Shown: positions 1 to 38,929 of the stretch, piece by piece
Position numbering within the stretch: the first letter of the stretch is position 1
Layout: each line of letters starts with the position of its first letter
Source: Bacteroidia bacterium
Lineage (GTDB): Bacteria > Bacteroidota > Bacteroidia > B-17B0 > Aurantibacillaceae
DNA length: 38,929 bases
Reading direction: 5' to 3'
Assembly (NCBI GenBank): GCA_025451115.1
Contig: JANWKZ010000071.1
Span: 1-38,929, forward strand
Notes under the pieces: generated by a model
Told to the model about the DNA's origin: nothing
Databases searched by the model: none
The model's input: the letters and a program-made list of their open reading frames with translations, nothing else
Program-made: the position numbers and the translations under genes

Positions 1-1530
1 ATCGAAACCGATAAGGCTACAATGGAATTTGAGTCTTTTTACGACGGTGTGCTTTTGTACATCGGTGCCGAAGCCGGCAAACCTGCTCCGATAGATTCTT
101 TGCTTGCGATCATTGGAAAAGAGGGAGAAGACATTAAAAGTATTATTGCCGCCAATCAAAACGGAGGCGGAGCTAAACAGGAACCTGTAAAGGAAACTGC
201 AACTAACGGCGCACAAAAAACGGTTGCTCCTGAGTTAGAGAAAAAAGAAGTTGCCGCTGTTGCAAAACCCGAAGTTCCTGCGGGAGTAAATATCATCCGC
301 ATGCCCAAGCTTAGCGATACCATGACGGATGGAGTGGTAGCTAAGTGGAATAAAAAAATCGGCGATAAAGTGAAGAACGGCGAATTGCTCGCAGAAATTG
401 AGACCGATAAAGCCACGATGGAATTCGAATCGTTCTATGATGGCGTGTTAATGCACATTGGCGCGGAAGCCGGTAAGCACGTGCCCATTGATTCACTCCT
501 TGCCATTGTGGGAACTACGGGCAAAGAAGATATTTCTAAAATTGTTGAATACGAAAAGTCAGCAGTAAGTCAAAAGTCAGAAGTTACAAGTCAGAAGGTA
601 GAAGTTGTAAAGCAGGAAACAAAAATGGCTGAAGCGGCTGTTGCAAACGTGGAACATGGATCTACCAAACACGGAACGGCTGTTTCTAACGGAAGGATCA
701 AAGCCTCTCCACTTGCAAAGAAGATCGCAAAAGATAAGGGCATCGATCTTTCAGTGGTAAGCGGGAGCGGGGATTTTGGCCGCATCATTAAAAAAGACAT
801 TGAATTCTATAGTCCGGGTGGTGCGCGGAAGTCGAGCTTTGTTGGAACAGAAAGTTTCACAGAAGAGCCTGTTTCGCAAATGCGCAAGGTCATTGCCAAA
901 CGCCTGGTAGAGAGCGTAACGAATGCGCCGCATTTCTATCTCACGATGGAGATCGATATGGACCATTGCATCGCATCGCGCGAAGCCATCAACAAAATTC
1001 AGGAGGTAAAAGTTTCCTATAATGATATTGTCATCAAAGCCTGCGCCGCAGCTTTAAGAAAGCATCCTAAAGTAAATGGAGCCTGGATGGGCGATAAGAT
1101 CCGCTACAACAATCACATTCACATCGGCATGGCTGTTGCGGTAGATGAAGGGCTTTTAGTTCCGGTAATTCGTTTTGCAGATGGAAAATCTCTGCAGGAA
1201 ATTGCTACCGAAGCAAAAGATTTCGGTAAACGCGCCCGCGAGAAAAAACTGCAGCCTAAAGATTGGGAAGGAAATACATTCACCGTTTCCAACCTGGGCA
1301 TGTTTGGTATTGATGAGTTTACTTCCATTATCAATTCACCCGAGGCCTGTATCCTCGCCGTTGGCGGAATTAAACAGGTTCCGGTTGTGAAGAACGGAGC
1401 CATCGTGCCCGGTAATGTAATGAAGATCACCCTGAGCTGCGACCACCGTGTGGTAGACGGAGCTACAGGCGCGGCCTTCCTGCAAACACTCAAGATATTC
1501 CTCGAGAATCCCGTTGCGATGTTCGTATAA
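1..1530 (+). CDS. aceF: Pyruvate dehydrogenase E2 (dihydrolipoamide acetyltransferase), 5'-truncated
   Basis: The reading frame is open from base 1, so the gene begins outside the window; 509 residues are visible. E2 transfers the acetyl group from lipoyl-lysine to CoA in the cytoplasmic pyruvate dehydrogenase complex. Domains in order: the end of a first lipoyl domain (ETDKATMEF; lipoyl Lys at bases 13-15), an Ala/Pro/Glu-rich linker, a complete second lipoyl domain (same motif near base 411), a long polar linker, the peripheral-subunit (E1/E3) binding domain (ASPLAKKIAKDKGIDL, near 703-750), and the CHAT-like catalytic domain with the active-site motif SCDHRVVDG near 1435-1460. It therefore has at least two lipoyl domains. 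The two-lipoyl form and the residues around the active site favour pyruvate over 2-oxoglutarate or branched-chain E2; this is inference. The ankyrin gene follows after 24 bp. Confidence 0.95.
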   Translation: METDKATMEFESFYDGVLLYIGAEAGKPAPIDSLLAIIGKEGEDIKSIIAANQNGGGAKQEPVKETATNGAQKTVAPELEKKEVAAVAKPEVPAGVNIIRMPKLSDTMTDGVVAKWNKKIGDKVKNGELLAEIETDKATMEFESFYDGVLMHIGAEAGKHVPIDSLLAIVGTTGKEDISKIVEYEKSAVSQKSEVTSQKVEVVKQETKMAEAAVANVEHGSTKHGTAVSNGRIKASPLAKKIAKDKGIDLSVVSGSGDFGRIIKKDIEFYSPGGARKSSFVGTESFTEEPVSQMRKVIAKRLVESVTNAPHFYLTMEIDMDHCIASREAINKIQEVKVSYNDIVIKACAAALRKHPKVNGAWMGDKIRYNNHIHIGMAVAVDEGLLVPVIRFADGKSLQEIATEAKDFGKRAREKKLQPKDWEGNTFTVSNLGMFGIDEFTSIINSPEACILAVGGIKQVPVVKNGAIVPGNVMKITLSCDHRVVDGATGAAFLQTLKIFLENPVAMFV

Positions 1531-1554
1531 GAACTTTCGCGCGCTTATTAATAG

Positions 1555-3057
1555 ATGTTCCGTTTCGGCGATATAGCGCGTGAGAATAAAGGCTCGGTCT
1601 TTAACCTGGTGCTTTCCTTTTGCATGCTGCTGCTGGGTCCTTATCTTATTCATGAAATAAAACTGGTAAAGGAACTCGATCACACCAATTTCGTAATTGC
1701 TTTTCTGCTGCTATTCGGCCTTCTTGCCGAACCCTATGGGCTCTACATCAAGATCAATTCAATTTACGCAAGCGACCACCGGGAGCGCGACTTCACCGGA
1801 CGATTTATTTATTTATGGCTGGCACATTGCGTAATAACGGTTCTCACTACACTCACAATGGCTTTTGCTATGCCGGGCCCGCTCAAATGGCTTAACCTGC
1901 CCCTGTTCTGGATCATTGGCATCAAAGAATTTATCCTTCTCTTCTTTCTTCTCAGTAAAGGAATTCTTATAAAAGATGAGGGAGATAAAAAACCAAAACT
2001 CAAAAAGGAAATTAAAAAGATCCCGGAGCAAAAAGTTTTCCTGGCCGATATCATACTTTCCATTTACGCTTTTCTTGTGTTTGCTGTTACCTGGCAGAGT
2101 GTGGGCGCCAGTGGTTTTTTAAGCGGCATTATGAACGAGCTGGCCGATAGTTTTCTTTTCAGGCTGTTTATGTATACGTTCATGTTCTTTCTTATTTACT
2201 ATCCCATCCGTATGGGGCATTTCATTGAGGAGTGGCTCGCCAAACGTACGCCGGAACAAAAACGTAATTACCGACTCTCGTTGCTGGTGGCCATGGCAAG
2301 TTGCATCGGGCCCTTGTTTGTGGGGGCAAAAGTTCCTGAGGCAGATGAGATAAACCTTACTGACCGTGCCGGTCGCACCCCGCTGATCAAGGCGATTGAA
2401 TATGAACCTCAGCCTTACCTGAAAAGATTGATCGACGCGGGGGCTGACATGAATGCGCAAGACACTTCCGGCAGGACAGCTTTGCATTACGCAGCCAAAG
2501 GTGGACGCTATGAGGCAATGGAATTGCTTTTGCAGAGTGGAGCCAATCCAAATATTCGTAGCAAGAGCGGCGGTACTCCATTAGCGCTCACCGCCGGTTT
2601 TCGTCACTATGATGCCATGGAAATGCTGCTGAAGTACGGAGCTGATCCCAACATTCCGTATTACGATGGCGATACGCCGCTGATGGTAGCCGCCGAGCAG
2701 GGTTTTAGTCCAGAGAACATTGAGCTTTTACTGAAATACAAAGCAGACGCCAACCAACAGAATGAGAACGGTTACAACGCTATTATGAAGTTCAGTCATT
2801 ACCATAATATCACCGACGAGAAGGATAAAAAAATACTTCAGCTACTCATAGAAAAAACGGATCTGAAACAGCGGGATAAAAAAGGACACAGCATAGTGTG
2901 GCATGCCACGGGTTACAATGGCTGGGCTTATACAGATGTAGCCTCTTACCTGATAGGAGCGGGCGCTTCTTTCGATTCAACTGATATCATAAACAAGGGC
3001 GGTTACAATATCCTCACGGGAGAGGTGCTCGAGACGGTCGATAGCACCGGCGACTGA
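1555..3057 (+). CDS. Multi-pass membrane protein with C-terminal ankyrin repeats
   Basis: A 500-residue protein. The N-terminal half carries about seven hydrophobic segments (roughly residues 11-33, 43-66, 83-107, 111-138, 161-184, 200-223 and 242-261). A Lys/Glu-rich loop lies near 139-158. From about residue 270 to 490 there are five to six ankyrin repeats with recognisable GRTPLIKA, GRTALHYAAKGG, LLLQSGANPN and LLKYGADPN cores. Ankyrin repeats bind proteins, so this is probably a membrane anchor or sensor with a cytoplasmic interaction domain; its ligand is unknown. I recognise no named family for the membrane part. It starts 24 bp after the E2 stop and may be co-transcribed with it. Its stop is one base from the stop of the convergent next gene. 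Confidence 0.85.
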   Translation: MFRFGDIARENKGSVFNLVLSFCMLLLGPYLIHEIKLVKELDHTNFVIAFLLLFGLLAEPYGLYIKINSIYASDHRERDFTGRFIYLWLAHCVITVLTTLTMAFAMPGPLKWLNLPLFWIIGIKEFILLFFLLSKGILIKDEGDKKPKLKKEIKKIPEQKVFLADIILSIYAFLVFAVTWQSVGASGFLSGIMNELADSFLFRLFMYTFMFFLIYYPIRMGHFIEEWLAKRTPEQKRNYRLSLLVAMASCIGPLFVGAKVPEADEINLTDRAGRTPLIKAIEYEPQPYLKRLIDAGADMNAQDTSGRTALHYAAKGGRYEAMELLLQSGANPNIRSKSGGTPLALTAGFRHYDAMEMLLKYGADPNIPYYDGDTPLMVAAEQGFSPENIELLLKYKADANQQNENGYNAIMKFSHYHNITDEKDKKILQLLIEKTDLKQRDKKGHSIVWHATGYNGWAYTDVASYLIGAGASFDSTDIINKGGYNILTGEVLETVDSTGD

Positions 3058-3058
3058 T

Positions 3059-5335
3059 CTATCTTTCGATCAGGAGTTTCGTACTGCTTTCTTTTCCGTT
3101 CACGGTAACAGAAACAAAGTATAATCCTCTGTGAAAGCCTTGTGTGCTCAATTGGAATTTCTCCGAGCGCACATCGGCCAGGTACATCAACTTTCCTTGC
3201 GAATCATAGATCTGTACAAAACTTTCTTCGTTGGTCCCGGTTTGTATAGTTACAAGGTCGGTAGCGGGGTTTGGATACACCTGAAGTTTGTTCTTATTTG
3301 CAATTCCTTCTGAAACGCCCATTGTGTTAGCCGGACCAAAAATGCTGGTTTGCCCCATGTATTCGTTCAGGAACAAATAGCCTTTGTTGTAGTACAGATC
3401 GGTAACGCCCCAAAGATTATCGTACACAAAATCGGCTCCATGATTGTAAACGGCTACTCTTGCGCAATTCGGTTTTGTGATGGCTCGCAAAGAATCCAAA
3501 GAAGAAGAAATGTAAAGCAGTGAATTATCAGAAGCCATGAAGATGCGATCGTTGGATAACATCGGAAATGGCGTTGCGTTTAAGTAAGTAAGCGTTACCA
3601 GGTTGGGATCGAAATAATATCTTGCCACGCCTTCGCCCACGCCTTCATAAAAGGCGAAGAGCGTGTCGTTCGACAACGTGAATGCTTTATAAGGCTGGAA
3701 AAAACTTCCAAGTGGTGTTACAGCGAAAGCTGCCACGCTCATGTTACTTGTATTGAAGATAAGTATCGAATCGTGAGATAGAGTAAAAAGATGCCCGGTT
3801 ACAGGATGGAATAGGATATCAGCTACATTGTTCTTCTGGCGATAAAAAGTGATCTTGGGTTGCGTAGGGGTACTCACATCGCCAACAACGATCTTTTTAT
3901 TGTTAGGCGCGATGTTCTCTATTACAGCTATTTTTCCATTATGGTAACGCGATTTTTCAAAATCAGAGATGATAAATGTACCCTGGTCAACCGTTGTATC
4001 GGCTACAAAAGAAAGATTGTTGTTCACGTCTCGCACGCGCAGTCTTTTCCCGGTTAAGTACCAGCCGTAAGCGTAATCTGCCGAATCGGAGATACTGATA
4101 GCTCTGCAAAAACCAACAACAGTATCCTCAGCAAGGAGCACCGGGTTCTGCATATTGCTTACGTCAAACGAGCGCATGCCAAAACCTTCGCTGGCTTCCA
4201 CCAGTTTGTTCTTGGCCTTCGCGCTGCCATGACACCAACCACCGGTAATTGTTTTTTTACGGAACACCTCGCTGTAAATATTGCTCACGTCCATAGTAAG
4301 GATTCCATACCATTCGGAAGCAATATACATCGTGCGTGTTACGGGATCAATATCACAATCGAAATGATAAAGCCCGGCGTAAATATCAGTAAGAAAGGAT
4401 ACGTTGCCTTGTGTGTGACCATCATAAACGTAGATCTGCCCGGTGAACGGGCCACCGCTGTAATTGTTAGGCCCACCACCGTGCGTAGAAACATAAACGG
4501 TATCGTTGATAATAGTAGCGTTCATAGGATTGGAAATACTTCCCAGGATCAGCATTCCTTTGATGGTGTCGCTAAACACCTGGGTGGGACTGCCCGGGTT
4601 TGTATAATCGAGCACATAATATCTTCCATCCACGAACGAATTTGTGATAGTGCCGCCCATCACGTGCAGCATTTTGGTGTTCTGCCCGAAGTTCACATCC
4701 TGCACATCGCTCTGTGTATCGTTATAAAAACCCAGTTGTGATCCTGTTTTTAAATTATAAATGTAAATGCCGTCCTGTGTATTACCCGAAGAATAGCAGG
4801 CTGTAAAAGCAAGTAAGCTGTCTTTTACATCCACCCCACGCACACGCGTGGTTGTTCCGGTGAAGGTAGTTACGGTGCCCAGGAAAGAAAAACTGCTGCC
4901 GTTGTCTTTTAAAAGGTTGATCCTGGTTTTGGCAGCCACTAAAATACTGTCGCCATAAAAAGCGATATCGTAGATCGATTCATTAATACTTGCCGGGGAG
5001 TAGTGACTTACAAACGCGGGCTGAGCTGGATTAGACACGTTGTACTTCCATAAACCATCGTGGTTGGCACATATATAAAGAAAGCCGTTGCGCACCGTCA
5101 TGTAATCGATGTTCGAAATAAAACGAATGGAATCCGTGGCTGTGCCCGGTGTTTTATTGGGCCCGGTAAGTGGGAATACGATCAGGGTATTGGCGCAGCC
5201 GGCGTACAGGTAGTTATTGTAATAACATACTTCGTAACCCGATCCACCTTTGGTAGAAGCCAGGTAATTGAGGGGGTTTTGCGCAAGACAAAAAGTAACA
5301 AATAGCTGGAAAGCAAAAAATAAGCGTGTTTTCAT
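3059..5335 (-). CDS. T9SS-exported protein with LVIVD-like beta-propeller repeats
   Basis: About 758 residues from the ATG at 5335. I prefer this start to the upstream in-frame ATG at 5395 because it opens directly onto a signal peptide (MKTRLFFAFQLFVTFCLAQ). The body has repeated segments of the type 'Y-V-D-V-S-N-P-x-x-P' (KYNVSNPAQP, MDVSNIYSE, FDVSNMQNP, GDVSTPTQP), characteristic of LVIVD or beta-propeller surface proteins. The C-terminus is a T9SS type A sorting domain (VYPNPATDLVTI followed by GLYFVSV and KLLIER), so the protein should cross the outer membrane through the type IX system and be cleaved or attached there. The substrate or ligand is unknown. The HPP gene lies directly upstream. 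Confidence 0.9.
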   Translation of the reverse strand: MKTRLFFAFQLFVTFCLAQNPLNYLASTKGGSGYEVCYYNNYLYAGCANTLIVFPLTGPNKTPGTATDSIRFISNIDYMTVRNGFLYICANHDGLWKYNVSNPAQPAFVSHYSPASINESIYDIAFYGDSILVAAKTRINLLKDNGSSFSFLGTVTTFTGTTTRVRGVDVKDSLLAFTACYSSGNTQDGIYIYNLKTGSQLGFYNDTQSDVQDVNFGQNTKMLHVMGGTITNSFVDGRYYVLDYTNPGSPTQVFSDTIKGMLILGSISNPMNATIINDTVYVSTHGGGPNNYSGGPFTGQIYVYDGHTQGNVSFLTDIYAGLYHFDCDIDPVTRTMYIASEWYGILTMDVSNIYSEVFRKKTITGGWCHGSAKAKNKLVEASEGFGMRSFDVSNMQNPVLLAEDTVVGFCRAISISDSADYAYGWYLTGKRLRVRDVNNNLSFVADTTVDQGTFIISDFEKSRYHNGKIAVIENIAPNNKKIVVGDVSTPTQPKITFYRQKNNVADILFHPVTGHLFTLSHDSILIFNTSNMSVAAFAVTPLGSFFQPYKAFTLSNDTLFAFYEGVGEGVARYYFDPNLVTLTYLNATPFPMLSNDRIFMASDNSLLYISSSLDSLRAITKPNCARVAVYNHGADFVYDNLWGVTDLYYNKGYLFLNEYMGQTSIFGPANTMGVSEGIANKNKLQVYPNPATDLVTIQTGTNEESFVQIYDSQGKLMYLADVRSEKFQLSTQGFHRGLYFVSVTVNGKESSTKLLIER

Positions 5336-5395
5336 TCTTTTGGTTGTTTGGGGCTTTGATGTATTAAAAATAGGAAAGTTTAAAACACTTTCCAA

Positions 5396-5959
5396 CTATT
5401 TCCTCAACCCCTTCGTAAACCTCGAATCGGTAGGATACTTCCGGTGCGAGGTTATGTTATTGAAGATAAGCGCCACCACAAATAAGATCAGTACGCCCGA
5501 GAGTACGGGCGTTAACACAAACAAATAACCCAATTCCTTCGAGCTGGTAACCGCTATCAAAGCCGTGGCGCCGCCCGGCGGATGCATGGTCTTTGTTATC
5601 TGCATCAAAACAATTGACAGCGCTACAGCGGTAGGAGCAGTGAGCCAAACAATATCGGGCATCAATTTAAAAACGGTAACACCAACCAAAGCAGAAACAA
5701 TATGTCCGCCAATTAAATTACGCGGCTGCGCCAGCGGACTTTGTATAGCGCCATACACCAAAACACTAGAGGCGCCAAAAGATCCAATTAAATAAACGCT
5801 GTCCTGCGCGCCCAAAATACCGCTCTGCGCAAAAGCAATAAGCCCTATTCCAAAAAAAGCACCCAGGAACGACCAGATATGCTCCTTCGCGTCAACCAGC
5901 GTTTCCCTGTACACCACATATCTCGAGATCCTTGATATCCGCTTTATCTTCTTCCGCAT
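5396..5959 (-). CDS. HPP-family integral membrane protein
   Basis: A 187-residue membrane protein with four to five hydrophobic helices, a positively charged N-terminus and a charged C-terminal tail. The family signature is visible: GSFGASSVLVYGAIQSPLAQ at about residues 59-78, followed by RNLIGGH, and the eponymous HPP in MHPPGGATAL (about 125-134). HPP proteins have been linked to nitrite transport into chloroplasts in plants and cyanobacteria; in Bacteroidota the substrate is not established. It has its own perfect -7 box (5970-5977), and a terminator separates it from the operon upstream. The start at 5959 fits that promoter. Confidence 0.9.
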   Translation of the reverse strand: MRKKIKRISRISRYVVYRETLVDAKEHIWSFLGAFFGIGLIAFAQSGILGAQDSVYLIGSFGASSVLVYGAIQSPLAQPRNLIGGHIVSALVGVTVFKLMPDIVWLTAPTAVALSIVLMQITKTMHPPGGATALIAVTSSKELGYLFVLTPVLSGVLILFVVALIFNNITSHRKYPTDSRFTKGLRK

Positions 5960-5969
5960 CTTGTCAGTT

Positions 5970-5977
5970 CAAAAGTA
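5970..5977 (-). promoter_or_regulatory. -7 promoter box for the HPP gene
   Basis: On the minus strand this reads TACTTTTG, a perfect match to the Bacteroidota primary-sigma -7 consensus TAnnTTTG. It sits 10 bp before the ATG at 5959. No convincing -33 TTTG is seen at the usual spacing. Confidence 0.55.
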
Positions 5978-5995
5978 CTAAATCATCAGCCCGCC

Positions 5996-6027
5996 TAAAA
6001 ACAAAAATGGCGAGGTAAACTCGCCAT
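5996..6027 (-). terminator. Rho-independent terminator of the sucC/lipoprotein unit
   Basis: The stem ATGGCGAG/CTCGCCAT (6007-6014 with 6020-6027, loop GTAAA) is perfect over 8 bp. Read on the minus strand it is followed by TTTTTGTTTTT. It ends transcripts coming from the 6065-6559 gene. Confidence 0.8.
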
Positions 6028-6064
6028 CTTGAGACTTTGTCTCTCGACCAAAAAGGTTATAATA

Positions 6065-6559
6065 CTAATATTGCGAGAAGCCGGTCTTATCAGCAACCTT
6101 ATGCTCTATCAACATACCTACGCAGGCCGCGTCAGAAGGTTTTCCTTTTTCTTCTTTCACTTCACCGGTAGGCACAGTAAGTTCAATTACCAATTGGCGG
6201 GTAGAACCAGCCGAGAACTCGAATTGGTGCGTATCCTCGTTCTTCTGGCTGTCAAACAGCAACTCCATTGTGCGGCCGTCAAATATCTTAAAGTGGATCT
6301 TGTCGCCCAAGATCTCCACATCGCAGCAAACGGTCATGCGGTAGTCCATTCCCTTGTAAACTACACAACGCATTTTAGAGGTTGTTCCCTGCGAGAACAA
6401 ACCGCTCTTTGATTGTGAGTTGTACCCGAAAGCCTTTCTGTCAGCCTTGGTTCCTTCAATAATACAATTGCTTTTGTGGTAACCGCCACAGACACTGGCC
6501 TGGGCAAACGCGCTGCTCATCCCTAAACAAGCAGCCAGTATTAAAAATAATTTCTTCAT
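6065..6559 (-). CDS. Small secreted protein of unknown function
   Basis: 164 residues with a clear signal peptide (MKKLFLILAACLGMSSAFAQ), so it is exported to the periplasm or beyond. The mature part has several cysteines (VCGGYHKSNC, VCCDVEI, AACVGML), suggesting disulfides, and alternating polar/hydrophobic stretches that suggest beta structure. There is no T9SS tail and no lipobox. It starts 11 bp after the stop of the lipoprotein gene and shares its terminator, so the two are probably one transcript. I recognise no named family. Confidence 0.8.
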   Translation of the reverse strand: MKKLFLILAACLGMSSAFAQASVCGGYHKSNCIIEGTKADRKAFGYNSQSKSGLFSQGTTSKMRCVVYKGMDYRMTVCCDVEILGDKIHFKIFDGRTMELLFDSQKNEDTHQFEFSAGSTRQLVIELTVPTGEVKEEKGKPSDAACVGMLIEHKVADKTGFSQY

Positions 6560-6570
6560 GATCTTTTCTT

Positions 6571-7494
6571 TTATTTTCCTGCAGTAAATGAATTGCGTAT
6601 AGATGCTACTTTCTCGGCAATGGCTTTGTATTGCACATCGGTCATCGACAGTTCTTCGCCGCCGCCTAATACAACCTTGTTGTCTTTACCTTCTTTTTTC
6701 ATTTCCACTTTTCCTTTATCGGTAGCGGTAACATCCTGCTCAAAAGCAGCTTTCAGGTCGTTCAGTTTTACGATAACATCTTTCACGCTCGCATCGCTTT
6801 CGTATTTTTTCATGAAATCGATGATGTTCTCCAGGGTGAATTTCTCACCGGCAATACGCTCAACAGCGGGGCTGTTCTTTTCGTATTTAATAAGGTTGGT
6901 GGCAATGTATAAACCCTCAATGTAACCACCCGCAACAACCAGGGCAAGTGTATTCCCTTGCTGGCCATTTTGCAACGTTTCAAAAGAAGAGAAATACATA
7001 TCATCAGCTATCTCAACCAATGAATCGGGGTTCCCCATGTTCTTTTCCAAACGTTTCACCATGTCGGCTTTAATGCTGGTAGAAACACCTATCTCATCAC
7101 CCAATTGCTTTACCACTTTAAAATACTTCAGCGCCTCGGCACCAATTTCAAAGATGGAACAATAAGTAAGGTCGCAGCTGTAGATACCAAAGTTCACAGC
7201 CTTTGATTTCGCGTCGCTGTAGGTTTTTGCGTTATCAGGGCTGTTAAGTACATCTGTGCGTTTGTTGTTCTTGCTACCCACCTGGCGGATGAACTGGAAC
7301 ATTTCTTTGGGAGAAGGTACCTGATATGACATCTCGTTGGAAGGCACACTGTTATTGGCCGCCGAAGAGTCAACTTTCGTTGTATCGGTCATATGCTCAT
7401 CGCCGTCGGGCTTATCGCCGTTACCGCAAGAGGCCAGAACCAGCGTCCCGCTTAAAGCAAGCAGGCTTAACTTATTAAAAATGATTTTTTTCAT
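6571..7494 (-). CDS. Predicted lipoprotein of unknown function
   Basis: 307 residues. The N-terminus is a type II signal peptide with a lipobox (LVLASC, Cys about 23), followed by an Asp/Ser-rich acidic linker. The remainder looks alpha-helical, with regular charged/hydrophobic spacing. A Ser-Pro-containing stretch, VPSPKEMFQFIRQVG, begins the folded part. The protein should be anchored in a membrane facing the periplasm. It lies 25 bp downstream of sucC and 11 bp upstream of the small secreted protein gene. The function is not recognised; similar lipoproteins are common in Bacteroidota, but I cannot name a domain. Confidence 0.8.
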   Translation of the reverse strand: MKKIIFNKLSLLALSGTLVLASCGNGDKPDGDEHMTDTTKVDSSAANNSVPSNEMSYQVPSPKEMFQFIRQVGSKNNKRTDVLNSPDNAKTYSDAKSKAVNFGIYSCDLTYCSIFEIGAEALKYFKVVKQLGDEIGVSTSIKADMVKRLEKNMGNPDSLVEIADDMYFSSFETLQNGQQGNTLALVVAGGYIEGLYIATNLIKYEKNSPAVERIAGEKFTLENIIDFMKKYESDASVKDVIVKLNDLKAAFEQDVTATDKGKVEMKKEGKDNKVVLGGGEELSMTDVQYKAIAEKVASIRNSFTAGK

Positions 7495-7519
7495 AATTTT
7501 AATTGGGTAAGCAAATCTA

Positions 7520-8713
7520 TTAATTATTTATCACTTTTTTAACTAAATCAGCAGCTTCCTGCAATTGGATAGCCGAATAAACCTTTAATCCTGAGGCATC
7601 TATCAGTTTTTTGGCCTCCTCGGCATTTGTTCCCTGCAGCCTCACAATAAGGGGTACAGGTATATTGCCCATATTCTTGTAGGCATCCACAATACCCTGG
7701 GCCACACGGTCGCAACGTACAATACCGCCAAAAATATTCACCAAAATGGCCTTTACATTGCTGTCACGCAATATGATACGGAAGGCTTTCTCCACCCTTT
7801 CCGCGTTGGCTGTTCCGCCCACATCCAGGAAGTTGGCAGGGTCACCGCCGCTCAGTTTAATAATGTCCATGGTGGCCATGGCCAAACCGGCCCCGTTCAC
7901 CATACAACCCACGTTTCCGTCCAGTTTAACGTAGTTAAGTTCTGCGTCCTTGGCCTCAACCTCGGTAGGGTCTTCCTCGCTCAGGTCGCGTAATTTCTCA
8001 TAATCCGGGTGGCGGTAAAGGCCGTTCCCGTCAAAGCTCACCTTGCTGTCAACCGCAATGATCTTGTCGTCGCTCGTCTTCAGAACAGGATTAATTTCAA
8101 ATAAAGAAGCATCTATGCTGTCGTAGGCCTTGTACAAGCTGGCTACGAATTTGGTCATTTCCTTAAAGGCGTTTCCGCTCAGGCCCAGGTTAAAGGCAAT
8201 TTTGCGGCACTGAAAATCGCGCAGGCCCACTTTAGGGTCAATATGCTCTTTCCAGATCTTATCCGGTGTGTGTTCTGCCACCGCCTCAATGTCCATTCCT
8301 CCTTCTGTAGAGTAAATGATCACGTTATGTCCCTTACTGCGGTCAAGCATCACGCTCATGTAAAATTCTTTGGTAGGTGTAGCTCCGGGATAGTAAACAT
8401 CCTGCGCAACAAGCACCTTGTTCACCTTTTTTCCTTTAGCTCCGGTTTGGGGTGTTACCAATTGCATGCCAATTATGGCGGTGCTCTTTTCTTTCACCTC
8501 GTCCAGGTTCTTGGCCAGCTTCACGCCTCCGCCTTTTCCGCGGCCTCCCGCGTGTATCTGGGCTTTAATTACCACCCAATCGCTGTTATATTTGGCCTTT
8601 AACTCTTTTGCTGCTGCAATAGCCTGGTCGGGGGTCTCCGCCACAATGCCTTCCTGCACTGCTACGCCAAAGCTTTTTAAGATCTGTTTTCCCTGGTATT
8701 CGTGAATGTTCAT
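7520..8713 (-). CDS. sucC: Succinyl-CoA synthetase (ADP-forming), beta subunit
   Basis: 397 residues, the usual length. It begins MNIHEYQGKQILKSFGV, the diagnostic start of SucC, and continues with an ATP-grasp fold: KAQIHAGGRGKGGGVK (ATP loop), then FEINPV. The C-terminal ligase-CoA part contains VNIFGGIVRCD. With SucD it makes succinate and ATP from succinyl-CoA in the TCA cycle. No sucD lies next to it in this window, so the alpha subunit must be encoded elsewhere. A perfect -7 box lies 20 bp upstream of the ATG. Confidence 0.97.
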   Translation of the reverse strand: MNIHEYQGKQILKSFGVAVQEGIVAETPDQAIAAAKELKAKYNSDWVVIKAQIHAGGRGKGGGVKLAKNLDEVKEKSTAIIGMQLVTPQTGAKGKKVNKVLVAQDVYYPGATPTKEFYMSVMLDRSKGHNVIIYSTEGGMDIEAVAEHTPDKIWKEHIDPKVGLRDFQCRKIAFNLGLSGNAFKEMTKFVASLYKAYDSIDASLFEINPVLKTSDDKIIAVDSKVSFDGNGLYRHPDYEKLRDLSEEDPTEVEAKDAELNYVKLDGNVGCMVNGAGLAMATMDIIKLSGGDPANFLDVGGTANAERVEKAFRIILRDSNVKAILVNIFGGIVRCDRVAQGIVDAYKNMGNIPVPLIVRLQGTNAEEAKKLIDASGLKVYSAIQLQEAADLVKKVINN

Positions 8714-9042
8714 GCGCTAAAAATATTATCCTTCAAAAATAGGGTTTTTATTGGAGTACAGGCATTTATTTTGTGGTTTTTTGGGCGTTCCCCCGCGATA
8801 GTCATTTGAGTTTTTTATCGGCATTTCGTGTGGGGTCGGGCCACTGAGGGGTTCCGCTTTTTGCAGCTACAGACTGTTCCATCATAATAGAATCATACTA
8901 ATCTGCGTCATCCGCGTTCCTTATCACATCATACTCGGCAAAAGAGCCCCTGCGAGCCCTCTGTGTCCCTAACGCAGAGCAGCCAATACAGAAAAATGTA
9001 GAATCAAATTCACCCCAAAAATTGTTTTATCTTAGTCAGCCC
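8714..9042. other. Gene-free stretch with fragments of dispersed repeats
   Basis: About 330 bp between the divergent sucC and TPR genes. It contains the sucC promoter, and a segment (about 8778-8855) with GGGCGTTCCCCC, GGGGTCGGGCC and GGGGTTCCGC, which resembles from memory a dispersed intergenic repeat of Bacteroidota. It also contains CTGCGTCATCCGCGTTC-like and CTCTGTGTCC-like words and an interrupted inverted pair CTGCG/CGCAG (about 8950-8976). No ORF or RNA gene is supported. Confidence 0.4.
8734..8741 (-). promoter_or_regulatory. -7 promoter box for sucC
   Basis: The minus strand reads TATTTTTG (TAnnTTTG). The box ends 20 bp from the sucC ATG, giving a short leader. No clear -33 element. 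Confidence 0.5.
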
Positions 9043-10419
9043 ATGCGGTTTTTTGTTTGCTTCATATCATTGGCGGCCATGCTCCTTGTGCACAACAAAA
9101 GCGGGGCGCAAATTACACCTGCCGACTCGATGGAACAGGTATGGAGATCGCGCCCCGATGACACGGTCAAAGTAACTGGCTTGCTTAACCTTGCCAAGGC
9201 ATGTTTCGCTAATGCCGATTACGAAAAAGGGCTCAATTATGCCGAAGAGGCTGCCAGGCTGGCCCGTAAAACACACTTTCAGAAAGCCGAAGCCCTTGCT
9301 CATAACATCAAAGGAACGATCCTGCGGGCGCAGGGAAAATATGACGAGTCGTTGAAGGAACATTTCACAGCCCTTAAGCTGCGCGAAGAATCAGGCGACA
9401 GCATGGGCGTATCAAACAGCTACAATAACATCGGGCTTTTGTACTGGGGACTTGAAAAATATCCTATGGCTTTTGATTATCACAAGAAGGCTTTGCGCAT
9501 CCGCGCGCGCCTTGGCGATAGCGCGGCGGTGGCCTCCAGCTATGTGAATATAGGGATGACGCTTTACAAACAAGGATTGGCGGCCGTGAACAAGAACGAT
9601 AGCCTTTCGGATGCTTACCTGGAGGGCGCCCTTGATCATTATCGAAATGCTTTTTTGGTGTTTGAGAAAATGGAGGTTTTGCAAAGCCAGGCCGCTTGTT
9701 TAAATAATATGGCCAATGTGTATGCAGATAGGGGCGGGTTTAAAGCAACAAAAGATCCGTTGCGTAGCCAGCGGGATTATGATCTTTCCCTGGAGTACTA
9801 TTTTAAAGCCATGGTCATCCTGGAAAAAGCCGGCGACAAGCAAAGCGTTGTGATCACGCTGAACAACATCTCGCTTATTTACCGCGAAGAAAAGAATTAT
9901 GACAAGGCTCTCGAGTATGCGAATAAAAGCCTGGCGTTGGCAAAGGAAATAGGAGCGGGCAACGAGATGCAGGAAGCTTATGTGAACCTGGCAGATATTT
10001 GCGCGCAGCAGAAAAAATTTGACCTGGCCTACGAATATCACAAATTGTATTCGCAAACGCGCGACAGTTTGCTGAACGAGGAAAGCAGCAGGCAACTGGT
10101 AGAGATGCAAACCAAATACGAGACCGAAAAGAAGGACAAAGAGTTGTTAAAGAAAGATGCCGAAACAAAACAGGCCGCGCAGCAACGGAATTTTTTTATC
10201 ATCGGTTTCCTGCTCATGTTCCTCCTTGCGTTCTTTATTCTGCGCGGTTACCGGCAAAAACAAAAAGCCAATGTAGAGATCACAAGGCAGAAACATTTGG
10301 TAGAAGAAAAGCAGAAAGAGATCCTCGACAGTATTCACTACGCGAGGAGGATACAAAGGACCTTACTTACCAGCGAGAGATACATTCAGAAGCATTTGCA
10401 GCGGATGAATAAAAGCTGA
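9043..10419 (+). CDS. TPR protein with C-terminal transmembrane helix and stub signalling linker
   Basis: 458 residues from the ATG at 9043; the TTG seven codons earlier is less likely because the ATG opens a signal peptide (MRFFVCFISLAAMLLVH). Five to six tetratricopeptide repeats fill about residues 40-350 (YNNIGLLYWGLEKYPMAFDY, NNISLIYREEKNYDKALEYA). A coiled coil follows, then one transmembrane helix (FFIIGFLLMFLLAFFILRGY), then a second coil ending in ILDSIHYARRIQRTLL. In many Bacteroidota proteins that last motif is the linker to a cytoplasmic SpoIIE-type phosphatase. Here the protein stops about 20 residues later, so no output domain is present. Probably a periplasmic TPR sensor that acts through a partner. 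Confidence 0.85.
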   Translation: MRFFVCFISLAAMLLVHNKSGAQITPADSMEQVWRSRPDDTVKVTGLLNLAKACFANADYEKGLNYAEEAARLARKTHFQKAEALAHNIKGTILRAQGKYDESLKEHFTALKLREESGDSMGVSNSYNNIGLLYWGLEKYPMAFDYHKKALRIRARLGDSAAVASSYVNIGMTLYKQGLAAVNKNDSLSDAYLEGALDHYRNAFLVFEKMEVLQSQAACLNNMANVYADRGGFKATKDPLRSQRDYDLSLEYYFKAMVILEKAGDKQSVVITLNNISLIYREEKNYDKALEYANKSLALAKEIGAGNEMQEAYVNLADICAQQKKFDLAYEYHKLYSQTRDSLLNEESSRQLVEMQTKYETEKKDKELLKKDAETKQAAQQRNFFIIGFLLMFLLAFFILRGYRQKQKANVEITRQKHLVEEKQKEILDSIHYARRIQRTLLTSERYIQKHLQRMNKS

Positions 10420-10432
10420 TAATCCCTCAATC

Positions 10433-10621
10433 GTCATCCTGAACCATCACACTGAACCGTCACCCTGAACTAGTTTCAGGGTCGCACTATGTTTTGGGTT
10501 AGTGGCTAATTATGGGCTTTGAAAGGCCATCCGAATGCAATACCTTTCTCAAGCCTTTTTCGGCCGGCTAAAAACATTCTTCTGATGGGCTTAGGCGATC
10601 CTGAAACAAGTTCAGGATGAC
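10433..10621. repeat. Intergenic inverted-repeat element (GTCATCCTGAAC family)
   Basis: The ends are a perfect 12-bp inverted pair, GTCATCCTGAAC (10433-10444) and GTTCAGGATGAC (10610-10621). Inside are two hairpins: ACCCTGAA/TTCAGGGT (10462-10469 with 10475-10482) and ATCCTGAA/TTCAGGAT (10598-10605 with 10611-10618). There is no ORF. It looks like a non-autonomous, REP/MITE-like element and fills the gap between the convergent TPR gene and folD; it may also act as a terminator. Confidence 0.65.
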
Positions 10622-10636
10622 CAAGCGGAAAGTAAA

Positions 10637-11521
10637 TTATTTGTAGATCTCTTTTTTAGCTGCCAATAAAGTGTTTTTCAGTAAAGAAGCGATCGTCATT
10701 GGGCCAACACCGCCGGGAACGGGGGTGATGAATGAACATTTCGGGGCTACTTCGTCAAACTTAACGTCGCCAACCAGTTTAAATCCACTCTTGGTCTCTG
10801 TGCTTGTTACGCGATTGATCCCAACATCTATCACAACCGCGCCTTGCTTCACCATATCGCCGGTCACAAAGTTGGGGCGACCGATAGCTGCGATCACGAT
10901 ATCAGCCTGCAAGGTATGTTCTTTGAGGTTTTTTGTTTTACTGTGGCAAAGCGTTACTGTGCAATTGGCAAGCGGAGTGTTCTTGGCCATTAAAATGCTC
11001 ATGGGCGTGCCAACAATATTGCTGCGGCCAATTACCACGCAGTGTTTTCCCTGGGTTTCTATTTTGTAGTACTCTAACAGGTGTACAATGCCATAAGGAG
11101 TTGCGCTGATGTAAGTAGGTAAGTTCAAAACCAAACGCCCTACATTGATGGGATGAAAACCATCTACGTCTTTACTTGGTTTCACGGCTTCAATTACTTT
11201 CTGTTCTGAAATGTGTTTGGGTAGAGGCAGCTGAACAATATAACCGTCGAGGCCGGCATCTTCGTTCATTTCCTCTATCTTCTTTAAAAGCTCGGTTTCC
11301 GTTACATTTTCATCAAAACGCACGAGGCTCGATGTGAAGCCCACTTTTTCGCAGGTCTTTATTTTGGAGTTTACGTAGGTTTGACTGGCGGGATCGTTAC
11401 CAACCAAAACAGCTGCAAGGTGCGGTTTTCTTTTGCCGGCCTTTATAAGTTGTTCAACCTCAGCGGCAATCTCCTGCTGGATCTTTTCAGAAACTTCTTT
11501 TCCGTTTATAAGCGTTGGCAT
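10637..11521 (-). CDS. folD: Methylenetetrahydrofolate dehydrogenase / cyclohydrolase
   Basis: 294 residues, the normal length. FolD interconverts 5,10-methylene-, methenyl- and 10-formyl-THF in the cytoplasm. Visible motifs: [20 protein letters not shown] (catalytic Lys in the second half), [22 protein letters not shown], the nucleotide-binding [13 protein letters not shown], and the family-ending [13 protein letters not shown]. All catalytic-region signatures are intact. It is divergent from the small T9SS protein at 11602, sharing an 80-bp promoter region. Its -7 box ends only 7 bp from the ATG. Confidence 0.98.
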
Positions 11522-11528
11522 AGGTCGG

Positions 11529-11536
11529 CAAAAATA
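11529..11536 (-). promoter_or_regulatory. -7 promoter box for folD
   Basis: The minus strand reads TATTTTTG, a perfect TAnnTTTG, 7 bp before the ATG at 11521. The implied transcript is nearly leaderless. Confidence 0.5.
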
Positions 11537-11542
11537 GAGGCA

Positions 11543-11574
11543 TTTGCTTTTCCGCGAAAATATTTTTATATTTA
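11543..11574 (+). promoter_or_regulatory. Promoter for the small T9SS protein
   Basis: TTTG (11543-11546), a 20-bp spacer, then TATATTTA (11567-11574), one base off TAnnTTTG. It lies about 27 bp before the ATG at 11602 and fits the Bacteroidota -33/-7 arrangement. Confidence 0.45.
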
Positions 11575-11601
11575 CTTATCAAAAACCACTAAACCAACTA
11601 T

Positions 11602-12519
11602 ATGAAAAAAATCTACTTTCTATTTATCGCATTTCTCGGTCTATCCCTGGCAACCTATGCGCAGCCGGGTGTTTGTATGGTTACCGTTGACGACTCGTCA
11701 AAGCATAATATTATCGTTTATGACAAAAGCCAGTTCTCTATTGCAGACAGCTTCATTCTTTGGCGCGAGACCAATACGGCCGGCGTATACGCCCGCATAA
11801 TGGCCCAGGATAAGAACGCGCTGAGCCAGTTCATGGATATGGATACCGCCGCCGATCCTAACGTAAAACTTAATCGCTATAAACTCCAGATCTACGACGC
11901 CGTAGGCGGTTATAGTCAACTTGGTCCGTATCATACGGTGCTGTATTGCCTGCAGAATGTAACCACCTACGCGTGGAATCTTTACGACATTGAAGGTGTA
12001 GGAACCGGGCAGGTAAATAAATACATGCTGCTGCGTGATGATAACGGGTTGAATCAATGGCACGCTATCGACTCAATGACCAACACTACGCAGAACGCCG
12101 TCGATCCCATCGCCGCCTCTTTTCCCAATGGATTATGGCGATTGACAACCAAATGGGCTATAAGCTGTAGTTCTTCCATGCGCCAGGATGGCCATAACGA
12201 AACACAGGCCCAGTTCGTGAAATCAAAATCAAACATCACCAACAACAAGGTGTCAGGTATCAATCCACTGAAAGCCTCATGGGTTAATTTGTATCCAAAC
12301 CCGGCTGCTGATAAAGTGGTGCTGAGGTTGAATTTCCCCTTGGCACAAAAGAGCACGCTGAAACTTTATAACGCCCTTGGCGGCGAAGTAAAAGAGATCG
12401 TATTGCCTGCCGGAAAAGATGAGCTTGAAATAAACGTAAGCGAATTACCGAAAGGAATGTATGTAGCTGAGTTTACCAACGCTTCGGTTAAGATCAACAA
12501 GCGTTTGGCTGTACAATAA
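11602..12519 (+). CDS. Secreted protein with T9SS type A sorting domain
   Basis: 305 residues. It has an N-terminal signal peptide (MKKIYFLFIAFLGLSLATYA) and a C-terminal T9SS sorting domain (LYPNPAADKVVLRL, then LKLYNALGG, ELPKGMYVAEF and KRLAVQ). The middle (about residues 25-215) looks like a beta-sandwich, with phrases such as ILWRETNTAGVYARI and YKLQIYDAVGGYS reminiscent of fibronectin-III-like modules in Bacteroidota surface proteins. No catalytic motif is seen. It is expected on the cell surface or released. A strong terminator follows 20 bp after the stop. Confidence 0.85.
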   Translation: MKKIYFLFIAFLGLSLATYAQPGVCMVTVDDSSKHNIIVYDKSQFSIADSFILWRETNTAGVYARIMAQDKNALSQFMDMDTAADPNVKLNRYKLQIYDAVGGYSQLGPYHTVLYCLQNVTTYAWNLYDIEGVGTGQVNKYMLLRDDNGLNQWHAIDSMTNTTQNAVDPIAASFPNGLWRLTTKWAISCSSSMRQDGHNETQAQFVKSKSNITNNKVSGINPLKASWVNLYPNPAADKVVLRLNFPLAQKSTLKLYNALGGEVKEIVLPAGKDELEINVSELPKGMYVAEFTNASVKINKRLAVQ

Positions 12520-12539
12520 AAATATTCAATGTAATAGAG

Positions 12540-12564
12540 AACCCTGCCTCTGGCGGGGTTTTTT
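12540..12564 (+). terminator. Rho-independent terminator
   Basis: A 9-bp stem AACCCTGCC/GGCGGGGTT with loop TCT (one G-U pair), followed by a run of six T, 20 bp after the stop of the small T9SS protein gene. Confidence 0.85.
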
Positions 12565-12605
12565 ATTTCCCGCTATTTTTCTATTTTTATCCCAAAGCAA
12601 TTGTC

Positions 12606-13244
12606 ATGACAAAATCTACCTGGGCCGCAGACATGAAACCGCTGCTGGCCAAATACAAAAATAAAAAACATCCGCTCGAGTATAAGAACCTGTACCAGCT
12701 CTTGGTAATGGTTGTGCTTTCGGCGCAGGACTCTGATAAACACATCAACCAGGTTGCTATTCCTTTGTTCGAGGCATTCCCTGATATGAAAAGTTTAGCG
12801 CGGGCTGATGCGGAAACTTTGTACCGCTACATTGGCAAAGTGCGCAACTTTGGCAATAAAACAAAATGGCTTTTAGATCTTTCAGCCAAAATAAAAGACG
12901 ATAAGAACATTCCGCTTACCATGGAAGAGCTTACTGCTCTTCCCGGAATAGGAAGAAAATCGGCCAACGTGATCATGCGCGAATCGGGTGTAAAAGCCGA
13001 AGGTGTGATTGTTGATCTTCACGTAGTTCGTGTTGCACCGCGTTTGGGTATTGCCACCGGCACCGACCCTAAAAAAATTGAAAAGCAGATCATGGAAGTC
13101 ATACCCGAAAAAGACTGGGGACAAATAGGTATGGCTATTTCCTTTCTGGGAAGAGAGATCTGTCGCCCTACCAATCCTAAGCATTCTGAGTGCCCGGTAA
13201 GTTCCTGCTGCGCTTATTTTAAGGCACAGAAAAAGAAAAAATAA
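12606..13244 (+). CDS. nth: Endonuclease III-like DNA glycosylase/AP lyase with altered Fe-S ligands
   Basis: 212 residues, the normal Nth length. Nth removes oxidised pyrimidines and nicks the abasic site. The helix-hairpin-helix LPGIGRKSANVIM (about 112-124) carries the catalytic Lys118, and VDLHVVRVAPRLG (about 136-148) carries the catalytic Asp137. The C-terminal cluster motif is normally C-X6-C-X2-C-X5-C. Here it reads Cys186, His193, Cys196, Cys202 with exactly that spacing, so the second ligand is His (confirmed in the DNA: TGT...CAT...TGC...TGC). An extra Cys201 lies beside the last. The N-terminal SAQ motif also differs (SAQDSD instead of SAQATD), indicating a divergent subfamily. 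Cluster retention is uncertain. Confidence 0.88.
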   Translation: MTKSTWAADMKPLLAKYKNKKHPLEYKNLYQLLVMVVLSAQDSDKHINQVAIPLFEAFPDMKSLARADAETLYRYIGKVRNFGNKTKWLLDLSAKIKDDKNIPLTMEELTALPGIGRKSANVIMRESGVKAEGVIVDLHVVRVAPRLGIATGTDPKKIEKQIMEVIPEKDWGQIGMAISFLGREICRPTNPKHSECPVSSCCAYFKAQKKKK

Positions 13245-13324
13245 TTTTTTCCGGTTCCGGCTATTAAAAAACGGCGTTTACCTAAAATCATTCACAAGGG
13301 GCTGTTCATGACGTAATTTTACAT

Positions 13325-13416
13325 TCAAGAAATCAATGAAGATGTTCTTCCTGGCTTAGCACCAGGCTGTCCTTCTTCGAAAAAATATCGTTCAGCATCC
13401 CTGAACGATATTTTTT
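13325..13416 (+). ncRNA. Candidate small structured RNA before a strong terminator
   Basis: The gap between nth and the convergent VOC gene has no ORF but shows nested pairing: GAAGA/TCTTC outside and CCTGG/CCAGG inside (about 13340-13378), followed by the terminator at 13380-13416. A weak -7-like TAATTTTA lies at 13314-13321. This could be a small RNA or only the 3' untranslated region of nth. Confidence 0.25.
13380..13416. terminator. Bidirectional terminator
   Basis: A perfect 16-bp stem AAAAAATATCGTTCAG/CTGAACGATATTTTTT with loop CATCC. T runs on both strands let it stop both nth (+) and the VOC gene (-). Confidence 0.88.
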
Positions 13417-13424
13417 TGCCCCGA

Positions 13425-13856
13425 TCAGGCATTTTGAAGTGTAGCAATGTCAAGCTTTTTCATTTTCATGAGCGCCTGCATTATGCGTCCGGCCTTTTCT
13501 TTGTCAGGATTGCTGATCAGCTGTCCGATGATGCGCGGAACGATCTGCCACGAAACACCGTATTTGTCCTTTAGCCATCCGCACATACTTTCCTCTCCGC
13601 CATCGGTAGTAAGTTTGCTCCAGTAGTGATCTATTTCTTCCTGCGTTTCACAATCCACCACAAAAGAAACGGCTTCGTTGAATTTAAACATCGGCCCACC
13701 ATTCAGGCCCATGAATTTTTTTCCGTTCAGCTCGAACATCACCACTAAGGGATTTTCGCTGGTTATCTTCGCGTTCTTAAATACGGTGCAGTAAAATTCT
13801 GCAGCTTCTTTGGCTTTGCCGTCAAACCACAGACAGGGATAGATGTCGTTGTTCAT
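13425..13856 (-). CDS. VOC-family (PhnB / 3-dmu-9_3-mt-like) protein
   Basis: 143 residues from the ATG at 13856. This start begins the typical MNNDIYPCLWFDGKAKEAAEFY; the longer frame to 13928 would read into the upstream gene. The protein belongs to the glyoxalase/bleomycin-resistance (VOC) superfamily: beta-alpha-beta modules, NPLVVMFELNGKKFMGLNGG, and the PhnB-type ending SMCGWLKDKYGVSWQIVP. The older label '3-demethylubiquinone methyltransferase' for this Pfam family is not supported by function; the substrate is unknown. It starts 4 bp after the SRPBCC stop, so the two are co-translated from one transcript. Confidence 0.9.
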   Translation of the reverse strand: MNNDIYPCLWFDGKAKEAAEFYCTVFKNAKITSENPLVVMFELNGKKFMGLNGGPMFKFNEAVSFVVDCETQEEIDHYWSKLTTDGGEESMCGWLKDKYGVSWQIVPRIIGQLISNPDKEKAGRIMQALMKMKKLDIATLQNA

Positions 13857-13860
13857 AAGG

Positions 13861-14283
13861 TCAATTTTCTTCAGTGTATTTTTTAAAATTATTGAGAATT
13901 CCCTGCCAGCCGTCGCGCTGCATTTCAACCGGGTTCTCGCTCTCCGCTTCGAAAGTTTGTTTGATGTGCGTGCTGTTTCCGTTCGAAGTAAAAGTGATCC
14001 ACACTTTTCTTCCGTCGCCTAATGTGTAATCCAATTGTTCTGCGGGTTTTACTACATCATAAACACCACCAAAGTCAAAACCAAAGCTGCCGTCGCGTGC
14101 TTCCATGCGGAAATTGAATTTTCCACCTTCTTTTACTTCGTGTTCAGCCTTTGGTGTGTGCCATTCGGGACTGGGGCAGTTCCATTGAATGATACGTTTA
14201 GCGTCGGTCCAGTAATCCCATACTTTTTGGGCGGGTGCGTTCACAGTCGCCTCAATGGTGATCTTTGTTTTTTCTGTTGCCAT
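13861..14283 (-). CDS. SRPBCC / AHSA1-like domain protein
   Basis: 140 residues. It has a START-like helix-grip fold: ITIEATVNAPAQKVWDYWTDAKRIIQWN at the start, EGGKFNFRMEARDG in the middle, and DGWQGILNNFKKY as the final helix. Such proteins bind hydrophobic ligands or resemble the Aha1 C-domain; bacterial members are often paired with VOC/PhnB proteins, as here. No enzymatic function can be assigned. The gene lies 6 bp downstream of the bestrophin gene and 4 bp upstream of the VOC gene, forming a three-gene unit. Confidence 0.9.
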   Translation of the reverse strand: MATEKTKITIEATVNAPAQKVWDYWTDAKRIIQWNCPSPEWHTPKAEHEVKEGGKFNFRMEARDGSFGFDFGGVYDVVKPAEQLDYTLGDGRKVWITFTSNGNSTHIKQTFEAESENPVEMQRDGWQGILNNFKKYTEEN

Positions 14284-14289
14284 ATTTAT

Positions 14290-15171
14290 TTATTCTAAAA
14301 GGTCTTTTACTGAGTGTCTGATCGTATGCGTGATCTGGTCGGCGGGCAGGTCGTTGGCATCGGTTCCGAAGGGATCTTCGATCTCTTCCGCAATGAGCTC
14401 AAGGCTCGCCAATACGTAAAAGAAAAAAGCTACAACGGGAACGATCCAATAACCCAAAGTAAAAACGTAACCTATTGGTAAGGTCATCACATAAAAGAAA
14501 ATGAATTTCTTTAAGAACACGCTGTACGAAAAAGGAATGGGTGTTTTTTTGATACGCTCGCAGGCACCACACACATCCGCAAAGTTCTGTATCTCGGTGT
14601 TCATTAAAATCAAATGTTCGGGAAGCAAAACGTTCTTCTTTTGTAGTTGCACCAATCTCTCCATCATGAGCGACGACACCTGGTTTGGTACGTGGCCGCT
14701 TTCCTTAAGCAGGGTTTCCGGGAACGAATTATTTAGATCGAGCTCCTGCTTTAAGAATTTGCCCCTCAAATGATTTTTAAGCGCGAAGGAAAAATTAGGA
14801 ATAGCGGCACGGAAAAAATCGCGATCCTCACGGGCATCTTTCGGTAACAGCGCGTTTAGTTTTAAAGAAAGATTGCGACTGCTGTTCACTAAACTGCCCC
14901 ACATCTTGCGGCCTTCCCACCAGCGCTCGTAAGCTGTATTGGTTCTAAAAACAAGTAGCAAAGAAATAACGAGCCCCAGCAGCGAGTGCACCATCGTAAG
15001 ATTGGCCAAGTGACTGGTCTTTCCTAAATGCAGAACTTCCTGTTCGAGGTAAGCGATGATAAAGGCGTAAACCCCGTTCAATATCAAAAGCGGAAACAGC
15101 TTGCGCACCGTATCCGCTTTGTGGAACTTAAAAATAAAGGTGAACCAGTCCTTAGGATTGTAGCGGATCAT
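14290..15171 (-). CDS. Bestrophin-family anion channel
   Basis: 293 residues. It begins MIRYNPKDWFTFIFKFHKAD, then two early transmembrane helices with the conserved FRTNTAYERWWEGRKMWG. A long cytoplasmic helical part follows, then two further hydrophobic helices (FIFFYVMTLPIGYVF, WIVPVVAFFFYVLASLELI) and the family motif EEIEDPFG near the end. Bacterial bestrophins form pentameric ion channels in the inner membrane. The start at 15171 has a -7 box only 4 bp upstream. It leads a unit with the SRPBCC and VOC genes. Confidence 0.93.
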   Translation of the reverse strand: MIRYNPKDWFTFIFKFHKADTVRKLFPLLILNGVYAFIIAYLEQEVLHLGKTSHLANLTMVHSLLGLVISLLLVFRTNTAYERWWEGRKMWGSLVNSSRNLSLKLNALLPKDAREDRDFFRAAIPNFSFALKNHLRGKFLKQELDLNNSFPETLLKESGHVPNQVSSLMMERLVQLQKKNVLLPEHLILMNTEIQNFADVCGACERIKKTPIPFSYSVFLKKFIFFYVMTLPIGYVFTLGYWIVPVVAFFFYVLASLELIAEEIEDPFGTDANDLPADQITHTIRHSVKDLLE

Positions 15172-15175
15172 GGGG

Positions 15176-15183
15176 CAAAAATA
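15176..15183 (-). promoter_or_regulatory. -7 promoter box for the bestrophin operon
   Basis: The minus strand reads TATTTTTG, a perfect TAnnTTTG ending 4 bp before the ATG. Transcription would begin at or within a base or two of the start codon. Confidence 0.5.
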
Positions 15184-15216
15184 GCAAATACCCGCTATTT
15201 ACCTATGAAAAGCCCA

Positions 15217-15924
15217 TCATTCAAGCCTGAAAGAAATCCCGGCTTGCAGGCAGGATGTAAATACGCGCCATTTTTCTTCCTTATTGCTCTTTACATTGAA
15301 AAAGTGAAGATCAGGGCCAATATTAAATCCAAATACACCGTAGCCTACCGACACAAAATTTCTCCATAACACGCCATACCCATCTACGGGAGCTGACTGG
15401 CGTCCGCCAAAACTCATCCCTGCACCAACCAGCGAAACAAAGGTGAATATTTTATTGGGCCTGTATTGACCACAAACGGCAGGGCCCAGTGTAAACAAGA
15501 GCGGGCCAACAGGACTTGGATTGCCGCTAAAGCCACGGATATCACAATCTACCCCTATTCCTATCGTGTATTTATCTTCGGTTTTGAATTGTTTTCCGAG
15601 TGTAAAAGAAAAAAATCCCATGTCGATGGCTGTATGGCCTGCAGCATTAGTTTCAGAACCTTTGTATGATTTGCTGGTTAAAGCAACCACGGCATTTAAA
15701 AGTAATCCCGCATCAAACCACATAAAGTTATCGCCCCCTATACCTATACCGGTTAGAGTAAGTGGTGCATTTTTTGCACTCTCGGAAGGAAATGAGGGAG
15801 AAGAAGCGGTTACCTGGCTAAGTTGGTAAAAATTGTAGGCTAAGAACCGGGGCTGACCATAGACTGTAACAACCGATAAGCCGAATACCAGCAGGCAGAT
15901 AAGGGATAGTTTAATTCTGTTCAT
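15217..15924 (-). CDS. Probable outer-membrane beta-barrel protein of unknown function
   Basis: 235 residues from the ATG at 15924. This start opens a signal peptide (MNRIKLSLICLLVFGLSVV...YGQ). The frame extends to 16017, but that extension would translate the terminator at 16004-16030, so I reject it. The mature protein has Gly/aromatic-rich alternating strands (FTLGKQFKTEDKYTIGIGV, FVSLVGAGMSFGG, FVSVGYGVFGFNIG) and ends QAGISFRLE, consistent with a small outer-membrane barrel. No family recognised. Confidence 0.75.
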   Translation of the reverse strand: MNRIKLSLICLLVFGLSVVTVYGQPRFLAYNFYQLSQVTASSPSFPSESAKNAPLTLTGIGIGGDNFMWFDAGLLLNAVVALTSKSYKGSETNAAGHTAIDMGFFSFTLGKQFKTEDKYTIGIGVDCDIRGFSGNPSPVGPLLFTLGPAVCGQYRPNKIFTFVSLVGAGMSFGGRQSAPVDGYGVLWRNFVSVGYGVFGFNIGPDLHFFNVKSNKEEKWRVFTSCLQAGISFRLE

Positions 15925-16003
15925 TTTTGAAGGTTTGATAGGAATCAAAACTCCGATATTTCTTAGGGTTTCGCAATCCGTATCCTTAGGTATATTGAAA
16001 AAA

Positions 16004-16030
16004 CAAAAACCCGCCATGGGCGGGTTTTTG
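16004..16030. terminator. Bidirectional terminator after the tRNA-Arg locus
   Basis: A perfect 12-bp stem CAAAAACCCGCC/GGCGGGTTTTTG with loop ATG. It ends the minus-strand tRNA transcript. Confidence 0.85.
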
Positions 16031-16039
16031 TTTTATCCG

Positions 16040-16174
16040 TAGTCTCGACAGGCATCGAACCTGTATCAAAAGTTTAGGAAACTTCTATTCTATCCCCGCC
16101 CGTACCGAACGTGAAAGAAATTTTTTCTGGCATTTAAACTCGGTACGTTCGGGCGGGCATTGAACTACGAGATC
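16040..16174 (-). pseudogene. Second tRNA-Arg(CCU) copy, interrupted by a 63-bp palindrome
   Basis: It aligns base for base with the intact tRNA-Arg beside it (72 nt) except for three things. A 63-bp insert lies in the D-loop (16095-16157). One change lies in the T-loop (TTCGATT becomes TTCGATG). One change in the acceptor stem (G2 to A) creates an A-C mismatch. The anticodon loop TTCCTAA and the T-stem are intact. It is probably non-functional, but the insert would fold as a closed hairpin extending the D-loop, so a processed RNA cannot be excluded. Confidence 0.85.
16095..16157. repeat. 63-bp palindromic element inserted in a tRNA D-loop
   Basis: The ends are a perfect inverted pair, CCCGCCCG (16095-16102) and CGGGCGGG (16150-16157). 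A second helix can form inside (TACCGA with TCGGTA) after a 4-nt bulge, and an alternative pairing exists (ACGTTCGG with CCGAACGT). Removing exactly these bases restores the tRNA sequence, and no target duplication remains. It resembles palindromic mini-elements such as those of Rickettsia, but I do not recognise this family. Confidence 0.75.
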
Positions 16175-16185
16175 GATTATAGTAG

Positions 16186-16257
16186 TAGTCTCGACAGGAA
16201 TCGAACCTGTATCAAAAGTTTAGGAAACTTCTATTCTATCCATTGAACTACGAGACC
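16186..16257 (-). tRNA. tRNA-Arg (anticodon CCU)
   Basis: 72 nt folding as a full cloverleaf: acceptor GGTCTCG/CGAGACT (one G-U) with discriminator A, D-arm GTTC...GAAT, anticodon stem GAAGT/ACTTT with loop TTCCTAA, and T-arm ACAGG-TTCGATT-CCTGT. Anticodon CCT reads AGG codons. No CCA is encoded. The first 38 nt are also the end of the GIY-YIG gene. A damaged duplicate follows after 11 bp. Confidence 0.95.
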
Positions 16258-16489
16258 AACTTATCTTTAAAAATCTTCTACCCGCGGCAGATTTAAAATA
16301 CTTTTCACGTTTTATCGCTTCATCCCGCGCCGCAAAAGATTCTGAATAGACAATTTTGAAAGGAGCTTTATTTTTTATGGATTGAGTGTGTCCGGCATTA
16401 TGCTGCTTTAGCCTTTCTTCTAAATTTTCACAATGCCCTTTATAAAGGCTGCCATCTTTCAAACTGCAAAGAACGTAAGCGTAAAACAT
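16220..16489 (-). CDS. GIY-YIG nuclease-family protein overlapping tRNA-Arg
   Basis: 89 residues. It has the small single-domain GIY-YIG fold: MFYAYVLCSLKDGSLYKGHC (the GIY- and YIG-equivalent strands), then LEERLKQHNAG with the conserved Arg, and a C-terminal EAIKREKYFKSAAGRRFLK. Such stand-alone proteins resemble UvrC/homing endonuclease cores; their cellular role is unclear. The last dozen codons are read through the 5' half of tRNA-Arg, and the TAA stop uses the last anticodon base and the next two bases of the anticodon loop. The protein core is complete before the overlap, so the tail SRSSMDRIEVS is probably an accidental extension. Confidence 0.85.
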   Translation of the reverse strand: MFYAYVLCSLKDGSLYKGHCENLEERLKQHNAGHTQSIKNKAPFKIVYSESFAARDEAIKREKYFKSAAGRRFLKISWSRSSMDRIEVS

Positions 16490-16524
16490 AGGTCTGTTCT
16501 ATACTTTAGCTAAAAGTTACTCTT

Positions 16525-17574
16525 TTAAAGTATCAACATCGCGTCTCCGTAAGAGTAGAAACGGTATTTCTCTTTCACCGCTTCCTTGTACGCTTTCATG
16601 ATAAGATCATATCCGCCAAATGCGCAGGTCATCATCAATAAAGTTGATTCAGGCATGTGGAAGTTTGTGACCATGCAATTGGCAATACTGAAATCGTAGG
16701 GAGGGAAAATGAATTTGTTGGTCCAGCCGGTATACGGATTTAAGTGGCCCGATACAGAAACCGAAGTTTCTACTGCGCGCATCACGGTTGTTCCAACCGC
16801 GCAAACGCGTCTCTTGCGGTCGATAGCTTTATTAACTACATCCACAGTTTTTTGCGGAATAGTTACTTCCTCAGAATCCATTTTATGCTTGGTAAGATCT
16901 TCAACCTCTACCATGCGGAAAGTTCCTAAGCCCACATGCAAAGTAACGTAGCTGAAGTTAATGCCTTTGATCTCTAAACGTTTCATCAGCTCGCGGCTAA
17001 AGTGCAGACCGGCCGTAGGCGCGGCAACAGCTCCTTCGTTCTTCGCGAAAATAGTTTGGTAGCGGTCTTTATCCGTTTCTTCCACTTTACGCTTAATGTA
17101 TTTTGGCAGCGGTGTTTCGCCCAGCTCATACAATGTCCTGCGAAAATCTTCGTACGGACCATCATACAGGAAGCGAAGTGTACGTCCGCGTGATGTGGTG
17201 TTGTCTATTACCTCTGCAACCAAAGAATCGTTCTCGCCGAAATACAATTTGTTACCAATACGGATCTTACGCGCAGGATCAACAAGCACGTCCCACAAAC
17301 GACTTTCCTGGTTCAGCTCGCGCAGCAGGAATACTTCGATCTTGGCTCCGGTCTTTTCTTTGTTGCCATACATACGCGCCGGAAAAACCTTTGTGTCGTT
17401 CATGATCATCATATCACCATCGTCAAAATAGTTTATGATGTCTTTGAATTTCTTGTGCTGGAATTTGCCGGTTTTGCGGTCAATGACCATCAGCTTACTT
17501 TCATCACGATTCTTGGCGGGGTACTCTGCCAGGCAATCTTTAGGCAGGTTAAACTTAAATGCGGTTAATTTCAT
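16525..17574 (-). CDS. queA: tRNA preQ1 ribosyltransferase-isomerase
   Basis: 349 residues, full length. QueA uses the ribosyl part of S-adenosylmethionine to convert preQ1 in tRNA to epoxyqueuosine. Signatures: [21 protein letters not shown] at the start, [14 protein letters not shown], the central [10 protein letters not shown], the [19 protein letters not shown] block, and the ending [18 protein letters not shown]. It lies upstream of the GIY-YIG/tRNA locus with 35 bp between; QueA acts on GUN-anticodon tRNAs, not the neighbouring tRNA-Arg, so the proximity is probably coincidental. Confidence 0.98.
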
Positions 17575-17756
17575 AAATTGGGTCCTCTCTTCTCTTATCG
17601 TAAAACACGGGAAACCACCTTTCGGGAAAATCTCTTTAATCTTACGGGATTAATTTTAAAAGCTGCAAATATAGTGTCAGAAAGGTCAAAAGTCAAGCCA
17701 AAACCGCAGACAAGCCGGCATTTTTTACAATAAATAACAGAATTGTTGGAAGTCAA

Positions 17757-18086
17757 TTACATGAAGCCCAGCTCAAGCTGCGCTACTTCGCTCATCATAT
17801 TCTTGTCCCAAGGCGGTTCAAAGGTCAATTCAAGTTTAACCGACTTAATATCAGGGAGTTGCTTTAATTTCCCTTCAAGTTCTGCCGGAAGGCTCTCGGC
17901 GGCCGGGCAATTAGGGGAAGTAAGGGTCATAATAACCTTTAGATCGTTATTATCGTCAATATTGATCTCGTAGATGAGGCCCAGCTCCCAAATGTCCACA
18001 GGAATCTCCGGATCGAAGCAGGTCTTGATCTCATCGACCACTCGTTGAGCAAGTTCCGCGTTTTTAGATGTAATGATGGCTGACAT
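17757..18086 (-). CDS. DUF59 (MIP18/SufT-like) Fe-S assembly protein
   Basis: 109 residues. It has the DUF59 core: VVDEIKTCFDPEIPVDIWELGLIYEI (about 16-41), LTSPNCPAAESLP with the conserved Cys60, and the ending ELTFEPPWDKNMMSE. This is the PaaD/MIP18-like type found with SUF genes and thought to help deliver Fe-S clusters to target proteins. Here it lies near sufE on the same strand but has its own -7 box, so it can be expressed separately. Whether it is SufT proper cannot be decided here. Confidence 0.92.
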   Translation of the reverse strand: MSAIITSKNAELAQRVVDEIKTCFDPEIPVDIWELGLIYEINIDDNNDLKVIMTLTSPNCPAAESLPAELEGKLKQLPDIKSVKLELTFEPPWDKNMMSEVAQLELGFM

Positions 18087-18094
18087 TAAGGGCG

Positions 18095-18102
18095 CAAATT
18101 TA
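18095..18102 (-). promoter_or_regulatory. -7 promoter box for the DUF59 gene
   Basis: The minus strand reads TAAATTTG, a perfect TAnnTTTG, 8 bp before the ATG at 18086. Confidence 0.5.
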
Positions 18103-18176
18103 CGGATTTTAAACCAATGAAGCGGTTAATTTAGTTTAAGGATTCATTTAACAGATTTACTTGCCGCAAACAGCCG

Positions 18177-18276
18177 AAACCACAGAGGAAACAGCCGAGA
18201 AAATACAACACAGAGGGCACAAAGAATAACTCTCCGTGTTCTCTGTGGGCTGTTTACTTTGTGTTCTTTGTGGTTC
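18177..18276. repeat. Long imperfect inverted repeat (CACAGAGG type)
   Basis: AACCACA (18178-18184) and AAACAGCC (18189-18196) pair with TGTGGTT (18269-18275) and GGCTGTTT (18248-18255). The interior (ACACAGAGGGCACAAAG against CTCCGTGTTCTCTGTG) also pairs partly. It lies between the sufE stop and the DUF59 promoter and contains no ORF. Words of this kind are common in dispersed intergenic repeats. Confidence 0.5.
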
Positions 18277-18294
18277 CTGCTGTTGTCGTCCGAC

Positions 18295-18717
18295 TTAAGA
18301 TTTATGACTCAAAGCAAACGCGTCAAGCTTCATCTGCTTGATCATACTTACAAGCCCGTTGGCACGGGTAGGCGAGAGATGCTCTTTCAAACCGATTTTT
18401 TCTATAAAATCAAGTTTTGCATCAAGAATGTCTTTTGGCTTTTGATCAGAAAGGACCCGCACCATCAACGCAACCATTCCTTTCGTTATAATAGCGTCGC
18501 TGTCGGCGGTGAAAAGTATTTTCCCGTCCTTTAGTTCCGAGTGCATCCACACGCGACTCTGGCAGCCTTTAATTAATTTATCGTCGGTTTTGTTTTCGGG
18601 AGAAATAATAGGAAGCGACTTTCCAAGCTCTATCAGGTGTTCGTACTTCTGTTCCCAGTCGTCGCCAAACAATTCAAATTCTTCTATAATTTCATTTTCG
18701 ATCTCGGCGATGCTCAC
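18295..18717 (-). CDS. sufE: Cysteine desulfuration protein SufE
   Basis: 140 residues starting at a GTG (18717). SufE takes the persulfide sulfur from SufS and passes it on for Fe-S cluster assembly. The active-site motif KGCQSRVW is present, with Cys52, and so are the family helix ELFGDDWEQKYEHLIELGK and the late THRANG-like SPTRANGLVSMI. It begins only 2 bp after the kdnB stop, so it is probably translated from the kdnAB transcript. sufS and sufBCD are not in the window. Confidence 0.95.
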   Translation of the reverse strand: MSIAEIENEIIEEFELFGDDWEQKYEHLIELGKSLPIISPENKTDDKLIKGCQSRVWMHSELKDGKILFTADSDAIITKGMVALMVRVLSDQKPKDILDAKLDFIEKIGLKEHLSPTRANGLVSMIKQMKLDAFALSHKS

Positions 18718-18719
18718 AA

Positions 18720-19802
18720 CTACATTCTTTTGTAAAGTTCTTTGATCGAGGCTATGTTCACTTTCTCTTTCCAGCTATCGCCATAAGCCTGGTGCCACAT
18801 GTGGGGTAAGTTATAAGCTACTTCTGCCATTTTGGTAATGGTTTCGTCGCTCCATGTTTTCGAAAGGTTTTGCGGTAATACAATTTTATGTTTCACCAGC
18901 ATTTGCTTGAACTCTTTCACGCCATCAGTATAAACATCATCCAAATGTTGAAAGGCAACGCAGTTGGCGTAACAGTGACGGTAATCTAATATTTTCGAAA
19001 GTCCATAGCTCAATGCATGACAAACACCGACTTCACTATAACTTAAACTTAGTCCGCCCATTAAAGAAGCGACCATTAATTTATCATCATTTACTTCAGA
19101 ACGACCACTGTTACTTCCTAAAAAAACTTCGCGGCAAAGTGAAAGTGACTGCTCTGCGTAGGCGTGACTAAAAGCGTTGTTCAAAGTTCCGTTCTCTGAT
19201 TCTATGCAGTGAATGTAAGTATCCATGCCGGTATTGAACCACCAATCGTCGGGAACGCTCTTAATTAATTCGGGATCGAGGATCACTTGATTAAAAACCG
19301 TCCACTCGCATTTCAAACCTAATTTTTTTACGGGGCCCGTAAGTACGGCCGTACTGCTGCATTCGGCGCCGGTTCCGCTGATGGTTGGTATCCCTAAATG
19401 ATAAACGCCGGGTTTCTTAATAAGGTTTAGACCTTGATACAAAGTAGAAGAACCCTCGTTGGTGAGCATTAGAGCAACGGCTTTGGCAATATCCATGATG
19501 CTTCCGCCACCAATGCCAATAAGACCGCTGGGCAATCCTTTTTCTTTTAAGATCCTATCGCGTAGATTGTCGATCTGTTCCGTAGTTGGTTCATGTTGGT
19601 CAACATCCTCGAACAGAACGATGTCTTCGGGTTTTGCCGGAATTCTTTTGGAGAGTTCCTTTCCTTCAAAATATTTATCTACTACAAATACAAAATAGTT
19701 CTTGTTCTCTTTGCGGATCGGGGCAATGATCTCGTCGAGCATGTTGAATGCCCCGCGCCCGAAAACCACTTTGTCGATGTTCTTGAAATTCTTGTGCTGC
19801 AT
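18720..19802 (-). CDS. kdnB: Kdo C8 alcohol dehydrogenase (8-amino-Kdo biosynthesis)
   Basis: 360 residues. An iron-type (group III) alcohol dehydrogenase that closely resembles, from memory, Shewanella oneidensis KdnB, which oxidises the C8 hydroxyl of Kdo. It begins MQHKNFKNIDKVVFGRG and has the nucleotide loop GIGGGSIMDIAKAVALMLTN (about 96-115), IPTISGTGAE (about 138-147), and metal ligands Asp194, His198 (TGMDTYIHC), His262 (VCHALSYGLS) and His276 (DYRHCYAN). The EPTTEQID stretch is also shared. It starts 3 bp after the kdnA stop and ends 2 bp before sufE. The pairing with kdnA makes the assignment strong; activity is inferred. Confidence 0.9.
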   Translation of the reverse strand: MQHKNFKNIDKVVFGRGAFNMLDEIIAPIRKENKNYFVFVVDKYFEGKELSKRIPAKPEDIVLFEDVDQHEPTTEQIDNLRDRILKEKGLPSGLIGIGGGSIMDIAKAVALMLTNEGSSTLYQGLNLIKKPGVYHLGIPTISGTGAECSSTAVLTGPVKKLGLKCEWTVFNQVILDPELIKSVPDDWWFNTGMDTYIHCIESENGTLNNAFSHAYAEQSLSLCREVFLGSNSGRSEVNDDKLMVASLMGGLSLSYSEVGVCHALSYGLSKILDYRHCYANCVAFQHLDDVYTDGVKEFKQMLVKHKIVLPQNLSKTWSDETITKMAEVAYNLPHMWHQAYGDSWKEKVNIASIKELYKRM

Positions 19803-19805
19803 AAA

Positions 19806-21014
19806 TTAAGCGGTAACCGGTTTCATGGCCTTAGTAACACATTCCGAAATTTTTGCCGCCAACGTTTTCATATCTTCTTCGGTCCATTTGAATTTTATGC
19901 CGAACGAAATTAAACGACCGATGGTTTCCTGTGTTTTTGGAAGCTGAAGATTTTTGTAATCCTGGGGCGCGCCTAAAACCTCGATAGGCAGTTTGCTTAT
20001 TGTTTTTAATTCTTTGATATGATCCCACTGGTTGATGAAGTGATACATGTTGAGAAACCAATAATCAAATCCTGCAACACCGGCATTCTTCATTTCATTA
20101 ACGGCGCGTTTGGTGGTTTCGGTATCCGGCAACATAATATTTAAGAACGTAGCAGAGTCTCCGTTCGGATCAGCAACCTTTGCAAATGAAATGCCCGGCG
20201 TTTTCGATAAAAGCTCCTGCATAAATTTTTTATGCTTGCGGTTCTTTTCTTTTATCATAGGCACTTTGCGTGTTTGCGCAACTCCAACGGCCGCATGTAA
20301 TTCAGAAATTCTGTAGTTAAATCCTAAGTAAGGATGGTTTTCCATTCCACGGGCGTTCCCAATGTGGTCGTGACCATGATCGCTATACACATCGGCTTTT
20401 TTGTAGGTGGTTTCGTCATTTGTAACTAAAACACCACCTTCACCGGCTGTTGCAATTTTGAAAAAATCGAAAGAATAACTGCCGGCCTGACCGAAAAGTC
20501 CCGTATAAGTTCCTTTGTAAGAAGAAGCGAAGGCTTGTCCAGCATCTTCAACCAAAATAAGTTTATGATCGTTTATCACCTTCATGATCGGATCCATATC
20601 GGCCATGCCCCCGCACATGTGCACAAGGCAAACCGCTTTTGTTTTAGGGGTGATCGCTTTCTTGATCCCCTCGGCGCTCAGGCAAAGTGTCTCATCAATT
20701 TCAGCGAACACGGGCAATGCCCCTACGAAGAGAACGGCCTCGATGGTTGCCATAAAAGTAAAGGGCGGAACGATCACTTCATCGCCGGTACCAATACCGC
20801 TCGCTGCTAAAGCTGTAGCAATGGCCTTAGAACCGCTGCTCATGGCATGCGCGAACTTAGCGCCGGTGATCTTTCTCACTTCGGCCTCAAAATCCTTAGC
20901 TTTCCAGTGGTTGTTGCGGATGGCTTCCTGGTTATAACGGAATAAACATCCGGTGTTCAATACATCTTCTACTTCTTTACGCTCTTCGGCGCCAAATAAT
21001 TCTGTTCCTGGCAT
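19806..21014 (-). CDS. kdnA: Kdo 8-aminotransferase, PLP-dependent (8-amino-Kdo biosynthesis)
   Basis: 402 residues. DegT/DnrJ/EryC1/StrS-type sugar aminotransferase matching, from memory, S. oneidensis KdnA: MPGTELFGAEERKEVEDVLN, FRYN, DEVIVPPFTFMATIEAVLF, FAEIDETLCLSAEGI and LVHMCGGMADMD. The PLP Lys is Lys186 (SFDFFKIATAGEGG), and Asp158 in VEDAGQ should contact the pyridine nitrogen. With KdnB it converts Kdo to 8-amino-3,8-dideoxy-octulosonate (Kdo8N), a lipopolysaccharide sugar that adds a positive charge. It has a perfect -7 box 18 bp before the ATG and leads the kdnA-kdnB-sufE unit. Confidence 0.92.
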   Translation of the reverse strand: MPGTELFGAEERKEVEDVLNTGCLFRYNQEAIRNNHWKAKDFEAEVRKITGAKFAHAMSSGSKAIATALAASGIGTGDEVIVPPFTFMATIEAVLFVGALPVFAEIDETLCLSAEGIKKAITPKTKAVCLVHMCGGMADMDPIMKVINDHKLILVEDAGQAFASSYKGTYTGLFGQAGSYSFDFFKIATAGEGGVLVTNDETTYKKADVYSDHGHDHIGNARGMENHPYLGFNYRISELHAAVGVAQTRKVPMIKEKNRKHKKFMQELLSKTPGISFAKVADPNGDSATFLNIMLPDTETTKRAVNEMKNAGVAGFDYWFLNMYHFINQWDHIKELKTISKLPIEVLGAPQDYKNLQLPKTQETIGRLISFGIKFKWTEEDMKTLAAKISECVTKAMKPVTA

Positions 21015-21032
21015 GTTAAAGTTTTTGGTTTA

Positions 21033-21040
21033 CAAATATA
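21033..21040 (-). promoter_or_regulatory. -7 promoter box for kdnA-kdnB-sufE
   Basis: The minus strand reads TATATTTG, a perfect TAnnTTTG ending 18 bp before the kdnA ATG. Confidence 0.55.
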
Positions 21041-21087
21041 CGAATTTACTATCGCAGCCTATAACGCCAAAGGAAGTGTAAAATTGC

Positions 21088-21942
21088 CTACTTATGCCAA
21101 AGATCTTCCTCGCCGCTATCAATTTTTTCGCGATTCTTCTTGTTCTCGGTATCTACCTCAAATCCTTTGCTGTTCTCCGGTTTATCCCTGTCGTACACAT
21201 TGCTTTCCCGCAACACATAACTGCTGTAAGGCCGTTTCATAAAAAGATCACGATACGTGTAAAGATCCTTCGTTCCGGTTGGGTTCATGGTCAGGTAGCC
21301 GCTCAATACTTCGCAACATTCCGGGAAATAGACCCAGTATAGTTCTTTGTTTTTTTCCAACTTGCGATCATAATAAACCGGTGCTATGCCTATCACTTTT
21401 TTTTCCATCAATACGCTCCGCTTATTGAAGAACCAGTCTTCCTTTACTACGTATCCGATGATCTTATCACTGCTCATCGTATCGGCGCGAAGTGTTTTTA
21501 CCAGGGTATCTACACCATTCTCGTCAATGATACGTTCTTCCACGGTGTCTTTTCTAATACCCAGCCGTTTGAATTCAGCCATTTTGATGGGTACATTTTT
21601 AACCGAACCGAAATCCGAACTTTTAAAGCAGTTTATCTTTCCCTTTACGATCCAAAGGTTCAGCACTTCGTACAGGGGATAAATACTTTGCTTGGTATCA
21701 CCATTATTGCAAAGCTTCTTATTGATCGATTCCCTGAAATCAATAAAGCTCCAGACTTTTTTCGAAAACATCACCTGTTGCTCGGTCAGCTTCACAAACT
21801 TCTTTTCGGCGGTGTCTTTTTTGCCGTTCGGATCGAATACAGATCCCTTATTCTTAGGCCAGTACGGACAAAGCGTATCCTGCGCGGAAACAGTAAAACC
21901 GGCCAGCAGGAGCAGAGGAAGTATTTTTTGAAAAAAGCCTAT
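21088..21942 (-). CDS. GldN/PorN-like T9SS protein, orphan, start codon unclear
   Basis: The C-terminal 200 residues match the GldN family of the T9SS/gliding apparatus: LYEVLNLWIVKGKINCF, EDWFFNKRSVLMEKKVIGIAPV, LYWVYFPECCEVLSGY, the diagnostic SSYVLRESNVYDR, and the final EEDLWHK. Upstream of an internal GTG at 21795 the same frame continues through a mature N-terminus and a convincing signal peptide (FFQKILPLLLLAGFTVSAQD). No ATG, GTG or TTG precedes that peptide; the first plausible initiator is ATA at 21942, giving about 284 residues, against about 320 for known GldN. GldN works in a ring with GldK, but no gldKLM is nearby, so this is an extra, GldO-like copy. The start may be ATA or the ATG may have been lost. 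Confidence 0.75.
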   Translation of the reverse strand: MGFFQKILPLLLLAGFTVSAQDTLCPYWPKNKGSVFDPNGKKDTAEKKFVKLTEQQVMFSKKVWSFIDFRESINKKLCNNGDTKQSIYPLYEVLNLWIVKGKINCFKSSDFGSVKNVPIKMAEFKRLGIRKDTVEERIIDENGVDTLVKTLRADTMSSDKIIGYVVKEDWFFNKRSVLMEKKVIGIAPVYYDRKLEKNKELYWVYFPECCEVLSGYLTMNPTGTKDLYTYRDLFMKRPYSSYVLRESNVYDRDKPENSKGFEVDTENKKNREKIDSGEEDLWHK

Positions 21943-22064
21943 GAGTAAAAATAGAGATTTCTGGTAAATGAACGTATGCTTTAGACGACCTGTATGTTTT
22001 GGCGGACGTAATTGTTCAAATTAACTATCGATGGCCCCGTGAACGACAGTATACCGGAATTATT

Positions 22065-22072
22065 TATTTTCG
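22065..22072 (+). promoter_or_regulatory. -7-like box for the alkD-type gene
   Basis: TATTTTCG, one base off TAnnTTTG, ending 4 bp before the ATG at 22077. It supports that start over the TTG upstream. Confidence 0.4.
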
Positions 22073-22076
22073 CTCC

Positions 22077-22742
22077 ATGCAACACTACTATTACGAAGTA
22101 AGGGGAAGGATCCTTAAAAGCGGCCAAACCATACCGGATGTGAGGTCTGCTTTTAAAAAAGGATACTCATTCTCGAACCTTCCTTTCAAAGAGCAATTGA
22201 TCATTTGGGAGTACATCTGGAAAAACAACAATAATTGGCGCGTAAAGACCCAGCCTTTCTTTTATTGCGAAAAGCACGCGGTAATGGAAAAGAACAGCAA
22301 GCATGCATGGAAGATCTTAAAGAAATGGCAGAATGAGGTGAGCGACTGGTCGTTTTGCGACAGTCTTAGTAAGATCTATACGAAGCACCTCGAGTATTTT
22401 CCGGAGGAAGTATACGCACAGCTTAAAAAGTGGAACACAGACAAGGACCCCTGGAAGCGCCGGCAATCAGTTATAAGCCTTCTTTATTATACGCGGACAA
22501 AAAAGAAAGTGCTTCCGTTCGATCAGATCCTTCCGCTGATAGAAAAGCTTTTGGACGATAAAGAATACTATGTACAAAAAGGAGTGGGTTGGAGCTTACG
22601 TGAATTATACAATGCCTATCCTCAAAAAACTTTTGGCTGGATGCAAAAGAATATCCATAAAGTAAGCGGAATTGCTTTCAGCTCGGCAAGTGAAAAGCTG
22701 AGCATCAAGCAGAAAAGTGAATTAAAGGAACTTCGGAAATAA
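22077..22742 (+). CDS. AlkD-type DNA alkylation repair glycosylase
   Basis: 221 residues from the ATG at 22077. I reject the TTG start at 21999 because a near-perfect -7 box (22065-22072) lies between them. The protein is an all-alpha HEAT-like repeat protein of the AlkD/AlkC family, which excises cationic N3- and N7-alkylpurines. The key catalytic pattern is visible: Trp then Asp four residues later (DWSFCDSL, matching AlkD W109/D113), Arg in DPWKRRQSV (R148), and Trp in KGVGWSLREL (W187). Residue matches are from memory of the Bacillus cereus enzyme. It is divergent from the gldN-like gene and convergent with xerD. Confidence 0.88.
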   Translation: MQHYYYEVRGRILKSGQTIPDVRSAFKKGYSFSNLPFKEQLIIWEYIWKNNNNWRVKTQPFFYCEKHAVMEKNSKHAWKILKKWQNEVSDWSFCDSLSKIYTKHLEYFPEEVYAQLKKWNTDKDPWKRRQSVISLLYYTRTKKKVLPFDQILPLIEKLLDDKEYYVQKGVGWSLRELYNAYPQKTFGWMQKNIHKVSGIAFSSASEKLSIKQKSELKELRK

Positions 22743-23642
22743 TTATTTGTTCCGGGGATGATGTTTCTCGATCACATCCTTCAGTTGTTTGCGGCTGATG
22801 TGTGTATAGATCTCGGTGGTAGTAATGCTTTCATGTCCCAGCATTTCCTGTACCGCCCGCAGATCGGCCCCGTTCTCTATTAAATGAGTGGCAAAACTGT
22901 GGCGTAGTGAGTGTGGCGAGATGGTTTTTTTAATCCCGGCTTTGACCACAAGGTCTTTAATGATCATGAATATCATCACACGCGAAAGTTTACTTCCTCT
23001 GCGGTTCAAAAACACAATGTCCTCATTGCCTTTCTTTATTAGAACATGACTCCGAACGTTTTTCAGGTAGAGTTCGATATGTTTTAAAGCAGTTCCATTT
23101 ATCGGAACCAGGCGCTGTTTATTTCCTTTGCCGATCACGATAATGTATTCTTCGTTATTGTGAATATTGCTGATCTGTAGGTTCACCACTTCGCTTACCC
23201 GCAAGCCGCAGCCGTATAGAGTTTCCAGCAGGGCCCGGTTGCGTTCTCCGTCAGGCGTACTTCGGTCAATTTGACTCAGGATATCATCGATCTCTTTTTC
23301 GTTCAGTACGTCGGGGAGTTTGCGGCTCAGGCGTGGCCAGTCGAGTAAAAGCGTAGGATCATTATCGATGGTGTTCTCGGTCAAAAGGAATTTGAAGAAC
23401 GAACGGATACCTGAAAGGATGCGCGCCTGTGTAGAGGCGCTTAAACCCAGGTCATTCAGTTGTTTAATGTATTTCTGTAAATGTTTGAGCTGTGTCTTCT
23501 GCGGTGAGGTCCCTTCCTCATCCATGAACAGGGCCAGACCACGAATATCGCGCAGGTAAGCCTCTACCGAATTGGGACTTAGCGATCTTTCGGTAGAAAG
23601 ATACATTTCGAAGCCTTTGATATCGGTTTGCCATTTACCCAC
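22743..23642 (-). CDS. xerD: Site-specific tyrosine recombinase XerD
   Basis: 299 residues from a GTG at 23642, the family's usual length; an ATG at 23699 in the same frame would add 19 residues and overlap the divergent acpH start. XerD with XerC resolves chromosome dimers at dif. The N-terminal SAM-like domain (MYLSTERSLSPNSVEAYLRD) is followed by the catalytic domain with Arg (GCGLRVSEV), Lys (GKGNKQRLVP), HSLRHSFATH, LGHESITTTEIYTHIS with the nucleophilic Tyr. The set is complete. It looks like the housekeeping enzyme rather than a phage integrase: no excisionase, tRNA or att repeats adjoin it. Its stop abuts that of the alkD-type gene. Confidence 0.95.
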   Translation of the reverse strand: MGKWQTDIKGFEMYLSTERSLSPNSVEAYLRDIRGLALFMDEEGTSPQKTQLKHLQKYIKQLNDLGLSASTQARILSGIRSFFKFLLTENTIDNDPTLLLDWPRLSRKLPDVLNEKEIDDILSQIDRSTPDGERNRALLETLYGCGLRVSEVVNLQISNIHNNEEYIIVIGKGNKQRLVPINGTALKHIELYLKNVRSHVLIKKGNEDIVFLNRRGSKLSRVMIFMIIKDLVVKAGIKKTISPHSLRHSFATHLIENGADLRAVQEMLGHESITTTEIYTHISRKQLKDVIEKHHPRNK

Positions 23643-23681
23643 GCTGCCTGCTAATTTACGCTTAATTCCTACCTTTATAAC

Positions 23682-24272
23682 GTGAACTTCCTGGCACATA
23701 TTTTCCTCTCAGGCCAACCGGGTGAGATAATGGTTGGCAACTTTATGGCCGATTCGGTGAAAGGAAGTTCTTCCGCTCAATTTTCCCCGGGCATCCGGGA
23801 AGGCATCAAACTTCACCGCGCGATAGATACGTATATGGACGCACACGAAACGGTCCTGAAAAGTAAAGAAAGGCTCAGAAAGCCCTTCGGAAAATACGCG
23901 CCGGTGGTGGTTGACGTATTCTACGATCATTTTCTTGCCCTGCACTGGAACGAATTCTCCGAGCGCTCTTTGCGTGATTATACAAATGAGATCTATGTGT
24001 TCCTAAAACAATATTATCCCGTATTCCCTCTCCGCACCCAGCGTTTTTATGATTACATGCTACAATATGACATACTCTTTTCTTATTCTAAAATAGAAGG
24101 TATCGATCGCGTGATGCAGGGTATGGCTCGCCGAGCCCGCTTTGAGTCGGGCATGGAACATTCGGCCAAAGAGTTAGTAGTAAACTATGAAGCTTATAAG
24201 GAGGAATTCAGCTCATTTTTTCCCGAAATACAACAACATATCCGGAGGCTCAACATACAACCGAATAAATAA
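23682..24272 (+). CDS. acpH: Acyl carrier protein phosphodiesterase (DUF479)
   Basis: 196 residues starting at GTG (23682), which gives the classic beginning MNFLAHIFLSG. AcpH removes the 4'-phosphopantetheine group from holo-ACP. It has an HD-like all-alpha fold with metal-site candidates in MNFLAH, GNFMADSVKG, HRAIDTYMDAH and VVVDVFYDHFLALHW. It is divergent from xerD. A near-consensus -7 box (TACCTTTA, 23670-23677) lies 4 bp before the GTG. Confidence 0.92.
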   Translation: MNFLAHIFLSGQPGEIMVGNFMADSVKGSSSAQFSPGIREGIKLHRAIDTYMDAHETVLKSKERLRKPFGKYAPVVVDVFYDHFLALHWNEFSERSLRDYTNEIYVFLKQYYPVFPLRTQRFYDYMLQYDILFSYSKIEGIDRVMQGMARRARFESGMEHSAKELVVNYEAYKEEFSSFFPEIQQHIRRLNIQPNK

Positions 24273-24352
24273 GGAGGTCCGGTTCGCTCCGGATAATACC
24301 ATTTGATTCGAATAGTTTTTATCAGAAAAGGGATTATTCGTACTTTAGCGCC

Positions 24353-24766
24353 ATGCAAATTCTGATCATAAACGGCCCTAACCTTAACCTTCTTGGCAGG
24401 CGTGAACCCGATGTTTACGGAGACAAGTCGTTTGAAGATTACCTGCAGGAATTACGAAAAAAAAACCTGAAAGCGATCGTTGAATACTTCCAGAGTAACG
24501 TAGAAGGTGAGATCATCAACGAGCTGCATCGTGCCGATAAAAAAGTGGATGGCATCATTCTGAATGCCGGCGCCTACACGCATACTTCCCTCGCTATCGC
24601 CGATGCGGTAGCCGCCATCTCAACACCGGTAGTCGAAGTTCATATCAGCAATATCTTCGCACGCGAAGATTATCGCCATGTTTCGTATTTAGGTCGCCAT
24701 TGTAAAGGTTCGGTATCCGGCTTTGGCCTGAAAGGATATGAAATTGCCCTGCAAAGCTTTTTTTAG
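24353..24766 (+). CDS. aroQ: 3-dehydroquinate dehydratase, type II
   Basis: 137 residues, normal for the dodecameric type II enzyme of the shikimate pathway. ILIINGPNLNLLGRREPDVYG carries Arg17 and the catalytic Tyr22. LNAGAYTHTSLAI follows (the usual NPGAYTHTS has Ala for Pro here), then VEVHISNIFARE with the general acid His97, and the ending RHCKGSVSGFGLKGYEIAL. All active-site residues are in place. A TACTTTAG box, one base off consensus, lies 4 bp before the ATG. Confidence 0.97.
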   Translation: MQILIINGPNLNLLGRREPDVYGDKSFEDYLQELRKKNLKAIVEYFQSNVEGEIINELHRADKKVDGIILNAGAYTHTSLAIADAVAAISTPVVEVHISNIFAREDYRHVSYLGRHCKGSVSGFGLKGYEIALQSFF

Positions 24767-24784
24767 GCTCATTCCCCCCTGTTT

Positions 24785-24816
24785 TTTGCTTTTGAAACCC
24801 AATTGCTCTATGTTTG
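24785..24816 (+). promoter_or_regulatory. Complete -33/-7 promoter for the M43 protease
   Basis: TTTG (24785-24788), a 20-bp spacer, then TATGTTTG (24809-24816). This is a full match to the Bacteroidota consensus TTTG-N19..21-TAnnTTTG, 17 bp before the ATG at 24834. It lies just past the aroQ stop. Confidence 0.75.
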
Positions 24817-24833
24817 AAGTAAATTTCCTTACT

Positions 24834-26969
24834 ATGATCAAAAGACTATTCACGCTTTCAGCATTATTTCTTTTAAACTTCACTTTCGCGCAGCAGCAGG
24901 AGCATGGTTGCGGCAGCGCCGAAATGTTCGAGCAGGCAATGAAAAATCCCGAGTATGCAAAAAACCAGGCTCAATTGGAGAAAGAAACCGAAACCTTTAT
25001 TGCAAACAAAAAAGGACAAAAAGCCAGCGCCGTGAACATGATCATCCCGGTTGTTTTTCATATCATTCATACCGGCACCACAGATAACATCAGTTTCGCG
25101 CAGATTCAGGACCAGGTGGCCACGCTCAATTCAGATTTCCAGCGCATGATGGCCGATACGGCCCTTACACCTGCTGCCTTCAAACCTTTTGCTGCAGGAA
25201 TCAACGTAGAATTCAGGCTTGCCACTATCGATCCAAACGGAAATTGCACACAAGGCGTTACCCGTACCTACAGTAACCTCACTAATTGCGCTTATGATCC
25301 GCAAAACGTAAAATCGATCGTATACTGGCCCAGCAATAAATATTTTAACGTGTGGGTGGTTTCCATTCTGCGTTATTCAACCGGTGGTTCCTGCAATGGC
25401 GGTGGCTACGCGCAATTTCCGGGTGGAGGCTCAGCTTTTACAGACGGAGTTATTATTCGCGGCGATCTTATCGGAAGTATAGGTACCTCCGCCACAAATA
25501 CCGGATGGGGAAATTTTATGGGGCGATATCTTATCCATGAAACGGGACACTGGATGAACCTGCGTCATATATGGGGTGATGCTGTTTGCGGTAATGATTT
25601 TGTAAGCGATACGCCTCCCGCGCCGGCAAGTAACTCAGGTTGTTCTACATTCCCACATAATCCAAATAATACGTGTGGAGCAGGTCCCGACGGAGAAATG
25701 TATGATGATTACATGGATTATTCGCAGGGCGCTTGCCTGAACATTTTTACGCAGGGACAAGTAAACCGCATGGATGCCGCTATGAATTCGGGAGTTGGAG
25801 GAAGAAGTAATTTATGGAATCCGGCCAATAATACTGCCACAGGAACTACCACAACGGTCACTCCTGATTGCGCGCCTATACCCACGATGATGCCATACCA
25901 GCCGGTTACGGTTTGCGCGGGGACAACTGTAAAATTTACGGATGTTTCTTATGGCGGAAGTATCTCCTCTCGTCTGTGGACCTATACAGGTGGAACAACA
26001 ACCGATCTGCCTACGGACTCGATCATAAATGTTACCTACGCAACACCTGGCATCTATAATGTTGGATTGGCAGTAGGGAATATAAACGGGACCAATGTAG
26101 ACACTTTCAACCAACGTGTAATTGTTTACGCTAATGCCCCAAACACAAATTACCTGATGCCTTATTCGGAAGGATTCGAGTTCCCACAATATTTTACGAA
26201 CGACTGGACCGTGGTGAATTACGATAACGATTCAACATGGCGTGTAACGGGAGCAACCGCTTACAGCGGAGTGAATAGTATTATGGTGGGCAACTTCGGA
26301 TCCCCTGCTCCTCTGAAGGATGACGCGGTAAGCCCTGCATTTGATGTCACCGGTATTACCGGGATAAAGGTAAAATTCAGGGTTCATTTTTCTGCAACAG
26401 ATGCTACCAATAACGACCAACTTATAGGTTGTATTTCGAAAGACTGCGGACAGAACTGGAACCTGCGCTATAACCGTATGGCTAACTCGGGTTTGAAAAC
26501 CACTCCGAACAATTACAGTTTCGAGTATTATCCGGCCATCGGCTCAACTGAATGGCGTTTAGATAGTTTTACTATCACGGGCACATACATCACTACGGCA
26601 ACACGTCTCCTTTTCCGTTTTACAAGTGGTGGTGGCAATAATATTTTCATTGATGATATAAATATTGATGGCAACCCGGTAAACGGGATCACCAGCATCC
26701 TGCGGGGCGACGAACCCATTAAACTTTATCCGAATCCAGCTAACAGCGAGGTTACTGTTGGTCTTGCGTTGAAGCAAAGTGTGCCCGTTAAGGTGATCAT
26801 TCAGGATGTTTGCGGAAAGGAGCTCAGCAATAAGCATTTCGGCCTGCTTCCGCCGGGAGAGCATCAGTTGCCTATAGATATAAGTAATTTACCCCAGGGA
26901 GTTTATTTCCTGCAGGTAAGATCAGGAGATCTCACCCTAAGCAGCAATAAATTAATGGTGCAGCACTAA
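24834..26969 (+). CDS. Secreted M43 (pappalysin-like) metalloprotease with T9SS domain
   Basis: 711 residues from the ATG at 24834. The frame is open from 24738, but a consensus promoter lies inside that extension and this ATG begins a signal peptide ([20 protein letters not shown]). A propeptide-like segment is followed by the zinc protease domain with [11 protein letters not shown] (His235, Glu236, His239, His245) and the Met-turn DDYMDYS. A PKD-like module ([18 protein letters not shown]) comes next, then a jellyroll 'cleaved adhesin/MAM-like' module ([18 protein letters not shown] to [10 protein letters not shown]), and finally a T9SS type A tail ([23 protein letters not shown]). It is expected to be a cell-surface or released peptidase. 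Confidence 0.95.
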
Positions 26970-27196
26970 AAAAGGTTGTCGATGGCCGCCGCTAAGTCGC
27001 GGTCTTTTTGGGTTACGATGTTACCGGCATCGTGCGTGTTTAATTTGATCTCAACTTTGTTGTAAACGTTGGTCCACAAAGGATGATGGTCCATGCCTTC
27101 AGCCAGCGCGGCCACTTGTATCATAAAGCTAAAAGCCTGTTTGAAATCTTTAAAGACAAATTCCCTTACGAGGTAATTATTTTTTTCCTGCCACAT
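26966..27196 (-). CDS. phhB: Pterin-4a-carbinolamine dehydratase
   Basis: 76 residues, the short bacterial form. The enzyme dehydrates 4a-hydroxytetrahydrobiopterin after aromatic amino acid hydroxylation. The family motif is complete: [21 protein letters not shown] with His37, His38 and His55, then [16 protein letters not shown]. No phenylalanine hydroxylase gene is in the window. Its start overlaps the end of the glucosaminidase gene by 20 bp (same strand), and its stop overlaps the convergent M43 protease stop by 4 bp. Confidence 0.93.
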
Positions 27197-28154
27197 ACTT
27201 TTTGCTTGGTTGCTTGTCTACATTTACCACAGTACCGGGCATGGGCAAGGGCGAGGCCGGTTTTAATTTATTGTTATCACAAAAAACCTTGATGCTTATA
27301 CCGTAGAATTTGCAGACACTGTTGATCGTCTCTTTTCGTGACACTACATGGTACGTTTGGCTTTTATAACTTTTCTTGGGCTCTATAAACACCACATCGC
27401 CCTCGTAGATATCTTCTTTGCTTGAGTAATTATTGTATTTGAGGAGATCTGTTAGTGACAGATCAAATTCCCGTGCGATCTTGCTGTAGGTATCGCCGGG
27501 CTTCACAATAATGAAGTTACCGCCTTTCGTTTTTACTACGTCGTGTTTTCCCGCAACGGGCTCTTTCTTTAAAAGTGCTTCCGAAGAGAATTTACCCGAA
27601 TTACTGATCAGGTTCACCACCGGTGTTGAAATGAAGCTGTTATGATCGAGCTCATACAGGCGGTACTTTTCGATCACGTCGATCAGTTTTTTGGCGTACT
27701 CGGGGTGCGTTGCGTAACCCGCTGCTTTGAGTCCGTATGCCCACGAACGGTAATCAGTGATGGGCAACTCAAATAAAGATTGGTAACGTGCGCGGCTTTT
27801 AATGAAAACCGAATGATCGAAGTACGAATCTGCTACATGTTCGTATTTACGGAAACATTCGCCTGCATCATCATCATCGTAACTATAAGTGTCACCGGCC
27901 CATTCTTTGTGACATTTCAGACCAAAATGGTTATTGGATCCTTGTGCCAGCTTGCTGTTGCCAAAGTCACTTTCTACCATGGCCTGACCCATAATAATGC
28001 TGGCCGGGATGCCATGATTGAGCATTTCGCGCAGGGCAATATCCTTATAAAGATCTATGTAATCGTCGGCACTGTACTTTTTAAAAAATACGTCGGCTAA
28101 GCAGGTTTTGCCTGTAAGAATGAAGAGGCTGATAATCAGTGTAGCGCGTAGCAT
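27177..28154 (-). CDS. Glucosaminidase with two LysM domains (peptidoglycan hydrolase)
   Basis: 325 residues from the ATG at 28154; the TTG at 28166 adds four residues in front of the signal peptide ([20 protein letters not shown]) and is less likely. The FlgJ/glucosaminidase-type domain spans about residues 30-165: [22 protein letters not shown] (catalytic Glu), [12 protein letters not shown], then [17 protein letters not shown] and [18 protein letters not shown]. Two C-terminal LysM modules follow ([27 protein letters not shown] and [20 protein letters not shown]), binding peptidoglycan. Probably a periplasmic enzyme cleaving glycan strands during growth or division. It overlaps phhB. Confidence 0.93.
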
Positions 28155-28369
28155 GGTTATAAGCAAATGTAAATAATCATCCGGTTTTTAGCAGGCGCAA
28201 TATCCCCAATTTTTTGAAATTGGACGAACATTTTTTACACAAAAAAGCAGGCCTTTTTAGCTTTCGTTTAAGAGGGTAAAATGATATAAGAACGGCCATT
28301 CTGACATTTGACAAATTATGACGACCTTTGTGGCTGTTTTAGCGGTGAAATTCGATCATTAATACCGGG

Positions 28370-31300
28370 ATGAAAGCCATTCCGGTACATATTTTTTTTG
28401 GTGAGGCCATAGAACGCATTGGCTACGGGCAGCGCCTTGCCCTGAAAGGACTGCACGGGTCGGGCTGGAGCTTTCTGTATGCCGCGTGCGGGGCTAAAGA
28501 AGACAAGAACCTTGTTGTTATTTGTAAAGACGCGGAGGACGCGCTTTACATGCTTGGTGACCTACAGGTACTGCAGGAAAAAAAGGTTTTGTACCTGCCT
28601 TTTAGTTACGCGAATAGCTATGATTTTGACCGGCCGCTGGATAATGGAACTGTAAACACGGCTTCCCAGCAGCAACGCATCGAAACGCTGGAGCGGATAG
28701 CAAATAGTGAGAAAAAGAATATTATCGTTACTTACCCCGAAGCGCTTTTCGAGAAGATCCCGAATAAGAGTGCCTTGAGTGATAATACATTTAAAATTGC
28801 GGTAGGGGAAAAGCTTTCCATTGAATTCCTGGAAGAGTTTCTTTTCTCGTATCATTTTCAGCGCGTGGATTTTGTAAGTGAACCCGGGCAGTTTGCTGTG
28901 CGGGGCGGTATTATTGATGTGTTTTCTTTTTCGGCTCAAATGCCTTATCGTATAGAGTTGTTTGGTGAGGAAATTGAATCAATACGCAGTTTCGACGCTA
29001 TTACGCAACTTTCCACGGCCAAGCATCAGCGGGTCCTTATCACACCGAATATCGGGGATGAGAACCTCGCTGCAGGCAAAGTTTGTTTTTTAGATACGCT
29101 TGCAGATGAGGAGACATTGGTTTTTTGTAAGGACGTGAGCTATCTCTTCCAGAAGACGAAACAATTATTTGAAAAAGCAACAACTGCCTACGAAAAGCTG
29201 GTTGAAACTGTTCAATTAGAACCGGCAAAATTATTTTGTACCGAAGAGGAGATCAAAATAGCTATAGAAAAGAAGCAGATCATAGAAGCTGCCAATGCTG
29301 TTTATGCTACAGATACTGTAGAATTAAGTCAGCAGCCGCAACCCTCCTTCAATAAGAATTTCGATCTGCTGTTCAAGCACCTTCTTGAGAATAAGCAAAA
29401 GGGTTTTTCGAATTTCCTGTTCACAGATACCGAGAAGCAGGCCGAACGATTAAAGCAAATTCTTTCCGACGTTTCTAAAACCAATACTATTGCCGATAAC
29501 CTTTTTCAAACCGTTCACTTAAGCATTCACGAAGGATTCATCGACTATGCAAATAAAGTAGCCTGTTATACAGATCACCAGATATTCGAACGCTACCATA
29601 AATACAAAGCACCTGCTTCTTTCACTAAAACAGGCGAGGCACTTACTCTAAAAGAACTGCAAAGCTTAAATCCCGGCGACTATGTAGTGCATATAGATCA
29701 TGGTATTGGTCGGTTTGCCGGGCTCGAAAAAATAAAGACCGGGGATAAGATCCAGGAAGCAGTTCGGCTTGTGTATAAAGACAACGATGTTGTTTATGTA
29801 AGTATCACTTCTTTACATCGCATCGCCAAATACACCGGTAAGGAAGGAGCAGTGCCGCGACTTGATAAATTGGGCTCCACGCATTGGCAGACCTTAAAGA
29901 ACAAGACAAAATCGCGCGTAAAACAAGTGGCCTATGATCTTATTAAATTGTACGCTCAAAGAAAAGCCTCTAAAGGACATGCTTTTCCGCCCGATAATTA
30001 CCTGCAGCACGAATTGGAGGCTTCCTTCATTTATGAAGATACACCCGATCAGTTGAAGACAACCAATGATGTGAAGCGCGACATGGAAAAACAATACCCA
30101 ATGGATCGGCTGGTTTGTGGGGATGTGGGTTTTGGAAAGACCGAGATCGCTATCCGGGCGGCCTTCAAGGCCGCGTGCGATGGAAAACAAACGGCCATTT
30201 TGGTCCCTACAACCATCTTGGCCATGCAGCAAGCCCGAACCTTTGCCGAGCGTCTGAAGGATTTTCCGTGCCAGGTGGATTATATCAACCGGTTTAAATC
30301 TTCCAAGGAACAAAAAGAGAGCCTGCAGAAAATGGAAGAAGGAAAAACGGATATTATCATTGGTACACATAAATTGTTGGGAGGCTCGGTTAAATTCAAG
30401 AACCTGGGATTATTGATCATTGATGAGGAACAAAAATTTGGAGTAGGCTCAAAGGACAAATTGAAACTGCTGAAACAGAACGTAGACACGCTTACTTTAA
30501 CGGCAACGCCAATTCCCCGCACTTTGCAATTCTCCTTAATGGGTGCCCGCGATCTTTCGGTAATTGCCACGCCGCCGCCCAATCGGTATCCTGTACAAAC
30601 GGAGCTGCATAATTTCAACGAAGAGCTTGTGCGTGATGCCCTGCGCTTCGAAATTTCCAGGGGCGGACAGGCTTTCTTCATTCATAATAAAGTACAGAGT
30701 ATCACAGAGGTGGCCGGCATTATTCAGCGTTTGTTACCCGAAGCGAAAGTCGCTTTTGGTCACGGACAAATGGATGGCGACAAACTGGAAAAGACCATGA
30801 TGGATTTTGTAGATGGTAAAACGGATATTTTGGTTTCAACCACGATCGTGGAATCGGGACTTGATATTTCAAATGCCAATACAATAATTATTAATGATGC
30901 TCAGAATTTTGGTCTCAGCGATCTGCACCAGATGCGGGGCAGGGTAGGGCGCACCAATAAAAAAGCTTTTTGCTATTTACTGGTTCCTTCCCTGTTGACG
31001 CTGACAAACGATGCAAAGAAAAGATTGCGTGCCATAACTGAATTCACCGACCTTGGAAGCGGGTTCCAGATAGCCATGCGCGATCTTGATATTCGTGGCG
31101 CGGGCGACATGTTAGGCGCCGAACAAAGCGGGTTCATTAATGATATGGGTTTTGATACCTATATGAAGATATTGAACGAAGCCGTTGAAGAGCTGAAAGA
31201 GGAAGCCTGGTATAAAGAACAAACGAAAGACGAAAAACTTCCGGAAACAGAATATAAGTCGGCTTTCTCGAAAGTGTTTGTGAAGGATACCATCTTAGAA

Positions 31301-31753
31301 ACAGATTTCGAATTGCTGATCCCTGATACTTATATCGAGAATACGACCGAGCGTTTGAATACGTATAAGCAGCTTGATGAAGCGCATACGGAAGAGGAAT
31401 TACAGGCCATAGCCCGGGAGCTGACCGACCGTTTTGGACCGTTGCCTAAACAGGTATTGAACCTATTGGAGGCTATTAAAATGCGTCGCAGGGCCATGCA
31501 ACTTGGTTTTGAGAAGCTCTTGCTCAAGGGCGGAAAAATGCTGGCCTATTTTATCAGTAAGCAACAAAGCGAATATTATAATACGCTTGTTTTTAAAGGT
31601 ATTTTGCAATTTGCTCAAAAACATCCGAAGCAATGCTCCTTAAAGGAACAGGGAGCCCGTTTTTATATTGCCGTACAAAACGTATCTTCGGTACAGGATG
31701 TTATGAGTATCTTTAACGAAATGGAAAGATCCATCCCCGCCCATGCAGAATAA
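28370..31753 (+). CDS. mfd: Transcription-repair coupling factor
   Basis: 1127 residues, full length. Mfd removes RNA polymerase stalled at DNA lesions and recruits UvrA. Domain order: UvrB-like N-terminus (LKGLHGSGWSFLYAA, REPGQ-like SEPGQFAVRGGIIDVFS), the RNAP-interaction CarD-like domain (LNPGDYVVHIDHGIGRFAGLE), a superfamily 2 translocase with CGDVGFGKTEIA (Walker A), IIDEEQKFGV (Walker B), TATPIPRTL, and STTIVESGLDI, QMRGRVGR in lobe two, and the C-terminal TRCF domain. The stop lies inside the first codons of the histidine kinase gene (11-bp overlap). Confidence 0.98.
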   Translation: MKAIPVHIFFGEAIERIGYGQRLALKGLHGSGWSFLYAACGAKEDKNLVVICKDAEDALYMLGDLQVLQEKKVLYLPFSYANSYDFDRPLDNGTVNTASQQQRIETLERIANSEKKNIIVTYPEALFEKIPNKSALSDNTFKIAVGEKLSIEFLEEFLFSYHFQRVDFVSEPGQFAVRGGIIDVFSFSAQMPYRIELFGEEIESIRSFDAITQLSTAKHQRVLITPNIGDENLAAGKVCFLDTLADEETLVFCKDVSYLFQKTKQLFEKATTAYEKLVETVQLEPAKLFCTEEEIKIAIEKKQIIEAANAVYATDTVELSQQPQPSFNKNFDLLFKHLLENKQKGFSNFLFTDTEKQAERLKQILSDVSKTNTIADNLFQTVHLSIHEGFIDYANKVACYTDHQIFERYHKYKAPASFTKTGEALTLKELQSLNPGDYVVHIDHGIGRFAGLEKIKTGDKIQEAVRLVYKDNDVVYVSITSLHRIAKYTGKEGAVPRLDKLGSTHWQTLKNKTKSRVKQVAYDLIKLYAQRKASKGHAFPPDNYLQHELEASFIYEDTPDQLKTTNDVKRDMEKQYPMDRLVCGDVGFGKTEIAIRAAFKAACDGKQTAILVPTTILAMQQARTFAERLKDFPCQVDYINRFKSSKEQKESLQKMEEGKTDIIIGTHKLLGGSVKFKNLGLLIIDEEQKFGVGSKDKLKLLKQNVDTLTLTATPIPRTLQFSLMGARDLSVIATPPPNRYPVQTELHNFNEELVRDALRFEISRGGQAFFIHNKVQSITEVAGIIQRLLPEAKVAFGHGQMDGDKLEKTMMDFVDGKTDILVSTTIVESGLDISNANTIIINDAQNFGLSDLHQMRGRVGRTNKKAFCYLLVPSLLTLTNDAKKRLRAITEFTDLGSGFQIAMRDLDIRGAGDMLGAEQSGFINDMGFDTYMKILNEAVEELKEEAWYKEQTKDEKLPETEYKSAFSKVFVKDTILETDFELLIPDTYIENTTERLNTYKQLDEAHTEEELQAIARELTDRFGPLPKQVLNLLEAIKMRRRAMQLGFEKLLLKGGKMLAYFISKQQSEYYNTLVFKGILQFAQKHPKQCSLKEQGARFYIAVQNVSSVQDVMSIFNEMERSIPAHAE

Positions 31754-32702
31754 AAGTAAAGGCCCCTGGTTGTTTTACGCGTTAGTCATCTACGTGCTTT
31801 TCCAGTTCCTGTGGTGGGAAGTATTATTGGCCCGGCAGTCGAAGCAATTGGCGGAGGAGCGTAAAAAGATCATCGCGCTGAATATACCGGATAAATTCAT
31901 GTTGGAGCAAAATATCCAACTGATCGATAAAAAGAAGAATCACCAGCTCTGGATGCACATTGGAGAAGGAACTGTTTTTTTGATCCTGCTGACGCTGGGA
32001 GTTCTGAAGATCTATAAAACCCGTAAAAAGGAGAATGAGCTCAACCGTTTGCAGAGTAATTTCCTTTTGTCGGTAACACATGAACTGAAGTCTCCTCTTG
32101 CTTCCGTAAAACTTCAGTTGCAGACTCTGCAAAAACATAAGCTTGATGAGGAGACACGAAATAACCTTTTGCATAAAGCGATCGCAGATAATGATCGTTT
32201 GCTCCGGCTTATCGATAATATTTTATTAGCGTCAAGGGCTGAAAACGAACAACCGGTATTGAACAAGACAAAAATTAACCTTGGCGAATTTCTATACAGG
32301 CTTCATGAGGAGATCTTCACCAAAGATAAAGGCCGGATCAAGATCTCGTCAGACGAGAATCACTTCCTGGAAGTGGATGAGCAGGTATTTTCCATCATTG
32401 TTTCTAACCTGGTTGAGAACGCGCTGAAGTATTCGCCGGCTGATTCGCTGGTGGAAGTATTGGTGCATTCACATAACGGGGCTACCCGAATGGAAATAAA
32501 AGACCAGGGCCCCGGGATCCCCACGATCGAAAAGCAACGTGTGTTTGAAAAATTCTACCGTATTGGTAATGAAGAGACCCGTAACGCAAAAGGAACCGGG
32601 CTTGGATTGTATATTGTGAAGAATCTGTGCGCGCTGCATAACATCCAGATGAACATACTGGATAACAAACCGAAGGGAACGGCTTTCGTTCTAAATTTTT
32701 AA
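31743..32702 (+). CDS. Sensor histidine kinase, orphan
   Basis: 319 residues. Two transmembrane helices (about 9-30 and 72-90) enclose a short 40-residue extracytoplasmic loop. No HAMP or PAS domain is recognised. The kinase core is complete: His113 in SVTHELKSPLAS, N box NLVENALKYSPAD, G1 DQGPGIP, F box FEKFYRIG, G2 KGTGLGLYIVKN. A response regulator is not adjacent. The ATG at 31743 lies within the last codons of mfd, so the two are translationally coupled. Its 3' end overlaps the convergent WbqC gene by 12 bp. Confidence 0.92.
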   Translation: MQNKSKGPWLFYALVIYVLFQFLWWEVLLARQSKQLAEERKKIIALNIPDKFMLEQNIQLIDKKKNHQLWMHIGEGTVFLILLTLGVLKIYKTRKKENELNRLQSNFLLSVTHELKSPLASVKLQLQTLQKHKLDEETRNNLLHKAIADNDRLLRLIDNILLASRAENEQPVLNKTKINLGEFLYRLHEEIFTKDKGRIKISSDENHFLEVDEQVFSIIVSNLVENALKYSPADSLVEVLVHSHNGATRMEIKDQGPGIPTIEKQRVFEKFYRIGNEETRNAKGTGLGLYIVKNLCALHNIQMNILDNKPKGTAFVLNF

Positions 32703-33281
32703 AAATTCCGTCGCTTCGGGCCCTTTGTTAAACAGCAGATCGATAATGCTTAGGTTGGCTTGAAAACCATGTTTGTCGCTAAAAACCTGTGTATAGGGTT
32801 TGGATCCAGATGAAGAGCTTTCTTTAGGAGAAATACTGTTACGATGATCGTTTGTAACTTCCTTTTCAAATTCTTCTGTGAAACGGATCTCGTTTTTCAT
32901 TTTAAGTAAACGCAAAAGTGTTTTCAGTAATTCGGTATTGTATTCGAAAAGAAATTCATGTTTCGTTTCGTAGAAAGGCTGTAGTTCATCGGCATAGTAG
33001 ATAAAGTATGGAGAGTTTCTGTACGCACTTTCTATACTCCTCCAGTGTTGGTGCTGCCAGTTTTCCTTATAAGCGATCTGTTTTTCGGAAATTAGTATTT
33101 TCTCATGTGTGTTCACTAAAGGTATACTCAGATCCTGCACACCATTGGTCCCGTAAATACGACAACGATTACGATAAGTTTGTTTTACAAAATGCTCGTG
33201 CTTTTCAATAGAAAAAGTATCCGCGGCCTGTATTTTTTGAAAATACGCTATAGGAGGAAGGTAAGCGGTACTGAGCAACAT
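32691..33281 (-). CDS. WbqC-family protein
   Basis: 196 residues. Signature parts: STAYLPPIAYFQKI at the start, a basic EKHEHFVKQTYRNRCRIYG, GVQDLSIPLVN, and ENWQHQHWRSIESAYRNSPYF. WbqC-like proteins are named after an O-antigen cluster gene and are common in Bacteroidota; the activity is not established. The ATG shares its A with the upstream membrane-protein stop (TAATG), indicating coupled translation. The C-terminus overlaps the histidine kinase 3' end. Confidence 0.9.
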   Translation of the reverse strand: MLLSTAYLPPIAYFQKIQAADTFSIEKHEHFVKQTYRNRCRIYGTNGVQDLSIPLVNTHEKILISEKQIAYKENWQHQHWRSIESAYRNSPYFIYYADELQPFYETKHEFLFEYNTELLKTLLRLLKMKNEIRFTEEFEKEVTNDHRNSISPKESSSSGSKPYTQVFSDKHGFQANLSIIDLLFNKGPEATEFLKI

Positions 33282-34273
33282 TATTTGGTGAACATGCTTT
33301 TTAAACCTTGTCCCACACCTTTAAATGACATGACATTGAGCGGGAACTCCAGGAAAACGTGCACCATACTGAGTGTGAACAGCACCAGGAACCCTAAGCG
33401 GTAGTCAACATAATAAGCAGCCACGGAGAGAGCCCAGAGGAAAAGGATCGATCCCATCCTTGCTTTAGAGACCTCGTGCCATTTGATAACCGTGGTCTTA
33501 GAGAACCAGTTGAGGTAATGATAAGTGTAGGCAAAGGCAATGAATCGTTGCACGGCGATCAGGGCCGGTACTGTAAAGAATTCTGTTTGTGAATCCGGTT
33601 CAGGAATACGGAACAGTGAAGCCAGGGCTTCGTTAAGCACAATAAAATACCGTTGTATGTAACCGCGTTCGGCTATAGACAAAACCTCTGAGTTGGGAAA
33701 ATTCACAAACGCAAAGCTAAGCGCGCATAAAACAAAAATACCAAAGGAGATGAAACCACTGGTACTTTTGGTCTTTAAGGCCCCATACAATACGAACACC
33801 GCAGTGAAAATAAAAACATGAATAATGGTTGGTAAAAAAACGGAAAAGGCCAGAACCAATGAAAAAATGCGATCTACTTTAAGCACCAGGCAAAGAACGG
33901 AAACACCGAGAGCGATCAGTATTGATAAAAAGTATTTTCTACTAAGTGCAATTAAGATCGTGTAAACCACAACGCCTACCATCAACGTGGTTGAGTAATA
34001 GCGAATGGACGACTTATTATTGAAAAGCGAAATGGTTAAAAGAACGGCAACCAATATATAGGGCCACACATGCCACTTTTTTTCAATGAAGAAATTCTTC
34101 CGATCGAGCCATGAGATCTCGGTGAGATAATGCAATGGACCTAATACGGCGTAAACAAAAAGAAAGAGTTTAAAAGGAATGACAAAGGCAAGGGCCGTGC
34201 TGATCAGCATCAATCCCATATTGGTAATATTGATCCCGGTTTCTGTACCTAAAGCCTTTTGTACTAAACTCAT
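33281..34273 (-). CDS. Polytopic membrane protein of unknown function with conserved-looking His motifs
   Basis: 330 residues, about nine predicted transmembrane helices. Histidines lie in or beside helices: GPLHYLTEISW (about 44-54), PTIIHVFIFTAVF (about 148-160), TYHYLNWFSKTTVIKWHEVS (about 255-274) and MVHVFLEFP near the C-terminus. The spacing resembles membrane metalloenzymes with His-rich helices (for example Brp/Blh-type carotenoid cleavage or desaturase-like folds), but I cannot name the family. It is coupled on both sides: ATGA with the S46 peptidase stop and TAATG with wbqC. Confidence 0.8.
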   Translation of the reverse strand: MSLVQKALGTETGINITNMGLMLISTALAFVIPFKLFLFVYAVLGPLHYLTEISWLDRKNFFIEKKWHVWPYILVAVLLTISLFNNKSSIRYYSTTLMVGVVVYTILIALSRKYFLSILIALGVSVLCLVLKVDRIFSLVLAFSVFLPTIIHVFIFTAVFVLYGALKTKSTSGFISFGIFVLCALSFAFVNFPNSEVLSIAERGYIQRYFIVLNEALASLFRIPEPDSQTEFFTVPALIAVQRFIAFAYTYHYLNWFSKTTVIKWHEVSKARMGSILFLWALSVAAYYVDYRLGFLVLFTLSMVHVFLEFPLNVMSFKGVGQGLKSMFTK

Positions 34274-36414
34274 TGCACGATCTTCATTTCATTTATAAGA
34301 TAACCGGCACCGGCGTATTTCTCTATCACAAATAAGGTATAATGCACATCTAAAATGATGTTACGGCAGATCTCGGGGTTGAACATAATATCGCTCATGG
34401 TTCCTTCCCAAACCCGATCGTAATTTGTGCCGATCAGCTCGCCTTTCGCGTTCAGCACCGGGCTACCCGAATTTCCACCTGTAGTATGGTTACTGGCGAT
34501 GAAGGAAATGTGCAGACTGCCGTCCTTATCTGCAAAGCGACCGTAATCCTTTTTGGCATGCAGTTCTTTCAGTTTGGGAAACACAATGAAGTCATCATTG
34601 TTGGGATCTTCTTTCTCCATCATCCCGTCAAGGGTCGTAAAGTGCGTGTATACAACCCCATCACGCGGTTTGTACGGTTTCACTTTTCCGTAAGCAACAC
34701 GCAGGGTAGAATTCGCATCGGGATAGAATTTTTTGTCTTTATACACCTTGGTGAGCTTGTCGACATATTGTTTGTAGAGCGCAAGCAGTTTCCCGTCTAT
34801 GGCACTCGACTGCGGAGTAACATTTGTGCCGTAATAAGCAGCAATACTCTTCCAGAGACGATAGGCAATATCTGTCTCAAGTGCTTTTACATCACCGGAT
34901 TTTAAAGCGCTTAGGTATTTATCTTTATTCACAAACACAGACTCATTATAGATCTTGTCGGTTATGACATCGTAATTATTTTGATTTGCGGTAAATAAAG
35001 AGTCAATGGCGGGTACCCGTAGTTTCTTTTCTACTCCCTGCGCGTAGGCTTCCAGCATAGTGCGACAAATGCTTTTGTCCATCGCCTTGTTGTATCCTTT
35101 GAAGAATTTCTCGATATCGGGATAGTATCTGCCCATTTCCTTTGGCGCACTTTCTACCGGGTATTTTTTTACTGTAGTGATCAGTTTTTCAACTGCGCGG
35201 GCCGCTGTAAACGCGTTGATGCCGAGCAGGCATTCCATTAAATAATCATTTTGCTTTTGATAAACTTTGTAATCGGCATACAGTGCATGAAACTCGTTGA
35301 ACACCGTACTGAATTTTTCTTTTTCGGCCGGGTCGGAAGAAAGTAGTTCAAGAAATTTCTTTTCAAATTCTTTTTTCTTGTTCACCGCATCAAACTTTTT
35401 AAGCCCTTGCATTTCGCCCATCCATTTTTTCCAGTAATTGGCTATCGAAGCGTAATTGGAAGCGTAAGCGATGCGCGTTGTATCATTCGCCTTCATAAAG
35501 CGGTTCATAATGGTAAGGCGTTTATCACGCAGCGCAACCCGATCGGGATCGCTTTGGTTCATTGTTATGTCAACCGCGTCGGAGAAAAGATATTCCTGTG
35601 TGCGGCCCGGAAAGCCATAGACCATAGTAAAATCACCTTCGTTTACTCCTTTCAAAGAAATGGTGAGCGACTTCTTTGGTTTGTAAGGAACATTGTCGGG
35701 AGAATATTCCGCAGGCTCGTTATTCTTATCCGCGTAAATACGGAACACCGAAAAATCGCCTGTGTGACGAGGCCATACCCAGTTATCAGTGTCTCCGCCA
35801 AATTTTCCAATGAAAGAAGGAGGGGAACCAACCAAGCGCACATCTTTATAAGTAAGGGTAACAAACAAAATGTATTGGTTACCGTAAAAGAAGGGGCGTA
35901 CAAATGCTTCGAACTTTGTTCCCTTGGTTGCGGCGTCGATCAGTTGTTTGGAATTTGCTTGCTGAACGGAGTCTCTTTGTTTTTCGGAAAGTTTATCGGT
36001 AACGCCCGCATTTATTTGGGCGGTTACATCATTAATCCGCTGGATAATGGTAGCGGTTAAACCCGGATTCGTTTTCTCCTCGCTTTGGTTCATGGCCCAA
36101 AAACCCTGGGTGAGATAATCTTTATCTACCGAACTGTGATTCGCTACATAAGAATACCCGCAATGGTGATTGGTAAGCAATAAACCTTTATCGGAAATGA
36201 TCTCGGCGGTGCAGCCTCCACCAAAATGAACGATCGCGTCTTTCAAAGAAGCATTGTTCACATCATAAATATCTTTAGCTGAAAGTTTACAGCCGTTCTT
36301 TTTCATATCACTCTCATTCAGCTGTTTCAGCAGGAACGGCAGCCACATGCCTTCGTCGGCAAGAACTCTGAAAAACGAAACGGATAAAAGGAGGGCAAAA
36401 AACTGTTTTTTCAT
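34270..36414 (-). CDS. S46 family dipeptidyl-peptidase, DPP11-like
   Basis: 714 residues from the ATG at 36414; a TTG two codons earlier (36420) is less likely. A signal peptide is followed by the S46 opening ADEGMWLPF. Chymotrypsin-like fold with the catalytic His in LLTNHHCGYS, Asp in the NWVWPRHTGDFSVFRIYAD region, and Ser in TGGNSGSPVLNAKG. Eighteen residues after that Ser is an Arg (NYDRVWEG); Arg here marks the DPP11 type that cuts after Asp/Glu, whereas DPP7 has Gly. This specificity is inference. These periplasmic enzymes feed peptide use in asaccharolytic Bacteroidota. It leads the operon with the membrane protein and wbqC. Confidence 0.93.
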   Translation of the reverse strand: MKKQFFALLLSVSFFRVLADEGMWLPFLLKQLNESDMKKNGCKLSAKDIYDVNNASLKDAIVHFGGGCTAEIISDKGLLLTNHHCGYSYVANHSSVDKDYLTQGFWAMNQSEEKTNPGLTATIIQRINDVTAQINAGVTDKLSEKQRDSVQQANSKQLIDAATKGTKFEAFVRPFFYGNQYILFVTLTYKDVRLVGSPPSFIGKFGGDTDNWVWPRHTGDFSVFRIYADKNNEPAEYSPDNVPYKPKKSLTISLKGVNEGDFTMVYGFPGRTQEYLFSDAVDITMNQSDPDRVALRDKRLTIMNRFMKANDTTRIAYASNYASIANYWKKWMGEMQGLKKFDAVNKKKEFEKKFLELLSSDPAEKEKFSTVFNEFHALYADYKVYQKQNDYLMECLLGINAFTAARAVEKLITTVKKYPVESAPKEMGRYYPDIEKFFKGYNKAMDKSICRTMLEAYAQGVEKKLRVPAIDSLFTANQNNYDVITDKIYNESVFVNKDKYLSALKSGDVKALETDIAYRLWKSIAAYYGTNVTPQSSAIDGKLLALYKQYVDKLTKVYKDKKFYPDANSTLRVAYGKVKPYKPRDGVVYTHFTTLDGMMEKEDPNNDDFIVFPKLKELHAKKDYGRFADKDGSLHISFIASNHTTGGNSGSPVLNAKGELIGTNYDRVWEGTMSDIMFNPEICRNIILDVHYTLFVIEKYAGAGYLINEMKIVQ

Positions 36415-36431
36415 AGCCAAAGAATGAGCTA

Positions 36432-36439
36432 TAAAAGTA
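36432..36439 (-). promoter_or_regulatory. -7-like box for the S46 operon
   Basis: The minus strand reads TACTTTTA, one base off TAnnTTTG, 17 bp before the ATG at 36414. Confidence 0.35.
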
Positions 36440-36508
36440 CGAAATCTTCTGTACTAACGACAATTTGTAAACTGTAACAACTCACCCCTTTAAAGGGATA
36501 TTACACGA

Positions 36509-36586
36509 ACCTCGACTACGCTCGGTTTGACAGTAATAGTGGGGTATATAAAAAGGAAATGTCAGGTCGAGCGAAGTCGAGACCTT
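36509..36586. repeat. Intergenic inverted repeat (CTCGACT-CGCTCG family)
   Basis: AACCTCGACTACGCTCGG (36509 on) followed by TTTGACA is matched on the opposite strand by a copy at about 36560-36585 (CTCGACTTCGCTCG, then TGACA). The two arms are about 25 bp with few mismatches, separated by about 27 bp. The element lies between the S46 gene and kup. A 12-bp palindrome CCCTTTAAAGGG (36487-36498) sits beside it. No ORF. This word is a frequent dispersed repeat in Bacteroidota, recalled from memory. Confidence 0.6.
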
Positions 36587-36588
36587 TG

Positions 36589-38556
36589 TTATTCGATTCT
36601 CTTTAACGGAATTTCCCTGTGCGGGTGTATTACCATCGGGAACTTCTCAACCTTCACCGAACTGGTATCCAGCCCGAAACCACGCGATTCGGAGAGACTG
36701 AATTTCTTAAGGAAATAATAGATATCCATAACCACGCGCTCGCGCCAAGGTAGGTCGTTATCTGAAGAAAGGTATTTTTCGATGATCACGAATTTAAAAT
36801 CACCGATCACGTTGTTACGGTTCAGTGATTCGTAGCGACTGGTGATATCCACTTCACCGGCACGCACCATGTCCTGTACCACCTTGCGGAACATTAAATT
36901 AATTTTTGGCGCAACACGGAACCCTAGTTTAAAATCCACCCGTACCACATCGTCTTTTAGGATCTCGTGTACACGGTATTCCATCCTGTGTGGTTCATCC
37001 ACAACGTCTACGTGCACGAACCAATAGAGATCGGCGCGCTTAGGGCGTTTTTGCAGGATGGAGTAAATGATCTTGGCTTCAATTTCGTCAGAATGATTCG
37101 CGCCGGTTAAGTACACGAGATGTGTGGCGTATTTGGGAATGGTAAGATCGCGGCTTAATTCGGCCAGTACCTGGGTATAAGCACCAAGCTTAACGTACTC
37201 GGTGTAGCTGCGTGTGATCTTTTTGGCCAGGTGCCAGATAGCCATCACCGATACCAATACAGCGGCGATAATCAGTGTTACGTAACCACCATTCGGAAAT
37301 TTTTTCAGGTTGGCGTAAAGGAAAGATAGCTCAATGACCAGGTAAACCACCACTACCAGTACTACCAGCGGATGGTTGTATTTTTTCATCCACATAAAAT
37401 AAAAGAGCAGGATGGTGGTTGAGATCATGCAAAGGATGATGGATAAGCCATAGGCCGCGCCCATGTTGGCCGACTCCTGGAATTTGAGCACCACGCCGAT
37501 ACAACCTGCCAACAAGAGCCAGTTAATGGAAGGAATGTAAAGCTGGCCTTTTAACTGGGTAGGATATTTAATTAAAACCTTGGGCCATAGATTTAAACGC
37601 ATGGCTTCGCTGATCAGGGTGTAAGAACCACTGATGAGGGCTTGTGAAGCAATTACTGCGGCCGTGGTGGAAACAATTACCCCGATAGGGATGAACCATT
37701 CGGGCATACATAAATAAAAAGGATTGGTAATATTTGCCGCGCCACCTACTTCGCCCAGGGTTTTACCGGCATGTTCTATTAAAAACGCACCCTGCCCGAA
37801 ATAATTCAGTACCAGCATGCTTTTCACAAAGATCCAGCTTACGCGTATATTGGCGCGCCCGCAATGTCCCAGGTCGCTATACAAAGCTTCGGCCCCGGTA
37901 GTACAAAGAAAGACCGCACCTAAAACAAAAAACCCTTCGTGGTGTATGGAGAGCAAATGAATGGCATAATATGGATTAAGCGCTTTTAAAACGCCAATAT
38001 TCCCACCTAGTTGCAAAATTCCGAGTACACCCAACATAGAAAACCAGACCATCATTACGGGGCCAAAAAAGCGACCTATGAATTTTGTACCGAATTGCTG
38101 GATCATGAAAAGCACTACCAGTATCCCTATCACAATGGGCACTGTTTTTATTTCAGGATTAAAGAAGCGCAAACCTTCAACAGCCGAGGCGATGGAGATG
38201 GGCGGTGTAATGATCCCGTCGGCCAGCAAGGCGCTTCCCCCGATAATGGCGGGGATCAATAACCATTTTACCTTGAACCGTCTAACCAGGGTATACAAAG
38301 CAAATATTCCGCCCTCACCTTTATTGTCGGCCTTAAGAGTAAGAAGAATGTATTTTATGGTTGTTTGTAAAGTGAGTGTCCAGAAAATGCAGGATATACC
38401 ACCCAGTACCACACTGGTATCAATAGCTTCTTTCCCCATGATCTCGCTCATCACGTAGAGAGGGGAGGTACCGATATCTCCGTAAATGATCCCGAGTGTT
38501 ACAAGAAGGCCGCCTAAAGTAACTTTACTGAAGTGGCCGCTGTGCTGGTTGCTCAC
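36589..38556 (-). CDS. kup: Potassium uptake protein Kup
   Basis: 655 residues, normal for the KUP/HAK/KT family, a H+/K+ symporter of the inner membrane. The N-terminus carries the signature GGLLVTLGIIYGDIGTSPLYV. About twelve transmembrane helices fill residues 10-460, including GGIFALYTLVRR and ADGIITPPISIASAVEGL. A soluble C-terminal domain follows (about 470-655). Translation starts at GTG (38556), since no in-frame ATG lies upstream; the promoter box at 38576-38583 agrees. It is divergent from the aminotransferase gene. Confidence 0.96.
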   Translation of the reverse strand: MSNQHSGHFSKVTLGGLLVTLGIIYGDIGTSPLYVMSEIMGKEAIDTSVVLGGISCIFWTLTLQTTIKYILLTLKADNKGEGGIFALYTLVRRFKVKWLLIPAIIGGSALLADGIITPPISIASAVEGLRFFNPEIKTVPIVIGILVVLFMIQQFGTKFIGRFFGPVMMVWFSMLGVLGILQLGGNIGVLKALNPYYAIHLLSIHHEGFFVLGAVFLCTTGAEALYSDLGHCGRANIRVSWIFVKSMLVLNYFGQGAFLIEHAGKTLGEVGGAANITNPFYLCMPEWFIPIGVIVSTTAAVIASQALISGSYTLISEAMRLNLWPKVLIKYPTQLKGQLYIPSINWLLLAGCIGVVLKFQESANMGAAYGLSIILCMISTTILLFYFMWMKKYNHPLVVLVVVVYLVIELSFLYANLKKFPNGGYVTLIIAAVLVSVMAIWHLAKKITRSYTEYVKLGAYTQVLAELSRDLTIPKYATHLVYLTGANHSDEIEAKIIYSILQKRPKRADLYWFVHVDVVDEPHRMEYRVHEILKDDVVRVDFKLGFRVAPKINLMFRKVVQDMVRAGEVDITSRYESLNRNNVIGDFKFVIIEKYLSSDNDLPWRERVVMDIYYFLKKFSLSESRGFGLDTSSVKVEKFPMVIHPHREIPLKRIE

Positions 38557-38575
38557 GTTATGCGATTTGCAGGTT

Positions 38576-38583
38576 CAAAGTTA
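38576..38583 (-). promoter_or_regulatory. -7 promoter box for kup
   Basis: The minus strand reads TAACTTTG, a perfect TAnnTTTG, 19 bp before the GTG start of kup. Confidence 0.55.
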
Positions 38584-38660
38584 TAAAAAGAAGTATAAAG
38601 ATTTTATAAATAAAGAATAAAATGGAACAAAACTTGCTGAATTTAGTGTAAGCTTATTCG

Positions 38661-38668
38661 TACTTTTG
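38661..38668 (+). promoter_or_regulatory. -7 promoter box for the aminotransferase gene
   Basis: TACTTTTG, a perfect TAnnTTTG, 11 bp before the first ATG at 38680. No -33 box at the usual distance. Confidence 0.5.
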
Positions 38669-38679
38669 ACATTCTTTTA

Positions 38680-38929
38680 ATGACCATGATAAAGTATAAC
38701 GGAGTGATTAACTCCAAGTTACCCGCTGTTGGAACCACCATTTTTACGGTGATGAGCAAACTCGCCCAGGAAAACAATGCCATTAACCTGTCTCAGGGTT
38801 TTCCCGACTTCAACTGCTCGGAAAAGCTCATTGATCTTGTAGCGAATTACATGAAAAAAGGGTTCAATCAATACCCGCCCATGCAAGGCGCTATGCCTTT
38901 GCGTGAAATGATCGCTGAAATGATCGAGG
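38680..38929 (+). CDS. Methionine aminotransferase-like (class I/II PLP), 3'-truncated
   Basis: The gene runs off the right edge; 83 codons are visible. It reads SKLPAVGTTIFTVMSKLA, then NAINLSQGFPDF, GFNQYPPMQGAMPLREMIA. This is the N-terminal signature of the YbdL-type class I aminotransferases (methionine or kynurenine-oxoglutarate transaminase group). The PLP lysine lies beyond the window. Two in-frame ATGs (38680 and 38686) are possible; both fit the -7 box at 38661-38668. It diverges from kup across about 120 bp. Confidence 0.9.
   Translation, partial: MTMIKYNGVINSKLPAVGTTIFTVMSKLAQENNAINLSQGFPDFNCSEKLIDLVANYMKKGFNQYPPMQGAMPLREMIAEMIE

Follow-up and report, generated by a model that had tools for sequence, protein, structure and literature searches.

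The window analyzed here, a stretch of 38,929 nucleotides from a Bacteroidia bacterium, carries on its minus strand two copies of a tRNA-Arg(CCU) gene in tandem, separated by approximately 10 nt. One copy is intact (16185..16257) and is found by both ARAGORN and the Rfam tRNA model. The other (16039..16174), delimited by repeat comparison, is interrupted between G18 and G19 by a 63-bp palindromic insertion element (16095..16157, minus strand) with CCCGCCCGAACGTACCG...CGTTCGGTACGGGCGGG ends. Downstream of the tandem tRNAs an inverted repeat, AACAAAAACCCGCCCATGGCGGGTTTTTGTTTT, forms a terminator-like hairpin (15997..16037, minus strand), and the upstream flank is occupied by queA (16525..17574, minus strand). 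Directly upstream of the intact tRNA lies a small open reading frame (ORF; 16220..16489, minus strand) of ~89 amino acids, starting MFYAYVLCSLKDGSLYKG, which matches the GIY-YIG nuclease family PF01541 (53 bits, E = 9 × 10−14) and the UPF0213 structures 1ywl and 1zg2 (E = 2 × 10−7), and is accordingly described as a UPF0213-type GIY-YIG nuclease. The last 12 codons of this ORF lie in or at the tRNA gene, and its TAA stop codon is located in the anticodon loop of the intact tRNA-Arg(CCU). The ORF at 16220-16489 is omitted from the 100-amino-acid ORF listing, and was overlooked in the first-pass annotation.

The interrupted tRNA-Arg(CCU) copy

The tandem arrangement, with one copy split by a 63-bp insert and marked by two substitutions, had been described in the first-pass annotation, and is confirmed by two direct repeats in a repeat search of the window, one of 57 nt (16039-16095 and 16185-16241, 98%) and one of 15 nt (16158-16172 and 16241-16255, 100%). 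One substitution, G2>A in the acceptor stem, creates an A-C mismatch; the other is U60>G in the T-loop. Once the 63-nt insert is excised, the D-loop is regained as AATG followed immediately by GATA, and target duplication is absent apart from a C/G sliding ambiguity of 1 nt, so that the description of the insert as exactly excisable holds as well. An empty site is found in a congener (G001, locus L041), where tRNA-Arg(CCU) comes immediately after the end of queA, without the GIY-YIG ORF and without the insert. In other loci, 5' or 3' halves of tRNA-Arg(CCU) occur that are split near the anticodon and contain no visible palindrome (L045 ~1900, L047 ~2390, L049 ~4715 and L043 ~2060); these are probably attachment-site remnants of integrated elements.

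The insert has a folding energy of −24.3 kcal/mol (z = −3.4), which was equaled by 1 of 200 shuffled sequences, supporting the hairpin fold that had been attributed to it. It is not a simple perfect palindrome, as the outer 8 nt of its arms match but the inner blocks are swapped in order (AACG-TACCG versus TACCG-AACG), resulting in a hairpin with a 4-nt bulge. It had further been suggested that this hairpin extends the D-loop while the tRNA fold survives. If so, the interrupted copy could still function as a tRNA, with a longer D arm, or the hairpin could serve in the processing or regulation of this copy. The minimum free energy structure of the interrupted RNA does retain the acceptor, anticodon and T arms, with the D arm lengthened by the insert, the copy is of full length both in the window and in L075, and its position between the intact tRNA and the terminator indicates that it is probably transcribed. 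Nevertheless, survival of the tRNA is doubtful, because the insert places 63 nt between G18 and G19, the residues that pair with the T-loop, the G2>A change disrupts an acceptor pair, and sister insertions are mostly found in truncated tRNA fragments that are incapable of function. Moreover, ARAGORN does not call the interrupted copy and detects the adjoining intact tRNA-Arg(CCU) as the sole copy, while the Rfam tRNA model scores the intact copy at 67 bits and gives the interrupted one a partial match of 20.5, under the cut-off of 29, such that neither tool recognizes a tRNA fold in it. Other Rfam matches at ~15900-16114 were weak and sub-threshold, lay mostly over the terminator hairpin, and were rejected. 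A functional role of the interrupted copy is very unlikely on these grounds, and it is probably a pseudogene.

A dispersed family of palindromes

The exact 63-mer occurs once in the window's own genome (G000), a draft of 2.75 Mb that is 74% complete and divided over 235 contigs; a 17-mer match in contig C144 is a chance occurrence inside a coding gene. The first-pass annotation had proposed searching this genome and its relatives for the insert, and had counted its occurrence nowhere else among the grounds for abandoning the idea of a mobile element. The exact copy proved unique, but elements of the form CCCGCCCG-AACG...CGGGCGGG are dispersed across Bacteroidota. Their consensus is CCCGCCCG-AACG-block...CGTT-block'-CGGGCGGG, with a length of ~29-64 bp. 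Many members share the signature of the window insert, in which one arm reads CCCGCCCG-AACG-B and the other, read inward, CCCGCCCG-B-AACG, which yields the 4-nt bulge. Classification of 44 distinct elements, some of which are chance matches, gave 2 straight palindromes, 24 swapped or bulged ones, and 18 that were unclassable, the latter being in part chance matches or compound elements.

The position of the insert within the tRNA is also found elsewhere. A search of 85,000 species genomes for a tRNA-Arg 5' end followed by a gap and CGGGCGGGGATAGAA identified five contigs that carry a CCCGCCCG...CGGGCGGG insert at the identical D-loop position, with a different inner sequence. Four of these belong to Bacteroidota and one is binned as Nomurabacteria. 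The Nomurabacteria-binned contig (L076, CAIQAW010000026.1) has the identical tRNA-Arg/palindrome/GIY-YIG arrangement, and is either a misbinned contig or a case of horizontal transfer. Among 395 genomes of the class, 26 contain the simple end pattern, with up to 16 occurrences per genome and some of the 26 being chance matches in GC-rich genomes; a reversed-pattern control is rare. Three genomes (G068, G274 and G448) contain 8-16 copies each, demonstrating that the family is a multi-copy, dispersed palindromic repeat, and many of these copies are intergenic and away from tRNAs. Exact matches to both 17-nt arms of the window element are present in G081, G392 and G448. In G081, which is of the same family as the window genome, the identical-arm element sits in the anticodon loop of a tRNA-Arg fragment, and in G392 it sits in the D-loop of a tRNA-Arg fragment; a version with one mismatch in the arms is present in a tRNA-Ala fragment of G448.

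Palindromes with other ends were also encountered. G392 and G036 contain many CCTGCCTGCC-N20-GGCAGGCAGG palindromes of 39-42 bp, one of which lies in a D-loop copy of tRNA-Phe (L271), and these are possibly a related second family. Palindromes with CCTGCCTG/CAGGCAGG ends are embedded in tRNA sequence in L167, L168, L214, L216, L222 and L271, and represent in part the same phenomenon as the CCCGCCCG...CGGGCGGG family, with which they are incompletely merged because they occur in many other contexts too. Viral contigs with CCCGCCCG...CGGGCGGG matches proved to be chance hits in GC-rich phages. More specific family patterns had zero matches in viral contigs, and a search of plasmids for the family patterns gave ordinary tRNA matches only.

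Insertion sites in tRNA and protein genes

The fetched loci contain 66 distinct family palindromes, 24 of which lie in tRNA sequence (Arg, Leu, Ala, Glu, Met and Phe); in nearly all of these cases the host is a duplicate or fragment that has been displaced from a neighboring intact tRNA. The positions are G18^G19 (6), A21^G22 or its equivalent (7), C56^57 (4), the anticodon (2), 26^27 (2), 9^10 (1) and other places in the D-loop (2). None of the 24 is clearly in a stem and two are borderline, the rest being in loops or at junctions. With 39% of junctions located in stems, the chance of finding none there is 6 × 10−6, and that of finding two or fewer is 8 × 10−4, both values ignoring relatedness among the elements. 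The element lies mostly in the D-arm of cassettes with a displaced 5' half and in the T-loop of those with a displaced 3' half. Many insertion sites read TA^G or TTC^R, indicating that a sequence preference is an alternative to structure as the determinant of the site.

Family members are found in protein genes as well, if more rarely than in tRNAs, so that both of the settings in which the first-pass annotation had proposed to look for further copies are represented. Elements of 36 bp occur in open frames of PyrF (L250), HtpG (L104), AlaRS (L251) and a multihaem/TPR protein (L245/L278). The clearest of these is L245, a clean in-frame insertion of 12 codons with a clean empty site, as precisely these codons are absent from 12 of the 12 congeners found. 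The inserted residues of PyrF and HtpG are unaligned against solved relatives, and in AlaRS the ORF is open through the element, the alignment to solved AlaRS not isolating the insertion. Frame-keeping insertion is therefore a property of the family seen in members other than the window copy.

These occurrences bear on whether the insert is an assembly artefact, or a chance hairpin in a decaying pseudogene. The window does come from an incomplete, fragmented draft, and the exact insert is unique, but the same architecture and identical terminal arms recur in independent genomes, including on large contigs (G217 and G448), and an insertion of exactly 12 codons in a protein gene is difficult to reconcile with such an origin. 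An artefact, which could hold for the window copy alone, is contradicted by the independent occurrences and is barely credible.

The likeness to Rickettsia palindromic elements that had been put forward stands as a likeness of behavior, the family consisting of small dispersed palindromes that enter RNA genes cleanly and protein genes in frame. Rickettsia palindromic elements are longer (~100-150 bp) and of different sequence, and we know of no association of these elements with a GIY-YIG ORF or a displaced tRNA. They are likewise described as small, dispersed, palindromic, selfish and tolerated in frame in proteins (Ogata et al. 2000, 2002, as cited in PMC6649704); they belong to a different phylum, and the likeness is drawn by behavior and not by a sequence-family comparison. 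Mitochondrial double-hairpin or repetitive hairpin elements resemble the family in being potentially mobile hairpins in rRNA genes and intergenic DNA, but are organellar, have other sequences and, in the portion of the source available, have no linked nuclease gene (PMC2800124).

GIY-YIG ORFs and the putative mobilization of the palindromes

GIY-YIG homologs are present in 140 of 395 genomes of the class. Among 88 GIY-YIG ORFs in 81 loci, 58 have a tRNA gene no more than 150 nt away, in every case on the same strand, as compared to 0.4% of background positions, and these neighbors comprise many tRNA species. The window's own genome has seven small GIY-YIG ORFs, five of which are tRNA-adjacent (Arg, His, Met, Leu and Lys). 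Some loci of the survey are tandem arrays whose units each combine a GIY-YIG ORF with the same tRNA half. In L253 (G192:C9:904500-912000), an intact tRNA-Met is followed by ten such units of 457 bp, which carry 27 nt from the 3' end of tRNA-Met; L254 (G295:C1:2897500-2902000) has four tandem 322-bp units of a GIY-YIG ORF with ~31 nt of tRNA-Pro; and L191 has three units, with the palindrome or a degenerate form of it ahead of each GIY-YIG ORF. The case for a putative homing of GIY-YIG genes at tRNAs is circumstantial, being drawn from the empty site in the congener and from these tandem arrays.

An adjacent GIY-YIG ORF is the strongest correlate of tRNA-embedded palindromes. Within 600 nt of GIY-YIG ORFs, 115 kb contain 18 family palindromes, versus 1 in the 787 kb farther out in the same loci, a density that is ~120-fold greater beside the ORFs. 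Similarly, a palindrome is present at 15 of 81 tRNAs with a GIY-YIG ORF within 500 nt and at 0 of 37 without (p = 0.003). At the level of genomes, 15 of 17 with true palindromes, picked by eye for self-complementarity, are GIY-YIG-positive, against 35% overall (p = 7 × 10−6). The two exceptions do have PF01541 genes, and in one of them (G440) a decayed gene lies at the palindrome. PF01541 is generally common, so only the local association of palindrome and GIY-YIG ORF is strong.

Dispersed palindromes of this size are reminiscent of REPs, which measure 20-40 bp and also enter genes (PMC3733652), and the family could in principle be moved by a RAYT of the IS200/IS605 type, its proximity to GIY-YIG ORFs arising only from both collecting at tRNA loci. 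Y1_Tnp was indeed detected in 35 of 43 genomes tested, but it is equally common in genomes that were not chosen for a palindrome, and there is no match either in G448, which is 100% complete and has at least 16 palindromes, or in the 74% complete G000. No GTAG/CGTC tag was seen by eye in elements and flanks, and tRNAs without a GIY-YIG ORF lacked the palindrome throughout. The family differs from the REP/REPtron system in its independence of Y1_Tnp and in having a GIY-YIG ORF as its neighbor instead, and mobilization by a RAYT is distinctly unlikely given the many palindromes of G448 and its lack of Y1_Tnp.

The association could also mean that the GIY-YIG element makes use of the palindrome as one of its components, which would then not be an independent hitch-hiker, for example by breaking the repeat between tRNA copies as a protection against loss by recombination or against recutting. 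Such a role would fit its location at conserved tRNA-arm motifs of the displaced copy, the intact tRNA being free of it. This is rather unlikely, as most GIY-YIG/tRNA loci have no palindrome, the arrays of G192 and G295 contain tRNA repeats without one, and some palindromes are located at a great distance from the GIY-YIG ORFs.

A precedent for a nuclease of this family acting at tRNA genes is SegB of phages T4 and T6, a GIY-YIG homing endonuclease whose gene lies beside tRNA genes and which cuts within them; in T6 it drives tandem amplification of the tRNA together with segB, and its motif is RAWTSGAAC, according to the accessible sections of the source (PMC13096335). By our own reading, this motif corresponds in reverse complement to the T-arm sequence GTTCSAWTY, and it is in this T-arm motif that the T-loop palindrome insertions fall. 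SegB is a phage gene whereas the window protein is chromosomal, single-domain and UPF0213-type, and those sections describe no palindromic element alongside SegB (PMC13096335). Searches of the open-licence literature found no published description of these palindromes or of UPF0213 genes at bacterial tRNAs; those that combined bacterial GIY-YIG proteins with tRNA or palindromes, or used the letters of the element, returned nothing relevant but SegB.

Taken together with its genomic context, the 63-bp insert is quite likely a mobile hairpin resembling Rickettsia palindromic elements, a member of the dispersed Bacteroidota family that resides in a surplus tRNA derived from a GIY-YIG/tRNA cassette. 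The family has the appearance of a mobile element that is as yet without a name and for which tRNA genes serve as landing pads. Such a palindrome would enter tolerant sites cleanly and without target duplication, as Rickettsia palindromic elements do, and in the window this site would be the D-loop of the surplus tRNA-Arg(CCU) copy. The surplus copy would stem from a cassette, seated at tRNA genes, that joins a small GIY-YIG nuclease gene to tRNA sequence. After insertion of such a cassette, an intact tRNA would be accompanied by a displaced one, either full or partial, and the palindrome would reside in the displaced one. The GIY-YIG nuclease may cut conserved tRNA-arm motifs and thereby create or target insertion sites, with the resulting breaks receiving the palindrome, and it is likely that the nuclease creates the palindrome landing site in this manner. 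A more elaborate proposal, which is possible but held tentatively, is that of a two-part system, in which chromosomal UPF0213-type GIY-YIG cassettes would home into many different Bacteroidota tRNA genes, regenerating the split tRNA, and palindromes would arrive, by delivery or capture, where the nuclease cuts the D-arm and T-arm of the displaced copy, occasionally escaping in frame into protein genes.

To our knowledge, coding palindromes are known mainly from Rickettsia, and we know of no established mover for them. A second, unrelated lineage of coding palindromes that is strongly tied, by physical proximity, to one nuclease family and to displaced tRNA copies would make their mobilization directly testable. 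The findings further suggest that many of the small UPF0213 GIY-YIG genes beside tRNAs are selfish, tRNA-targeting units, a reading that accounts for the tRNA pseudogenes and for the odd ORFs running into tRNAs in these genomes.
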